DNA from: Anaerolineae bacterium
GTDB taxonomy: Bacteria; Chloroflexota; Anaerolineae; Aggregatilineales; J027
Direction of reading: 5' to 3'
DNA length: 64,000 nt
Assembly (NCBI GenBank): GCA_021463865.1
Contig: JAJTXY010000016.1
Location: 26,796 to 90,795, forward strand
The translations under genes and the position numbers were made by a program. Below, piece by piece: positions 1 to 64,000 of the stretch (position 1 is the stretch's first letter; every line of letters starts with the position of its first letter). A model generated the notes under the pieces. That model searched no databases. It was not told the origin of the DNA and saw nothing but the letters and a program-made list of their open reading frames with translations.

Positions 1-11
1 CGCTCGTTATT

Positions 12-1610
12 TTGGCGGGGTCGGGCAGTTTTATCTATGCGGCGGGTGAGGTGCGGACGTATGCGTTGGCACTGGCCCTGCTGATTTTCTCGTGTTTGCT
101 GCTGTGGGAATTATGTGGCGAGCGTATCCGCTGGAAATTGTTGGGGGCGTATCTCGTCGTGACCCTGCTGATGGTTTATGCCCATTATACGGCATGGTTG
201 GGGGTGGCGGCGCAGGGCATTTTTGTCGGGGTGCGGCTGCTGCAAGATCGAGGGCGCGGATTTAAACAGGCAGTTTTGATTCCGGCGGGTTTGGCGCTTG
301 GGTTTGCTCCTTGGTTGATGGCGCTGGCGGGACGTGATTTTAATGCGGGCACGGCGTTTTATGGTGAGGTGTCGTGGCGAACGGCGTTTGAAGCCTATAG
401 CGGGTTTGCGGTGTTCGGGCAGAAAATTTTGGATGACCCAGCACGTCAGATGACATGGGGCATGGTGGCGGCGACAGGTATTGCGGCGGTGGTCTGGGTG
501 ATCGGGAAGAAAAAAGAGGCATATCGGCTCGACGGGTTCGTTCTGGCGGCGGGGTTGGTGGTCGTGCCACTGGCCGGGTTGATTTTTTCGGTTAATCAAA
601 TCGAGGGCAAACTTTCGGGGCGTCATGCGTGGGTGATATGGCCTGCGATTGCGCTACTTTTGGCGGGTGGGCTGAGTCGAATTTATGAGTGGTTGCCCAT
701 GCGTATTTGGAAAGGGAGCGTGCTGGTGGTGGTCGTCATCACACTGGGGCTAATGGCTCGAATGGATGCGGCGCTGGAGGATGAATATTCGGGCGATTTT
801 CGGCAGGCGTTTGAAATTTTGCAGCGGGAGGCCGACCCCGACGATATTTTGATTTTGCAAGATGGCACATTGTTTACGGCTACCGAATATTATGATTCGC
901 CGATACCCTATACTGGGATTCCCCGCGACAAAATCACCGATGTCAGCCATGAGGTGGAATTTTTTGAGGCGGTGGACAGCCTCGCATTGATCTTGACCCC
1001 GCAGACACAGCATATTTGGGTGCTGGCATGGCAGGGGAATACGATGGATCCAACAATGTTGGCGTTCGCACTGCCGGAATATTTAAGTGATGGACAACGG
1101 CGGGTGTGGATGGGGCCGACTATGCCCGATGTGTACAGCGAGGTGACGCTGGTCGAATATGAGCTTGCAGAGGGCAAGGAGTCACTGTTCGATCATATCG
1201 TGGCTTACCCCGGCATTTTGCGGGTGCAACCGGATGGGCCAGCCCTGTTGGGGTTTGAGGTGTATACGTCGTTTGACGAACGAGTCGAACATAAAACGGA
1301 TTTTTGCGGTGTGATGGTGCATACGTGGTGGTGGCGGGGCGATACGGATTATCCGGCGACGATGATGAGCGTCAGTTTGATAGATGACGAAGAAACACGT
1401 ATTGCCCAACGCGATCAGCCATTGGCGGGGTATACCTTTGGGCAGGAAAAATGGACGCCGTATGTGCCGACATTGGGGCGGGTTGAATTGCAGTATCCAT
1501 GTGCGATGTTGGTTGGTGGACAAGAATATGACGTTTGGTTGGCGGTCTATGATTTAAATGGAGAAAAAGAGACCCAGACCTATTTGCTGCGTGAATTTAC
1601 TGCGCCATGA
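12..1610 (+). CDS. Multi-pass membrane protein, GT-C / glycosyltransferase family 39-like; 5' end probably truncated by the window edge
   Basis: Long ORF with many hydrophobic segments followed by a soluble C-terminal domain; starts within 11 nt of the window edge. Confidence 0.6.
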   Translation: MAGSGSFIYAAGEVRTYALALALLIFSCLLLWELCGERIRWKLLGAYLVVTLLMVYAHYTAWLGVAAQGIFVGVRLLQDRGRGFKQAVLIPAGLALGFAPWLMALAGRDFNAGTAFYGEVSWRTAFEAYSGFAVFGQKILDDPARQMTWGMVAATGIAAVVWVIGKKKEAYRLDGFVLAAGLVVVPLAGLIFSVNQIEGKLSGRHAWVIWPAIALLLAGGLSRIYEWLPMRIWKGSVLVVVVITLGLMARMDAALEDEYSGDFRQAFEILQREADPDDILILQDGTLFTATEYYDSPIPYTGIPRDKITDVSHEVEFFEAVDSLALILTPQTQHIWVLAWQGNTMDPTMLAFALPEYLSDGQRRVWMGPTMPDVYSEVTLVEYELAEGKESLFDHIVAYPGILRVQPDGPALLGFEVYTSFDERVEHKTDFCGVMVHTWWWRGDTDYPATMMSVSLIDDEETRIAQRDQPLAGYTFGQEKWTPYVPTLGRVELQYPCAMLVGGQEYDVWLAVYDLNGEKETQTYLLREFTAP

Positions 1611-1637
1611 TTCTAGTTATTTTTAACTCGGATCCAC

Positions 1638-2669
1638 CTATTGGGTGATGGTCACTTTGGTGAGGCCACGTGGTTGATCCACTGGATAACCTTTGACCTT
1701 TGCCAAACTCATCGCCAGAATTTGACCGGGCATCACGGCACAGATAGGACTTAACCACTCGGCAATGGGTGGCATAGGCATAAAATTCTGGGCAAATGAT
1801 CCGGCAGATGGCTCATTGGAGATGACCAGATTTTCGGCTTGGCGTTCCTGCAATTTTTCCAATAAATCCACCATCAATGCTAAAGTTTTGCCTGCGGGGG
1901 CGACACTAATGACCGGGAAGCCGCTGCCAACCACCGCAATCGGGCCATGTCGGAAATCCGCCTCGCTATATTCTTGACAAGTCAGATAACACAACTCCTT
2001 GAGTTTCAGGCTGATTTCAAAGGCGGTGCTGTAATTATAACCCCGTCCGATCACGGCGCAGCGTTCGGCATAACGATAGCGTTCGGCCCACGACCACACA
2101 TTTTCGGAGAGGCGGAGGGTTTCGGCGGCTTTGATGGGGAGTTCAGCCAATGCCTCATTTAATTCGGTTTTGTCTACAAGGGCAGCCACCAGCATCGCCA
2201 CAGCGGTTAATTCGGCGGTGTAGGTTTTGGTCGCTGCGATACTCAGTTCTGGCCCACTGTGGAGCGGTAAATGATATTCGCCTGTATGGGCCATTAAAGA
2301 ATCGGGATTATTGGTGATGGTGACGGTCAATGCACCCTGTTCCCGCGCGTCCTGAACGACTTGGTTGACATCCACCGATTGACCGGACTGCGAAATGCCG
2401 ATGACTAGTGCTCTCTTTAGACGGGGGGTCGTTTCATATAACGTATGGACAGAGGGCGTTGCCAAACCGACGGGCAAACCTGCTTGAATGCCCATTAAAT
2501 ATTGCGCGTAACGACCTGCATTGTCGGATGTCCCACGTGCCGCAATCCAGACGAAGGCGGGGTCAAAGGCGCGGATGGCTTGGGCGATACGACGGGCAGG
2601 GCCACTTTCTTCATCTAAAAGGCCTTGAATGACGGCAGGCTGTTCGGCAATTTCTTGTTCAATATACAT
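1638..2669 (-). CDS. SIS-domain sugar isomerase/deaminase-like protein (GlmS C-terminal / AgaS-like)
   Basis: Tandem SIS motifs: ARGTSDNAGRYAQYLMG, VIGISQSGQSVDVNQVV, GRGYNYSTAFEISLKLKELCYLTCQEYSEADFRHGP. Confidence 0.85.
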   Translation of the reverse strand: MYIEQEIAEQPAVIQGLLDEESGPARRIAQAIRAFDPAFVWIAARGTSDNAGRYAQYLMGIQAGLPVGLATPSVHTLYETTPRLKRALVIGISQSGQSVDVNQVVQDAREQGALTVTITNNPDSLMAHTGEYHLPLHSGPELSIAATKTYTAELTAVAMLVAALVDKTELNEALAELPIKAAETLRLSENVWSWAERYRYAERCAVIGRGYNYSTAFEISLKLKELCYLTCQEYSEADFRHGPIAVVGSGFPVISVAPAGKTLALMVDLLEKLQERQAENLVISNEPSAGSFAQNFMPMPPIAEWLSPICAVMPGQILAMSLAKVKGYPVDQPRGLTKVTITQ

Positions 2670-2684
2670 GCTTGGCTCTCAATT

Positions 2685-3506
2685 CTATTGGGGGGTGCAG
2701 GTGGTCTCTCGAATCATCAGTTGTACGCTGAGGGTGGTGACACCTTGAATGATCAGGCCGTTTACCTGACCAATCAACTGGCGGGCGGCGCGGCGACCTA
2801 ACTCAATAATATCGGCGGATACCGTTGTTAAGCCAGCGGCCTGTGCAGCCGGGGCATCACCGAAGCCCGCAACCGAGACATCATCTGGCACTTTAATACC
2901 AGCGGTTTGTAATAGCTCGACGGCCACAATCGCCATTTGATAATCAGCTGCTAGGATCACATCAAAATGGACTTGGTGTTCAAGCAGTTCTCGAATGGAG
3001 GCAGCGGCCACTTCCGGGTCAAAATCTCCACGTACAAAATACATTTCTTCAGCGGCTAGGTTATAACGCATGAGTTCATGACGGAACACCGTTTCGCGCT
3101 GGATGCCGTCATCTTGATTGATTTCGCCCCGGATATAGACGAATTTGCGCCGATGGCATGTTTTGACCAGATGCCTGACCAGTTCTGCAATACCCTGATT
3201 GTTATTGGAGGTAACACCCGGAATGGGGACGCCGGGGACGCGATGACTGACCAGCGAAATTGGCTTGCCAGACTCATAAATGTGGCGCAGGAGTTCATCC
3301 GAGACGGCGTTGGCGATGACAATCACCCCGGTCAATTTTTGCCACTCTAGAGATACAAGGCGCGGATGCAAGGGGTCTTCGGCTAAGGAATCAATCAACA
3401 CATCATAACCGTTGGTGCGGGCGATTTCATGTACACCGGCCAGAATATTACGCTGGAAAACCCCATATTGATTGTTGGTGATGATGCCAATGGTTGGTTT
3501 TTTCAT
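2685..3506 (-). CDS. LacI/GalR-type periplasmic-binding-like sensor domain protein lacking the N-terminal HTH
   Basis: MKKPTIGIITNNQYGVFQRNILAGVHEIA start; VPDDVSVAGFGDAPAAQAAGLTTV C-terminal LacI signature; ORF begins directly at the sensor domain. Confidence 0.8.
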   Translation of the reverse strand: MKKPTIGIITNNQYGVFQRNILAGVHEIARTNGYDVLIDSLAEDPLHPRLVSLEWQKLTGVIVIANAVSDELLRHIYESGKPISLVSHRVPGVPIPGVTSNNNQGIAELVRHLVKTCHRRKFVYIRGEINQDDGIQRETVFRHELMRYNLAAEEMYFVRGDFDPEVAAASIRELLEHQVHFDVILAADYQMAIVAVELLQTAGIKVPDDVSVAGFGDAPAAQAAGLTTVSADIIELGRRAARQLIGQVNGLIIQGVTTLSVQLMIRETTCTPQ

Positions 3507-4669
3507 CGTACCAGCCCCAGTTCATTTTGGAGGGCTTCGGCGACTGCTCCTAATGCACTCAGTTCATAAGGCTCGGCCAGCGAGAATTTTACTGATTGGA
3601 CTAATTCGGGCTGTACCAGTGATTCGGCTTTATCCATAATGCGATTCAACACGGTTTCGCCTAAGTCCACAATTCCGCCCGCCAGCGAAATGTGGTCGGG
3701 GCGCAGCATGGCGATGATCCAGCTAAAGACTTGGGCCAAAATGTCGGTGATTTCTTCGACGAGTGTCTGAGCCGCGACATCTCCGTGCAGGGCGGCATAC
3801 TGCATGTGCATAAAGGTCAAGCCTGTAATGGGCAAGGTGGTGTCTGGATGTTCTTGGCGCAACAGTTCGGCGCGGCGTTTGAGATAGGGCCAACTGAGGA
3901 ATGTTTCCAAGCGGCCAGTTTCGCTGTGCTGGCCCATGTGGCGGCTGATATGTAGACTGCTGATGTCACCGCCGTTGTGATAAATCGCCCCGCCCAAGAC
4001 CATGCCGATTTCGATGGTGCTATTGAGCAGAACCACCACCGGGCTACGTGAATCGTTGGGCATTCCAAAGGCAAACTGGCCCATCGCCGCCATTTCAGCT
4101 TTATTGGCAACATAGACCGGGACGTGGAAACAGTCGGTCAAAATATCCGCTAGGGGCAGATTTTGCCAACCGAATTGGGGGGCATAACGCACGACCCCAA
4201 CGCTATTTTCGACAATGCCGGGGACGCCGATGCCGATGCACAGGAGGGGCGCATCCAGTTGGGCGATTAGACCATTAATGACGTGCTGCACAATATCAAT
4301 GACGGGGTGGCCTTCGATGTCGAGTAGGTTGGCATGGTGTTGGGCGATAATCCTGCCCGCCATGTTGCAGAGCACCCCGCGCACCCGGTCTACATCCAGT
4401 GAGATACCAATCACCTGACGGGCGTCGGGTACAAATTGAAGCAAGGTGGGGCGTTTGCCGCCACTGTCAGTGGACTGCCCGCGCCCAACCTCGATGAGCA
4501 GGCCCTCGTCTATCAGCTCACCAATCAAATCTGAGACGGTAGGTTTGGCAAGGCCTGTTTCTTGGGCTAGTGCTGCGCGATTATCTGCCAAGCCTGAATA
4601 GACCGCGTGCAGCATAAGCTGTCGGTTATGACGGCGGAGTTGTTCGCGGGTGGCTTTACTGGCGGTCAT
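3503..4669 (-). CDS. ROK-family transcriptional regulator (HTH + ROK)
   Basis: N-terminal winged-HTH-like segment (RAALAQETGLAKPTVSDLIGELIDEGLLIEVGRG) plus ROK domain (IGIGVPGIVENSVGVVRYAPQFGWQNLPL). Confidence 0.85.
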   Translation of the reverse strand: MTASKATREQLRRHNRQLMLHAVYSGLADNRAALAQETGLAKPTVSDLIGELIDEGLLIEVGRGQSTDSGGKRPTLLQFVPDARQVIGISLDVDRVRGVLCNMAGRIIAQHHANLLDIEGHPVIDIVQHVINGLIAQLDAPLLCIGIGVPGIVENSVGVVRYAPQFGWQNLPLADILTDCFHVPVYVANKAEMAAMGQFAFGMPNDSRSPVVVLLNSTIEIGMVLGGAIYHNGGDISSLHISRHMGQHSETGRLETFLSWPYLKRRAELLRQEHPDTTLPITGLTFMHMQYAALHGDVAAQTLVEEITDILAQVFSWIIAMLRPDHISLAGGIVDLGETVLNRIMDKAESLVQPELVQSVKFSLAEPYELSALGAVAEALQNELGLVR

Positions 4670-4684
4670 GATACAAAGGTTCTT

Positions 4685-5728
4685 TTAGGTCTGCTTACAA
4701 GATGCAGGTCGCATGTCACGTATAATACCCCAATTGGCTGGGTCTTCGCCGCCAATTCCCCAAATTGCTACACCACCCAACTCTGGGAATTCCTCCGTAA
4801 TTAGGTCGAGTTTATATTCTAGCCCTATCGCGTCGGCTACATAAATGGTTTGGGCAGGCAGACCGGGGGCTTTAAAATCCAGCCGCGCTTCCATATCGGC
4901 GGGGTCACGGGTAAAGGCTAGATCAAAGGCTTCGATGGAACGCTGCACGCTGCTATAGGGAATGGATACGGCGCGATTGCCGCGTTTCCAACTGAGGCCG
5001 TAGAAATGCAGACCCAAGCGGACTTTGGAAAGGTCGGTGACAGTGGCGGCATAGGCAATGACATCATACGACCATTGGGGTGGGCCAATGGGGCCAGCTT
5101 CGCCGACACTGTTGTGATAATCGTAAGTCATGATTTGGAAAACGTCTACAGCGGCAGCGATACGTGCCCAGTCCTGCGCGGCAGCCCCTTCCGACTGACC
5201 CGCGTCATCCGTTTTGGCGTGGACGGCGATGGTCAATAGGTAGCCCTTCGCGTGGAGGGCGGCGGCTAAATCTTCAATAAAAATCGAAAAATTGTCACGG
5301 GTCGCCAATTGGAAGGATTCATAATCCACGTCTATGCCATCGTATTCCATGCGTTCGACAAGGGCAACGATCTCATGGATGTGTTTTTCGCGGATAGCGG
5401 GGTCGTGAATGGCCTGTGAGAAACCGCCGTCCCAAATGCTCGGAACAATTTTAAGCCCCACCTCGCGCCATGCCGCCAACTGATCGGCGTCCTCAGCCAC
5501 CGCTGTGGGCAAAATAGTCCCATCGGCGAGGCCGTTGTACCAAAAGGGATGGACGGTATCAATCACATCACGGTTGTTCATGATGCTGTCCATACCCGTT
5601 GGCTCTTCCGATGATGGATACCAGACCGACACACACCATGAGGGTTCGGGGTCTTGGGCATTTGATAACCCGCCCACTGAGAGCAATATTGCAACTACTA
5701 GGCTGGTGAGCAGCAACGCACGAATCAT
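4685..5728 (-). CDS. Secreted GH18-type glycoside hydrolase (chitinase-like / spore-peptidoglycan-hydrolase-like)
   Basis: Signal peptide MIRALLLTSLVVAILLSVGGLSNAQ; GH18 catalytic DxDxE in YDGIDVDYESF; start re-assigned from the 5851 ORF boundary to the signal-peptide Met at 5728. Confidence 0.8.
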   Translation of the reverse strand: MIRALLLTSLVVAILLSVGGLSNAQDPEPSWCVSVWYPSSEEPTGMDSIMNNRDVIDTVHPFWYNGLADGTILPTAVAEDADQLAAWREVGLKIVPSIWDGGFSQAIHDPAIREKHIHEIVALVERMEYDGIDVDYESFQLATRDNFSIFIEDLAAALHAKGYLLTIAVHAKTDDAGQSEGAAAQDWARIAAAVDVFQIMTYDYHNSVGEAGPIGPPQWSYDVIAYAATVTDLSKVRLGLHFYGLSWKRGNRAVSIPYSSVQRSIEAFDLAFTRDPADMEARLDFKAPGLPAQTIYVADAIGLEYKLDLITEEFPELGGVAIWGIGGEDPANWGIIRDMRPASCKQT

Positions 5729-5730
5729 AA

Positions 5731-7251
5731 TCAGCCTCCAGAAGCTAACATACCGGGAATGGCACAAGGCAGAATACCCGTCGCGCCGATTTCGCCAAAC
5801 AGCACTTTGGCAATCGCTTCGGTGGTTACTTGACGGATGCCATAGGCGCATAGGTAGGTTTCAATCATCGGAAAAGAAGCAAGGTCATAGGGAGTGCGCA
5901 TGGCGATGACAATAGGCCGCTGGCCCCGTTCCCAGATGGCCCGAACTAATTCCCCTTGTTGAGGGTCTTGTTCGGCATTGATCGTACCCATAATCAAAAT
6001 ATCGGCTTCATAGGTGGCCTGCAATACTTCAGCCAACTCTTTTTCGGAAGCGTGATAGGAAATTTCATAGGTATTGACCTGTGGATGGCGTTTTTTGAGC
6101 GCCGCACCTAATGTCATGGCGACCTGCGAAGAGGTGTCCGCTGGCGTCAAATCGGTGGGGCGGATGGTGATAACCGTAATTTGCTCATCGGGAGACGGGT
6201 GCAGGGGCAAAACTCCGTTGTCGCGGACAAGGGTAATCGAACGATCGGCGATTTCTTGGGCAATGGCTTGATGCTCTGCACAACCGACTGCACTCAGGGG
6301 GGGCAGTTCGGCAGGTGAGGCTTGACGTGCTTTTAAGATACGCGCTTCCGCTTCGGGACGATGCCACTGCTTTAGCAAGCGGTTTAATTCCAGTTGATTG
6401 GGCATATGGCCCAGCAGCACCAAGTCGTTACCCGCTTCAAGGGCGGCCTGTACACTTTCTTGCCAGCCATAACGCGCAACGGCGTACATATCCATCGCGT
6501 CGGAAATGATGAGGCCATCAAAGCCCATTTGTTCACGCAGCAGCCCCTCCAAAATCTTTGAGGACAGGGTAGCAGGTTTTTGCTCGTCTACTGTGGTGAA
6601 CAAAATATGACTGGTCATCATTGCGGTTACGCCCGCTTCAATGGCCGCTTGGAAGGGCAGGAGTTCGATAGAGCGCATCCGATTTAATGAATGATCTATC
6701 ACGGGGGCTTCGTGATGCGAATCTACCCCGGTGTCACCATGACCGGGAAAGTGCTTGGCTGTAGCGATCACGCCCTCGGCCTGCATTCCGCGAATCTGGG
6801 CAATGCCGAGTTCTGCGACAAGGGCGGGATCGTCGCCAAAGGAGCGAATCCCGACGACAGGGTTATCTGGGTTGATGTTGACATCCAGCGAAGGAGCGAA
6901 GTTGAGATTGATCCCCATCGCCAGCAGTTCCCGCCCCAAGACAGCCCCGGCTTTTTCCGCGAGTTCAGGCGAACGGGCCGCGCCCAGTGCCATGTTGCCG
7001 GGGAGTTCCGTTGCGCCACCTGCAATCGCAATCAATTGACCGCCCTCTTGGTCAATGCCAATCAGCGGAGGAGGGTGTCCGCCGGCTTGGGCCGCTTGGC
7101 GAAGGGATAGATTGAGTTCGCGCAGTTGGGCAGGGGATTCGACATTCTGATAGGTAAACAGGCAGAATGTGCCAATGTCCCCGCGCCGGACGGCGGTCAA
7201 AATCTCTTCAGGGGCGGTGTAGCCTTTAAAGCTCACCATGAGTTGTTTCAC
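5731..7251 (-). CDS. nagZ: GH3 beta-N-acetylhexosaminidase (NagZ-like)
   Basis: NagZ signature KHFPGHGDTGVDSHHEAPVID and nucleophile region LIISDAMDMYAV. Confidence 0.85.
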   Translation of the reverse strand: MKQLMVSFKGYTAPEEILTAVRRGDIGTFCLFTYQNVESPAQLRELNLSLRQAAQAGGHPPPLIGIDQEGGQLIAIAGGATELPGNMALGAARSPELAEKAGAVLGRELLAMGINLNFAPSLDVNINPDNPVVGIRSFGDDPALVAELGIAQIRGMQAEGVIATAKHFPGHGDTGVDSHHEAPVIDHSLNRMRSIELLPFQAAIEAGVTAMMTSHILFTTVDEQKPATLSSKILEGLLREQMGFDGLIISDAMDMYAVARYGWQESVQAALEAGNDLVLLGHMPNQLELNRLLKQWHRPEAEARILKARQASPAELPPLSAVGCAEHQAIAQEIADRSITLVRDNGVLPLHPSPDEQITVITIRPTDLTPADTSSQVAMTLGAALKKRHPQVNTYEISYHASEKELAEVLQATYEADILIMGTINAEQDPQQGELVRAIWERGQRPIVIAMRTPYDLASFPMIETYLCAYGIRQVTTEAIAKVLFGEIGATGILPCAIPGMLASGG

Positions 7252-7257
7252 AGCCGA

Positions 7258-8154
7258 TTATCCTTTGGAGCCTGTCAGCGTGATTCCTTCGACAAAGAAC
7301 CGCTGGGAAAGGATAAATGTCACCAACACAGGCAGCACAAACAACACGCTGGCCGCCATAATGTTTTGCCATGGGATGGGTGACTCTTGATTGTTATTCA
7401 ATAGGGACACATAGATTGGCATGGTGGTCAATTCGGCCTGTTTCAGATAGACAATCGGCCTGAACAGACTGTTCCAGTTGCCAACGAACAGGAAAATCGA
7501 AATGGTGGCGATGGCAGGACGGCACAGCGGCATGATGATATACCACCAAGTTTGTATCGGATTGGCTCCATCCATCATGGCAGCCTCATCAATTTCTTTG
7601 GGGATGGTCATCATGAATTGACGCAGTAAGAAAATGAGCGCCGCGCCCCCCGCAAAAAAGCCGGGTAGGGTAATGGGGTTAAAACTGCGCAACCAGCCGA
7701 GTTTAAAAAACAGCACATATTGAGGCACCATCGTCATCTGATCGGGAATCATGAGTGTTCCCAACATCAGCGCAAAGACCACATTGCGGCCTTTCCATTC
7801 CAGACGGCTGAAAGCGAAGGCCACCAGTGATACCGACACGGTTGTGCCAATGAGTACCATTGTGGTGACAAAGACGCTGTTGAGATAAGCACGTTGGAAG
7901 TTGCTATCTTCTATCAGATGGGTGTAGTTGTCCCATTGGGCTTCTTCGGGGATGATGTTCAGTTGGGAGCGATTGGCCTCCTCAGCCGTTTTCAGCGATG
8001 TTCCCGCCATCCAAACGAGCGGGAACAAGGAAAAGGCCGAAATCGCTACCATTACGACGTAGAAGATGGCCGTGCGAATTCCACCGAGACGATGCCACCA
8101 ACGTGGTGTTACCTGATCGAGTTTTACAGTTTTGAGTGTTAGTACATTTGCCAT
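7258..8154 (-). CDS. Carbohydrate ABC transporter permease (CUT1, MalG-type)
   Basis: EAA loop IPKEIDEAAMMDGANPIQTWWYIIMPLCRPA; typical N-terminal SLFPLVWMAGTSLK. Confidence 0.9.
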   Translation of the reverse strand: MANVLTLKTVKLDQVTPRWWHRLGGIRTAIFYVVMVAISAFSLFPLVWMAGTSLKTAEEANRSQLNIIPEEAQWDNYTHLIEDSNFQRAYLNSVFVTTMVLIGTTVSVSLVAFAFSRLEWKGRNVVFALMLGTLMIPDQMTMVPQYVLFFKLGWLRSFNPITLPGFFAGGAALIFLLRQFMMTIPKEIDEAAMMDGANPIQTWWYIIMPLCRPAIATISIFLFVGNWNSLFRPIVYLKQAELTTMPIYVSLLNNNQESPIPWQNIMAASVLFVLPVLVTFILSQRFFVEGITLTGSKG

Positions 8155-8158
8155 CGCA

Positions 8159-10126
8159 TTACGCCTCGTAGTGGACCCATTTGCTAAACCGGAACTGCAT
8201 CGCTGTTAAGCCGACAATAATCACGACTAAAATCCATGACGCCGCCGAGCCTTGACCAATTTCCAACTGTTGGAAGGTGCGCTGATAGAGGAAAAAGGCC
8301 GCCGACATGAGACTTGACTCGGTTTCGGTGGTGCCGATGATAAAGACCATCTCAAAGGTTTGCAGCGATGCGATCACCCCAATCACGATGTTGTAGAATA
8401 GGGCCGGGGAAATCATAGGTAGCGTAATTTTGAAGAATTTTTGCACCCCACTTGCACCGTCTACCTCCGCCGCTTCATAGAGCGAACGTGGCACACCTTT
8501 GAGCGCGGCAAGGAAAATCAACATACCTGCGCCGGAACTCCACATCGTAATCAGAACTAGGGATGGCTTTGACCAAATGTCGTTTGTCAACCAGAATGGC
8601 ACACGCCTATTCTCTGGGTATTCATCGGCAAATTCATGAAAGCGGGCAAAATGGTAATTGGGCTTGCCATTTGCTTCCGCAATATTGGCAAAATCTTGGA
8701 AATAGCGACGGGTATCCAAGAAAGAATTGAGGGCAATCAGCGCAAAAAAGATAAACGCGGCATACAAAAACACTTTGCGTTGTTTGGGGTAGCGCTCGTG
8801 CAACAAAGCGGCTATGGCGGCCACCAAGATGATTGAGCCATAGAACCACATGGTTGAAATGGTCTCGAATGGGAATACCTCTTCGAGATAGTCCATGTTG
8901 TTCGGCTGTTCAATCGCGGATTGGAAGGTCAGATAGCGGAATATCAATTCCAGCCGTCCACCATCCAATTGACCGGGGATAAGCAGAACAAAAATAATCA
9001 CGCCCAAGATGCCAACCGCCGCTAACATCAATTTGGTGGTGAAGGCCGTCCATGTGCCGAAGAAGGGCACCATTAAGGGAAGCGCTGCGACGATGAGAGC
9101 AATGAGATATTTAGGGGCGTCGCCTTTGGTCGGGTTAAAATCGGCGGCCTTAAGTGTCATCACCAGACTGGCGGCAATAAACACCAATGCAATGATTTGG
9201 GTCGTGCGTATCGCACTCCATTTTTCGGCGCGGGCATTTAAAATCATGATACCCACCGCCATAAGACCAAACGCATACGTCCAGACGGGGTTGATCGGGT
9301 TGGCAGCAAGCCCTTTAGAAAAGAGTACCCCCACCAGTATCGCCCCCAAGATTTCGATGATGCGTAGGGCACGGTTACGTTTACTTTCTTCCCATTCTCC
9401 GAAGGCGAGTGGGCCGATTAAGAACAGGCCAAGTAGCGCTGGAAAGGTATATTTTAGCGGGCCAATCGGGTCATCGCGCACTGCCATGCCGATATAGAAT
9501 CCGTTGAGGCTTTCGACGACATAGACCACCGAACGGTAAATATAATCAAATAGGAAAAAGCTGTCGGCAAAACGCTGTAGGCTCACATTCACAAAACCGC
9601 CGTTGGTGGCAAACATATAACGCCACGCCAATAGCACGGCTGGGCCACCCGCCAAAATGACGGGCAGATAAAAAATGGTGCGGAAAAGCCGAATACCTTT
9701 GACCTCACGATTCAGCAGCATTGCCATGCCCAACGAGGTAACAATTTGGAGCGGGACACCAATGGCAGCGTAATAAAAGGAATTGAACATTGCGCCCTTG
9801 AAGCGTCCTCCGTAGGTGCCTTCACCCTTGAGCAGCACGCGATAATTTTCTAAGCCAATCCATTCAATGGGTTTGCCTAATTTGTAATCGGTGAAGCTGT
9901 AGTAGAGCGAAACAAGGGTTGGGCCAGCGACAAAAATGAAAAAACCGCTGATCCAAGGGCCTGCGAAGAGTGCGCCCCAGAACGCCTTGCGCTGTTCCGT
10001 CTCCGAGAATCCGCGCAACTTGACCAGAAACTTTGCCACGAGGCCAATGAGGTAGCTGGTAATCGCAATAAAGGCAACCGTCCCTAGTGCCCAGAAGATA
10101 TTTTCGAGACGGTATTGATTTGCCAT
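8159..10126 (-). CDS. Carbohydrate ABC transporter permease (CUT1, MalF-type) with a large internal membrane insertion
   Basis: MalF-type N-terminus (FAGPWISGFFIFVAGPTLVSLYYSFTDY) and EAA loop (VPRSLYEAAEVDGASGVQKFFKITLPMISP); 655 aa, with about 330 extra residues in the middle. Confidence 0.85.
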   Translation of the reverse strand: MANQYRLENIFWALGTVAFIAITSYLIGLVAKFLVKLRGFSETEQRKAFWGALFAGPWISGFFIFVAGPTLVSLYYSFTDYKLGKPIEWIGLENYRVLLKGEGTYGGRFKGAMFNSFYYAAIGVPLQIVTSLGMAMLLNREVKGIRLFRTIFYLPVILAGGPAVLLAWRYMFATNGGFVNVSLQRFADSFFLFDYIYRSVVYVVESLNGFYIGMAVRDDPIGPLKYTFPALLGLFLIGPLAFGEWEESKRNRALRIIEILGAILVGVLFSKGLAANPINPVWTYAFGLMAVGIMILNARAEKWSAIRTTQIIALVFIAASLVMTLKAADFNPTKGDAPKYLIALIVAALPLMVPFFGTWTAFTTKLMLAAVGILGVIIFVLLIPGQLDGGRLELIFRYLTFQSAIEQPNNMDYLEEVFPFETISTMWFYGSIILVAAIAALLHERYPKQRKVFLYAAFIFFALIALNSFLDTRRYFQDFANIAEANGKPNYHFARFHEFADEYPENRRVPFWLTNDIWSKPSLVLITMWSSGAGMLIFLAALKGVPRSLYEAAEVDGASGVQKFFKITLPMISPALFYNIVIGVIASLQTFEMVFIIGTTETESSLMSAAFFLYQRTFQQLEIGQGSAASWILVVIIVGLTAMQFRFSKWVHYEA

Positions 10127-10239
10127 GTGAGGGCCTTTCCAAAAAACTTAACAATCATAAGTGCAGTGGAGTATACTGGTGGAAATATCAGCGGGGGCGG
10201 CTGGAGAACCGATATACCGCCCCTGCGAAGTGAACTTAA

Positions 10240-11541
10240 TTAGTCAAGATAGCCATTGGCTTCAAGGATAGAATCATAGGCTTCCTTGAGGGCGGTCTGT
10301 GTATCTTCCAAACTCTGTTGATCGGTCAGGAACAGCGTGACCTGTTCGACAATCAGTGGACGCAGTTCAGCACTGGCGCGGATGTCGGAGAAACCACGAC
10401 CATATTCTTCGGCCAAGCCGAGCAGTTGATCCCACACGGGGTCATTGGCGCGGATGTCGTCCCAAGCATCAGTACGGACGGGGGTAAAACCAGCAACGGC
10501 GTTCAATTCAATGGCATATTCTTTGCTGCCGATGAATTTCAAGAATTCGCCAGCGAGTTCTTTGTTTTCGACATATTCAGGAACAGACAGCCAGTCAATG
10601 AAGACCTGAATCAGTTGTTCCCCATTCGCGCCCGCTGGATAGGGGCCGATGGCGACGTTTTCCCAAATGGGGTCGCTGGTTGGGGGCACGTTCCACATGG
10701 GGAAGATACCGCTGACGACGACACCGGAGGCCAATGGTGTACCTTCGATGGGTGGCAGGCCGGGGGTGTCTTCGGTGGGTAGAACAGCGCGGCGGCGGTC
10801 ATACATAAATTGCAGGGCTTCGGCGGTTGCTTCGCTGTCGAAAGCGCTCGTGCCGTCTTCGTTATACAGTTCACCACCAGCACTCCAAATGTAGCCAATG
10901 AATTCTTGGGCATCGAACAAACCACCACCGATGTCCATGAAACCTTGTTTTTCTACACCAGCATCACCGACAACTGTGTTTTCCTGCACGAAGGCAAGGG
11001 ATTCTTCAAAAGTGGTGGGCAGGGGGGCATCTGGACTCGCCATCAGGTCACTGCGATAGAAAATCGGACGAGGTGACATCAGCAGGGGCAGACCACGCAG
11101 ATGGCCGTCATAGGTCGCGGTTTCCAACGCGGCTGGCAGGAAGTTTGCAAGGTCTTCCCAATCCGCTAGATAAGCATCCATGTCGGCCAATAGGTCGCCG
11201 TAGGTCGCGGCATATTCCGAGCCGAGGTAGACAATTTCGGGGCCGTCACCAGTGGTGATCCAGCCAGCGACGTCGGTGTCAAACGTGCCCCAACCACCCG
11301 TCAGGATTTCCAATTTGACGCCGGGGTGATCGGCTTCAAAGGCGGGGAAGACAGTCTCACGGAACCAAGTTTGGGTATCTTCGGTCAGGCCCGTGATGTA
11401 GATTTCGAGTGTTTCGGCGTCCTGTGCAGCCACAGCGGGTTGAGCAGGCGCAGCGGTTTCCTTCGCGCTGGCGGGAATCGCAACCGCTGATAGCACGAGG
11501 ATGACAGCGAGGGTCAAGAACAAATATGACTTGCGCTTCAA
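10240..11541 (-). CDS. Carbohydrate ABC transporter substrate-binding protein
   Basis: Signal peptide, then SBP_bac_1-type sequence (VFPAFEADHPGVKLEILTGGWG); TTG start supported by upstream AAGGAG. Confidence 0.85.
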   Translation of the reverse strand: MKRKSYLFLTLAVILVLSAVAIPASAKETAAPAQPAVAAQDAETLEIYITGLTEDTQTWFRETVFPAFEADHPGVKLEILTGGWGTFDTDVAGWITTGDGPEIVYLGSEYAATYGDLLADMDAYLADWEDLANFLPAALETATYDGHLRGLPLLMSPRPIFYRSDLMASPDAPLPTTFEESLAFVQENTVVGDAGVEKQGFMDIGGGLFDAQEFIGYIWSAGGELYNEDGTSAFDSEATAEALQFMYDRRRAVLPTEDTPGLPPIEGTPLASGVVVSGIFPMWNVPPTSDPIWENVAIGPYPAGANGEQLIQVFIDWLSVPEYVENKELAGEFLKFIGSKEYAIELNAVAGFTPVRTDAWDDIRANDPVWDQLLGLAEEYGRGFSDIRASAELRPLIVEQVTLFLTDQQSLEDTQTALKEAYDSILEANGYLD

Positions 11542-11600
11542 CTTAAAGCTCCTTACTAAGTTAGTTAGTTAGATTTCCTTACTTACTTAAAGAGTATAAC
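11542..11600 (-). promoter_or_regulatory. Candidate operator region of the sugar-uptake operon: TAAG and CTAA tandem repeats plus an ACTAAGTTAGT palindrome
   Basis: Minus strand reads TAAGTAAGTAAGGAAATCTAACTAACTAACTTAGTAAGGAG directly before the TTG start of the binding protein. Confidence 0.5.
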
Positions 11601-11814
11601 TACCTGCGGAATTTTGTCAACAATTTCGTGGAAGATTTTTTCGGATCACTTGAAACCGTAGTAGCCACATGGCTAATCCACGTAGGTCAGCCATAAGTCG
11701 GACGAACTTTCAACCACCTGCCCGATGATTGCCCTCTATGAATCGCCTAGACTTGCAGTATCACAAGGTAACTAAACTGAAGGGGGATGAGGCGACTAGA
11801 ACGCCAAATGAACC

Positions 11815-12594
11815 ATGAGTGAAGCATTCATCCGTATCCAAAATCTGGTCAAGAGTTATAACACACCCGCCGGTTCGGTGAGTGTCTTAAATGAAGTCAA
11901 TCTCGACATTCAACGGGGCGAAATGATTGCCCTTGTTGGCCCATCGGGGAGCGGGAAAACCACCTTCCTCAATATGCTGACCGGAATTGATAAGCCTAAC
12001 AGCGGGCACGTTCAGATTAATGGGGTCAATATCACACGCAGCCGCGAACGCAAATTGACCAAATGGCGTGCTAAGAACGTCGGCATCGTATTCCAATTTT
12101 TCCAACTGCTCCCTACCCTCTCGGTTGCCAATAATGTGGTTGCGCCGATGGATTTTGCCGGGATGTGGAAACCCAATGACCGTCACGACATTGCGCTGCA
12201 ACTGCTCGATCGGCTGGGGATTAAGGAACAAGCCTACAAAACCCCAGACATGCTATCAGGTGGTCAGCAGCAACGGGTAGCGATTGCACGGGCGCTGGCG
12301 AATAATCCCAGTTTGATCATTGGGGACGAACCCACCGCCAACCTTGACCGTATGAGCGCCGCCAATGTATTCCATATGTTTCGCCAACTGGCCGAACGTG
12401 GCAGCACGGTCATTATCGTGACACATGACCGCGAATTGGTCAAAAATGTGCCCAAGATTCTTGAACTGAGTCACGGGCAAATTCATGAGACATCGCTCGC
12501 CGCGATTGCCCGTCACCGTACTGATGAACTCAAGGCTGTGCATACCCGCACCCAAGAAATGCGGGCGCTCAAATTGGCGAAGGCCACGCACTAA
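11815..12594 (+). CDS. ABC transporter ATP-binding protein (LolD/MacB/FtsE type)
   Basis: Walker A GPSGSGKTT, signature LSGGQQQRVAIARALA, Walker B LIIGDEPTANLD. Confidence 0.92.
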   Translation: MSEAFIRIQNLVKSYNTPAGSVSVLNEVNLDIQRGEMIALVGPSGSGKTTFLNMLTGIDKPNSGHVQINGVNITRSRERKLTKWRAKNVGIVFQFFQLLPTLSVANNVVAPMDFAGMWKPNDRHDIALQLLDRLGIKEQAYKTPDMLSGGQQQRVAIARALANNPSLIIGDEPTANLDRMSAANVFHMFRQLAERGSTVIIVTHDRELVKNVPKILELSHGQIHETSLAAIARHRTDELKAVHTRTQEMRALKLAKATH

Positions 12595-12633
12595 TTTTCC
12601 AGACCGACAAAAGCAATCACAGGAAACAACATC

Positions 12634-13341
12634 ATGAAACCACTGATTTCATTGGAAGATGTCCGCAAAATCTATAAGACCAAAGCGGGCCAATTAGAAG
12701 TCCTTAAGGGCGTAGATTTTCAGGTCGGGGAAGGTGAGTTCGTCGCGGTGGTTGGGCCATCAGGCAGCGGCAAAAGCACCCTGATTAACATGATTACCGG
12801 GATTGACCGCCCCACCAAAGGCGAGGTGTATGTCGCTGACCAACGCCTAACCAATATGAGCGAAAACGCGGTGGCGAAGTGGCGCGGGAAAAATGTAGGG
12901 GTGGTGTTCCAATTTTTCCAACTACTGCCGACCCTGACGGTGCTGGAAAACGTCATGATGCCGATGTATTACACCAATACCTACGGCAGCCGGCGGCGTC
13001 AGCGGGCGATGGAACTGCTTGAACGGGTAGATTTGCCGGATGTCGCGCTCAAGTATCCCAGTCAGATTTCGGGTGGTCAGCAGCAGCGGGCCGCGATTGC
13101 ACGGGCACTCGCCAATGATCCGAAGGTGTTGGTCGGTGACGAGCCGACGGGGAATCTTGATACGGTTTCGGCGGGACTGGTGTTTGGCCTGTTTGAAGAA
13201 CTGGTCGCCAACGGCACCACCATTGTCATGGTGACGCATGACCGTGATCTGGCAGGCCAAGTGCCGCATGTGGTCGAAGTGCGCGACGGAAGAATCATGA
13301 ATGCACAGGAAGTTGACCAAAGACTGGTCGCGGGCCGATAA
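12634..13341 (+). CDS. ABC transporter ATP-binding protein (LolD/MacB type), paralogue of the previous gene
   Basis: Walker [10 protein letters not shown], signature [16 protein letters not shown], Walker [13 protein letters not shown]. Confidence 0.92.
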
Positions 13342-13378
13342 TCAGAGCAAAATTCAAGAGGGCAGATTCTGGTATGTT

Positions 13379-13432
13379 CCCTCACCCCCCTCTCCCAATG
13401 CTCTGGTAGAGGGGGGACTTCCCCTTCAGGAT
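13379..13432. repeat. C-rich/G-rich palindromic interspersed repeat-like element
   Basis: CCCTCACCCCCCTCTCCCAATGCTCTGGTAGAGGGGGGACTTCCCCTT; stem CCCCCTCT / AGAGGGGG; shares its core with 38544-38600. Confidence 0.5.
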
Positions 13433-13486
13433 AACCTTTGTCGCCTGTGGAGTGAGTTGGGAATAGGGGCTGCCCTCTGATCTAGC

Positions 13487-14524
13487 ATGATTAGAGGTAT
13501 AAAAAACGTCGTGGATGACTTCATCGGGGATATATTGATTGTTGACGATAACACGGCGAATTTGCAGACGTTATCGGCGATTTTGAAAGAACACAAACAC
13601 AAAGTTCGGGCTGTTACCACTGGGCAGATGGCGTTGATTGTGGCCCACACGGCGACGCCAGAACTTATTTTGCTGGATGTCAATATGCCGGAAATGAACG
13701 GCTACGAGGTCTGCCAACGCCTAAAGGCCGACCCCGCGCTGCATCATATTCCAGTTGTTTTTATCAGTGCATTGGATGAAACCCTCGACAAGATCAAAGC
13801 GTTTCGTGTCGGTGGGGTAGATTACATTACCAAACCCTTCCAGATTGAAGAAGTGCTGGTGCGTGTCGAAAATCACCTCAAACTTTATCGGCTGTACCAG
13901 CAGTCCCAAGAAATGGCAGCTCTCGAAGAACGCCAGCGCATCGCCCGTGATTTGCACGATGCCGTCAATCAAACCCTTTTTTCAGCGAGCATGATGGCGG
14001 AAACACTGCTGCTGACGGCTGATTCCGATCCCGCCAAAATCAAACCCGGCCTAGAGCGGATTCATCAATTGACACAGGGGGCGTTGGCGGAAATGCGAAC
14101 CCTCTTGTTTGAACTGCGCCCCGATGCCTTGATGAATGCGGATTTGGCGACCCTTTTGCCCTATCTGGTGGATTCAGCGATTGCACGCACCAAGGCGCAT
14201 GTTGAATTTAGTTTGGATGGGGATGTCGAATTGACCTCAGAGGCTAAAGTCGTGTTTTATCGCATCGCGCAGGAAGCCCTCAACAATATTGTGAAACACG
14301 CCCACGCGACGGAAATTGCCATTGGCATCTACCAGACCGCAACCGAAGTGGTCATGCGAATCGCGGATGATGGGGTGGGATTTGATGCTGGGCAACTACC
14401 CCCCGGCCATTTTGGGTTGGGGATTATGCAGGAACGGGCACACATGATTGGAGCGGAACTTGAAGTTGACACCGCACCTGAGCAGGGCACGACGATTGTG
14501 TTACACTGGAAACGCTGGCACTAA
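13487..14524 (+). CDS. Receiver domain fused to NarX/DesK-type histidine kinase (HisKA_3 + HATPase)
   Basis: REC motifs LIVDDN, LILLDVNMPEMNGYEVC; ERQRIARDLHDAVNQTLFSAS H-box; HATPase GVGFDAGQLPPGHFGLGIMQERA. Confidence 0.88.
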   Translation: MIRGIKNVVDDFIGDILIVDDNTANLQTLSAILKEHKHKVRAVTTGQMALIVAHTATPELILLDVNMPEMNGYEVCQRLKADPALHHIPVVFISALDETLDKIKAFRVGGVDYITKPFQIEEVLVRVENHLKLYRLYQQSQEMAALEERQRIARDLHDAVNQTLFSASMMAETLLLTADSDPAKIKPGLERIHQLTQGALAEMRTLLFELRPDALMNADLATLLPYLVDSAIARTKAHVEFSLDGDVELTSEAKVVFYRIAQEALNNIVKHAHATEIAIGIYQTATEVVMRIADDGVGFDAGQLPPGHFGLGIMQERAHMIGAELEVDTAPEQGTTIVLHWKRWH

Positions 14525-14525
14525 A

Positions 14526-14590
14526 TGGGGAGGGTGCCGAGGAATAGAATTCCCCGGCTACGAAAACAATGTCCACTCAATGTGGACAGG
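14526..14590. repeat. Pair of small palindromes in the intergenic region (possible interspersed repeat fragment)
   Basis: GGAATAGAATTCC followed by TGTCCAC-TCAAT-GTGGACA (14570-14588). Confidence 0.4.
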
Positions 14591-14653
14591 CGTTGCCCAA
14601 TTCATAATAAGGTTGTTCAGGGGAAACTGGGTTGCTATTGAGATGAGGCATTT

Positions 14654-15301
<648 letters not shown>

Positions 15302-15349
15302 AGTTTGAGCTATAATTTTCCTAAAGGAAGGTAGTAATGGAGTGGAGTA

Positions 15350-15778
15350 TTGCAGGTGACGGGTAAACGCTCCCGACAATGGCAGGCCGATTTGACATCG
15401 CTGGCTGAGATTCGAGCATTTGTCGAAAGTTGTGCCAAAACGCTGGGTGCGAACGAAAGCCAGACTTCTGACGTCTTATTAGCTGTCAACGAAGCCGTAA
15501 CCAATTCGATTTTGCACGGTTATGGCGGGGCCGGGCTGGTTCGAGTCGAAGTTGATCGTGAAAATGGGCAGTTGTGTGTCTGTGTGGCCGATCAAGCCCC
15601 ACCCTTTGACCCGACGCAGCATATCACCCCGAACATCAATCGTCCTTTAGATGAATGTGGCCTAGGTGGGATGGGCATTCATATGATGCGTGCCCTCACC
15701 GATGAGATAGTGTATCATGCCCCAATTGAGGGGGGTAACGAACTTACTCTTAAAAAGAATTTATCAGAAGATGTTTAA
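15350..15778 (+). CDS. RsbW-like anti-sigma/serine-protein kinase (HATPase)
   Basis: LLAVNEAVTNSILHGYGG N-box, GLGGMGIHMMRALTDEIVYH; probable TTG start. Confidence 0.8.
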   Translation: MQVTGKRSRQWQADLTSLAEIRAFVESCAKTLGANESQTSDVLLAVNEAVTNSILHGYGGAGLVRVEVDRENGQLCVCVADQAPPFDPTQHITPNINRPLDECGLGGMGIHMMRALTDEIVYHAPIEGGNELTLKKNLSEDV

Positions 15779-15838
15779 GACTTTTAAGAAAGGAACGAAA
15801 CCCTAGACTCCTTGCAGGGAGCCATATGGGGAATCATT

Positions 15839-16249
15839 ATGGAAATTACGGTAAGTCAAGTATCAGGTCGTGTGCCTGTGACCATTATTGCGCTGCGTGG
15901 GGCTTTGGATGGCTCGAATTATGAAGAATTGATCGCTACCGGACGCGCCGCCCATGCCGCCGGAGCCAAAGCGATTCTGCTGGATATTGCCGAACTCACC
16001 TTTATGAGCAGCGCGGGTCTGGTGGCTCTACATAACCTGTATGCCATTCTCAAAGATGAAGTTGAGCCAGACCCCGAAGCGGGATGGGCCACACTCAAAA
16101 CAGTGGGGAATGCAGGGCAGGCAGGCGGTCAGCCATTTGTGAAATTGTTGAATCCGCAGCCAGCGGTGATGCGTACTCTGGAAATTACCGGGATGCACAA
16201 CTTCTTTGAGGTGCATACGGATCGAGAAACTGCCCTTCAATCATTTTAA
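15839..16249 (+). CDS. STAS-domain protein (anti-sigma-factor antagonist-like)
   Basis: IALRGALDGSNYEEL, ILLDIAELTFMSSAGLVALHNL. Confidence 0.8.
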   Translation: MEITVSQVSGRVPVTIIALRGALDGSNYEELIATGRAAHAAGAKAILLDIAELTFMSSAGLVALHNLYAILKDEVEPDPEAGWATLKTVGNAGQAGGQPFVKLLNPQPAVMRTLEITGMHNFFEVHTDRETALQSF

Positions 16250-17233
16250 CGACTGCTGAAAATCTGCGCCGACGGGTAAACCTGCCAACGCAGTCGCCAT
16301 CTGTACAGCGCGGCGAATGGCCTGTGCCGTGATTTCGGCTGCATACGCCCCAATCAAACTGACGTTGGCCGGGCCAGCACTGCCTGTCGCCAGCGCAAAA
16401 ATGGTATCGCCGTCCATTAAGGTATGAGCAGGACGAACGGCACGCGCTACCCCATCTTGAGACATTTGTGCGACCTTGTTGGTTTCTTCTTTAGTCAATT
16501 GGGCATTGGTCGCTACTACTCCGATAATAGTGTTGGCACTTGGGGCGAGATTGGCAAGCGTGCGTAGCGCGTTCAAACTGCCTGCAAAGGATTTCCCTTC
16601 CGGCGGCTGACGTACCCCGGCGAGGATTTGACCTTTTTCATCTACTACATCCCCGACGGCATTGACAACCATCAAAGCAGCGACACGGATGCCGTTATCG
16701 AGTTCAATGATGGCTGTCCCGATGCCTGATTTACAAGCGAATTCTATCCCATACATCCCGCCGACTCTTGCGCCTGTACCCGCGCCAACACACCCCTCGG
16801 TTACAGAATCAGCGGAAGCATTTACGCAGGCGGCATAACCCATTGCGGCATCGGGGCGGATGGCCGGATTGCCCACATCGAGGTCAAAAATAATAGCGGC
16901 GGGGACGATAGGGACAACCCCTACCCGCACATCAAAGCCGATGCCGTGTTCTTCCAGATAACGCATGACCCCATCGGCAGCATTGAGGCCATAGGCACTG
17001 CCCCCGGCTAATAAAACGGCGTGGACATGCTGGACAAGGTGCATGGGGCGCAAAAGGTCAGTTTCACGAGTTCCGGGTGCGCCACCCCGCTGGTCAATGC
17101 CCCCCACCGTGTTGGGGGGACACAAAATCACGGTGCAACCCGTAGGCCCGTCCAGATTTTGGGCGTGACCCACTCGCAGACCTTGAATGGCTGTGAGTGT
17201 TTGATTTTCCACTGATCTTGCTCCCACCAACAA
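16241..17233 (-). CDS. P1-family peptidase (DmpA / L-aminopeptidase-D-esterase-like)
   Basis: GLRVGHAQNLDGPTGCTVILCP; RETDLLRP; NTIIGVVATNAQLTKEE; LMDGDTIFALATG. Confidence 0.85.
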   Translation of the reverse strand: MLVGARSVENQTLTAIQGLRVGHAQNLDGPTGCTVILCPPNTVGGIDQRGGAPGTRETDLLRPMHLVQHVHAVLLAGGSAYGLNAADGVMRYLEEHGIGFDVRVGVVPIVPAAIIFDLDVGNPAIRPDAAMGYAACVNASADSVTEGCVGAGTGARVGGMYGIEFACKSGIGTAIIELDNGIRVAALMVVNAVGDVVDEKGQILAGVRQPPEGKSFAGSLNALRTLANLAPSANTIIGVVATNAQLTKEETNKVAQMSQDGVARAVRPAHTLMDGDTIFALATGSAGPANVSLIGAYAAEITAQAIRRAVQMATALAGLPVGADFQQSLK

Positions 17234-17269
17234 ACAGGGCGCTGGTGTCTGCGCCCTTCACTGACAGAC

Positions 17270-18253
17270 CTAGCGCCGTAAACTTAAGCCCAAACGACGA
17301 CCCGGCCCATCAATGTGCAAGATTTTGGCTTTGACGGTTTGACCTTCACGCACCACATTAAAGGGATGCAGAAAATGACCCTCGGCCAGTTCGGAAATAT
17401 GCACCAAACCTTCGAGGCCATTTTCAATGCAGACAAAAGCGCCAAAATCTACCACATGGGTAATGATCCCTTCGACCTCGCTGCCGACTTGGTAACGTTT
17501 TTCGACGGTTTCCCAAGGGTCAGGTTGGAGGCGTTTGACACTGAGGGCGATGCGGCCTTCGGTGGGGACAACATCGAGTACATGGACTTTGATGGTTTGT
17601 CCACGTTCCAGAATGTCAGCAGGATGACCCACGCGACCCCAACTCAGTTCACTGATGTGAATCAACCCTTCGAGGCCACCGAGATCAACAAATGCTCCAA
17701 AATGGCATAAATTGGTGACGATGCCTTGACAGACATCACCGGTTTTTAGGTTCTGTAACACTTGGTCACGTGCCCCGGCATTAGCTTGTGCTGCACGTTC
17801 CGAAAGAATCAGGCGGCTTTGTACGCGATCTAATTCAATAATGCGTAAACGGAGTGTCTTGCCCAAATAACTCATAAGGGCCTGACGGCGAGTATTGGGG
17901 GATTCATGATCTGAAGGGAATTCGACAAGCTGACTGGCCGGAACAAACCCGCGTAGGCTTGCCCATTCGACGAGTATACCCCCTCGGTTGTAGCCAATCG
18001 CTGCTAATTCGACCACCGTATCCGAACGAAATACTTGTTCAACTTGTTCCCAATCGGCGGATACGCCCGAACCACTCCCCTCTTCATCAAACTTTGAAGC
18101 AAAATCGTCTTTGGCTGAATACCCTTTACCATTCGTACCGTTTTGAGGTATTCCCCCTATCGCAGTATCAGCCTCAGCCAGCAACGCCGTCCAATAACTT
18201 TCATCTGGCGGCGGAGCGGGGGCCGTATCGTAGCGACGTACCTCCGTAGACAT
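17270..18253 (-). CDS. S1 RNA-binding-domain protein (ribosomal protein S1-like, three S1 repeats)
   Basis: GDVCQGIVTNLCHFGAFVDLGGLEGLIHISELSWGRVGHP; GSEVEGIITHVVDFGAFVCIENGLEGLVHISELAEG. Confidence 0.88.
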   Translation of the reverse strand: MSTEVRRYDTAPAPPPDESYWTALLAEADTAIGGIPQNGTNGKGYSAKDDFASKFDEEGSGSGVSADWEQVEQVFRSDTVVELAAIGYNRGGILVEWASLRGFVPASQLVEFPSDHESPNTRRQALMSYLGKTLRLRIIELDRVQSRLILSERAAQANAGARDQVLQNLKTGDVCQGIVTNLCHFGAFVDLGGLEGLIHISELSWGRVGHPADILERGQTIKVHVLDVVPTEGRIALSVKRLQPDPWETVEKRYQVGSEVEGIITHVVDFGAFVCIENGLEGLVHISELAEGHFLHPFNVVREGQTVKAKILHIDGPGRRLGLSLRR

Positions 18254-18428
18254 AAGACCTTCCTTGTAACCCAACTCAAAGCAATTGCGCGTTATTTATC
18301 TCCGAATCATATGAAATTCCGCAAATTGTGAATTATAGGAGCCACGCATGGCAGAGTCAACCGTAGTGCATTCGTCATGGCCCTCCTCAATAAAACTAGA
18401 GACAGCATCACTCTGCCTCGTGAACCGC

Positions 18429-19862
18429 TTATTGCAAGACTTGCAGTTGGAAATAGTAGGTGACGGTCATATCCGGCCACACAATTTCCACCGAGAGGAT
18501 ATAGGAACCAGCGGCTACTCCCAGATTAAACAACACCACGTTATCGCCTACGCGCGTCTCAGAGGCGAGTGGTTGGAGGGTATCGCGGCTCAGGTAATTG
18601 ATCTCAATGCTGGTCGGGCGTGAACCCTCGATCCGAATATTGGCAGCGGCATTACGGGCAGCCCGAATCGAAGTAGAGGTTGACCCGGTAGCGCTGAAGG
18701 GTTGTTTGACGCACACCAATTCATTGGAGGCGTTGCGGCGACAATAATCGTACCCGACGGGCTGATAGTTGCGTCCCGATACCTTTAATGCCGCAGCAGG
18801 CGGGGCATCTCCCTCAAACACCGAGGTATTGGTCGGGCTGACACCCAGCGTTGGGGTGGCGGTTGGTGTAGAGGTGGCCGTTGGCGGAACAGGCGTCGTC
18901 GGAGAAGGCGTTGGAGTCGAAGTGTTGGTCGGCGTGGCGACGACTTCTGTCACTTCCTCTGTCGGCGTGGCGGTTTCAGTGGCAGCTTCGGTAGCAACCT
19001 CGGTGGCAGGTTCAGTGGCTTCCGCTGTCGCAGTAGTAGCCTCTTCGGTACTGATAGGTTCGGTAGCAACCTCGGTGGGTTCAGCCGTTTCTGTTGGCTC
19101 GGCAGTAGGTTCTTCTGTTGCCTCAGGTGTTTCGGTTACATCACCGCCACTTGCCCCGGTCCCCTCGGTTGCTTGCGGCGTGGCCTCAGTTGGCTCTGGG
19201 GTTGCTTCAACCGTAGCGATTTCGGTAGCGACCTCGGTACTTTCGGCGGTGGCCTCTGACGTTGCTTCGAGAGTAGCCGCCTCGGTTGCCACTTCGGTCA
19301 CTTCAGCGGTGATTTCGGGGGTTGCGGCGGGTGTCGTCACTGCATCCGTTGGTTCGGGGGTGACATTGCCAGCCACTGCCTGACCCACATCTACCGCAAA
19401 CACATTACTGACCGTCGCGCTTGAGCCTTCAATATCGGCATAATAGGCGGTGACATCCAACAAATAGCGTCCACTGGGCAGGGCTAGTACAAATTCGGTG
19501 CTTTGGGCCGGATCAATCTGCATGGTAAACAGCGGGTTTCCGGCGGCATCCATCTCACGCGACGTGATAACCACCTGATTGGGCAGAGCCACACCTTCAG
19601 GATTGGCAATTGCCACTGTCACCGCCTGCCCACCTTGTACCGCTAAGGCCGTTGATGGACTGTCAGCGTTACTGGTAAATTCGCAACTGACATTGTTTTC
19701 ACCTTTGGGCCAGCAGGCAACGGTGCGCAAACCCGCATCGCTTTGTTCGCCTGCCTGTAGACTGAGATTAGGCTGATCGGGTGCGGAAAAATCTTCGCCA
19801 CTCCCACAGGCCGCCAGTATAAAAGTAAACAAAAGAAGCGCTAAAAGGTGTTTTCGATTCAT
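18429..19862 (-). CDS. Lipoprotein with a long Thr/Glu/Ala/Pro-rich low-complexity stalk
   Basis: Lipobox LFTFILAACGSG; TEVATEAATxEAT-type repeats then PTxTxTPTPS; start moved from 19955 to the signal-peptide Met. Confidence 0.75.
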   Translation of the reverse strand: MNRKHLLALLLFTFILAACGSGEDFSAPDQPNLSLQAGEQSDAGLRTVACWPKGENNVSCEFTSNADSPSTALAVQGGQAVTVAIANPEGVALPNQVVITSREMDAAGNPLFTMQIDPAQSTEFVLALPSGRYLLDVTAYYADIEGSSATVSNVFAVDVGQAVAGNVTPEPTDAVTTPAATPEITAEVTEVATEAATLEATSEATAESTEVATEIATVEATPEPTEATPQATEGTGASGGDVTETPEATEEPTAEPTETAEPTEVATEPISTEEATTATAEATEPATEVATEAATETATPTEEVTEVVATPTNTSTPTPSPTTPVPPTATSTPTATPTLGVSPTNTSVFEGDAPPAAALKVSGRNYQPVGYDYCRRNASNELVCVKQPFSATGSTSTSIRAARNAAANIRIEGSRPTSIEINYLSRDTLQPLASETRVGDNVVLFNLGVAAGSYILSVEIVWPDMTVTYYFQLQVLQ

Positions 19863-19942
19863 CAAGAATTTTGGCGTCCGATGGGGTTGTATTAGATAAA
19901 AGGACTGCATCGGGCGCTTGGCTCCTTTCTTTTGAAGTGCGT

Positions 19943-20476
19943 TTAACTGTACCATGCAGGTTGCAGAAATGGCGCAAGGGCCATTCTGATAAGTGCCTCA
20001 TATGCTTCTTGGCGCGAACTTAAGCCGTTGGTCAAGATACCAATCGCACCCTCGGCTTGTTTAGTGTTGTTCTGACCTGTCAGTTGATCCATTGCCGTAC
20101 CAAGCTCAACGCCTTCTCGGATGAGTTCGGCAACGCTGTCGGGCAGGCGGATACACGAACTTCCGCCAATGCCGATCCGTCCTTGATGGTCAACAATGGC
20201 ACACCACGCACAGGTCATCATGCCAAATTCGGTTTCTTGAACGCCCCCCTCTAATCCGATACCCATTTCGGCTTGGGTCGCGTGCATTGCGGCGGTGGCT
20301 CGATTGAATGCTCCCCGGCGAGTTTCTTCATCGCCAATCGGCATGACCCGCACATTAGATTCCACCGAAATCGGTATAAACTCAGCCTGTGGATAGAGGG
20401 CTGACAGGACACGCTGGCTTGCGTTACACTTAACCGGATTTGTTGACCCAATGGCGATACGCGCAATATGCATCAT
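19943..20476 (-). CDS. yjjX: DUF84 / YjjX-like inosine-xanthosine triphosphatase
   Basis: IAIGSTNPVKCNA, MPIGDEETRRGAFNRATAA, GIGLEGGV, DQLTGQNNTKQAEGAIGILTNGL. Confidence 0.85.
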   Translation of the reverse strand: MMHIARIAIGSTNPVKCNASQRVLSALYPQAEFIPISVESNVRVMPIGDEETRRGAFNRATAAMHATQAEMGIGLEGGVQETEFGMMTCAWCAIVDHQGRIGIGGSSCIRLPDSVAELIREGVELGTAMDQLTGQNNTKQAEGAIGILTNGLSSRQEAYEALIRMALAPFLQPAWYS

Positions 20477-20600
20477 TTTTTGGACGTTAAAATAGAATTA
20501 TACGATTGTGGGGCATTGTAGCATCAGGTTAAAGAAAACACCAATTATCTGATTTGTCCGATTTTGTCCATTTGTTACTTGTTATGAAGCAGGACCGTTT

Positions 20601-22328
20601 ATGACGATTGATACATTCACCACCGCCGCTTTAGCAGACGAATTTAATGAACTGTTGGTGGGCGGGCGGGTCCAAGATACAGTGCAGCTTGACCATGATA
20701 CGTTTGGGTTGGAAATTTACATTAACCGCGAACGGCGCTATTTGCTGTTGTGTGCTGAAACCACCGCTCCACGTGCGCTGATTACACCGGAAAAATTGCG
20801 GCGGGGGGTGATGTCGCCATCTACAATGGGTTTACTCATTCGCAATCGCTTAGAGGGTATGAAACTCATCGCGGTACGTCAACCGGCATGGGAACGGGTG
20901 CTGATCTTTGATTTTCTGGATGAGACAGGCGAAGTCCAGTTGATTCTGGAAATGATTGAACGGCGGGCGAATTTGCTGCTGGTCGAAAATGACATCATCG
21001 CGGATTGTGTGCGGCGCGTCGGGGCGGACGAAAATCGCTATCGGGTCAGTTTACCCAAACATCCCTATGTGCCGCCGCCGCCGATGGAAGGTAAGACCCA
21101 TCCGGCTGATCTTAATCCCAAAGTGCTCAATACCTTACTCATGCGTGAACCCGATCAAAAAGCATGGTCGGTGCTGGTCAAAAACGTGTATGGATTTAGC
21201 CCGTTCCTTGCCAAAGAAGCCATTTTCCGCGCTTATGGTCGGGTAGATATGCGGGCCTCAGAAGTTAACCCCTATGGTCTGGATGCGGCGTGTGGGTCGT
21301 TTTTGCGCTCACTGCTGCGGAATGAATGGCAACCGGGGGTAGCAGTTGGTGAAGATGGGCAGGTTTTGGGTGTGGCGGCCTATCCCCTGACCCATCTCGG
21401 CGAGTGGGAAACAATGCCGTCCATCAGCGAAGCCCTCAGTTCGTATTATGGGCGATTGGAAGGCGGGGCAGTGTATGAGGCGGCACGCGAACCCATCCGG
21501 CTGCAAATCCAGAACGCGCAAAAGAAACTGGAACGTAAGTTGGGGTCGCTGAAAAAATCACTGGTGGAACGGGCCGATGTTGAACATTTGCGGATGGCAG
21601 GTGAATTGCTGCTGGCCTATCAATACAATATCCAAAAGGGACAAACGCTGTTTGAGGCCGAATATGAAGTAGACGCCCCCCCGCTGAAAATCAAACTTAA
21701 TCCGGATTTGTCGCCACTGGATAACGCCAAAGCCTATTTTGAGAAATATGAAAAGGCCAAGCGTGGACGCCAGCAAGTGCCGGAGTATATCGCACAGGTG
21801 GAACACGAAATCGAATTCCTTGACCAATTGGCGACTGACCTTGATTTGGCGGAAAACTGGCAGGATATTGGCGAAGTGCAAGAAACGCTCATGAAAAAAG
21901 GATTCTGGCAGGGGAAAAAAGTCCAGCATCCCAAAGGGGGGCAATCCGGGCCACTGCGCTATGTCACACCCGACGGCTTTGTGATCTGGATTGGGCGGAA
22001 TGCGCGGCAAAATGAAGATGTGACCTTTAAAAAAGGCGAGGATGTGGATATTTGGATGCACGCACGCGGCGTTCCGGGTTCGCATGTGGTCATCAAAACG
22101 AATGGGCGAAAAGTGCCGCAGGCAGTTTTGGAACAGGCCGCCCGATTTGCCGCCTATTACAGCAAACTCCGCAGTGAGGAAAAAGTGGACATCATCACGG
22201 CGGAGCGTCGGCAAGTCCGCAAATTAAAGGGTGGGCATCCCGGTCAGGTGTTGGTGCGCGAGGAATTGGGGAATCTGCGGGTTAAGCCGATGGCTGTGCC
22301 GGAAAAAAAGGACAAGGGCGAGTTCTGA
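20601..22328 (+). CDS. rqcH: RqcH/NFACT family protein (fibronectin-binding-protein-A-like, ribosome quality control)
   Basis: NFACT-N sequence and NFACT-R domain (GFVIWIGRNARQNEDVTFKKGEDVDIWMHARGVPGSHVVIK). Confidence 0.9.
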   Translation: MTIDTFTTAALADEFNELLVGGRVQDTVQLDHDTFGLEIYINRERRYLLLCAETTAPRALITPEKLRRGVMSPSTMGLLIRNRLEGMKLIAVRQPAWERVLIFDFLDETGEVQLILEMIERRANLLLVENDIIADCVRRVGADENRYRVSLPKHPYVPPPPMEGKTHPADLNPKVLNTLLMREPDQKAWSVLVKNVYGFSPFLAKEAIFRAYGRVDMRASEVNPYGLDAACGSFLRSLLRNEWQPGVAVGEDGQVLGVAAYPLTHLGEWETMPSISEALSSYYGRLEGGAVYEAAREPIRLQIQNAQKKLERKLGSLKKSLVERADVEHLRMAGELLLAYQYNIQKGQTLFEAEYEVDAPPLKIKLNPDLSPLDNAKAYFEKYEKAKRGRQQVPEYIAQVEHEIEFLDQLATDLDLAENWQDIGEVQETLMKKGFWQGKKVQHPKGGQSGPLRYVTPDGFVIWIGRNARQNEDVTFKKGEDVDIWMHARGVPGSHVVIKTNGRKVPQAVLEQAARFAAYYSKLRSEEKVDIITAERRQVRKLKGGHPGQVLVREELGNLRVKPMAVPEKKDKGEF

Positions 22329-22338
22329 TTTATTCCCA

Positions 22339-22359
22339 CACGGGGCTAAAGCCGCCGTG
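22339..22359. repeat. Nested palindrome CACGG-GGCTAAAGCC-G-CCGTG between convergent genes
   Basis: Stem CACGG/CCGTG enclosing GGCT/AGCC; second GGCTAAA just downstream. Confidence 0.4.
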
Positions 22360-22405
22360 CTGAATTTAGGCTAAAAAGGAAGGTTAGGGGGTGTATCAAA
22401 ATTGC

Positions 22406-22996
22406 TCATTCTTGGAGCACAATATCCAGACTGCGTAAGAGGGAAATCGCTTCGGGGAGGGAGAATTTGGTCTTTTTGAGGGTGTTGGCGGTGGCATCAA
22501 TTGTGTAGTTGGACGCGCCCGTGAAATCGGCTTTGGTCAGGTCGGTATGCAAAAAGCGGCTGTCGGCAAAATCGGTGTCGGTGCAATTGGCCTCAGTCAA
22601 AATGGTATCGGCAAAATCTACCTCATGGGCAAGGCATTTTCGCATGACGACCCGCTGCAATTTGATGGCGCGGAAATTGGAATAACTGAGGTTGCATTCG
22701 ACAAAACTGACGGAACTCATGGCCTCCCACACGGCCTCGACCCACACAATGCCAATCATTTTGCAGCGTTCAAACTGGACTTTGGTAAATGAACTCCCCT
22801 TGACCGTGACCAGACTCAAATCACAATCTACGAAGTGGCAGTCAATGAATTTGCAGTTTTGCAAATGGGCCTCGGTGAATGAGCAGGCAGTGAAGGTGCA
22901 GTCTTGAAAGGTGATACGCTGGACGGTTTCGTTGACAAAAGTCTCTTTGCGAAATGTCCGGTCAAAATATTCGGATTGCTCAGACAATTGGCTCAT
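22406..22996 (-). CDS. Pentapeptide-repeat protein
   Basis: Repeated A(D/N)LxF-like coils: ITFQDCTFTACSFTEAHLQNCKFIDCHFVDCDLSLVTV; VDFADTILTEANCTDTDFADSRFLHTDLTKADF. Confidence 0.8.
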   Translation of the reverse strand: MSQLSEQSEYFDRTFRKETFVNETVQRITFQDCTFTACSFTEAHLQNCKFIDCHFVDCDLSLVTVKGSSFTKVQFERCKMIGIVWVEAVWEAMSSVSFVECNLSYSNFRAIKLQRVVMRKCLAHEVDFADTILTEANCTDTDFADSRFLHTDLTKADFTGASNYTIDATANTLKKTKFSLPEAISLLRSLDIVLQE

Positions 22997-23321
22997 CAGG
23001 GGTGTCGTCCTCATCATCATAATCATCAGGAAATTGGATGGCGGGTTCGTCAATTAGCGGCGGGGTTTCATCTTCGGCTAAAAGGGCCATTGCTTCGGCT
23101 TCGTAGGAGGTGGGAACGAGGACACGAATTGCGCCAATGCCAATCGTAATGCCCATCGCACGCGCCGCACCGTCCTGTTGGATAAATACCGGGATTTCGG
23201 CTGTCCGCAAGAGACCCGCGATTACTTCCGCCTCAAAAGAACTGGTGCAATCCGCGATCACCGACCATGATTTTTGGGGTGGTTGACGACGGGGGTGTAG
23301 AAATCGCATTTTAATGACCAT
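22980..23321 (-). CDS. Small DUF2007-like protein
   Basis: WSVIADCTSSFEAEVIAGLLRTAEIPVFIQQDGA...RVLVPTSYEAEAMALL pattern; acidic tail. Confidence 0.6.
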   Translation of the reverse strand: MVIKMRFLHPRRQPPQKSWSVIADCTSSFEAEVIAGLLRTAEIPVFIQQDGAARAMGITIGIGAIRVLVPTSYEAEAMALLAEDETPPLIDEPAIQFPDDYDDEDDTPDEPIV

Positions 23322-24327
23322 CCCCATAACAGGGCAACATGACGGTGAAGGTTGTGCCTTGATTGACCTGACTCTCCACCCAAATGCGTCCGCCGTGCTG
23401 TTCGACAATGCTCTGGACAATCGAAAGCCCCAAGCCCGTGCCTACCGTTTCGCTAACAACATTGCTGGCGCGGTAGAACTTGCTGAAGATATAGGGTTGA
23501 TCTTCGGGCAGCACCCCAATGCCAGTGTCCGACACAATCAATAATACAAAGTCGCTTTCTGAGGTGAGTTCCACGGTGATGCGTCCACCCGCCGGAGTGT
23601 ATTTAATGGCGTTATCGAGGAGTTGATGGACGAGTTGGCGTAGCTGGATGGGGTTGCCCAGCACAAAAGGTAATTTTTCGGGTGCGTAAAATTCGACCTG
23701 CTGATATTTCTCGTTGATTTGCTGGTGCAATCCTTCCAACGCATATTGCACCATCATCTGCATTTGTACGGCTTTGCGATCTGTCTCCAAGACCGCGCCG
23801 ACCTTTTCGAGTTCCTGCAAATTATTGAGGAGGGCGGTGATGGAATGCACGCTGAAAATGATACGTCCGATGAAATTGCGCTGTTGGTCATTCAGCGGCC
23901 CCATACGCTCCAATAACTCGATGTAGCCGATGATGGCGGTCAGGGGTGAACGCACATCGCGGGTGACGGCGCCAACAAATTCATTACGCAGGCGGCTGAG
24001 TTCTTTGAGGTTGGTGATGTCTTGCATCATAACCAACGACCCCACCCCCGGTAATTCCACCCTCTCAGCGCTGTAGACCTGATTGCGCTCGGTGAAATTG
24101 ATCTCACGGCGGGTATGTTGCCCTTCGCCTTCGGTTAGGAGCGCCAAAATATCGGGGTTCTTGATGATGCGGCGGAGGGCTTGACCGATGGTAGAAGCGC
24201 TGCCCAGTCCAAATAGATGGGAGGCGGCTTGATTGCAGAACAAAATATGCTCGTGATGGTCAATGGCAATCACGGGGGTATTCACATTTTGAAGCAAGAT
24301 GTCTAGTGCGTTAATCGTGCCCACCAT
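23311..24327 (-). CDS. PAS-containing sensor histidine kinase
   Basis: PAS-like N-terminus; HisKA region RNEFVGAVTRDVRSPLTAIIGYIELL; HATPase N/G boxes (LLDNAIKYTPAGGRITVEL, VSDTGIGVLPEDQPYIF, GTGLGLSIVQSIVEQHGG). Confidence 0.9.
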   Translation of the reverse strand: MVGTINALDILLQNVNTPVIAIDHHEHILFCNQAASHLFGLGSASTIGQALRRIIKNPDILALLTEGEGQHTRREINFTERNQVYSAERVELPGVGSLVMMQDITNLKELSRLRNEFVGAVTRDVRSPLTAIIGYIELLERMGPLNDQQRNFIGRIIFSVHSITALLNNLQELEKVGAVLETDRKAVQMQMMVQYALEGLHQQINEKYQQVEFYAPEKLPFVLGNPIQLRQLVHQLLDNAIKYTPAGGRITVELTSESDFVLLIVSDTGIGVLPEDQPYIFSKFYRASNVVSETVGTGLGLSIVQSIVEQHGGRIWVESQVNQGTTFTVMLPCYGDGH

Positions 24328-24359
24328 TTAAAACAAGCTGTTCCTTCCAATAGCCGCCC

Positions 24360-25520
24360 TCATAAGGGTGTGGAGTCGGTAGAGGTTAACTGCCCAATCA
24401 ACGCACGCATCTGCTCGGCTTTTTGTGTCAAATCCAACAATTGAGTCGAAAGTTGGGGCGATAGTTTAGGGATATTGGCAAGGTTGGCAAGCGTTTCCTG
24501 CATTTGACCTAAGGGGACAAATACCCCACTCGAGATCTTCTGATCACGTAGTTTTAGGGTGTTATACGCAGCTTCGAGGCTTTTGGCACGCTGCTCCAAT
24601 GCGTTGAACAGGCGGGCGTTGACAATGGCAATCGCGGCGTAATCGGCCAATGTGTTAATGACTTCACCGAGACGGTCTTCAAAGCCCTTTTTGCGGCGAT
24701 GATTACCGACTGTTAACACCCCAATCGCTTTGCCATTGACCACCATCGGGGCATAGACTGTTGCCAGAATATCGCGGGAGAGCTTAAAGCGCTTCAATCC
24801 ATCGCCTTCGACAACAAGCGGTTGCTGGCTGGTCATCACCAATTTCGCCAATTCATCACGCATGGGTTCGCCCAATTTTTCCTGCATGACCAGCGTCAAA
24901 TTTTTGCCTGCACGTAGAATCAAATCCGTCGAATTAGGTTCTTGAAGCAGGAGGGTCGCGTAATCCGCCCCACTGACGGCTAATGCACCCGCCAGCACTG
25001 CATCAAACATCCCATCAAGGCCACGCATGGCGGTGAGGGTTTGGCCCAATGTGGCGAGGGTGGTCAATTCTTTGATACGGGCTTCGAGTTCGATATTGCT
25101 CTTGCGGAGTTGTTCGGTGAGGCCGTCGCGTTCTTTACGCAGGCGTACATCGGCAAGCGCCCGTTGCACCACCGACATCATCTCGGCTTCGCGGATGGGT
25201 TTGGTGATGTAATCGGTTGCGCCAAAACGGAACGCTTCAATCGCGTCTTTTTCACTACCACGCTTGACCCCCACGATAATCGGCCCGATATATTGGCGGG
25301 ATTTGATCGCCACCAACATATCTTTGCCGGTGAGACCCGGCATGACCAAATCTATATAGATCAGGTCGGGTTTGCGCTTTTCAACCATCGCCACGCCTTC
25401 CACCCCATCACGCGCCTCTAATACCTCGTACTGGGTGGGGCGAAAAATCTGGTCTTTTAGGAGGTCACGTACTTCAACGTCGTCATCTACGATTAAGACC
25501 CGTTCCATTTGTTTTGTCAT
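24360..25520 (-). CDS. Response regulator receiver domain fused to a GAF domain
   Basis: VLIVDDDVEVRDLL, LIYIDLVMPGLTGKDML, then GAF (GLDGMFDAVLAGALAVSGADYATLLLQE...YAPMVVNGKAIGVLTVGNH). Confidence 0.85.
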   Translation of the reverse strand: MTKQMERVLIVDDDVEVRDLLKDQIFRPTQYEVLEARDGVEGVAMVEKRKPDLIYIDLVMPGLTGKDMLVAIKSRQYIGPIIVGVKRGSEKDAIEAFRFGATDYITKPIREAEMMSVVQRALADVRLRKERDGLTEQLRKSNIELEARIKELTTLATLGQTLTAMRGLDGMFDAVLAGALAVSGADYATLLLQEPNSTDLILRAGKNLTLVMQEKLGEPMRDELAKLVMTSQQPLVVEGDGLKRFKLSRDILATVYAPMVVNGKAIGVLTVGNHRRKKGFEDRLGEVINTLADYAAIAIVNARLFNALEQRAKSLEAAYNTLKLRDQKISSGVFVPLGQMQETLANLANIPKLSPQLSTQLLDLTQKAEQMRALIGQLTSTDSTPL

Positions 25521-25566
25521 AAAAACTTATCCATAAAGATTCACATTATTCAAATTTTAAGTCGGT

Positions 25567-25593
25567 AGGGAGGGACATTTTACGTCCCTCCCT
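25567..25593. other. 10-bp perfect-stem hairpin between the ndk and receiver-GAF genes
   Basis: AGGGAGGGAC-ATTTTAC-GTCCCTCCCT; no clean T-tract on either strand. Confidence 0.5.
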
Positions 25594-25600
25594 CGAAAAA

Positions 25601-26050
25601 TTATTCAAAAATCCAGCGTTCGGTGTCGCGCGTCCAGTTGATCAATTCGGCATCGCTAAAGAACAACGCCACTTCACGGGCAGCAGCGGCTTGACCATCC
25701 GAGCCATGTACCAGATTGCGGCCAATTTCCATGCCCAGATCGCCACGAATGGTCCCGGGTGCTGCTTCGACTGGGTTGGTTTTGCCAATCGTGCCACGTG
25801 CCGCTTCAATGGCGTTTTTGCCTTCCAGCGCAATCACGACCACCGGGCCACTGATAATGTAGCTGACGAGGCTTTCATAAAATTTCTTGCCCACATGCTC
25901 AGCATAATGCTTTTCAGCTAATTCACGGCTAATTTGAATAAATTTCATCCCGGCAATACGCAGACCACGTGCCTCGAAGCGGCGGATAATTTCCCCGGCT
26001 AGACCGCGCTGTACGGCATCGGGTTTGACGATAATCAGTGTACGTTCCAA
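25601..26050 (-). CDS. ndk: Nucleoside diphosphate kinase
   Basis: MERTLIIVKPDAVQRGLAGEIIRRFE; catalytic-His motif GRNLVHGSDGQAAAAREVALFF. Confidence 0.97.
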   Translation of the reverse strand: MERTLIIVKPDAVQRGLAGEIIRRFEARGLRIAGMKFIQISRELAEKHYAEHVGKKFYESLVSYIISGPVVVIALEGKNAIEAARGTIGKTNPVEAAPGTIRGDLGMEIGRNLVHGSDGQAAAAREVALFFSDAELINWTRDTERWIFE

Positions 26051-26185
26051 CGTTTGAATCTCCCTGTTGGTAAAAACATTGCCTACTCAAAACGGGCAAT
26101 TCTGAAACTTACCTATAAGCATAGCATGTTTCGGGGTCGTCGGACAGTGCGGCCTTAAAAACCCTGAAAATACTAGAAAACAAAA

Positions 26186-26207
26186 AGCGGGCTATAAAAA
26201 ACCCGCT
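26186..26207 (-). terminator. Rho-independent terminator of the TPR gene
   Basis: Minus strand AGCGGG-TTTTTTATAG-CCCGCT followed by TTTTTGTTTT. Confidence 0.75.
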
Positions 26208-26234
26208 GTGATCGCAGAAAACCGCGCTGGCGAA

Positions 26235-28868
26235 TTAGAGTTGGTTCAGAGCACCACGATAGGTGTCGAGTGCTTCCTGTAAACGGCCCTGTCGCATATA
26301 GGTATCGCCCAACAGACGGCGCACCTTTGGGTTTTGCGGCTGGCGGGTGGAGAGTCGGGACAGATCGTCGGCAACCACTTCGAGCGCCGCCGAGGATTCG
26401 ACCAACGTCTCGTAATGGTCAAGACTCGCCCCTACGTTCCCAGCTTTCTCCAATTCACGGGCCAAATTCAGCCGTGTAAGGTGATCGCTCGGATTTTGTT
26501 CCAGCGTGGCTTGGTATTGTGCAAACCCAGCCGGAACGAGGGCGGGCGACGATGGCGGTGGCACAGGTTGGGCCACTTGGCGTGAACTGGCAGCCGGGGC
26601 AACCACAGGCGTAGGTGATGGCGGCGGTGCCATTGGCGGCACGCTGGGCATGGGTGGAGGTGTCATCACCACAGGCGGTTGTTGATAGACAGGCTGGGCG
26701 GGTGCGACATAGACAGGCGCAGGGGGTGTTTCGACCACAGGTGCTTGATACCATGACGGCAGACCACCTTCTTGGGCAGCCGGGAGATGTTCTTCTACCT
26801 CAGCCGAGGCTTCGGATGGGGTCTGAGCAAGGAACGCGGGTTCGGGCTGCGACGAGGTGGCTTCCGGCGTCAACTGTGAATAGTCAAATGCTTCGGCTTC
26901 AGACGGGGCATTTTCCGCCACAAAACTCAGCGGATCCATGACGGGTTCGCTTAACCAATCCGGGGTGGCAACTTCTGAAATCGCTTCTGGTTCGACTACT
27001 TGCGAGCCAATCAACCATTCCGGCAAATCACTGTCGGTGGGAACGACTTGACTGCTCATTTCTTGCAGCCAGTCGGGTAAATCAGTCGGCTCAGACGCGA
27101 TAATTTCGGTTTCAATGGGTACTTCAAACATGCTGATGTCGAATTCCGGTAGGGCTTCGGTTTGAACCATTTCTGGCATGATCTCCTCGACTTTGGAGAC
27201 TGCCTCGGCGTACCAATCTGGTTCGGCGGGTGGGGTTAGACTTTCATGCTGTAAGGCATATTCTTCATCGAGTGCAGCCGCCCAATCATCCCCACTTTGA
27301 GCATAACCCGCAATAAAATCCGAAGCCGACAGAATCTCATCTTGCATTGGTGCGAAACTGGTGGTGTCTTCGAGGGTAAATTCGGGTAGTTCGATTTCGG
27401 GCAATTCTTGCACAATCGGGCTTTCCGACAGCCAATCTGGTAAATCGGTTGGGGCTGGCGGCGGCAAAATCTCATCAATCAGGGCCGGGAAAGTATCTTC
27501 TGTCACCGGAGCCGCTTCGAGGTCGGAAGGCATTTGAGCAGCCAACCAGTCTGGGATTTGGCCGGGGGCAATTTCGTCACTCTCGACGGGATGAGTGGCC
27601 TCAAATTCGTCATTCAAAGGGGTAAGGGCGGCTAAAGATTCAGCCTTCTTCATCAGCCATGCCAATTCAGCTTCGGGGGTAATCGTGCCGTGTGCCTGCG
27701 CTTCGGCGATTTGCTCATCCGTTAACCCCTCAATGGAAGTGATCATGTGCGGGGTGGTCGGGGTAGGTTCGGGCGCGGCTTCATAACTGAGATCAAAGCC
27801 GGGGATGTCATCCGCAGCCATGCTGCTTAGGAAGTCGGGTACCCCTGCGCTCTGATCGCCTGCCAAGTCGCTCAACCACGACAAGGACGAAGTATCCTCG
27901 CTGAGTTCAGGCGCGGATTCGGGCAGTGGCGTGGATGGCACGGGTGGTTGATAGGATTCGGTACTGGCAAATGACTGTCCAGAAGTGGTCTCAAAGGGCG
28001 AATACGGGACATAACCCGGTTCGTCAATGACCACGCTGTTGGGATCAATTTCAGGGATTTCATAGTCGGCTGCCGTCATAAACTCATTGGGGTCTGCTCC
28101 CTGACGCGCCGCCAAACTTTCTAGCCATGCCATCGGGTCAACATCTACCGGAATTTCGCCATCTTGGGGCACCCATGCTGCGGCTGGTGTTTCAAAACTG
28201 AACTCCGGCTGTTCGGCGGGAACTTCGTAGGGTTGCGTTGCCGATGTTTCCAATGTGGCTGGTTCTTCAACTGGATGACTTGGCCCAGCGGCAGCAGATA
28301 ATGGGCGGCTGAATTTTTCGGAGGGGACATAGCCGGGTTCATCAATGACCACGCTGTTGGGGTCAATTTCGGGAATTTCATAGTTAGCCGCCGTGGTGAA
28401 TTCGTTGGGATTCGCTCCTTGACGCGCGGCGAGACTTTCCAACCACGCCATCGGATCCATGCCACCGAGGGGATCATTGGCATCAAGGGCTGCTGAAGCC
28501 ACTGGTTCGATGGGGGGTGGTTCTTGGAATGAATAGTCCATCATCGTCGGCTGTTCGGCATAGCTGTAGTCGTAAGCTGGAGCCTCTACAGGTAGTGTAG
28601 GTGAGACCTCGATAGGCTCGGTAGCCTGCGGGGGTTCTTCGACGGGACGGCTTGGGCCAGCGGCGGCGGATAATGGACGGCTGAATTTTTCGGAGGGGAC
28701 ATAGCCGGGTTCATCAATGACCACGCTGTTGGGGTCAATTTCGGGCACCGACATATCCGCTGTGGTCATAAATTCTTGCGGATTTGCGCCCTGTCGTGCC
28801 GCAAGGCTCTCCAACCAACGCATTTGCTCTTCAAGTGTCATGTTCTCAAAATCTGGCATGTCGCCCAT
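26235..28868 (-). CDS. Large acidic protein with internal repeats, DWL-type motifs and C-terminal TPR
   Basis: Three copies of WLESLAARQGA(N/D)P..EIDPNSVVIDEPGYVP; multiple PDWL motifs; TPR-like C-terminus (NPSDHLTRLNLARELEKAGNVGASLDHYETLV, VRRLLGDTYMRQGRLQEALDTYRGAL). Confidence 0.75.
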   Translation of the reverse strand: MGDMPDFENMTLEEQMRWLESLAARQGANPQEFMTTADMSVPEIDPNSVVIDEPGYVPSEKFSRPLSAAAGPSRPVEEPPQATEPIEVSPTLPVEAPAYDYSYAEQPTMMDYSFQEPPPIEPVASAALDANDPLGGMDPMAWLESLAARQGANPNEFTTAANYEIPEIDPNSVVIDEPGYVPSEKFSRPLSAAAGPSHPVEEPATLETSATQPYEVPAEQPEFSFETPAAAWVPQDGEIPVDVDPMAWLESLAARQGADPNEFMTAADYEIPEIDPNSVVIDEPGYVPYSPFETTSGQSFASTESYQPPVPSTPLPESAPELSEDTSSLSWLSDLAGDQSAGVPDFLSSMAADDIPGFDLSYEAAPEPTPTTPHMITSIEGLTDEQIAEAQAHGTITPEAELAWLMKKAESLAALTPLNDEFEATHPVESDEIAPGQIPDWLAAQMPSDLEAAPVTEDTFPALIDEILPPPAPTDLPDWLSESPIVQELPEIELPEFTLEDTTSFAPMQDEILSASDFIAGYAQSGDDWAAALDEEYALQHESLTPPAEPDWYAEAVSKVEEIMPEMVQTEALPEFDISMFEVPIETEIIASEPTDLPDWLQEMSSQVVPTDSDLPEWLIGSQVVEPEAISEVATPDWLSEPVMDPLSFVAENAPSEAEAFDYSQLTPEATSSQPEPAFLAQTPSEASAEVEEHLPAAQEGGLPSWYQAPVVETPPAPVYVAPAQPVYQQPPVVMTPPPMPSVPPMAPPPSPTPVVAPAASSRQVAQPVPPPSSPALVPAGFAQYQATLEQNPSDHLTRLNLARELEKAGNVGASLDHYETLVESSAALEVVADDLSRLSTRQPQNPKVRRLLGDTYMRQGRLQEALDTYRGALNQL

Positions 28869-28937
28869 GACGGACTATCCTCCTTATGGTTGGCTGGTGT
28901 AATGAGAGGCCAACACGAGATACAAAAAACACAAAAA

Positions 28938-31900
28938 TTATTTAAACCAATCGGGCGGCGTGTCATCGTCCCCACCAAAATTTGACTCATCAAAGTCTTC
29001 TGACTTATTAAAGTCTATTGAGGGTGCAGCCCCTTTTTGTCGGCGTAACCAAGGTGGGTCATGATCAAAATCAAATGATGCGGGTGCAGCCACCGGAATT
29101 GCCTCTGGTTCCACCTCAACGGTGGGTTCTCGGCGTTTCCCAAACAAGCGCCGACCCCGTTTTTGTTTTGGTTTGGCTGGCTCATCCCATTGCATTGGGA
29201 ACGCATCATCAAATTCCATATTAGTATCCGGCAAATCGCGTTTGGTGGCAACTGGTGTCACTTCGGCCTTATCGAAGCCAAAATCCGCCTCGTCTGGAAA
29301 TTCTTCGGGCAGCGTGGTTGGCACCGGTGACGAAGGACGGGTAGCGGCTTCTACTTCTTCGGGTTTCAGTTCACGCAGTTTAAAACCCGTTAGTTGATCG
29401 AGTTCAGAAATCATGGCCTCGGTTTGGTCGGTGATGCGATTTTGATCCGCGCTTGTAATCGAGGCAAGGAATACATCAATATTGTCTACCGGCTTGCGCT
29501 CCTCGGATTCTTTGGCGGCGGCGCGGGCAGGACGCTCATCAAAATCCACTGCCATTTGAATATCGGAGGTGTCAAGCCGAATATCATCACTCAGCCAATC
29601 GGGGGCAGCCGCGCTTTCAACTTCTGATTCTTCCAGCAGAAGATCATCTTGCCACTCTGCGGCCATGCCTGCTTCGGTTGATTCTTCAAGCTCTTGTTCG
29701 TCCAGATCAAGCCAATCTGTACGTTCCTCAGCAGTAACCGACATATCTTGGAAAAGGTCATCAAAGCCTGCAACAGGCGTTTCAGGTTCTTCGTCGATTT
29801 CCACACCAGCCAGCCAATCAGGCAATGCTTCGGCGGGTTCGGCCATTGGGATGGGGGCACTCGGTTCGGATTTACCAATGGAAGACAACCAATCGGCGGC
29901 GCTTTCGGGTTCGGCGATCTCCCCCTCGACATCCTCTAACCAGCCCGTATGCGGTTCGCCGATTTCGGAGAGATCGCCAAATAGGGCCTCCATGTCGGAT
30001 TTGGCAGTGACTTGAGGCTCTATTGCTTCATTGTCATCCAAATCGCCTCTTAGCCAATCGGGGATCTGCTTGGCTTGCGGGATGGCTTCTGGTGGTTCAG
30101 CTTGTCCAAATGAAGAGAGCCAATCAGAGGCACTTTCCGGTTCGGCGGTGCCTTCTTCCAAATCATCTAGCCAACCCGTGCGCGGCGCTTCAATTTCGGA
30201 GAGGTCGTCAAAGAGACTACCAAATTCGGGTTGTGGGGTGGCAGTAGTCTGTGGGATGGCTTCTGGTGGTTCAGCTTGTCCAAATGAAGAGAGCCAATCA
30301 GAGGCACTTTCCGGCTTGGCGGTGCCTTCTTCCAAATCATCTAGCCAACCCGTGCGCGGCGCTTCAATTTCAGACAGGTCATCGAAAAGACTGCCAAATT
30401 CGGGTTGTGGCGTGTCCTGCGGGATGGCCTGTGGTGGTTCAATCTGTCCAAATGAAGAGAGCCAATCGGAGGCACTTTCCGGTTTGGCGGTGTCTTCTTC
30501 CAAGTCATCCAACCAACCTGTGCTTGGGGTACTAATGTCGGAAAGGTCATCAAAGGCGCTTTCGAAGCTCTGGCTACTGGGCGCACCCACCTCACCAAAG
30601 TCATCCCCTAACAGTCGGCTCAGGTCATCATCGGAAACTTCCGTTCCCAGTGTATTTGACAGGGCCGATGGCGTGGAGAGCAGCCAATCGTCGCTGATTT
30701 CTTCACTTAAATCTACGGTTGACCCGGCGGTGGGTGATTCAAAATCCGTAAGCCACCCCGTACTGGGTTTATCAACCGCCGCGAGGTCGTCCACCGGAGC
30801 GCCGAACATCTTGTCAAAGTCGGCATCCGAGACATCCACTTTGGCAGATGGAGCTTCCAGCGAGGACGCCCAATCATCGGCGGGGACACTATCTAGTTCT
30901 GTTAGCCACCCAGTGCTTGGTTCGCCAATGGCTGAAAAATCATCCACCGAGGTGCTGAACATCGCATCTAATTCACTGTCGGTAACTTCTGGGGCAACCG
31001 ATTGGATCGGCTCAATGTCCCGCATCCATTCAGGAACTTCTTCATTCTCATCAACAGCGAGGAAGTCGGGCATATCGGGCACAGCGGCCTGCTGAACATC
31101 GTCTAACCAAGCTGTTCCCGGAATGAGATCATCGCTGAATAGGTCGGTGAATTCTTCATCCGAAACGTCTTGGGCAATGGAGGAAGTCTGTGGTGGAACA
31201 TTTAGCCATGCAGCAAGATCATCTACAGGTGTTTGTTCTGAAACGGTTTCGAGTGGTTCAGCCGAGGCAGGGAGTTCTGGCATGGCTTCATTCTCAAGCA
31301 CATTCCAGTCCACTTCGTCTAAACTAGACGCTCGACCCGGTGAGGCAAACACATCACTATCGGCATCCTGTCGCCACGGCAAATCACCTGTGACCCCCAA
31401 ATGACTTGGGGTAGAGGTGATGGGTTGTTGAGGAAGTTGGCTATCGAAAAGGACAGCGAATTCATCAATCGAACCCGTTTCGGCGGATGATTCGGGAGTA
31501 CCCTGTCGCCATGGAAGGTCACCTGTTACCCCCAAACGTTTTTCGGCGGCGGGGGGCGGTGTGACTAATTCATCTTCAAACAGCGAGGCGAATTCTTCAG
31601 CGGATTCTTGCTCGACTTTTTCGAGGGTCAGTGAAGGGGTATCCGGTGCTACGGCATCTGTCAGCCAATCAATTTCGTCGCCAGCAGCGGGTGATTCTTC
31701 ATCCAATTGGAAAATTGGCGGGGTGGCCGACACTGCCGTGCTTTCTGTTTCCCCCATTAGCCAATCATCAGTTTCAAAAGAAAAAGTAGGTTCTTGCTTT
31801 GCAGCGATTTCGGGCAGCATGTCGGTGCTGGCTATTGGGGCGGCTGAATGCGCGGGTACATCGGTTAGCCAATCGGGTGTTTCATCCTCAAATAGGGTTG

Positions 31901-33680
31901 TAAACTCGGCGTGATCCTCACCCTCAGATAAATCCGGGGCATCGGACAGCCAGCTTGGGGTTACGGGAGGTGTGGGGGCAGAGGTTTCGATAGCGCCAAA
32001 ATCCTCAAACAGCGTTTCTTCGTCCCACAGTGTCTGGCTAGGTTCGTTTGCTGCGGGTGTCGGGGATTCCTCGACCAACCAATCGGGCAGCGCTTCCTCA
32101 GCTTCTTCAGGTTTGCGGCCACCCATTGCCAACAATGCCGCCACTTCTTCAGCGGATGGTGGACGAGCCGCGGCCCGTAATTGTTCTAATTCCTCATCGG
32201 GATTCTCGCCAAAACTGAATTCTTCGACATCCCCGAAAATGGATGGTGGTTCATTGTCGGAGGCAATTTGAAGTTCTTCGCTTGACCAACCGGGTAGTTC
32301 TTCATCTTCCGCCTGTTGGATTTCTGCCAACAATCCTGTGAAACCTGTAGATTTACGCGGCGGCGGTGCTGCTTCAGTGGTCGTGAAATCTGGTATATCA
32401 TCCAACCAACTGGGGGTTGGTGCTACCACTTCTGGCTTTTGACTGGGCGGTTCTGCCATCCAATCCGGCAAAGGCGCTTCGGCAGTGGTATTCGTGAATA
32501 GGTCGCTGACGTTGACGGATGGGGCGGTTTCGGCGACATCGGCGAACCAATCGGGTAATTCATCTTCACCCGAAGCGGCAGGGGCTGGCGCTGGGGTCAG
32601 GCTAGCTTTGGCCGGACTCGGCTGACTCAATGAGCTTGCCATTTCGTTAAACCAGTCATCCGGGGCAGGCAAATCGGCGGTCTTGGGTTTGCCGCCAAAA
32701 TCCGCACCGGGGGTAAACCAATCCGGTAAATCATCGGCAGGGGTCGGACCCACCGCCTCACTCATCCAGTCGGGCATCTCTTGGGCGGTACTGCGTCCGG
32801 GACTGCGCGTCGGGGCAATGCTTTCGGGTGTATTGAATACATCGGTGATTTGGCTGATCCAATCCGGGGCAGGGCCAGCCACCGAGGTCGCCCCATCGGC
32901 TGTCCATTTGAGACGGGATAATACAAACGCCCCTTCAGGCAAGGTGGCCTGATTTTCGCTACTATAAATTAAGCGCAGGCTTTCATATGGCGCAAGGGCT
33001 TCGACTTTTTCTAAGAAAGGTTTGGCGTCGTCTGGACGGCGAGTTTCGATCCACAGTTTTGCCATCAATAAATTTAATGGCAAACAATCGGGCAGCACCC
33101 GCAGCACTTCCAGCGCCAGTTCACCTGCTTCCAGCATATGTCCGGCATCCCAGAGGGCATTGGCAAGGCGGACACGCAAATCTAAGCGATTGGGTTGTTC
33201 CACTAGGCTCTGCCGCAGTTCCGTAATGGCCTGCTCATACATCCCACTGCTGAGATACTGTTGAGCAAGTGCGGCGCGGGTCAATTGGATTTTGCGAGGA
33301 CTGGCTTCATCCCGGCGTTTATAGAGACGCTTGAGTTCATTAATGATGACGTTATTGTTCGGCATCTGTTCATTGGCACGTTCCATATGCCAGATCGCCT
33401 GATTCAACTGCTGCTGATTTTCATAGATGGAACTCATGCCGACATGGGCCACAAAATCGTTGGGGTCGGCGCTTAAAAGGCGCGGAAAAACTTGGGCGGC
33501 CTCTTCATGGCGGGCTTTTTCTAATAAAGCCTTGCCGAGTAAACGATATGTTTCCACATTTTTGGGGTAATGCTGCAAAATGTGGCGACAATGCCCGATG
33601 ACTTCCTCTAGGGCTTCACGTTGAAGTAAGAGGTCAAGTTCATCTAGGTAGGCACGGAGAGTTGTTGTAGACATGAGCAA
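28938..33680 (-). CDS. Very large acidic protein with N-terminal TPR and many DWL/GWL-type motifs
   Basis: N-terminal TPR repeats (HILQHYPKNVETYRLLGKALLEKARHEEAAQVFPRLLSADPND); repeated FGSLFDDLSEIEAPRTGWLDDLEEGTAxPESASDWLSSFGQAEPPEAIPQ. Confidence 0.8.
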   Translation of the reverse strand: MLMSTTTLRAYLDELDLLLQREALEEVIGHCRHILQHYPKNVETYRLLGKALLEKARHEEAAQVFPRLLSADPNDFVAHVGMSSIYENQQQLNQAIWHMERANEQMPNNNVIINELKRLYKRRDEASPRKIQLTRAALAQQYLSSGMYEQAITELRQSLVEQPNRLDLRVRLANALWDAGHMLEAGELALEVLRVLPDCLPLNLLMAKLWIETRRPDDAKPFLEKVEALAPYESLRLIYSSENQATLPEGAFVLSRLKWTADGATSVAGPAPDWISQITDVFNTPESIAPTRSPGRSTAQEMPDWMSEAVGPTPADDLPDWFTPGADFGGKPKTADLPAPDDWFNEMASSLSQPSPAKASLTPAPAPAASGEDELPDWFADVAETAPSVNVSDLFTNTTAEAPLPDWMAEPPSQKPEVVAPTPSWLDDIPDFTTTEAAPPPRKSTGFTGLLAEIQQAEDEELPGWSSEELQIASDNEPPSIFGDVEEFSFGENPDEELEQLRAAARPPSAEEVAALLAMGGRKPEEAEEALPDWLVEESPTPAANEPSQTLWDEETLFEDFGAIETSAPTPPVTPSWLSDAPDLSEGEDHAEFTTLFEDETPDWLTDVPAHSAAPIASTDMLPEIAAKQEPTFSFETDDWLMGETESTAVSATPPIFQLDEESPAAGDEIDWLTDAVAPDTPSLTLEKVEQESAEEFASLFEDELVTPPPAAEKRLGVTGDLPWRQGTPESSAETGSIDEFAVLFDSQLPQQPITSTPSHLGVTGDLPWRQDADSDVFASPGRASSLDEVDWNVLENEAMPELPASAEPLETVSEQTPVDDLAAWLNVPPQTSSIAQDVSDEEFTDLFSDDLIPGTAWLDDVQQAAVPDMPDFLAVDENEEVPEWMRDIEPIQSVAPEVTDSELDAMFSTSVDDFSAIGEPSTGWLTELDSVPADDWASSLEAPSAKVDVSDADFDKMFGAPVDDLAAVDKPSTGWLTDFESPTAGSTVDLSEEISDDWLLSTPSALSNTLGTEVSDDDLSRLLGDDFGEVGAPSSQSFESAFDDLSDISTPSTGWLDDLEEDTAKPESASDWLSSFGQIEPPQAIPQDTPQPEFGSLFDDLSEIEAPRTGWLDDLEEGTAKPESASDWLSSFGQAEPPEAIPQTTATPQPEFGSLFDDLSEIEAPRTGWLDDLEEGTAEPESASDWLSSFGQAEPPEAIPQAKQIPDWLRGDLDDNEAIEPQVTAKSDMEALFGDLSEIGEPHTGWLEDVEGEIAEPESAADWLSSIGKSEPSAPIPMAEPAEALPDWLAGVEIDEEPETPVAGFDDLFQDMSVTAEERTDWLDLDEQELEESTEAGMAAEWQDDLLLEESEVESAAAPDWLSDDIRLDTSDIQMAVDFDERPARAAAKESEERKPVDNIDVFLASITSADQNRITDQTEAMISELDQLTGFKLRELKPEEVEAATRPSSPVPTTLPEEFPDEADFGFDKAEVTPVATKRDLPDTNMEFDDAFPMQWDEPAKPKQKRGRRLFGKRREPTVEVEPEAIPVAAPASFDFDHDPPWLRRQKGAAPSIDFNKSEDFDESNFGGDDDTPPDWFK
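30081..30530 (-). repeat. In-frame coding tandem repeat, about 2.6 units of 168-174 bp
   Basis: GATGGC(TTCT/CTGT)GGTGGTTCA..TGTCCAAATGAAGAGAGCCAATC begins at 30081, 30255 and 30423; high DNA identity between units. Confidence 0.8.
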
Positions 33681-33865
33681 CGGCCCGCTTCGTTGGTGCG
33701 TTATTTACGCTTCCTTACGTTACTTTCATTATCCTATGACCAGCGCAAAAATACAACTCTAGTTCTGGTTCAAACCCTGTTAGGGATTCGCAACAGTTCG
33801 GTTAAGTTTTGGTCGGGTGTATAATAGACATAGGTAGGCAATAGAGAACTTAAGGGACTTTTGCC

Positions 33866-34936
33866 ATGATTACGACTACAACAGATTTACAAACTGCCCT
33901 CGACCAAATGACTGTCCCCGGTTCACTATACACCATAGTAGATAAAGATGAAAAATCGCTACGCTGTACGGCCTGTGGGCATAATTGCCTAATTAAAAAT
34001 GGCCGACGGGGGATTTGCAAAGTGCGTTTTAATCAAGATGGGCAATTGCGCGTGCCCTATGGCTATGTGGGGGCGTTGCAATGTGATCCGGTTGAAAAGA
34101 AGCCGTTTTTTCATGTCGCCCCCGGTACAGATGCGTTTAGCTTTGGGATGCTTGGCTGCAATTTACATTGCTCGTACTGCCAAAATTGGGATATTTCCCA
34201 GACATTAAAAGATGACGACGCCGGACGCGACCCACTGATTATTACTCCTGAGCAGGTGGTGGACTTGGCAAAACAATATCGGGCACGCTCGGTGACTAGT
34301 ACCTACAATGAACCACTGATTACAACGGAATGGGCGGTTGATATTTTCAAACTGGCGAAGAAGGCTGGATTGTATACCTTGTATGTATCCAGCGGCAATG
34401 CCACCCAAGAAGTCATTGATTATCTACAACCCCATCTGACGGGTTATAAAATTGACCTAAAATCCATGCGTGACAAGCCCTATCGTCAATTGGGGGCGGT
34501 TTTGCAACATGTCTTGGATACCATCAAGATGGTTTATGAAGCAGGCATTTGGCTGGAAGTGCTAACGCTGGTCGTGCCGGGGTTTAATGATAGCGAGGCC
34601 GAACTGCGGGATGCGGCTCATTATATTGCAGGCATATCGCCGGATATTCCTTGGCACGTTACGGCTTTCCATCCGGATTACAAAATGATGGAACCCCCAC
34701 CGACGACGACCGCCAAGCTAATCCGCGCCTCGGAAATTGGAGCGGAGGCAGGATTACACTATATATATGCAGGGAATATTCCGGGACATGTTGGGTCGTG
34801 GGAAGATACACGCTGTCCCACCTGCCAAACCACGCTCATTCGACGTATGGGCTACCGGATAATGGAGAACCGTCTATCTGCGACAGATGGTAAATGCCCG
34901 CACTGCCAAAGTGTGATACCCGGCATCTGGCATTAA
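33866..34936 (+). CDS. amrS: AmmeMemoRadiSam-type radical SAM enzyme
   Basis: Radical SAM motif GCNLHCSYCQNWDIS (CxxxCxxC), N-terminal CTACGHNCLIKNGRRGICKVR, C-terminal CPTC...CPHC pairs. Confidence 0.88.
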   Translation: MITTTTDLQTALDQMTVPGSLYTIVDKDEKSLRCTACGHNCLIKNGRRGICKVRFNQDGQLRVPYGYVGALQCDPVEKKPFFHVAPGTDAFSFGMLGCNLHCSYCQNWDISQTLKDDDAGRDPLIITPEQVVDLAKQYRARSVTSTYNEPLITTEWAVDIFKLAKKAGLYTLYVSSGNATQEVIDYLQPHLTGYKIDLKSMRDKPYRQLGAVLQHVLDTIKMVYEAGIWLEVLTLVVPGFNDSEAELRDAAHYIAGISPDIPWHVTAFHPDYKMMEPPPTTTAKLIRASEIGAEAGLHYIYAGNIPGHVGSWEDTRCPTCQTTLIRRMGYRIMENRLSATDGKCPHCQSVIPGIWH

Positions 34937-35014
34937 GCCACATCTCAGTGTATCATTTCTGGGTTAGGGCAGGCATCCCTGCTCATCCATAATGACGCGC
35001 TTGGAATAGGTCGC

Positions 35015-35332
35015 ATGATTAGAATTGTCCCCAAATATAAACTGTTGATGTCCTACGATATTAAACCGGAATCACAGGAGGTTTATTATCGCTTTGTAAC
35101 GACGGATTTTGTTCCGGCTTTGCGACTTATGCACATTTATATGACCGATGTGCATCATACGCTATGGGGCAATTATCCCGTTCGATTGGTTGAATTTGTG
35201 GCGGAATCCAAAGAAATTATTCACGAGGCACTCGACAGTGAGCGGTATAAACAGCTAGAAGAAAAGCTCAAGACCTATACCGAAAATTACAGTCGCAAGG
35301 TGATTCGTTACCGCGACGGATTTCAGATGTAA
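35015..35332 (+). CDS. Conserved-looking small hypothetical protein (105 aa)
   Basis: Complete ORF between two well-supported genes on the same strand. Confidence 0.6.
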   Translation: MIRIVPKYKLLMSYDIKPESQEVYYRFVTTDFVPALRLMHIYMTDVHHTLWGNYPVRLVEFVAESKEIIHEALDSERYKQLEEKLKTYTENYSRKVIRYRDGFQM

Positions 35333-35356
35333 CCCCCACTTTTCGAGGCCCATTCC

Positions 35357-36133
35357 ATGAAACTAACTGTTGTATTGCCCACGTATAATGAGGCAGAAAA
35401 TCTGCCCCGCATTGTTACGGCGTTGTTTGAACTTGAAATTCCCGATACCACCCTTTCGGTCTTGGTAGTAGATGATAATTCGCCGGATGGCACGGGGCAG
35501 ATCGCCGATGATTTGGCGGCAGAATTTCCGGGTCGGATGAGCGTTTTGCATCGGCAGGGTAAAGAAGGCTTAGGGAAAGCCTATCGTGCCGGATTTTCCA
35601 AAGCGATTGAGGATGGCGCGGAAGCCATCTTACAAATGGACTGCGATTTTTCCCACCAGCCACGTTACATCCCTCAAATGGTCGAGCAGTTGAAAACCCA
35701 TGATATGGTTTTGGGGTCGCGTTTTGCCAAAGGTGGTAGTGTGGATATTGCGTGGGCATGGTGGCGCAAACTGCTCAGTTGGTTTGCCAACAGCGTCTAC
35801 ATCCAATTGATTCTACGGGTGCCGATTCGGGATATGACAGGTGGATATAAGCTGTGGCGGCGCGAAACCTTGATTGGCGTTGGGCTAGATCGTATTCACT
35901 CCAACGGCTATATCTTCCAAACCGAAATGACCTATGTGGCCCTGCGTTTGGGGTATAAGGTCAAGGAAATCCCGATCTATTTCCCTGACCGCACCATCGG
36001 CGAATCCAAAATGAGTTTCCTCATCAGTTATGAGGCGGCGGCGCGGGTGTTCCAAGTCTTGGGGCGTCACCGCAAACTGAAACCCACTGATCGGGCTACC
36101 CAATTACCCGATATAAACTCGGTTATTCAATGA
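35357..36133 (+). CDS. Polyprenol-phosphate mannosyltransferase-like GT2 (Dpm1-like)
   Basis: VVLPTYNEAENLPRIV, VVDDNSPDGTGQIADDL, ILQMDCDFSHQPRYIPQM, VPIRDMTGGYKLWRRETL. Confidence 0.9.
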   Translation: MKLTVVLPTYNEAENLPRIVTALFELEIPDTTLSVLVVDDNSPDGTGQIADDLAAEFPGRMSVLHRQGKEGLGKAYRAGFSKAIEDGAEAILQMDCDFSHQPRYIPQMVEQLKTHDMVLGSRFAKGGSVDIAWAWWRKLLSWFANSVYIQLILRVPIRDMTGGYKLWRRETLIGVGLDRIHSNGYIFQTEMTYVALRLGYKVKEIPIYFPDRTIGESKMSFLISYEAAARVFQVLGRHRKLKPTDRATQLPDINSVIQ

Positions 36134-37136
36134 GAGGTAGATTGGGAATCGGGCCGATCACGGCGACGTACTTCGCTGACATCCAGCCAAGTTGCCCATT
36201 CCATTCTACATGATACCAACCCTCCGCACGCCCTATCACGGTGACAGGTGTTTCAATCGGCACATCGGCCACCAAAATTTCAGCATTGGTAGATGGGGCG
36301 GCACGCAGACGCACATAATCCAGTGTTAGGCCGGGGAGTGTTGCGCCGGGAATGCCTTGACCCATGACTGGCGGCACACCTAAACGAATCGGCATCGTGT
36401 TAGGGGTATCAAAGGGACGCGGGAGGGCTTCAAAACTCGCGCCGACACCTTGCAAATATTCCAAAAAAGTCGGTAGGACACGCTCCGTTACCCGATTGAC
36501 ATCATGCAGGCCGATCACCACACCATCGCCATATGAAAATACGCTGAAATAGGCCCGGTCAGACGATGAATCCCCGACTAGGTTGTTGATAACCTGTTCA
36601 TCAATCTCGGCAGCGGATTTGCCATTATCCCCAAAGCCGCAGTCATTGCCCGATACATGCCAGTTGTAGCTGATGATTTGTTCGCCTTCCCGCGTCGGAA
36701 ATGGTTTGACACCCCCGCCGGGTTGCCGGAAAAGTTTGGTTTGAGCATCGTAATGGGCGAGTTCTGGGCCAAGCGCATCCCGAATGGCGGCTTCAGTACG
36801 GTCATAGGAGGCTTGTACATCTTCATCGGGGGCGTCTGCATAGACTCCCGGTTCTTGCCATAAATGGTTGCCAATGGCGTGGCCTTCGCGGATGATGCGC
36901 TGCAAGATGGCCTCATTACCCTCAATTTGGAAGCCAATGACAAAAAAGGTCGCTTTGGCGTTGTGTTCGGCAAGAATGTCTAGAATTTGCGGGGTATACG
37001 CCGCAGTCGGGCCGTCCTCAAAGGTCAGATACACGCGGAAGGGCCCGGAATCGGCGTGGGCCTGCGGTGGAAAGAAGGACACCGCTAGGATAAGAATGGC
37101 ACATATAAGGCTCGTAGACCGCAGATTCTTTGGCAT
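36123..37136 (-). CDS. Secreted NodB-type polysaccharide deacetylase-like protein with C-terminal SH3b-like domain
   Basis: Signal peptide; VYLTFEDGPTAAYTPQILDIL, ATFFVIG, GHAIGNHLWQEP; C-terminal YVRLRAAPSTNAEILVADVPIETPVTVIGRAEGWYHVEWNGQLGWMSAKYV. Confidence 0.85.
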   Translation of the reverse strand: MPKNLRSTSLICAILILAVSFFPPQAHADSGPFRVYLTFEDGPTAAYTPQILDILAEHNAKATFFVIGFQIEGNEAILQRIIREGHAIGNHLWQEPGVYADAPDEDVQASYDRTEAAIRDALGPELAHYDAQTKLFRQPGGGVKPFPTREGEQIISYNWHVSGNDCGFGDNGKSAAEIDEQVINNLVGDSSSDRAYFSVFSYGDGVVIGLHDVNRVTERVLPTFLEYLQGVGASFEALPRPFDTPNTMPIRLGVPPVMGQGIPGATLPGLTLDYVRLRAAPSTNAEILVADVPIETPVTVIGRAEGWYHVEWNGQLGWMSAKYVAVIGPIPNLPLIE

Positions 37137-37294
37137 GAATCCCCTCTCCTTTTCATAAGTTTTGCCGAGTATAACCTTATACGAGGGCACAGGGTTTCAA
37201 CGCTTGCTTCACGATTGACCTCCGCTGGAAGGTCGGGTAAGGTTGAGAACGCAATCTGGCCGTGATGCAAACATCTAGTAACCGTATTATGTAG

Positions 37295-40200
37295 GTGTTT
37301 TATCCGTCGCTACAATTGCCTGCTGTTTATCCATCGGATTTACGAAAGTCGTTGAGAATGCCCCGTTTATTACGTCGCTTATTGCCCGATCTGGCTATCA
37401 TTGCGGGCTTGTTTATCGTACCGCTCTTGTTTTTTGCCCCCGTTACGCTCGGTGGCCGGACACTCATCCCCGCCGATAATCTGTATCAAGCTGAACCCTA
37501 TGCCACCGAACGCGAACAGGCAGGTGCACCGGAAATCCCCCATAATGCTCTGCTGTCTGATCTTGTGCTGCAAAATTATCAATGGAAAACATTCATCCGC
37601 GAAAATCTCAGCGAGGGTGAAATTCCGCTGTGGCAGCCCAACCAATTTGCTGGGACAACGTTCCTCGCCAATGGTCAACACAGCATGTTGTATCCCTTCA
37701 GCGTGATTTATTATGTACTGCCCCTTGATGCGGCGTATGGATGGTTTGCGGTTAGTCAGTTATGGCTGGCAGGGCTGCTGATGTATGTGTATGTACGGGG
37801 GATTGGCCTCAGTCGCATTGCGGGACTCATCGCGGCACTGACCCTTCAACTCAGCAGCTTTTTCATCGTTTCCGCCGTCCACCCGATGATTCAAGCAAGC
37901 GCGGCGTGGCTGCCTCTTGAATTGTTGATGATCGAATACGTTCTGCTGAAAAAGCCATTTCCCGGTACAGGTGGCAGACCGAACCGCTTGACATGGGTAC
38001 TGATCGGTGCGGTGGGTCTGGGAATGGCGCACTTGGCAGGGCATATCGAAATTGTTTATTACACGCTGCTGGTGATGGCCTTTTATGCCGCGTGTCGTCT
38101 CATCTGTACGTGGTGGCCGAATAAAACTCATTGGCGAAAATTGATTGCCCCATCATTGACCTTGATTGTCATGGTCGCGCTTGGGTTCGGCATTGGCGCG
38201 GTGCAGTTCGTTCCGGGGGTGGAGGCGGCGAATAACAGTTTTCGCACGGATCGGCAAGATTCATTGGATGAGGTGTTGGGATATGCCTTACCCAATCGCC
38301 ATATCGCTAAATTTCTGATGCCGAACGTTTATGGCAATCCGGCGCATCACAGCTATCTGGATGTATTTAAATGGGAAACGGTATCGCAAGATTGGCAGCG
38401 AACAGACCCCGCCAATCCTGAAAATAGCACCCGCGTCACCAATACAGATTTTGGAATCAAAAATTATGTTGAGGGCGGGGTGTACTTGGGGATTTTACCG
38501 CTGTTACTGGCGCTGTTCGGGGTGTACGTGGGGATAAAAAAGAACCTCACCCCCCAGCGCCCTTTCCAACATGGCGAGGGGGAGCAAAGTCCTCCTTATC
38601 GTGGGATATTTGGGTTGCTGGGGCTTGTGTCGCTGACGTTCATGTTTGGGCTGCCGACCTATGCCGTTCTCTATTATGGCTTACCGGGGGTTGATCAACT
38701 GCATACGCCGTTTCGATGGATTTGGCCTTTTACAGTATGCGTGGCGGTGCTGGCGGCATTTGGAGCGGAGGCGCTACAAAAATCGCGTGGCGAGGCCGAA
38801 TATGGGGAGCAGTATTATCAGACCGAGGCGGCGCGACAACCCCTTTATCGTTTGGCAAAACGCGGCGGCTGGGTGTTGATCTGGATAGGGGTTGCAATTC
38901 TGGTCGGGTTGATAGGCAGTCGGGTTTTTTATAATCAGGCCGATGGCTTGGTCGAACGGATTTTTGATGGCCTATCGAAAGCCAATGGGGTTTTTCCGAA
39001 TGCCAAAGCCTTTTACAGTTACGAATTTCGCAACGTGCTGGTTTTGGGATTGACGGTGTTTGGCGCGGGGGTTGTCTTTCGAGTCAGCCGCTGTCCGATT
39101 TATTTACGGCGGGGTAATCGCCAAATTCCGATTTGGCAGGTACTAGCGGTGCTGTTGATTTTGATTGACCTGTTTGCCTCCACCTTTGATTTTAATACCG
39201 CCGCCAAAAAAGAATGGCTGAGTTACAAACCCGAACCGATTGCATGGTTGCAACAGAAAATGGCGGAAGAAGGGACGTTCCGCATTCATGGCTATAAATG
39301 GGGGCGCGATCCAATCCCACAAAATGCGGGGTGGCAATATGGTCTTCAGGATGTCAGGGGCTACGACAGTCTATTTAGTAAAGAATATGCTGATTTATTG
39401 GCGCAAACTGTGCCCCCAAATGGTCTAGCCTATAATCAGATTTTCCCGATCAGCGGTGTCTACGATGATCCCAATGCCCTTGCCAGCCCGATTTTAGATT
39501 TACTGAATGTGCGCTACGTCATCACGGATTGGCTAATCCAAGAACCGGAAAAACTGGGTTATGAGGAAGTCTATGTCAATGCCGGGGTGCGGATTTATCG
39601 CAATCTGGATGCCCTGCCGCGTGCCTATACCCTGCCGATTGACCCCCAAACGCCACATCCTGCCTATTTGCCAGCGTTAGACCATCTCGATGCGTCATTG
39701 GGGACGGCGTCCATCACCCGCTATCAAGATATTACGGTCATGGTGGATGCGATGGTTGAGCAGGATTCATGGTTGGTGTTGTCAGATAGCTATGATGAGG
39801 GCTGGCGGGCCTTTGTGCGTCCATTAGGGGGCACAGAAGATGACGAGAAGGAAATAAATGTCCAACGGGTCAATGGCAATTTACGGGCTGTTCAGCTAGA
39901 GTCGGGGGCATGGACAATTCGCTTCCGCTATAGCCCGGTCAGTTTCCAAATCGGGGCATTTAGCAGCTTTGTCAGCGGCATGTTGGTAATTTTTCTCGCC
40001 CTCCTGTGGCTATGGATGACTTTTGTTGGCGAACACTCCGAAGGTGATACCGGACGGCGAGTATTAAAAAACAGCGTTGCGCCGATTGCCCTGAATTTAT
40101 TTAATCGCCTGATTGATTTCGCCTTCGCGTTTATCATGCTGCGTATTCTGGCACCGGAAAATGCTGGGATTTATTATTACGCGATTGTCGTGTTTGGCTG

Positions 40201-41536
40201 GTTCGATATTTTTACCAATTTCGGTCTCAACACTCTGCTGACCCGTGATATTTCGAGGGATAAGGACGCAGCAGGACGTTATCTCTATAACACCACTTTG
40301 CTGCGGATTGGACTGGCGGGGTTAGCCGTGCCAGCCTTGATTGCCGTCTTGGTGATTCGCAATGCAACCGTTTCGCCCTCGCTTGACCACACCGCCGTCA
40401 TTTCCATTTTCCTGCTCTATATTGGGCTTGTACCTAACAGTCTCAGCACAGGCTTGACCGCGCTGTTTTATGCGTTTGAAAAAGCCGAATATCCTGCCGC
40501 AATTTCAACTATCACCACGCTATTTAAAGTGACGCTTGGGTTAGGGGCGCTACTGGCGGGGTGGGGAGTGATTGGGCTTGCCGGGGCGAGTATCCTCACC
40601 AATCTGGCGACCCTATTGATTTTGATGCGTTTGGCGTGGCCGTTTATCAAGGGCCATTGGAAACCCATGCGCGAAAAAGATTTGCAGCGTATGATGATTC
40701 GGGAATCATGGCCGTTGATGATTAACCACCTCTTGGCGACAGTCTTTTTCAAGAGCGATGTCATTTTGATGGAAGCGATTAACGGGGTGGCGGTGGTCGG
40801 CTCATATTCAACGGCCTATAAGTGGCTGGATGCGCTCAATATTATTCCGGCGTTTTTCACAATGGCCCTGCTCCCGTTGATGTCGCGCCAAAAATCCGAG
40901 GGCAATATCAGCGGATTGGTTCGCAATTACACACTCGGCATCAAGATTTTGGTGATGATTGCCGTCCCAATTGCGGTGTTTACCACCTTTTTGGGGCACT
41001 CATTGGTTGAATTTTTAGGGGGAAGGGAATACCTGCCAGAAGGGGCCATCGCGCTGCAAATCATGATCTGGAGTATTTTGATCGGGTGGATGAACAGTCT
41101 CACCCAGTATGTGTTGATTGCGGTAGACCGTCAGCGCCAAATTACCCGAACCTTTATCGTGGCGGTCAGTTTCAACATTATCGTCAATTTGATTTTGCTG
41201 CCCCGCTACAGCTATAAGGCTGCGGCTGTGACCACCATTCTATCGGAAGGGGCGTTGTTTATCGGCTTTATTCTGCTGCTGCAACCCGTGTTGGGCAAGA
41301 TTAACTGGTTAGGCCAATTGTGGCGCTTGTGGGTAGCCGGTGCGGTCACGTTTGGTGTGACATGGATGCTTTGGCAGTTCGTGCCATTCCTTGCACTATT
41401 GGTCGGTCTTGGAGTCTATGGTGTGGCGGTGATGGTGTTACAACCGTTTAGTGCTGAGGAACAGGCACGCATAGGGTCATTGATGCCACGACGAGTGCGC
41501 CGCATCATCACACGAAAGGAACTAGCACAATCCTGA
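37295..41536 (+). CDS. Fusion membrane protein: YfhO-like N-terminal half and MOP/Wzx-like polysaccharide flippase C-terminal half
   Basis: 1413 aa; N-half DTLIPADNLYQ-type loop (GGRTLIPADNLYQAEPY) and YfhO-like topology; C-half LFNRLIDFAFAFIMLRILAPENAGIYYYAIVVFGWFDIFTNFGLNTLLTRDISRD. Confidence 0.75.
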   Translation: MFYPSLQLPAVYPSDLRKSLRMPRLLRRLLPDLAIIAGLFIVPLLFFAPVTLGGRTLIPADNLYQAEPYATEREQAGAPEIPHNALLSDLVLQNYQWKTFIRENLSEGEIPLWQPNQFAGTTFLANGQHSMLYPFSVIYYVLPLDAAYGWFAVSQLWLAGLLMYVYVRGIGLSRIAGLIAALTLQLSSFFIVSAVHPMIQASAAWLPLELLMIEYVLLKKPFPGTGGRPNRLTWVLIGAVGLGMAHLAGHIEIVYYTLLVMAFYAACRLICTWWPNKTHWRKLIAPSLTLIVMVALGFGIGAVQFVPGVEAANNSFRTDRQDSLDEVLGYALPNRHIAKFLMPNVYGNPAHHSYLDVFKWETVSQDWQRTDPANPENSTRVTNTDFGIKNYVEGGVYLGILPLLLALFGVYVGIKKNLTPQRPFQHGEGEQSPPYRGIFGLLGLVSLTFMFGLPTYAVLYYGLPGVDQLHTPFRWIWPFTVCVAVLAAFGAEALQKSRGEAEYGEQYYQTEAARQPLYRLAKRGGWVLIWIGVAILVGLIGSRVFYNQADGLVERIFDGLSKANGVFPNAKAFYSYEFRNVLVLGLTVFGAGVVFRVSRCPIYLRRGNRQIPIWQVLAVLLILIDLFASTFDFNTAAKKEWLSYKPEPIAWLQQKMAEEGTFRIHGYKWGRDPIPQNAGWQYGLQDVRGYDSLFSKEYADLLAQTVPPNGLAYNQIFPISGVYDDPNALASPILDLLNVRYVITDWLIQEPEKLGYEEVYVNAGVRIYRNLDALPRAYTLPIDPQTPHPAYLPALDHLDASLGTASITRYQDITVMVDAMVEQDSWLVLSDSYDEGWRAFVRPLGGTEDDEKEINVQRVNGNLRAVQLESGAWTIRFRYSPVSFQIGAFSSFVSGMLVIFLALLWLWMTFVGEHSEGDTGRRVLKNSVAPIALNLFNRLIDFAFAFIMLRILAPENAGIYYYAIVVFGWFDIFTNFGLNTLLTRDISRDKDAAGRYLYNTTLLRIGLAGLAVPALIAVLVIRNATVSPSLDHTAVISIFLLYIGLVPNSLSTGLTALFYAFEKAEYPAAISTITTLFKVTLGLGALLAGWGVIGLAGASILTNLATLLILMRLAWPFIKGHWKPMREKDLQRMMIRESWPLMINHLLATVFFKSDVILMEAINGVAVVGSYSTAYKWLDALNIIPAFFTMALLPLMSRQKSEGNISGLVRNYTLGIKILVMIAVPIAVFTTFLGHSLVEFLGGREYLPEGAIALQIMIWSILIGWMNSLTQYVLIAVDRQRQITRTFIVAVSFNIIVNLILLPRYSYKAAAVTTILSEGALFIGFILLLQPVLGKINWLGQLWRLWVAGAVTFGVTWMLWQFVPFLALLVGLGVYGVAVMVLQPFSAEEQARIGSLMPRRVRRIITRKELAQS
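38544..38600. repeat. Palindromic repeat-like element inserted in frame in the coding sequence
   Basis: CCTCACCCCCCAGCGCCCTTTCCAACATGGCGAGGGGGAGCAAAGTCCTCC; encodes KNLTPQRPFQHGEGEQSPPYRG. Confidence 0.5.
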
Positions 41537-41576
41537 TGCAACCGAGAGCAGTCGGTGTATGGGCTGAGTGTGGAGC

Positions 41577-41906
41577 CTAGCTTTCGATTTTGGCCTCACT
41601 GCTCTTCAGCGGCACCACTTCAAGTCGGTATTGGTCAATCAGTCGGTGTACGACGGGATTGGACTGTACAGGAATCACTAATTTTTGGTCTTCTTGAATA
41701 ACCGTAAAGTGGTAGATGCTGACACTGCGACCCGGCCCGTAAGTATGCATTTCGACACGTACAATCGGATCAAGCGTGCAGCCGCGCTGTAGGCGATTGA
41801 CCAGAATTTCCACTGGGGCAATGGGCTGCGAATGGCTCGACCATGGCTTCAAATTGGCGGTGCTTCGTTTATAGTCCTGCATCCGAGACTGTACATTCTT
41901 TGCCAT
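41577..41906 (-). CDS. Hypothetical protein (109 aa)
   Basis: Complete ORF with no confident family match. Confidence 0.5.
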   Translation of the reverse strand: MAKNVQSRMQDYKRSTANLKPWSSHSQPIAPVEILVNRLQRGCTLDPIVRVEMHTYGPGRSVSIYHFTVIQEDQKLVIPVQSNPVVHRLIDQYRLEVVPLKSSEAKIES

Positions 41907-42046
41907 TTCAATCTCTCCTCAAACCGTAGCTCAACATTTCTCCTACTTATCAGTATAAGTGGAAAATGTAAATTTCGGGTAAGGAGAAACCAAAATTGGT
42001 TTAAGGCTTAAAAAATTTAACTTAATTTGCCGTGCTGTTAATGAAA

Positions 42047-43048
42047 TTATTCGAGGCGAACACCTGTAGCATGGACAGATAAGGGGAGGACTTGGTAGCC
42101 TGCATGGGTGAGGGTTTCACTTAGAAGTTGCTGTTCGGCGGGGGTGATGAGGATAATGGCACAGTCGCCGCCGCCTGCCCCACTTAATTTTGCCCCATAT
42201 GCCCCTGCCGCACGTGCTTGGAATACGATGTCCGCGAGTGGCGCAGTATCAACCCCGATGGCGTGCAGTAAGCCGTGCTGGATATTCATTAATTGTCCCA
42301 AACGAGGCCAATCAGCATTTTCAAGCGCAGGGCGACCCTCTTCGACAAGGGTCAACATTAATTCAATAATCGGTGGCACAATATGAGGCAGGCTATCATG
42401 CAGTTGACGTACCTGCTGTACATAATTGACCGTACCTGCTTTTTGTCCACTGTAGACAACCATCAACGGCAGAGTTGGAATATCGAGGGGAACGATTTCA
42501 CGGGGTGTGTGATTGGCATAATAGAGTGTCCCCCCCCAAATTGCGGCGGCAAGATCGGCCCCCGACCCCAAATGCTGTACCTGTTGAATGGCGTCAACGC
42601 CCATATCGAACAATTGGCGGTGGGACAAACCCACCCCAAACAGCGATGAAAGCCCGAATAAGGCGGTTGCAACAGTGGCCGATGAACTACCCAGCCCCAA
42701 CGTTGCCGCAAAATCGCTGGCGGTCTCAATTTTTAGCGACACATTAAATGGAAATTGGCGGTGAAAGAGGGCCACACAGCTTGCAATAAAACTGGCGGGG
42801 CCGCTGACCTGATTCGTCTCAGCAATTTCATGAAGGGGGTGTTGCCAATGATCGAGGCCAACTGCCGGAGCGGTGATCGTGAGGATCTGTTTGGTAGAGG
42901 GTTCAGCTTCTAGCGTCATATAGAGGCGCGAGTCTACGGCTGTGATCAAGCAAATGCCATTGTATACAATGGCATGTTCCCCCAACAAAAATAGCTTGCC
43001 GGGGGCGGAGACTTTGACTCTCGAATGGACGGGTGAAACGGCTGGCAC
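42047..43048 (-). CDS. GHMP kinase: mevalonate kinase or phosphomevalonate kinase-like
   Basis: VSAPGKLFLLGEHAIVYNG, AATLGLGSSSATVATAL, AYGAKLSGAGGGDCAIIL. Confidence 0.8.
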   Translation of the reverse strand: MPAVSPVHSRVKVSAPGKLFLLGEHAIVYNGICLITAVDSRLYMTLEAEPSTKQILTITAPAVGLDHWQHPLHEIAETNQVSGPASFIASCVALFHRQFPFNVSLKIETASDFAATLGLGSSSATVATALFGLSSLFGVGLSHRQLFDMGVDAIQQVQHLGSGADLAAAIWGGTLYYANHTPREIVPLDIPTLPLMVVYSGQKAGTVNYVQQVRQLHDSLPHIVPPIIELMLTLVEEGRPALENADWPRLGQLMNIQHGLLHAIGVDTAPLADIVFQARAAGAYGAKLSGAGGGDCAIILITPAEQQLLSETLTHAGYQVLPLSVHATGVRLE

Positions 43049-43049
43049 G

Positions 43050-43739
43050 TTAGGCCCAACCCGCGATTTCTTCTAAGGCGGCGGGGTCATGCAGCAGCAA
43101 GCGCCGACTATCCAGCCCGATAAATCCTTCTTCTGACCACTCATGCAGAATATTTTTGAGGGAATTGGTATCTATCCCGGCGGCGCGTGCCACTCGATGG
43201 GCATGAAAACTGCCCGTGACTAGGCCCGTCCGAATTTTCCCATCATGTTCGGCCAAGAGCAAGATGACACTGGCAAGGCGGGCTGCTGGTTGAGTAGCGG
43301 CAAGTTCACGAATACGCAGGTTGGCGGCTTGCAGACGTAAACCCAATTGAACCAACACATCCACCGCCATAGTGGGATTCGCACCAATCGCCTCAAAAAA
43401 TGTATCACGATCCACCGCAATCAGTTGGGCGTCTTCGGTAGCCACTACGCGAGCGGTACGTGGTTCACCAACAATCATCGAAAGATCACCGACTACCTCA
43501 CCCGGCCCTAACGTAGCTAGTACGATTTCCTCTTTGGATTCATATTCGCGGATAATTTGAATCTTGCCTTCTTCAATCAGATAAAGTGTTTTCGCAATAT
43601 CGCCCTGATTAAATAAAATCTCACCCGCATAGAGGTCAACCATGCGAATATTGGCAGCGAGGGGGGCCAATGTCTCTGGTGTTAGATTTTTAAAAATGGG
43701 AATCGCCGAAAGTTTATGATAATCAATTGTCGCGGCCAT
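43050..43739 (-). CDS. Crp/Fnr-type cyclic-nucleotide-binding regulator
   Basis: AGEILFNQGDIAKTLYLIEEGKIQIIREYESKEEIVLATLGPGEVVGDLSMIVGEPRTARVVA; C-terminal HTH-like segment. Confidence 0.85.
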   Translation of the reverse strand: MAATIDYHKLSAIPIFKNLTPETLAPLAANIRMVDLYAGEILFNQGDIAKTLYLIEEGKIQIIREYESKEEIVLATLGPGEVVGDLSMIVGEPRTARVVATEDAQLIAVDRDTFFEAIGANPTMAVDVLVQLGLRLQAANLRIRELAATQPAARLASVILLLAEHDGKIRTGLVTGSFHAHRVARAAGIDTNSLKNILHEWSEEGFIGLDSRRLLLHDPAALEEIAGWA

Positions 43740-43861
43740 TATTGAATCCTACCTATGCTACTCCATTCAACCCACATTATATGCCGACCAATGCCCAAAA
43801 AGTATGGTATCATCGCACAATTAGCTTGATATTTAGATAATACACTTGACCAAACAAAACG

Positions 43862-44278
43862 GTGCGGCAGTTAAAAATTCCTCAACACACCCTTACCTAT
43901 AATTTATTGGCAATCGGCTATGGTGGCGGATTAATGATCTGGCTCTCTACCGAAAGTACCCATGTTGGCTTAACGGCACTGTTGGGATTTGGCTTGGCAT
44001 TGATGATCGTGGGTTTAAGCGTTTTACATTGGCTGGGTGGACGGAATCTCAACCTAATGCGGGGATGGTCGGTATTATTTGGGATCATCACGGGTGCGTT
44101 GACCCCGATCACCACCTTTTTTCTGATGCTGTTTAAGAACGTGCAGCATTCGCATATTGTGCCGGATTTTTCGAACGACGTGATGTGGGAAATCTTGACT
44201 CGAACCCCAGTATGGGCATTAGCGGGCGGATTGATCGGCGGGGCATTTTTGATGTTTAGTTTAGCGACTGCTGATTGA
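43862..44278 (+). CDS. Small integral membrane protein
   Basis: Four predicted hydrophobic segments by eye; GTG start. Confidence 0.55.
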   Translation: MRQLKIPQHTLTYNLLAIGYGGGLMIWLSTESTHVGLTALLGFGLALMIVGLSVLHWLGGRNLNLMRGWSVLFGIITGALTPITTFFLMLFKNVQHSHIVPDFSNDVMWEILTRTPVWALAGGLIGGAFLMFSLATAD

Positions 44279-44410
44279 CCTGAATTTCGTGTGCCATTCG
44301 ACCTTTTTAAGAATTTATTCAGGAAAATCGTGTAATGTAAGAGTGGGGCGCGGTAAAGCGTCCGCCTAGTAAACAAAACAACCAGTTGTTTCATTGAGGG
44401 GTTTATTGCG

Positions 44411-46063
44411 GTGAACTCAGATGTCAGCATTGGGTTAGCATTTTTAGCAGGACTGGTGTCCTTTATTTCGCCCTGTGTTTTGCCACTCGTCCCGGCTTAT
44501 GTGGGTTATATGGGGGGACGGGCGACGACACAGGCCAGTGGTGTGCAGCGCAATAGATTCGGCACATTTTTGCACGGCATCTTTTTTGTGTTGGGCTTTA
44601 CCATCTTTTTTGTCGGGTTTGGTTTGCTCACAGCCGCTGCCGCTTCATTTTTGAAGAGCATTGGGCTGAGTGTTGAGACCATCCTGATCCGCTTGGGTGG
44701 CATCGCGGTCATTTTCTTTGGCTTGTATGTCATGAAGGCTCTTAATCCGGTGTTCGCTTTCATGCTGCGGAAATCTCAAGCATGGGAAAAGAAACCCATC
44801 CAAGCCCTGTTGTTTACCCTCGTGGTCACAATTGTCGTGCTGGGCTATTTCTTTTGGGCGTTTGGAGCCGTGTTTTGGGAATCGGCGGCGTGGGCGCTTA
44901 TTCTGCTGATGCTGATATTGGTATTTTTCCGCCAGCCGATGAATGAAGCCACCAGCCTTGCCAACTTTTGGACACGCGCCATCGAAAAATTGCAGGTCGC
45001 CCTCGTTAGCGACACCCGTAATTTGAACTTTAAGCCCAAAGCAGGCGCTCAGGGTTATCTCAGTTCAACGTTTATGGGTATTGTGTTTTCGGCGGGTTGG
45101 ACACCGTGCATTGGGCCGGTTTATGGCGCTGTGCTGACATTGGCAAACGATGCCGCACAAAAAGGTGATTCGTTGTGGCCGGCTGGGACCATGCTTACCG
45201 CTTATTCGCTCGGTTTGGGGATCCCGTTTCTGCTGACTGCGCTGGCGCTAAATCAAGCTACTGGGGTGATGCGTCGTCTTAAACGCAACATGTTGATGAT
45301 TGAACGGGTTAGCGGCGTGCTGCTGTTGATTATCGGGTTTTCGATCTTGACAGGTGGTTTGACCACTCTCAATCAGCAGATTGCGGGCAATGGCACCTTA
45401 GGGTCATTCTCGTTTCGCCTCGAAGCCTGTACAACTGGTGTGGCCGAGGGCCGTTTGAGTTCGGGTCGCATCGGAACGTGTTTGGGGGACGGTTTCGAGA
45501 AGATCAACGATCAAAATCGTTTCATCCGGGCCGTTGATAAAGGCACCCCGAACGATACCGTAAGTTATGTATTTCCGATGCCGGGAAATTACAATAGCAT
45601 TCCGGTAGGTCTGGAAATCGGCAACCGTGCTCCTGAATTTGAGGTTGAGACCATTGACGGGAACAAAATTTCACTATCCGATTTGCGTGGACAGCCTGTC
45701 TTGATTAATTTCTGGGCGACGTGGTGCCAGCCGTGTCGTAAAGAGATGCCCGAAATTGAACAGGTTTACCAAATTGAACATGAGCGCGGTTTCCGAGTTG
45801 TAACCGTGAATTTGCTTGAGTCGAAAGAGCAGATCAACGAATTTTTGAAAGAATTCGATCTGAGTTTCACCTTTGCACTCGATGAAGATGGCGTGGTCAA
45901 CGGGTTGTATAATGCCATAGGGTTGCCAACCAGCTATCTGATTGATGGCAATGGGATTATCGTAGGGTTTAAATCGGGAGAGATTTCTGCGCAATGGCTA
46001 TTTGACCACCTCAGCGAATTTGAAACCGAAAGTAGCCCTGAAACGGCGCTTAATTTGCAATAA
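44411..46063 (+). CDS. CcdA-like thiol-disulfide transmembrane protein fused to TlpA-like thioredoxin
   Basis: SFISPCVLPLVPAYVGYMGG and GWTPCIGPVYGAVLTLA CcdA halves; C-terminal LINFWATWCQPCRKEMPEI. Confidence 0.9.
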   Translation: MNSDVSIGLAFLAGLVSFISPCVLPLVPAYVGYMGGRATTQASGVQRNRFGTFLHGIFFVLGFTIFFVGFGLLTAAAASFLKSIGLSVETILIRLGGIAVIFFGLYVMKALNPVFAFMLRKSQAWEKKPIQALLFTLVVTIVVLGYFFWAFGAVFWESAAWALILLMLILVFFRQPMNEATSLANFWTRAIEKLQVALVSDTRNLNFKPKAGAQGYLSSTFMGIVFSAGWTPCIGPVYGAVLTLANDAAQKGDSLWPAGTMLTAYSLGLGIPFLLTALALNQATGVMRRLKRNMLMIERVSGVLLLIIGFSILTGGLTTLNQQIAGNGTLGSFSFRLEACTTGVAEGRLSSGRIGTCLGDGFEKINDQNRFIRAVDKGTPNDTVSYVFPMPGNYNSIPVGLEIGNRAPEFEVETIDGNKISLSDLRGQPVLINFWATWCQPCRKEMPEIEQVYQIEHERGFRVVTVNLLESKEQINEFLKEFDLSFTFALDEDGVVNGLYNAIGLPTSYLIDGNGIIVGFKSGEISAQWLFDHLSEFETESSPETALNLQ

Positions 46064-46066
46064 ATA

Positions 46067-46597
46067 GTGCGTACCAGAGCGATGTTGAGAATTTTGTCAG
46101 CCGTCGGAGCGGTGATACTGCTTGTGGCGGCTGTTTTATTGGTGTGGCGGGCGGGTCTACCCCAAAATAATCGGATATTAGGTGAAATTGTCCCCTTTAG
46201 TGCCGAAACGCTAGATGGGCAGTCCGTGACAGTGGCCGGCTCGCTGGACAAGCCGCTAGTGCTCAATTTTTGGGCGACATGGTGTAAACCCTGTATTGTA
46301 GAAATGCCGCGTTTGGAAAATGCCTATCAAGCTGCGGATGATGAATGGTTGCTCGTTGGGGTGAATGCGGGTGAAGGCCCCAACCAAGTGCGCGATTGGA
46401 TTCAAGAACATCCGATTAGTTTCCCAATTATCATTGATAGCACGGGTGCAATCGCGGTATCATACGGCGCTCAATCACAGCTTCCGACGACGGTGTTTAT
46501 AGATCGTCAGGGATATATCCGCAAAATCGTCTATGGCCTGCTTTCAGAGAATGCGCTGAAAGTTGGTCTGGATGCAATTGGAGTTAGAGTCGAATGA
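46067..46597 (+). CDS. TlpA-like membrane-anchored thioredoxin
   Basis: N-terminal TM; LVLNFWATWCKPCIVEMPRLE; LPTTVFIDRQGYI. Confidence 0.88.
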   Translation: MRTRAMLRILSAVGAVILLVAAVLLVWRAGLPQNNRILGEIVPFSAETLDGQSVTVAGSLDKPLVLNFWATWCKPCIVEMPRLENAYQAADDEWLLVGVNAGEGPNQVRDWIQEHPISFPIIIDSTGAIAVSYGAQSQLPTTVFIDRQGYIRKIVYGLLSENALKVGLDAIGVRVE

Positions 46598-47235
46598 CTT
46601 TCGAAAACGACCTTGATGTATTTATTAAATGGTTTTGGTCTCAAATCCCGCAAGAAAACCTTATTTTTCCGGAGTTCGGCTATGAGAACCCTGCTTTGAT
46701 TTGCTTGGATGCGGTTCTATCCATCAAACAGAAATACAAAGAGATGGTTGTTCCACGTATTGAGGGTTTCCAAAAAGAATATGCGCATATCAATACTCTC
46801 CAACAACTACAAGACTTGATTCTTGAACATGGTATTGAGGGTTTTCAAAAAATTTGGCGTTACGAATACCCTGAAAGAGTGCATACCTTAGATAATCTCA
46901 TTAAGTTCTATATTGAGTATGGTTACAGAGAAAAGCTGACTGATCTGAATGCGATGAAGCATTGGGCCAAAAAAGCAAGTGTACATGATTATAGAACTTT
47001 CGGAGTACCGGGAATAGGTGTGGCAACGTTTCAATACTTACGAATGTTGTTGGGTGTTTCCACAGTTAAGCCGGATGTACATATCAAGAAAGCGGTCTCT
47101 GATGCGTTGGGATTCTCCGTTTCCGATTTGGAAGCTGTCAATCTTCTTGAAAAAGCCAGCGAAAAAACGGGTATTCCAGCAATCACAATAGACAATAACA
47201 TTTGGTCGGTATATTCATCGAAATCAAGAAAGTGA
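46594..47235 (+). CDS. Hypothetical protein with HhH-GPD (DNA glycosylase-fold)-like core
   Basis: FGVPGIGVATFQYLRMLLGVSTVKPDVHIKKAVSDALG resembles the EndoIII HhH plus D(T/V)H segment. Confidence 0.55.
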   Translation: MTFENDLDVFIKWFWSQIPQENLIFPEFGYENPALICLDAVLSIKQKYKEMVVPRIEGFQKEYAHINTLQQLQDLILEHGIEGFQKIWRYEYPERVHTLDNLIKFYIEYGYREKLTDLNAMKHWAKKASVHDYRTFGVPGIGVATFQYLRMLLGVSTVKPDVHIKKAVSDALGFSVSDLEAVNLLEKASEKTGIPAITIDNNIWSVYSSKSRK

Positions 47236-47236
47236 T

Positions 47237-48124
47237 TTGATGGCAAAACAATCAAAACAAGCCTTACGAGAAAAATTAGTGGCCCAACAGGATCAATTGC
47301 GACGGCGTACCCAACGTAAATTACGCATCATTCGCAATTGGTGGGTGTTTGTGGTTGGTCTATTTGTCATCTATATCGGCCTGCCGTTTGCTGCCCCAAC
47401 CTTGATGCAGGTAGGGGCAACCGGGCCAGCGAATGTGATTTATAGCGGCTATAGCCTGACTTGCCACCAATTTGCTTTTCGCTCATTGTTCCTCTATGGC
47501 GACCAAGCCTTTTATCCCCGCCAAGTTGCGGAGGGTAAAGGCAGTTTGACGCCATTTGAAGTGTATGCAGCGGATTCGGCAAAATTCCGCACTATCTATA
47601 CCGAAGAAAAAAAGGATTCGCTCAAACGGACTGGACGTGATGCAGAGGCGGCGGCCTATGTGTTTAATCCAGCGGACTTGAAGGAATTTGATTCAACCCT
47701 GCAAGCAGCGGCACGACGCTTTCGGGGGGATGACAAAATCGGCTATAAAGTTGCCATTTGCCAGCGCGACATTATGATTTATGTGGGGCTGGTTGTGGGC
47801 GGGATTGCCTACGGCCCAGTGCGCCGACGGATTCGCCCTTGCCCTCTGTGGCTGTATTTATTGCTGGGGGTCGCTCCGATTGGCCTTGATGGATTTAGCC
47901 AACTGTTAAGCTATCCATTCCCACCCATTACAAAGGAAGGCTTATGGGCAGTGCGTGAAACGGCGCCCGCCTTCCGATTGTTGACAGGGGCGCTATTTGG
48001 CTTGATGAGCGCATGGCTGGCCTTTCCCTATTTAAACATGAGCGCCGAGGACAGCATCCGACGGATTGAAGCTGACCTTGCGGCACTCGATCAGGAAGCC
48101 CAAAAAATTGCCAAGAAGCTCTAA
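47237..48124 (+). CDS. DUF2085-type membrane protein
   Basis: TCHQFAFRSLFLYGDQAFYP; VAICQRDIMIYVGLVVGGIAYGPVRRRIRPCPLWLYLLLGVAPIGLDGFSQLL. Confidence 0.75.
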   Translation: MMAKQSKQALREKLVAQQDQLRRRTQRKLRIIRNWWVFVVGLFVIYIGLPFAAPTLMQVGATGPANVIYSGYSLTCHQFAFRSLFLYGDQAFYPRQVAEGKGSLTPFEVYAADSAKFRTIYTEEKKDSLKRTGRDAEAAAYVFNPADLKEFDSTLQAAARRFRGDDKIGYKVAICQRDIMIYVGLVVGGIAYGPVRRRIRPCPLWLYLLLGVAPIGLDGFSQLLSYPFPPITKEGLWAVRETAPAFRLLTGALFGLMSAWLAFPYLNMSAEDSIRRIEADLAALDQEAQKIAKKL

Positions 48125-48687
48125 CCAAACATCTTGCTGAGATAACCAAAGGGGTCGGTGATGTCGAAATAAAACTCCACCGACTCCGCTGTTGGATTTT
48201 TGCGGGGTACGCAGGTCAACATATCATACCAGCGACCCCCATGTTCCATTAAACTTTGCTGGCGCATTTGATAACCCATGATGCTCAAGAGGGTATATTC
48301 TTCGGCAACCGAAACCACGACCCACGCGGTTTCAAAGGATTTGCCATCCCCACTAGCCCAGATAGCCTCCAAGTTGCCGTTGATAAAGGCGTGTTGTTGG
48401 GCGGCGAGATCATGCTGCTCCATTTCGCTGTAGGCAAAATCGAGTATAAGGCGCACTTCCAAATCCATCGGGTTTTCATCAGCCAGTTTTTTGCAACGCA
48501 AAGCTAATTCCTCTACATCTTTCACATCGTTGGTCATGCCCTGCAACTTCGCCTGTGAAAAATGGGTGGTCGGTTGATAGCGTGGGCTGGCAACATAGGC
48601 GCGGCGCAATTGGGCAAAATCGGTACTGGCGGGTTCACGTTCGGCGGCTGCCAATAGTTCGTCAAAATTTAGCATGTTGGCCTCCAT
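48121..48687 (-). CDS. Hypothetical protein (188 aa)
   Basis: Complete ORF, tail-to-tail with the DUF2085 gene. Confidence 0.6.
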   Translation of the reverse strand: MEANMLNFDELLAAAEREPASTDFAQLRRAYVASPRYQPTTHFSQAKLQGMTNDVKDVEELALRCKKLADENPMDLEVRLILDFAYSEMEQHDLAAQQHAFINGNLEAIWASGDGKSFETAWVVVSVAEEYTLLSIMGYQMRQQSLMEHGGRWYDMLTCVPRKNPTAESVEFYFDITDPFGYLSKMFG

Positions 48688-48796
48688 GAAAAGTTAATCA
48701 CGGTCAATTTCTAAACGCAGCGTCCTCAACTTTGATACTACTGCCCCTTTAATCCTCAACTTAACGCCTGCCATAGACCCTCTAGCCACAGACAGG

Positions 48797-48814
48797 TATA
48801 GTTCCCTAACTATA
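48797..48814. promoter_or_regulatory. Perfect 7+4+7 palindrome upstream of an iron-type binding protein; candidate metalloregulator operator
   Basis: TATAGTT-CCCT-AACTATA, about 30 bp before the start codon at 48846. Confidence 0.5.
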
Positions 48815-48845
48815 ACCCGAAACCATTGAAGGAGCATTTGGCCGT

Positions 48846-49880
48846 ATGCGTTTGAATCTGCGTTACTTCAGCATCTTGTTGCTGATCACCCTTGTTTTGG
48901 GCGTTATTGCCTTCCCACAGACTACATCCTCTGCCCAAGAAGGCGCAACCCTAACCATCTATTCTGGTCGAAACGAAAACCTCGTTGGGCCACTTCTGGA
49001 ACAATTTGAGGCAGATACGGGCATTAATGTCGAGGTGCTGTATGGCGACACAGCAGAACTGGCCCTGCAAATTGTGGAAGAGGGCGAAAACAGCCCTGCC
49101 GATGTATTTTTTGCTCAAGATGCCGGAGCGTTAGGGCTGTTAGCGGGAAATGAGCTGCTTGCTCCCCTCTCTACCGATATTTTGGATTTGGTCGAGCCAC
49201 GTTTTGAATCGGCGGATGGCCTATGGGTTGGCGTGACAGGTCGTGCGCGTGTGCTGGTCTACAACACTGATGCGTATAGTCCAGACGAATTACCTGTCTC
49301 CGTATTGGAATTGACCGAGGCCAAATGGAAAGGCCAAATTGGATGGGCACCTACCAACGCCTCCTTCCAAGCCTTTGTGACTGCGCTACGTGTGACATTG
49401 GGTGAAGATGCGGCCCAAGCGTGGTTAGAAGGGGTGATCGCCAATGAAGCGGTGGTCTATCCCAACAATAATGCTGTGGTGGCGGCGGTTGACAGTGGTG
49501 AAGTCTCGGTTGGATTGGTCAACCACTACTATGCTTATGGATACCTCCGTGAAAACCCAGATGCCAAAGTTGCCAATTATTTCTTCCCAGCAGGGGACAT
49601 TGGCTCCATGATTAATGTGGCAGGTGCAGCGATCCTGCAAAATTCACCAAACAAAGTGCTGGCCCAACGGTTTATTTTGTATCTCCTCTCCCAGCGCGGT
49701 CAGACCTATTTTGTCGAGCAGACTTTTGAGTATCCGCTACTGCGTTATGGAGAATTTGAACTAGCGGAAGGCCTGCCAGCCTTAGAGGAATACATCACGC
49801 CTGAACTTGATCTTAGCGACCTCGCTGGCTTGCAGGCGACCATAGAACTGCTTGAAGAAGTTGGTGCACTCGAAAACTAA
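48846..49880 (+). CDS. Iron(III)-type ABC transporter substrate-binding protein (FbpA/FutA-like)
   Basis: Signal peptide; LTIYSGRNENLVGPLLEQFEADTGINVEVLYGDTAELALQIVEEGENSPADVFFAQDAGALG. Confidence 0.88.
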   Translation: MRLNLRYFSILLLITLVLGVIAFPQTTSSAQEGATLTIYSGRNENLVGPLLEQFEADTGINVEVLYGDTAELALQIVEEGENSPADVFFAQDAGALGLLAGNELLAPLSTDILDLVEPRFESADGLWVGVTGRARVLVYNTDAYSPDELPVSVLELTEAKWKGQIGWAPTNASFQAFVTALRVTLGEDAAQAWLEGVIANEAVVYPNNNAVVAAVDSGEVSVGLVNHYYAYGYLRENPDAKVANYFFPAGDIGSMINVAGAAILQNSPNKVLAQRFILYLLSQRGQTYFVEQTFEYPLLRYGEFELAEGLPALEEYITPELDLSDLAGLQATIELLEEVGALEN

Positions 49881-49901
49881 CCCCGTTCAGCTTCACATTA
49901 G

Positions 49902-49932
49902 AAAATGCCGATTCGCGTGAGTCGGCATTTTT
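49902..49932 (+). terminator. Rho-independent terminator
   Basis: AAAATGCCGA-loop-TCGGCATTTTT, 10-bp perfect stem ending in a T-run right after the binding-protein gene. Confidence 0.85.
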
Positions 49933-50076
49933 ATTCGCGTAGTCCTGTAAAATAAATTCATAAATGCTTAGGAACTGATGAGAAGCAAAGGTATTCGCAC
50001 CATTTTTCACATTCCCCTAAGATAACCCTGCTATTGTCAATGTATACCCTCATTCAGAATTGCGAGACAAATTTTT

Positions 50077-50538
50077 ATGACCGCCAGTGTTTCCACCAAA
50101 ATCCAAGAATATCGAGTGTTCATTCCCGCCACCATTGAAGCGGTTTGGGCTTTTCATGAGCATCCCAGAGCCTTCCAGAAATTGACACCCCCACCTGTGT
50201 TTATTCAGGTACTGAAAAATAGCCTCACTTCGTTAAAAAGCGGTGAAGTTGAATTCAATATGTGGATTGGCCCGGTTCCGATTCGCTGGATTGCGCGGCA
50301 CGAACCCGGCCCAGTTGAATTCTCGTTCACAGATCGCCAGTTGAAAGGCCCATTGGCATCATGGGAACACCAGCACATTTTGCAGCGTGTGGATGGCGGC
50401 GTCATGCTGATTGACCACATCACGCTGGGGCATAGACCGGGGTGGCGGGGTTGGCTAACACGATTGTTTTTTGATGGCCCAGCCCTGCGAATGCTCTTTT
50501 TCTATCGCCATCATCGCACCCGCATGGGGGTTAAATAA
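50077..50538 (+). CDS. SRPBCC-family (cyclase/dehydrase-like) protein
   Basis: [74 protein letters not shown]. Confidence 0.8.
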
Positions 50539-52091
50539 TGACAAGTCAATCCTCACCGCGCATGGTCGTGATTGGGGCAGGTGTTGGTGGGCTGACCACT
50601 GCTGCATTATTGGCACAAGCGGGGTATACAGTGACTGTCTTGGAGGCCCAAAGCTATCCCGGCGGCTGTGCGGGGACGTTCTATCATCAAGGGTATCTTT
50701 TTGATGCCGGGGCGACATTGGCAGGTGGTTTTCAGTCTGGCGGCCCCCATGCGTTGGTCGGTGAATAATTGGGCATTGAATGGCCGATTCATGCCTGCGA
50801 ACCCGCATGGGTGGTGCATCTGCCAGATCGGGAAGTGACCTTGACTCGTGATAATGCGGATGTATTGGCAAAATTTCCGGAGACTGAATGTTTTTGGCGC
50901 GAACAGAATAGAATTGCCGATTTATGCTGGTCACTTTCCGCACAGGGGCTGCCTTTCCCCCCTACTACGCTGACGGAATTCCTACAACTCGCCAAAGTTG
51001 GCATCACGAATTTCCCAGCCAATCTAAAGGCGATTCCATTTGGATTAAGCACAGTGGGCAGTTGGCTAAAAAAATATGACCTCGATTCCAATATCCCTTT
51101 CGTGCGCTTTATTGATGCCCAACTGCTGATCTCAGCCCAAACCACATCACAGAACGCCAATGGGTTGTACGGTGCGACAGCCCTTGATTTGGCACGACAG
51201 GGCGTGAACCATGTCGAAGGTGGGATTGGCGGATTAGCTGAAACATTGGTCGAAAAAATCCGCACACTGGGGGGACAGGTACTTTATCGTCAGCGGGTGA
51301 CACGTATTAAAGTGGAAGGGCGGAAGGTCACAGGGGTTTACGCTAAAAGGGGCACCCGCGCCACTCAAGAAGAATTTTTTCCGGCGGATTTTGTGGTCGG
51401 CAATCTGACCCCTTGGTCACTCGACAGCCTTTTGGCTGAGAACAGCCCACGAAATTTGCAACGGGAGGGGGCAAGGCGGACAGTGGGTTTTGGGGCGTAT
51501 GTGCTGCATGTCGGGGTAGAGGATGCTAAACTCCCACAGGGAATCGCCGATCACCATCAAATCGTCACGACGATGGAAGGCCCATTAGGGGAAGGTTGCA
51601 GCGTCTTTGTTTCGATGTCCAGCGCTAATGATGTCAAACGTGCTCCAGCAGGGATGCGGGCTGTAACCATCACTACCCATACGGCAGTGCAACAGTGGTG
51701 GGATTTACTGCGTGACGACCCGGAGGCGTATCAACGGAAAAAGGATATTTATGCCGAGCGCATGATTGCCGCGATAAACCAAACCCTGCCCGGTTTCCGC
51801 AGCAGCATCCATTTACTGCTCCCCGGCAGCCCAGTGACCTATGAGTTTTATACCGCACGGCATCTCGGCATGGTCGGCGGCTTCCCCATGAAATCGTTAT
51901 TCGCGGCACGCAGCCCCCGTACAGGCATCCCCAATCTCAAACTGGTCGGTGATTCGATTTTCCCCGGTCAATCAACAGCCGGGGTTACATTAGGCGCGAT
52001 GCGGGTGGCGAAATTGGTGCAGCAAGCCCTGCCAATTGAGCAAGCACGGGTCTATCAGCGTCCAACGTTGAAAGAAAGTTCGCCCTCATGA
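50538..52091 (+). pseudogene. CrtI-like FAD-dependent oxidoreductase (phytoene desaturase/carotene isomerase superfamily) interrupted by one in-frame TAA at 50766-50768
   Basis: [40 protein letters not shown] in the first ORF; the second ORF continues in the same reading frame directly after TAA and ends with LKLVGDSIFPGQSTAGVTLGAMRVA. Confidence 0.8.
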
Positions 52092-53482
52092 CTCCGGTGA
52101 TTCATTGGTTTCGGCGTGATCTACGGTTGCATGATAATTTGGCATTGGCGGCGGCGTTTCAATCTGGTGCGCCGATTTTACCTGTGTTTATTTTTGACCC
52201 TGCAATTCTCAAAAGTGATTGGTCAGGTGCGCCGCGTCTGGCTTTTTTGTTGAAGGCACTAACCTCGCTTGATGAGTCGTTACAGGCGTGGGGTGGAAAA
52301 TTGCTTATACGGATAGGCGACCCCCGTCAAAGCCTGCCTAGATTGATTCAAACGACAGGCGCAAGAGGACTGTATTTCAACAAGGATTATTCACCCTTTG
52401 CCCAAAAGCGAGATCAGCAAGTGGCACGGTTGGTGGGTATTCCGGTGTCGGCCTTTGACGATGCGATACTGCAACCCCCCGGCACCGTTGTCAAAGACAA
52501 TGGTTTACCCTATACCATGTTCACCCCGTTTAAACGGCGTTGGCTGAGTTATGACAAACCACCTATCACCGAGAACTATTTGGTGGGTGGCTGTTTTCAT
52601 CTGATGGATGATATGGGACACATACCATCGCTCCAAGAACTGGGATATGGCCCAATCGAGACAGACATCCCGGAGGCCAGTGAGAAAAAAGCCATCGTAC
52701 TGCTCGAAAATTTTGTGCAAAAGGCGATTGGCACATATGCGGAGCGGCGCAATGTATTGGCGGCTGATCGAAATCAGGCCGAACCGGGAACTTCCTATTT
52801 ATCCCCCTATTTGCGTTTTGGGTTGATCTCACCCCGCCAAGTTTATTGGGCGGCCCATCACACTGCTAAAAATGCCTTGTTTATATCAGTAGAGACATGG
52901 GTTAGCGAACTGGTGTGGCGGGAATTTTATATGCACATTCTCCACTTCTTTCCGCATGTGATGGGCAGCAGTTTTCAACGCAAATATGACCAATTGGCAT
53001 GGCGCTATGCCCCGGCAGAACTAGAAGCATGGAAAGCGGGGATGACCGGCTATCCGGTGGTGGATGCCGCGATGCGACAGCTTCAAGCGATGGGATGGAT
53101 GCACAACCGCGCTCGCATGATTGTTGCCAGTTTCTTGACCAAAGATTTGCTGATTGATTGGCGTGAAGGTGAACGTCATTTTATGCAGTGGCTGATTGAT
53201 GGTGACCCAGCGGCGAATAATGGGGGATGGCAGTGGGCCGCTGGGACGGGAACCGATGCCCAGCCTTATTTCCGCATTTTTAACCCCCAATCCCAATCTG
53301 AAAAATTCGACCCAGAGGGTGTTTATATCAAGCGTTGGGTTCCTGAATTACGTGATGTGCCAATCCGTTACATTCATGACCCCCATCGAATGCCAATTCC
53401 ACCCCATCAATATCCTCCTCCCATCGTAGATCACGCTTTGGCACGGGAGCGTGCGCTCACTGCTTATCAATTTGTTAAGTAG
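52088..53482 (+). CDS. phr: Deoxyribodipyrimidine photolyase (cryptochrome/photolyase family)
   Basis: VIHWFRRDLRLHDNLALAAA; WVSELVWREFYMHIL; GMTGYPVVDAAMRQLQAMGWMHNRARMIVASFLTKDLLIDWREGE; DGDPAANNGGWQWAAGTGTDAQPYFRIFNP. Confidence 0.95.
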   Translation: MTPVIHWFRRDLRLHDNLALAAAFQSGAPILPVFIFDPAILKSDWSGAPRLAFLLKALTSLDESLQAWGGKLLIRIGDPRQSLPRLIQTTGARGLYFNKDYSPFAQKRDQQVARLVGIPVSAFDDAILQPPGTVVKDNGLPYTMFTPFKRRWLSYDKPPITENYLVGGCFHLMDDMGHIPSLQELGYGPIETDIPEASEKKAIVLLENFVQKAIGTYAERRNVLAADRNQAEPGTSYLSPYLRFGLISPRQVYWAAHHTAKNALFISVETWVSELVWREFYMHILHFFPHVMGSSFQRKYDQLAWRYAPAELEAWKAGMTGYPVVDAAMRQLQAMGWMHNRARMIVASFLTKDLLIDWREGERHFMQWLIDGDPAANNGGWQWAAGTGTDAQPYFRIFNPQSQSEKFDPEGVYIKRWVPELRDVPIRYIHDPHRMPIPPHQYPPPIVDHALARERALTAYQFVK

Positions 53483-53535
53483 GATTTAAAATGAGCGGCC
53501 TAACCTATCGCCAACTCGCTCTGTAAACGCTACAC

Positions 53536-56367
53536 TTGATTTTTGACATCGGTTCGGTAGCGATGGGTAGGACATTGAACAGAACCTCTCTCCGCAAAAT
53601 TCGCCGTGATCTTCAAACTTATCGTGGTCGTACTCTGCTGGTCGTTGCCAGTGTCTTGGTTGGGGTGTTGAGTATTGTAACCTTCACCACATTAGGCCAA
53701 GTGCTCAGTCACCAATTGAACGAGGATATTGATAAGGATAAATTGGCGATGCTGCGGGTCTATCTTCGCACTTCGACCAAAGACCCTATCAACAACGATC
53801 CATACCTTAATCAATTACGCCAATTACAGGGTATCACGGCAGTTGAAGGCAGTGCCAATTATCAAATTCAATGGCGGTTGAAGGCAGGTGAGCCACTACG
53901 AGCGGGGGAAATCTATGCTTCGACAGAACCCTTTGAGCATATTCAAATTGAACCTATTGAATTGATCGAAGGTCGGTATCCCCAATTAGGCAGGAACGAG
54001 CTAGTTATTGAAAGACGGATGGCTGAGACCTATGGCCTCGCGGTTGAGGATACCATCGTACTGCATACCCGTCAGTTGATTCCTCGCACCCAAATTTACG
54101 GCTTTCGAGACGAGGTCTGGCGGATTGTCGGCATCGTGTTTAAACCCTATGTTAATTTGGGCAGCAAGAATCAAAACAACACCCTCTTTGCCAATTATGC
54201 GGATGCACAAAAAATCGCGGGGTTTGCTGGCCTTAGTTCGATTCATGCCCGATTTGAGGATTTCCGAACCGCCCAGCAGGAGTCACGTCCATTTCGTAGA
54301 TTTGTAACCGACCATACACCCTATTCAATTGCTTTCTACCTTTTGGATGACCCACACGAGAACACTTTTATTACAGGTGTCGAGCGATTAAGTCATATTC
54401 TGATGCTGATTTCTATGGTCACGATGGTTGTGACCAGTTTTCTGGTTACGAATGTGGTGAGCATTATAGTGTCGGAGCAGCGCCGCCAAATCGGGGCGAT
54501 GAAGGCATTGGGGGCGACCCGACAGGATATTTTAGAGATTTACGGTGGGCTGGCATTGGTCTACGGCGGACTTGGCACCATTCCCGGCATCCTTTTGGGA
54601 CTTCCATTGGGGCGTCAGGCGGCTAAGGTCATTGCCCCACTGCTCAATATCTATGTAGACACCACTCATATACCGCCCTTGCCAATAGCGCTGGGGATGG
54701 TCATGGGGTTAGGCGTGCCGGTGTTGGCGTCGTTCTTTCCACTTGTCGCCGCAACTCGTGTCACGATTTTGGAAGCTATGACCGATCTGGGGCTGGTATC
54801 ACGGTATAGCAAGCAGTCGGCATTGGTACTTACCCAGCGAATCCCCCTTCCGGCTTCGATGCGACAGGCGCTTAATAATATCATTTTGCGGCGGGCACGA
54901 TTGGCCCTGAGTACCTTTGCGATTTGCCTAGCGGTCACGGCCTTTATGGGAATGCTGGCGATTTATTTTTCTGTGCAAGATGTCATGCGGGATATTCGCA
55001 GCCGCCTCACCCACCAAGTATCCCTCCAAATTGGGGATGTTGGGAATCTGAGTGATCTGCAAACTTTGCTTTCAACCGAGCAAGAGGAGGTGATTCGCAC
55101 CGTTGAACCGGGGGTCGCTGTTGAACTCAATATCCAAGGTGACGAAGAGGAAAATCCAAATCCTTCATCGCTGTTTGTATTGGCGGTAGATACCGAAACC
55201 CAATTGAGTTATATGCCGCTGATCGAGGGCACGGGATGGAATGAAGATCGCTCTCGAAGAGGCATTGTTCTTAATCAACACCTAGCGGATAGGCTAGAAA
55301 AGAGTGTTGGGAATACCATTACCCTCAGTACCGCAGTGCAAACCGCTGATTTTGAAATTATCGGGATCGCCGATTTCCCCTTGGAAGTTGGGTTTATGGA
55401 ATGGCACCAACTCGCTGATTTTGTCGGCCTGACGTTGGATGCCCCTGTTCCCAATGCCTATTGGCGACAGGTAGACATCCGAAAAGCGGATGCTGAGGAA
55501 GAAGATACGGCAACGGTCTATGCGTTAGGAGCAGATGACCGACTCCTCAATTATTTAGTGCCGGGCCGTGATCCAAGTGACCATTCCGGCGTGGTGATGA
55601 CCTCGGTTTTGGCAGGAAGGCTTGGTTTTGAGGTTGGACAGACGGTCATTTTGCAGGTTGAGGAAACTGAGCAAGAGTATACCATTTCGGAAATTCTTAA
55701 CATCAATCCAGTGCAATTTAGCCTCTTTGCGGAGAATTTGCCGGAAGAACTTCAGGCACAGGAGAGCGCATTGGAGGTCGTTGCCATCTATTGGGAAGAA
55801 CTGGCAGCACTGGAAAACCTCGATTTCCGCGAACTCTCCCCCGTCACCACGTTCATTGATATTACTAATCCGCAGGAGGGCCTGAATATTCCGTTGGAAA
55901 CCACATCGGCCCGTCCGGTCTATACCAATCAGATTGCATTTGTGGATCGTATTGCCAGTACGATCTCAAGTGTGGGGCTGGTCTTCAATTTGGCGGCGCT
56001 ATTATTAGCCATCGTTGGGGGGATTGGCCTGCTAACGATTTTGTCCATCAGCGTTATGGAGCGGCTGCGTGAAATTGGGGTGTTGCGTTCGGTTGGGGCG
56101 GGCACATGGGCTATCAGTAGCCAATTTTTGCTAGAGGGCCTGTTCATTGGGTTCATTGCGTGGCTCGTCGCGTTACCCCTCAGTTATTTGCTTGGTCAGC
56201 AGATGATTCGATTTATCCCGTTTACCGATGTAATCCCCTTTACCTATTCGTGGATTGTGCCCTTGATTGGCTTAATCAGCACCATCTTGCTGACAGTTGT
56301 TGCGAGTGTTGGGCCGGCAACCAGCGCCGCACGAAAAACAGTTTCCGAAATTTTGCGTTATCAGTGA
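53536..56367 (+). CDS. MacB/FtsX-type ABC transporter permease (two FtsX domains)
   Basis: RKIRRDLQTYRGRTLLVVASVLVGV; VSEQRRQIGAMKALGATRQDIL; SVMERLREIGVLRSVGAGTWAIS. Confidence 0.88.
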   Translation: MIFDIGSVAMGRTLNRTSLRKIRRDLQTYRGRTLLVVASVLVGVLSIVTFTTLGQVLSHQLNEDIDKDKLAMLRVYLRTSTKDPINNDPYLNQLRQLQGITAVEGSANYQIQWRLKAGEPLRAGEIYASTEPFEHIQIEPIELIEGRYPQLGRNELVIERRMAETYGLAVEDTIVLHTRQLIPRTQIYGFRDEVWRIVGIVFKPYVNLGSKNQNNTLFANYADAQKIAGFAGLSSIHARFEDFRTAQQESRPFRRFVTDHTPYSIAFYLLDDPHENTFITGVERLSHILMLISMVTMVVTSFLVTNVVSIIVSEQRRQIGAMKALGATRQDILEIYGGLALVYGGLGTIPGILLGLPLGRQAAKVIAPLLNIYVDTTHIPPLPIALGMVMGLGVPVLASFFPLVAATRVTILEAMTDLGLVSRYSKQSALVLTQRIPLPASMRQALNNIILRRARLALSTFAICLAVTAFMGMLAIYFSVQDVMRDIRSRLTHQVSLQIGDVGNLSDLQTLLSTEQEEVIRTVEPGVAVELNIQGDEEENPNPSSLFVLAVDTETQLSYMPLIEGTGWNEDRSRRGIVLNQHLADRLEKSVGNTITLSTAVQTADFEIIGIADFPLEVGFMEWHQLADFVGLTLDAPVPNAYWRQVDIRKADAEEEDTATVYALGADDRLLNYLVPGRDPSDHSGVVMTSVLAGRLGFEVGQTVILQVEETEQEYTISEILNINPVQFSLFAENLPEELQAQESALEVVAIYWEELAALENLDFRELSPVTTFIDITNPQEGLNIPLETTSARPVYTNQIAFVDRIASTISSVGLVFNLAALLLAIVGGIGLLTILSISVMERLREIGVLRSVGAGTWAISSQFLLEGLFIGFIAWLVALPLSYLLGQQMIRFIPFTDVIPFTYSWIVPLIGLISTILLTVVASVGPATSAARKTVSEILRYQ

Positions 56368-58403
56368 GGCCGAAGGGTGCGCCCTTCTAACAAATGGGCC
56401 AATTCATTTTCAACCAACGGATCAGCGACCAGCGTCAATTTGTCGCCTGTCAATAACTGTGTACTGCCGTGTGGCACAATCAAGCGCCCGCCGCGCTGTA
56501 CCGATGCGACGACACTCTCTGTCGGCCATTGAATTTCTTGGATGCGTTTGCCATTCGCGGGGGCATTTGTGGTTAGATAATATTCGTAGGTATGCGCTCC
56601 GGTTAAGGTGTTGAGCCGGAGACGTTCGGCGGTGTGCTGATCTTCCAATTTCCGCGCAATGGCGATGTTATAGGCCCGCATCACACCATGTCGCCCGATG
56701 AACCCCACGAGTTTGTGTGTGCCGGGTTCGACAACGGGTAATCGCCCCACGTCATTGACACTCATACAGCGGATAGCTGTCCACAACACATCATCAGGCG
56801 TGACGGTAATAGGGTTGCGGGTGCAAATGTCACCAACAGTCAGGGGTTTTTCGCCATGTGTATTGTCGTAGGCCCGCTGAAGATCAGATAGGGTGACAAT
56901 CCCATACAACAAGCCGTCGTCATCTACCACACACATCGAAAAAGTTCTCAATTTTCGTAGTGTGTCACGTAGTTCAATCAGCGATGCTTTTTCGGAGATA
57001 CTAGGGGCAGGCTTCAACATCGCGTCGCCGACTTTAACCCCCTGCATCAAATCAATGTCACGTCCCTCTTGTAAGTGGATGCCTTTGCGCCGTAGCCCCA
57101 AGATATACATACCAGAAGGCTCAATTCGTTCGGCAATCAAGACACAGATCACCGTCGTCAGCATGATCGGCAAAATCAGGCGGTAGTCGTTGGTCAGTTC
57201 AAATACCAGCATAATCGCGGTAATGGGGGAGCGTACTACCCCGGCCATCATGCCTGCCATGCCTGCTACTGCATACACTTCTGGTGGGGTGACGTGGCCG
57301 CCTCCGCCGATGATGCCATCCATCACTAGCCCATAAGCCCCGCCGAGCATTGTGCCGACAAATAGCGAGGGGGCGAAAATTCCACCCACAAAACCACCTG
57401 CGATGCTAATCCCCGTCATGAGTAATTTGGCTGTTCCCAAGATCAACAGCAAGGTTAGGGCAAATTTGGCTTCTCCACTGAGGACTTCATTCATGGTTTC
57501 GCGGCCTGTGCCCATAATTTCGGGCAGAAAAATCGCCACCATGCCAACCAACACACCCGCGAGGGCTGTTCGCAAGGGGCGCGGCAGGTGAACATGATGA
57601 TGCCACCAGTCGTGCTGAAAGTAGACCCAGCGAATAAACAGCGAGGCGATTGGGCCGAGCAGGATGCCAAGTGGGACAAACAGGGGAATTTCGAGCGGAC
57701 TGCTTAATGTGTGAGCAAATGGCCCCATTTCAGGATGTGGCTCAATGGCTTGGGTAAAAGCCGATGAGATGACGGCGGACAACACCACTACCCCAACTGC
57801 CGCGCTGCTGAACGAGCCATATAAAATGACCTCCAGCGCAAAAAATACACCCGCAATCGGTGCTTTGAAGGCCGCTGCAATCGCGCTGGCCGCCCCCGCC
57901 GCAACCAATAATTTGACCTGTTCTTCGGAGAGGTGGTTTTTTTGCCCGATCATGGAACCGAGATTCGCGCCAATTTGCACACTGGGGTCTTCTGGCCCGA
58001 CGGATGCCCCTGCCCCCAGTGAAATAGACGAGGCTAGGGCTTTAAACGGAATACGCTGATAGGGCAGGCGTCCGCCAATTAGCGCCACCGACTCCATAAT
58101 TCCCGCCACGCCATGATGCCGTTCTTCACCTACAAAGCGGTTCATTAACCAGCCAACCACCAACCCCGCCAGTGCCAAACTGAAAATTGCCGCGCCAGAA
58201 CCGATTAGGGTTTGGCTTAGTTCATGCTGAAGCTCTTCCATGAATATTTCATGAAAAAAATCAATCGCGGTGCGGAAAACCCAGATGGCGATACCTGTTG
58301 CTAAACCTAGACAAACGGCAAGAATCAGCAAGCGGGTATTTTCTGATGTATAGAAACTCCCTTTAATGGAGAAACGATGGAGCACACGGGAAGGTATAGA
58401 CAT
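56361..58403 (-). CDS. CLC chloride channel/transporter with CBS pair and C-terminal TrkA-C-like domain
   Basis: GAGASVGPEDPSVQIGANLGS; GGFVGGIFAPSLFVGTMLGGAYG; CBS sequences; C-terminal VASVQRGGRLIVPHGSTQLLTGDKLTLVA. Confidence 0.9.
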   Translation of the reverse strand: MSIPSRVLHRFSIKGSFYTSENTRLLILAVCLGLATGIAIWVFRTAIDFFHEIFMEELQHELSQTLIGSGAAIFSLALAGLVVGWLMNRFVGEERHHGVAGIMESVALIGGRLPYQRIPFKALASSISLGAGASVGPEDPSVQIGANLGSMIGQKNHLSEEQVKLLVAAGAASAIAAAFKAPIAGVFFALEVILYGSFSSAAVGVVVLSAVISSAFTQAIEPHPEMGPFAHTLSSPLEIPLFVPLGILLGPIASLFIRWVYFQHDWWHHHVHLPRPLRTALAGVLVGMVAIFLPEIMGTGRETMNEVLSGEAKFALTLLLILGTAKLLMTGISIAGGFVGGIFAPSLFVGTMLGGAYGLVMDGIIGGGGHVTPPEVYAVAGMAGMMAGVVRSPITAIMLVFELTNDYRLILPIMLTTVICVLIAERIEPSGMYILGLRRKGIHLQEGRDIDLMQGVKVGDAMLKPAPSISEKASLIELRDTLRKLRTFSMCVVDDDGLLYGIVTLSDLQRAYDNTHGEKPLTVGDICTRNPITVTPDDVLWTAIRCMSVNDVGRLPVVEPGTHKLVGFIGRHGVMRAYNIAIARKLEDQHTAERLRLNTLTGAHTYEYYLTTNAPANGKRIQEIQWPTESVVASVQRGGRLIVPHGSTQLLTGDKLTLVADPLVENELAHLLEGRTLRPH

Positions 58404-58586
58404 GATGGTATAATGGGTTTGGATTAGGCCTATAAAAGGCAGCAGTTTGCCGCACGTTTTTCATTATAACATTCATGCTTCAGTCTGATTGACCGAGCAC
58501 CTTATTTCGTGCTATAGTTCGCTAGATTTCAGCAAATGTGACAAAATTACGGCATAACCGATTTACCCCTCAAAGGTTAGGATGCG

Positions 58587-59318
58587 ATGCGTATTCTGGT
58601 GATTTCCGATATTCATGCCAATTTGGCGGCGTTTGAAGCAGTGATGGAAGACGCGCACGGCGATTGGGACTATGTATGGTGTTTGGGCGACGTGGTAGGT
58701 TATGGTCCCGACCCCAATGAGTCGTGCGACTTGCTCAAAAGTCTGCCCCATCTCTGTTTAGCTGGGAATCACGACTGGGCGGCATTGGGGCGTCTGGATA
58801 TTCGTACCTTTAATGTGGATGCCCGCCGCGCTGTAGATTGGACTCAACGTACCCTTACCGAAGAAAACACCGCCTATCTCTCCGCACTTCCGACCACCTT
58901 TGTTTTAGGCAATTACACACTGGCACATGGCAGCCCCCGCGAACCTGTATGGGAATATATTCTCGACCCCCTGATTGCTGCCTTGAATTTCCCGCATTTT
59001 GAAACCAGCTATTGTTTAGTTGGTCATACGCATACCCCCATTATTTATCGCCTCACCGCCCCTGATGGGGAAACCGACGCGATGCAGCCAACGTATCGAG
59101 TGCCGCGTCAATTGAATGGTAAGCGGATTATTTTAAACCCCGGCAGTGTTGGTCAACCCCGCGACAGCAACCCCGACGCCGCCTATGGCATTTTGTATGT
59201 CGAAGAGGGCGTTTTTGAACATCGGCGCGTCCCCTATCCCATCAAAGTTACCCAAGAAAAAATGCGGAAGGCCGATATGCCAGAGCGCTTAGTGGCACGC
59301 TTGGAACACGGCTGGTAA
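58587..59318 (+). CDS. Metallophosphoesterase (YfcE/MJ0936-like)
   Basis: ILVISDIHANLAAFEAV; WCLGDVVGYGPDPNE; LAGNHDWA; LVGHTHTP; ILNPGSVGQPRDSNPDAAYGIL. Confidence 0.92.
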   Translation: MRILVISDIHANLAAFEAVMEDAHGDWDYVWCLGDVVGYGPDPNESCDLLKSLPHLCLAGNHDWAALGRLDIRTFNVDARRAVDWTQRTLTEENTAYLSALPTTFVLGNYTLAHGSPREPVWEYILDPLIAALNFPHFETSYCLVGHTHTPIIYRLTAPDGETDAMQPTYRVPRQLNGKRIILNPGSVGQPRDSNPDAAYGILYVEEGVFEHRRVPYPIKVTQEKMRKADMPERLVARLEHGW

Positions 59319-59345
59319 ATTACTCTCCACAATAAGGAAAGCATC

Positions 59346-60299
59346 ATGACGGTTTCTTTGGTGACAGGCGGGGGTGGCTTCATCGGATCACATCTCGTCG
59401 AGGCGCTGCTTGCAGAGGGCCATGACGTTCGCGTGGTAGATGATTTTTCAACGGGCAAGCATGAAAATCTAGCTGATGTCGCCAATAAAATCACCCTACA
59501 TGAAATCAGCATCACCCAACCCTTAGAAGCCGTCATGCAGGGAGTGGACTATGTGTTCCACCTCGCGGCGATTGCGTCTGTCCCGCGTTCCATTGAAGAC
59601 CCACAGCTCTGCCATGACGTGAATATCACTGGGACGTTAAATGTCTTGAACGCCGCACGACAGACGGGGGTCAAACGCGTTATCTATGCGGCTTCTTCGT
59701 CAGCCTATGGAGATATTGAGGCTGATAGTCAAGAAGAATCCATGCCCCCTAAGCCGCTGTCCCCTTATGGCGCGGCAAAATTGGCGGGTGAGTATTATAT
59801 GCAGGCGTTTTATCATGTCTATGGCCTAGAGACTGTTTGCCTGCGCTACTTTAATGTGTTTGGCCCACGCCAAGACCCCAATTCGGAATATGCCGCTGTC
59901 ATTCCCAAATTTGCCACTACTATGCTCAAAGGCCAAGCGCCGACCATTTTTGGCGATGGCAAACAGTCGCGGGATTTCACCTTTATCGGCAACGCTATTC
60001 TGGGCAATCTGCTGGCAATGAAGAGCCAGAGCGCCCCCGGACAGGTGATCAATCTGGCGTGTGGGCAATCCTATACGCTGCTGGATTTGGTGCGGGTCAT
60101 TAACGAATATTTGGGCAGCAGCATCAAACCCGTGTTTGCTCCACCCCGCGTCGGTGATATTAAATATTCCAAAGCTGATATAACCAAAGCCGAAGATTTA
60201 TTGGGGTATAAACCCGCCACCTCGTTTACCGATGGCGTCTATCGCACGGTCAGTTGGTTCGCTTCGCAAATGCCACGAAAATTTGATTCCTGTGTCTAA
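59346..60299 (+). CDS. NAD-dependent epimerase/dehydratase (UDP-glucose 4-epimerase-like)
   Basis: VTGGGGFIGSHLVEALLAEGHDVRVVDDFSTG; SSSAYGD; SPYGAAKLAGEYY; LRYFNVFGPRQDPNSEYAAVIP. Confidence 0.93.
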   Translation: MTVSLVTGGGGFIGSHLVEALLAEGHDVRVVDDFSTGKHENLADVANKITLHEISITQPLEAVMQGVDYVFHLAAIASVPRSIEDPQLCHDVNITGTLNVLNAARQTGVKRVIYAASSSAYGDIEADSQEESMPPKPLSPYGAAKLAGEYYMQAFYHVYGLETVCLRYFNVFGPRQDPNSEYAAVIPKFATTMLKGQAPTIFGDGKQSRDFTFIGNAILGNLLAMKSQSAPGQVINLACGQSYTLLDLVRVINEYLGSSIKPVFAPPRVGDIKYSKADITKAEDLLGYKPATSFTDGVYRTVSWFASQMPRKFDSCV

Positions 60300-62232
60300 A
60301 ATTACCCGCTTCGTTTGGATCATTGCTGCTGCCTGCCTCATCTGGGCATTGCTTTTGGTGCTGGATGTTGTGCCCCAATTGCGCGGTGATTATGGCTGGC
60401 GCTGGCCTTTTGCTAAACCCGACTTCGTTCGACTTGTCCCACTGATTATTAGCCTTATCGTCCACATTGTGATTGGCTGGAAATTGCAGGGATGGGTAAC
60501 AGCTCGATGGTTAATTTTGTGGTCAATGGTAGGCGGGGTGGTACTGACCATTACATCGGTGTATGTGACGACTGATCGTATCCGCTATGAACTTTATACC
60601 CGCACCATTAGCGGCTTAAGCACAGGTTGGCATTATGCCGCCGCCGATATAGATGATCGGGGGGGGGCACAAGAAGTGCTGGAAGAATGGCCCGATTTTA
60701 TGGCGAGTTATAAATATTTTTCCAGCCATATGACCACCTCGCCACCGGGGATGCCGCTGACCTACTATGGTGCAAATCAGGTATTGACCCAAGCGCCTTT
60801 TTTGACCGATCAATTAGGCCCACCGCTACGGGCTGACCAATGCCACAACTATCGGATGATTAGCTATAGTGATGCCGAATTATCCAGCGCATGGTTGGGT
60901 ATGTTGACGCCGCTATGGGGAAGCCTAATCGCCCTCCCGCTGTATCGGTTGGGGCGGCGACTATATTCTGAGGAGGCGGCACGTTGGAGTGTGCTGTGGT
61001 GGCCGCTGATTCCGGCGTTTTTGATGTTTACCCCGACCCCCAATACCTTGTATCCCTGCCTGACTCTTATTGTCCTTGCGCTTTTAGTCAAGGGAATTTT
61101 GGATCAGCAGGTCGGTTGGATTTTTGCGGCGGGTCTAGGCGTGGCAATTCTATCCTTTGTCCATTTCACACTGCTGCCGATTGTTTTTTTTGCAGGATTA
61201 TTTACCCTCAGCGATTATTTCCGGCGTCAAAAATCAGACCAACTGCATTGGCATTGGCCTTTTGTTATGGGGGCATGGTTTGGCGCGGGATTATTGTTGT
61301 TTTGGGGCGGGTTTTATCTGCTGTCGGGGGTCACACTCTGGGACATCATGGATCAGGCCTTGAATGCCCATCTGACACTAGATCGGCCCTATTTCCCTTG
61401 GCTGTTTTTACATCTCAACGACTTTTTTATGTTTACGGGTTGGCCCTTAACATTACTGGCTGGTCTGGGTATTTGGCAGATCGTTCGGGCATGGCGACAC
61501 GAAAGGTTTCTGACCCCCGGGGCGGTGTTTGCAGTTAGTACGCTAGTGACACTACTGGTGATTGATATATCCGGCACGCAGCGTGGCGAATCAGGCCGCA
61601 TCTGGCTGTTTTTGTCGCCTATATTGGTACTCATCGCAAGCAGTGTTCTCAGCCAGACGGATTCGCGCAACGGTAAATTAATCACAGTGGTGCAGGCGGT
61701 CATGGTTGTCGTCATGGTTGGCTATTTGCGAGTCATTGGATCGGGGTTTTCCGACCCACCCAAGCACGCCCCTCAATTAGCCGAAATTTCGCCGACTCCA
61801 ACGATTAGCAACGGTGCGGAATTCGCTGGAACCCTTATGCTCACCAGTTTTTCAGGGCATCTTGAAATACTGCCCGATGAGGAGGGGGTCAGCCAACCAA
61901 CCTTAGTTATTTGGTTAAATTGGCGCTCCAAAGGCCAGTTAGATGTGCCCTACTATTTGTCGTTTATTCCAGTCTCCCCGCAAGGCCAACCCCAAGCTGC
62001 CACTGTCTTGCAACCCTTTGATGAACAGTACCCCATTACCTGCTGGTTGCCGGAAAGTGGCAACATTCGTGACCGATTGCTGGTACCACTCCACAGCGAT
62101 TCGTTGGAGGGAGAGTGGTGGGTGAGCCTTTCGATTATGGATCGCAATGGCAAGGCGTTGGCGGTTGTTATGCCTGACGGTACACACGATCAACAAGTAG
62201 GGTTGGGGCCATTTTCCTCTCTTGCACCGTAA
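60292..62232 (+). CDS. Multi-pass membrane protein, GT-C-like
   Basis: Many hydrophobic segments; GTG start at 60292 overlaps the epimerase stop and avoids the long overlap of the raw ORF. Confidence 0.7.
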   Translation: MSKITRFVWIIAAACLIWALLLVLDVVPQLRGDYGWRWPFAKPDFVRLVPLIISLIVHIVIGWKLQGWVTARWLILWSMVGGVVLTITSVYVTTDRIRYELYTRTISGLSTGWHYAAADIDDRGGAQEVLEEWPDFMASYKYFSSHMTTSPPGMPLTYYGANQVLTQAPFLTDQLGPPLRADQCHNYRMISYSDAELSSAWLGMLTPLWGSLIALPLYRLGRRLYSEEAARWSVLWWPLIPAFLMFTPTPNTLYPCLTLIVLALLVKGILDQQVGWIFAAGLGVAILSFVHFTLLPIVFFAGLFTLSDYFRRQKSDQLHWHWPFVMGAWFGAGLLLFWGGFYLLSGVTLWDIMDQALNAHLTLDRPYFPWLFLHLNDFFMFTGWPLTLLAGLGIWQIVRAWRHERFLTPGAVFAVSTLVTLLVIDISGTQRGESGRIWLFLSPILVLIASSVLSQTDSRNGKLITVVQAVMVVVMVGYLRVIGSGFSDPPKHAPQLAEISPTPTISNGAEFAGTLMLTSFSGHLEILPDEEGVSQPTLVIWLNWRSKGQLDVPYYLSFIPVSPQGQPQAATVLQPFDEQYPITCWLPESGNIRDRLLVPLHSDSLEGEWWVSLSIMDRNGKALAVVMPDGTHDQQVGLGPFSSLAP

Positions 62233-62233
62233 A

Positions 62234-63754
62234 TCATGGGCCGGGTTTTGCCCAAGACTCTGGCCCAATGTGCGCTTTGGAGGCTGCCTCCTCAAATGCT
62301 TCGCGGTAGGGATGATCCAAATAGAACTGAATCATGCGCTGAGGAGTATCAGCAAATTTGCCTTGATCTGACCACGTATAGACGTAAAAAGCGCGAATAT
62401 AGAGAAAGGCCAACGGTATCAGTACCAGCACGATTGCACGCGAGGCGATCCATCGAAAATAGGTTGGTTTGAATTGGGGTAAGCCGCGTAAATTTCCCAA
62501 CAGCGCACAGACTAAAACCACATAGATCGGGTAGAGTTCGCTCATCCGGCGCATTCCAAAAGAGTCACCTGCGTACCAGTCCAACGTCGCCCCATTAATC
62601 AGAATTTGCAGCCCGATAGCCACCCCACAATAATAGGCCCATGCTCGGTTGATACGCCACAAAAAGTACAATCCAAATAGGCTCAAAACGATGATAGGCG
62701 AGTGCAGAATGGTCATTTTTAGCACATCCCACATATGAACCGGGGGGCGCAAAAAACTCTGCTGTTCAACTGCGTCGTAGGGGACGGTGAAGGGCTGGTG
62801 GAAGAGGTAATTCCAGAATATAGGCAAGGGCAGGAGGGTAATCGCCGTCACGATTCCAGCCAGAATTGCGCCTTTCCATTGACGGTGCCACGCTAACAAC
62901 CCCCATGCAGGCAGGGCAATCAACAATAATTGCCAGCGGGACAGCACCATCAACCCCGCACTGATACCCAGTCCAATCCACCAATAATTTCGGATGTGAA
63001 CTGGTTGTTCGTTTGGGATAACACCACCTGTCCCCCGACTTAAACAGTATATAAAACAGGCACACGTAAATGCGCCGGGATTGTGCGAATTGAGGGGCAT
63101 CGTTGTACTGTAGTAGATGAGTGGTGTCCCGATGAGGAAGGCAAAGGCAGTGAGAGCAGCGGTGGCATTGTCGGTAAGCTGTCGCCCCACTCGCCATGCG
63201 ATAAAAACAGATGCCAGCGCCATGACATTTGCCCCGATCATCAGCCATAAGCTGTGCGATTGAGGTATGCCTTGTATTTGGCGGAAATAATCGGGATTTT
63301 GATTCCACCAACCTTGATGATAGAAAATGTCACCCAATTTATAAAAAGGGACTTGCAAAAAGGCCACACCAAAGGGAAAAACCGTTACGTATCTTTCGGT
63401 ATTTTCATGCCATACAATTTGGTAGCTGTTGGATGATTGGAATTTCTCGGCTTGATTGGCAAGATCAATATCCCCGTCAAGCGTGATACTGTCTACCCAT
63501 GCTAAATACGCGACGCCATCACCGCGAATCAGGGGGCGATCATAGGCAATTAGACAGTAAAAGCAGGCGACTGACAGCACCGTGCCAATGAATAGTCCAC
63601 TTTTTAATATCCGCGCCAGTGTGCTGCGGAGAAATAAGGCAGGCCACCAGAGGTGCGATGTGGCAGGATAAGGCGCGGCTGTGGGTAAGAATGCGGAAGG
63701 CAAAAACGGCGCTGTAGGGGGAGATTTTGAGAATTCCCCTTGCGAACCTGTCAT
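62234..63754 (-). CDS. Multi-pass membrane protein, GT-C/GT39-like
   Basis: Many hydrophobic segments; luminal-type loop LIRGDGVAYLAWVDSITLDGDIDLANQ. Confidence 0.7.
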   Translation of the reverse strand: MTGSQGEFSKSPPTAPFLPSAFLPTAAPYPATSHLWWPALFLRSTLARILKSGLFIGTVLSVACFYCLIAYDRPLIRGDGVAYLAWVDSITLDGDIDLANQAEKFQSSNSYQIVWHENTERYVTVFPFGVAFLQVPFYKLGDIFYHQGWWNQNPDYFRQIQGIPQSHSLWLMIGANVMALASVFIAWRVGRQLTDNATAALTAFAFLIGTPLIYYSTTMPLNSHNPGAFTCACFIYCLSRGTGGVIPNEQPVHIRNYWWIGLGISAGLMVLSRWQLLLIALPAWGLLAWHRQWKGAILAGIVTAITLLPLPIFWNYLFHQPFTVPYDAVEQQSFLRPPVHMWDVLKMTILHSPIIVLSLFGLYFLWRINRAWAYYCGVAIGLQILINGATLDWYAGDSFGMRRMSELYPIYVVLVCALLGNLRGLPQFKPTYFRWIASRAIVLVLIPLAFLYIRAFYVYTWSDQGKFADTPQRMIQFYLDHPYREAFEEAASKAHIGPESWAKPGP

Positions 63755-63806
63755 GTATTTTCCTCCCTAGTCAGAATCCGATTCATGACTAGGATAGACA
63801 CATGAG

Positions 63807-63844
63807 GTTACACTGCCGTTACAAACGGGTTACAAATTTGTAAC
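63807..63844. promoter_or_regulatory. Three 11-bp-spaced GTTACA direct repeats ending in a 16-bp perfect palindrome; candidate regulator-binding site
   Basis: GTTACACTGCC-GTTACAAACGG-GTTACAAATTTGTAAC; half-sites at 63807, 63818, 63829. Confidence 0.6.
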
Positions 63845-63961
63845 ATGATGAATATGTAAGGGAAGCGCCTAGTGGGAGTAGGGTTAAAAGGTGTTAGGAA
63901 AGCAAAGACGGGTTGAGGGAAGAGGGAGGAGGAAGGGACAAGTAAGGAGATGGGTGTGAGT

Positions 63962-64000
63962 TGGCAGTGACCTACTCTCCCAGAGGACGACTCCCCCAGT
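63962..64000 (-). rRNA. rrf: 5S rRNA, 3' end only (continues beyond window)
   Basis: Minus strand ACTGGGGGAGTCGTCCTCTGGGAGAGTAGGTCACTGCC matches the typical 5S 3' end (GGGAGAGTAGGTCxCTGCC). Confidence 0.85.

Follow-up and report, generated by a model that had tools for sequence, protein, structure and literature searches.

Two adjacent genes, here called A and B, were analyzed in a window of 64,000 nucleotides (the whole stretch of DNA studied, on contig JAJTXY010000016.1) from the genome of an Anaerolineae bacterium (G000). Judged from their sequences and domain order, they are two halves of one protein that is fused in most of the other lineages sampled. Both halves carry arrays of a tryptophan motif in long acidic linkers, and the same motif was found in an unrelated protein of this genome, named C. 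We tentatively interpret the pair as the split form of a multivalent docking-peptide scaffold, whose own TPRs would be the leading receptor candidate, with C as a membrane tether and the ndk product as a partner.

Genes A and B and Their Neighborhood

The two neighboring genes of 877 and 1580 amino acids named in the original prediction were both present as open reading frames at their expected positions and on the expected strand. They were adjacent and co-oriented, with a gap of 69 bp between them, and each was single copy in the genome; ndk began 184 bp downstream of A. The features of the locus were the following:

28938..33680, minus strand: gene B, 1580 aa as listed, N-terminal TPR and long acidic array tail
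32955..33674, minus strand: TPR superhelix of B, residues 3-242, seven helical hairpins (AF2 pLDDT mostly >90; Pfam TPR_19; homologue alignment)
32832..32873, minus strand: first motif of B, PDWISQITDVF (W274), straight after the TPR, with a helix predicted at 274-283 with low confidence
28938..32897, minus strand: acidic tail of B, predicted disordered, with about 31 W-hydrophobic motifs
30076..30554, minus strand: 174-bp tandem duplication, 2.8 copies, with TGWLDDL/SDWLSSF pairs
26235..28868, minus strand: gene A, 877 aa, array head and C-terminal TPR
28695..28841, minus strand: repeat unit 1 of A, xWLESLAARQGA...EIDPxSVVIDEPGYVPS, helix 12-25 in AF2
28308..28469, minus strand: repeat unit 2 of A
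27999..28151, minus strand: repeat unit 3 of A
26934..27560, minus strand: PDWL-type motif array of A (W441, 479, 552, 600, 618, 638), four Trp invariant across 12 homologues
26238..26534, minus strand: C-terminal TPR of A, residues 779-877, matching the C-terminus of the fused form
25601..26050, minus strand: ndk, nucleoside diphosphate kinase, located next downstream of A, or of the fused BA gene, at most of the loci examined

The start of B very likely lies two codons inside the listed frame, at an in-frame ATG at 33674, where the homologues begin. An antisense open reading frame opposite B in the repeat region (30031-31095, plus strand, 354 aa) was taken as spurious and is probably a by-product of the composition of B. 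In families f4 and f8, a gene of the histone deacetylase family (PF00850) was located directly upstream of B (L089:6709-7731 and L097:6211-7236).

Folded TPR Ends

The expectation of a TPR at opposite ends, N-terminal in B and C-terminal in A, was borne out by Pfam and AF2. Residues 1-242 of B were modeled as a confident TPR superhelix and matched PF14559 (TPR_19) with an E-value of 1e-15 (58 bits against a cut-off of 25). The C-terminal TPR of A reached 32.3 bits with PF13432 (TPR_16), just below the cut-off of 32.7, and was modeled by AF2 as six helices with a pLDDT of about 93 (mostly >90 over the domain). Consecutive 34-residue helix-turn-helix units, as in the TPR superfamily, were thus found in both proteins.

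None of the three proteins A, B, and C reached the cut-off of any NCBIfam model. The named NCBIfam TPR families (PrsT, MamA, PilW, and others) were all rejected for B, the best scores being 60.8 against 312.2 for PrsT and 40.9 against 200 for MamA, and a PDB profile search together with Foldseek returned generic TPR matches only. The B TPR was also retained in genomes without arrays (G050, G187, and G064), and its retention where the arrays had been lost suggested some array-independent role for this domain.

Acidic Linkers and Enrichment of the Tryptophan Motif

The long regions outside the TPRs had been described as acidic and probably disordered, and charge-hydropathy and AF2 agreed on this for the linker parts examined. 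The net charge was -132 in A and -253 in B, and both linkers were classed as disordered by the charge-hydropathy plot. In the AF2 models, pLDDT was <50 for 569 of the 877 residues of A and for residues 265-330 of B, the end of the modeled part of this protein. Helices were predicted at several motif sites, with low confidence in the case of B.

When motif numbers and spacing were compared with shuffled sequence, the motifs were far above a baseline of 5000 composition shuffles in both linkers. The B tail contained 25 occurrences of [DG]W[LMF] (0.90 expected, shuffle maximum 5), 11 of PDW (0.49 expected), and six of TGWL (0.01 expected); the A head contained 10 occurrences of WL (0.89 expected) and four of PDW[LMF] (0.02 expected). 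The tryptophans of B were also more evenly spaced than random (CV 0.62 vs. 0.95), with only four of 5000 random sets as even, and those of A were weakly so (233 of 5000). Recent DNA duplication was rejected as the main source of motifs, as it was restricted to one array, the 174-bp repeat, which holds a minority of them.

The motif was written as [DE]xPDW(L/M/F)x(D/E)(hydrophobic), the final position being (L/M/I) in a fuller form, and appears to start a short capped amphipathic helix. A common logo was obtained from B, A, and C, in which the W is preceded by D (-1), P (-2), and an acidic residue (-4) and followed by L/M/F (+1), a second acidic residue (+3), and a hydrophobic one (+4). Among the Trp sites of the B tail, D was present at -1 in 53%, L/M/F at +1 in 73%, and L/M/I/F at +4 in about 38%, and a literal WxxxF was found in only part of them. 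Additionally, A has three copies (27999-28841) of another conserved unit, in which WLESLAARQGA precedes EIDPxSVVIDEPGYVPS, and more copies were observed in the relatives L037 and L038.

Conservation of the Motif Positions

The conservation of the W motifs in homologues was confirmed, with motif positions kept better than the surrounding tail. In the comparison with the relative G001, the motif Trp of B was kept at 30 of 31 sites, the tail outside the motifs being 63% identical, and every motif Trp of A was kept. The +1, -1, and +3 positions of the B motifs were kept better than amino-acid-matched tail positions (p = 0.0004, 0.008, and 0.009, respectively), which was not the case for -2 and +4; in A, the same kind of comparison gave p values of 0.02-0.03 for the offsets -2, +2, and +4. 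The codons of the kept motif residues were spelled differently in 57% of cases in B and 53% in A, which indicated selection at the protein level. Furthermore, W18, W248, W331, W404, W441, W479, W600, W638, and W706 of A were invariant in 12 homologues, for which the column identity averaged 41%, and P272 and W274 of B were invariant in 17 homologue rows, W274 being nearly invariant in 32.

These data bear on the reading in which the arrays would simply result from the composition of fast-evolving linkers and from the expansion of repeats within them, with no docking role. The 174-bp tandem duplication and the wide variation of linker length among homologues would fit such an origin. Nevertheless, the shuffles, the amino-acid-matched conservation, and the changed codon spelling led us to reject composition or slippage as the source, and the recurrence of the motif in the unrelated protein C and its concordant loss, described below, also speak against this reading, which we hold to be very improbable.

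The W-hydrophobic helices might also self-associate or lie on a membrane, forming a sticky acidic mesh or a condensate instead of docking on a receptor. Many evenly spaced, sticker-like motifs on an acidic disordered chain would suit this behavior, and some of the WxxxF/Y helices of PEX5 also touch membranes (PMC8086558). However, the preferences at -2, -1, +1, and +3 and the one-to-one conservation of the W exceed those of generic stickers, and the strongly negative net charges of A and B would disfavor binding to acidic membranes. We therefore consider self-association or membrane binding improbable as the main role of the motifs.

Split and Fused Forms of the Proposed Scaffold

B was detected in 36 and A in 35 of the 38 good genomes of the order to which this bacterium belongs, usually in the gene order B-A-ndk, and the B profile matched 131 of the 267 good genomes of the phylum. 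At 15 of the 20 loci sampled outside the order, a single open reading frame was found with the B domain N-terminal and the A domain C-terminal, mostly beside ndk; the other five loci showed B only, some of them from a contig end or a short protein. Inside the order, two fused loci (L092 and L099) were found in family f3.

The presence of a TPR-acidic linker-TPR single gene at these 15 loci identified A and B as split halves, and the simplest reading would be that a single TPR-linker-TPR gene came first and was divided in two in this order. Hence, the view of A and B as two genes sharing a design understated their relation. The phylogenetic distribution of the pair, which had been suggested as a check, extended over much of Chloroflexota, usually split in the order and mostly fused at the loci sampled outside it.

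A Third Carrier of the Motif

Clusters of PDW[L/F] codons were found in genome G000 in A, B, and C only:

L109:4788-8081 (contig C56 of G000), plus strand: protein C, with a PDW[L/F] codon cluster, an array head, and a hydrophobic C-terminal part

Protein C had no Pfam or NCBIfam match; the hydrophobic stretches of its C-terminal part were read as transmembrane by eye, and it is presumably a membrane protein. Its gene lies between genes for small membrane-like proteins and one for a MutL/GlmL-like ATPase, in an apparent operon that also encodes a DUF6754 protein and a protein of 366 aa. The MutL/GlmL-like gene matched PF13941 (MutL) and the NCBIfam GlmL models, and its 107 bits against the GlmL cut-off of 475 indicated that it is not a member of the named GlmL equivalog. 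Its likeness to the GlmL/MutL accessory family consists in these model matches, and it differs in being part of a membrane array operon. C was found in 25 of the 26 good genomes of the order and in 20 of the 27 genomes of a mixed phylum-wide set, and its head was motif-enriched in most homologues.

To compare like with like, 34 genomes were scored in the same way for arrays in BA and in C. Arrays were present in both in 25 genomes (that in C of G037 being weak), in neither in four (G050, G042, G187, and G064), in C only in five, and in BA only in none. A strict rule of one shared motif in BA and C was rejected, being broken by the five genomes with C-only arrays; these were Chloroflexia-like, and their fused linker lacked the W array and had PFSLxDLGLSxEEI-type repeats instead. 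The scaffold linker of the Chloroflexia (Herpetosiphon, Chloroflexus) has other repeats and C retains the W array; the wider Chloroflexia-like set includes Herpetosiphon aurantiacus (G161; PMC3368417) and Chloroflexus aurantiacus (G169; PMC3150298).

The C profile had no match in genome G261, in which a pattern scan detected a second PDWM cluster. This cluster belonged to a zinc-ribbon protein (L253:5599-7473) in the position of C beside the MutL-like gene, and both the BA linker and the zinc-ribbon protein had M at +1. Covariation of motif flavor between BA and C was obtained with p = 0.0005 over 22 de-duplicated genomes and p = 0.009 without G261, values uncorrected for phylogeny or composition.

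All of the genomes with C arrays among the 34 scored had the B TPR. In two good-quality genomes of the order, G038 and G042, only weak and partial TPR matches for B were obtained with a sensitive profile, and C was absent or motif-free. Two fragmented genomes, G029 (80% complete) and G039 (89%), had C arrays and no clear B, likely owing to assembly gaps.

Candidate Receptors of the Motif

The repeated tryptophan motifs had been proposed as docking peptides for some partner or for the TPR of the sister protein. The first part of this proposal gained support from the enrichment, the position-specific conservation, and the distribution over the phylum; as to the second part, AF2 docked no motif with confidence. 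When the B TPR was modeled with the first motifs, these had a pLDDT <50 and no confident docking was obtained, and in the model of A the motifs were not docked on the A TPR. Since the alignments were shallow in both cases, this non-docking is weak evidence. Moreover, since the motif also occurs in the unrelated membrane protein C, there may be partners besides the sister TPR.

The presence of the B TPR in the scored genomes with C arrays, together with the lack of a C array in G038 and G042, made the TPRs the leading receptor candidate. The B TPR as a proven receptor was rejected, because it persists without arrays and its docking was absent from the AF2 models. A different possibility, doubtful but to be taken seriously, is that the A/B and C arrays dock on a third receptor, for which the MutL-like ATPase or some other conserved protein of the cytosol might serve. 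The TPRs would then bind other clients such as NDK, and the scaffold and C would be parallel clients of the third receptor. The persistence of C arrays in Chloroflexia despite the other repeats of the scaffold linker would agree with a third receptor, as would the location of both C and its stand-in of G261 beside MutL and the AF2 models without TPR docking. No candidate for this receptor was found, however, and among the components tested, only the scaffold TPR was present in every scored genome with arrays.

The scaffold with its own TPRs as receptor, which we tentatively prefer, would work as follows. It would be a cytoplasmic protein with a TPR superhelix at its N-terminus, a further TPR at its C-terminus, and a long acidic disordered linker between them, here distributed over two chains. 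The linker arrays of one docking peptide would offer many weak, interchangeable sites for one receptor groove, and this receptor may be the TPR grooves of the scaffold itself, acting in trans. C, with the same array, would compete for the same receptor or be cross-linked through it and would thereby tether the scaffold to the membrane, and the ndk product may be a co-transcribed client or partner.

Relation to Known Systems

No description of the A/B/C system was found in the papers searched. The closest likenesses of design were those to PEX5 and to the recognition of W peptides by the kinesin light chain TPR, and by the features tested A/B would be filed as a member of neither. In PEX5, several helical motifs of the form W-x-x-x-F/Y lie in a long disordered region and bind the membrane-associated PEX14, and the TPR is C-terminal (PMC8086558). 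A/B resemble it in combining disorder with TPRs and in that some B motifs are of the WxxxF type (WLSSF, WLTDF); they differ in having TPRs at both ends, a far longer array, and a hydrophobic residue directly after the W. PEX5 TPRs ranked near the top of the folds matched by B, as generic TPRs (TM 0.29-0.34 by query length), and we know of no PEX14 homologue in bacteria. The resemblance is one of design and not of homology.

The concave groove of the kinesin light chain TPR binds acid-flanked disordered W peptides; the affinity is in the low micromolar range, and there is competition within the molecule (PMC6214655). These peptides have an acid directly after the W (EWD), whereas the A/B motifs mostly have L/M/F at +1, and acids on both sides of the W were not the pattern of the B tail. 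Scaffolds of the CsoS2 and EPYC1 type are disordered repeat proteins with multivalent low-affinity docking and without TPR ends. Disordered repeats are what they have in common with A/B, which differ by their TPR ends, and to our knowledge there is no sequence relation between them.

If the motifs dock as proposed, they would constitute a eukaryotic-style short-linear-motif docking network in bacteria, with tens of motif copies per protein, in two unrelated protein families and across much of the phylum, including the cultured species H. aurantiacus and C. aurantiacus. The split and fused forms, together with the replacement of repeats, make motif-receptor coevolution directly testable. A still wider reading, which we think rather unlikely, is that an undescribed peptide-code system organizes the cytoplasm in much of Chloroflexota; it would comprise the TPR-bracketed scaffold and a membrane array protein with its MutL-like ATPase, sharing a W helix peptide, with the scaffold peptide replaced in Chloroflexia.

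Additionally, PFSLxDLGLSxEEIAxL repeats replaced the W motifs in the scaffold linkers of the Chloroflexia-like loci L190, L198, and L188, where matches to the alternative motif numbered as many as about 40. A helical segment of A, GLTDEQIAEAQAHGTITPEAELAWLMKKAE (residues 380-414, about 27627-27731, pLDDT about 87), resembled the LGLSxEEIA repeat of Chloroflexia.
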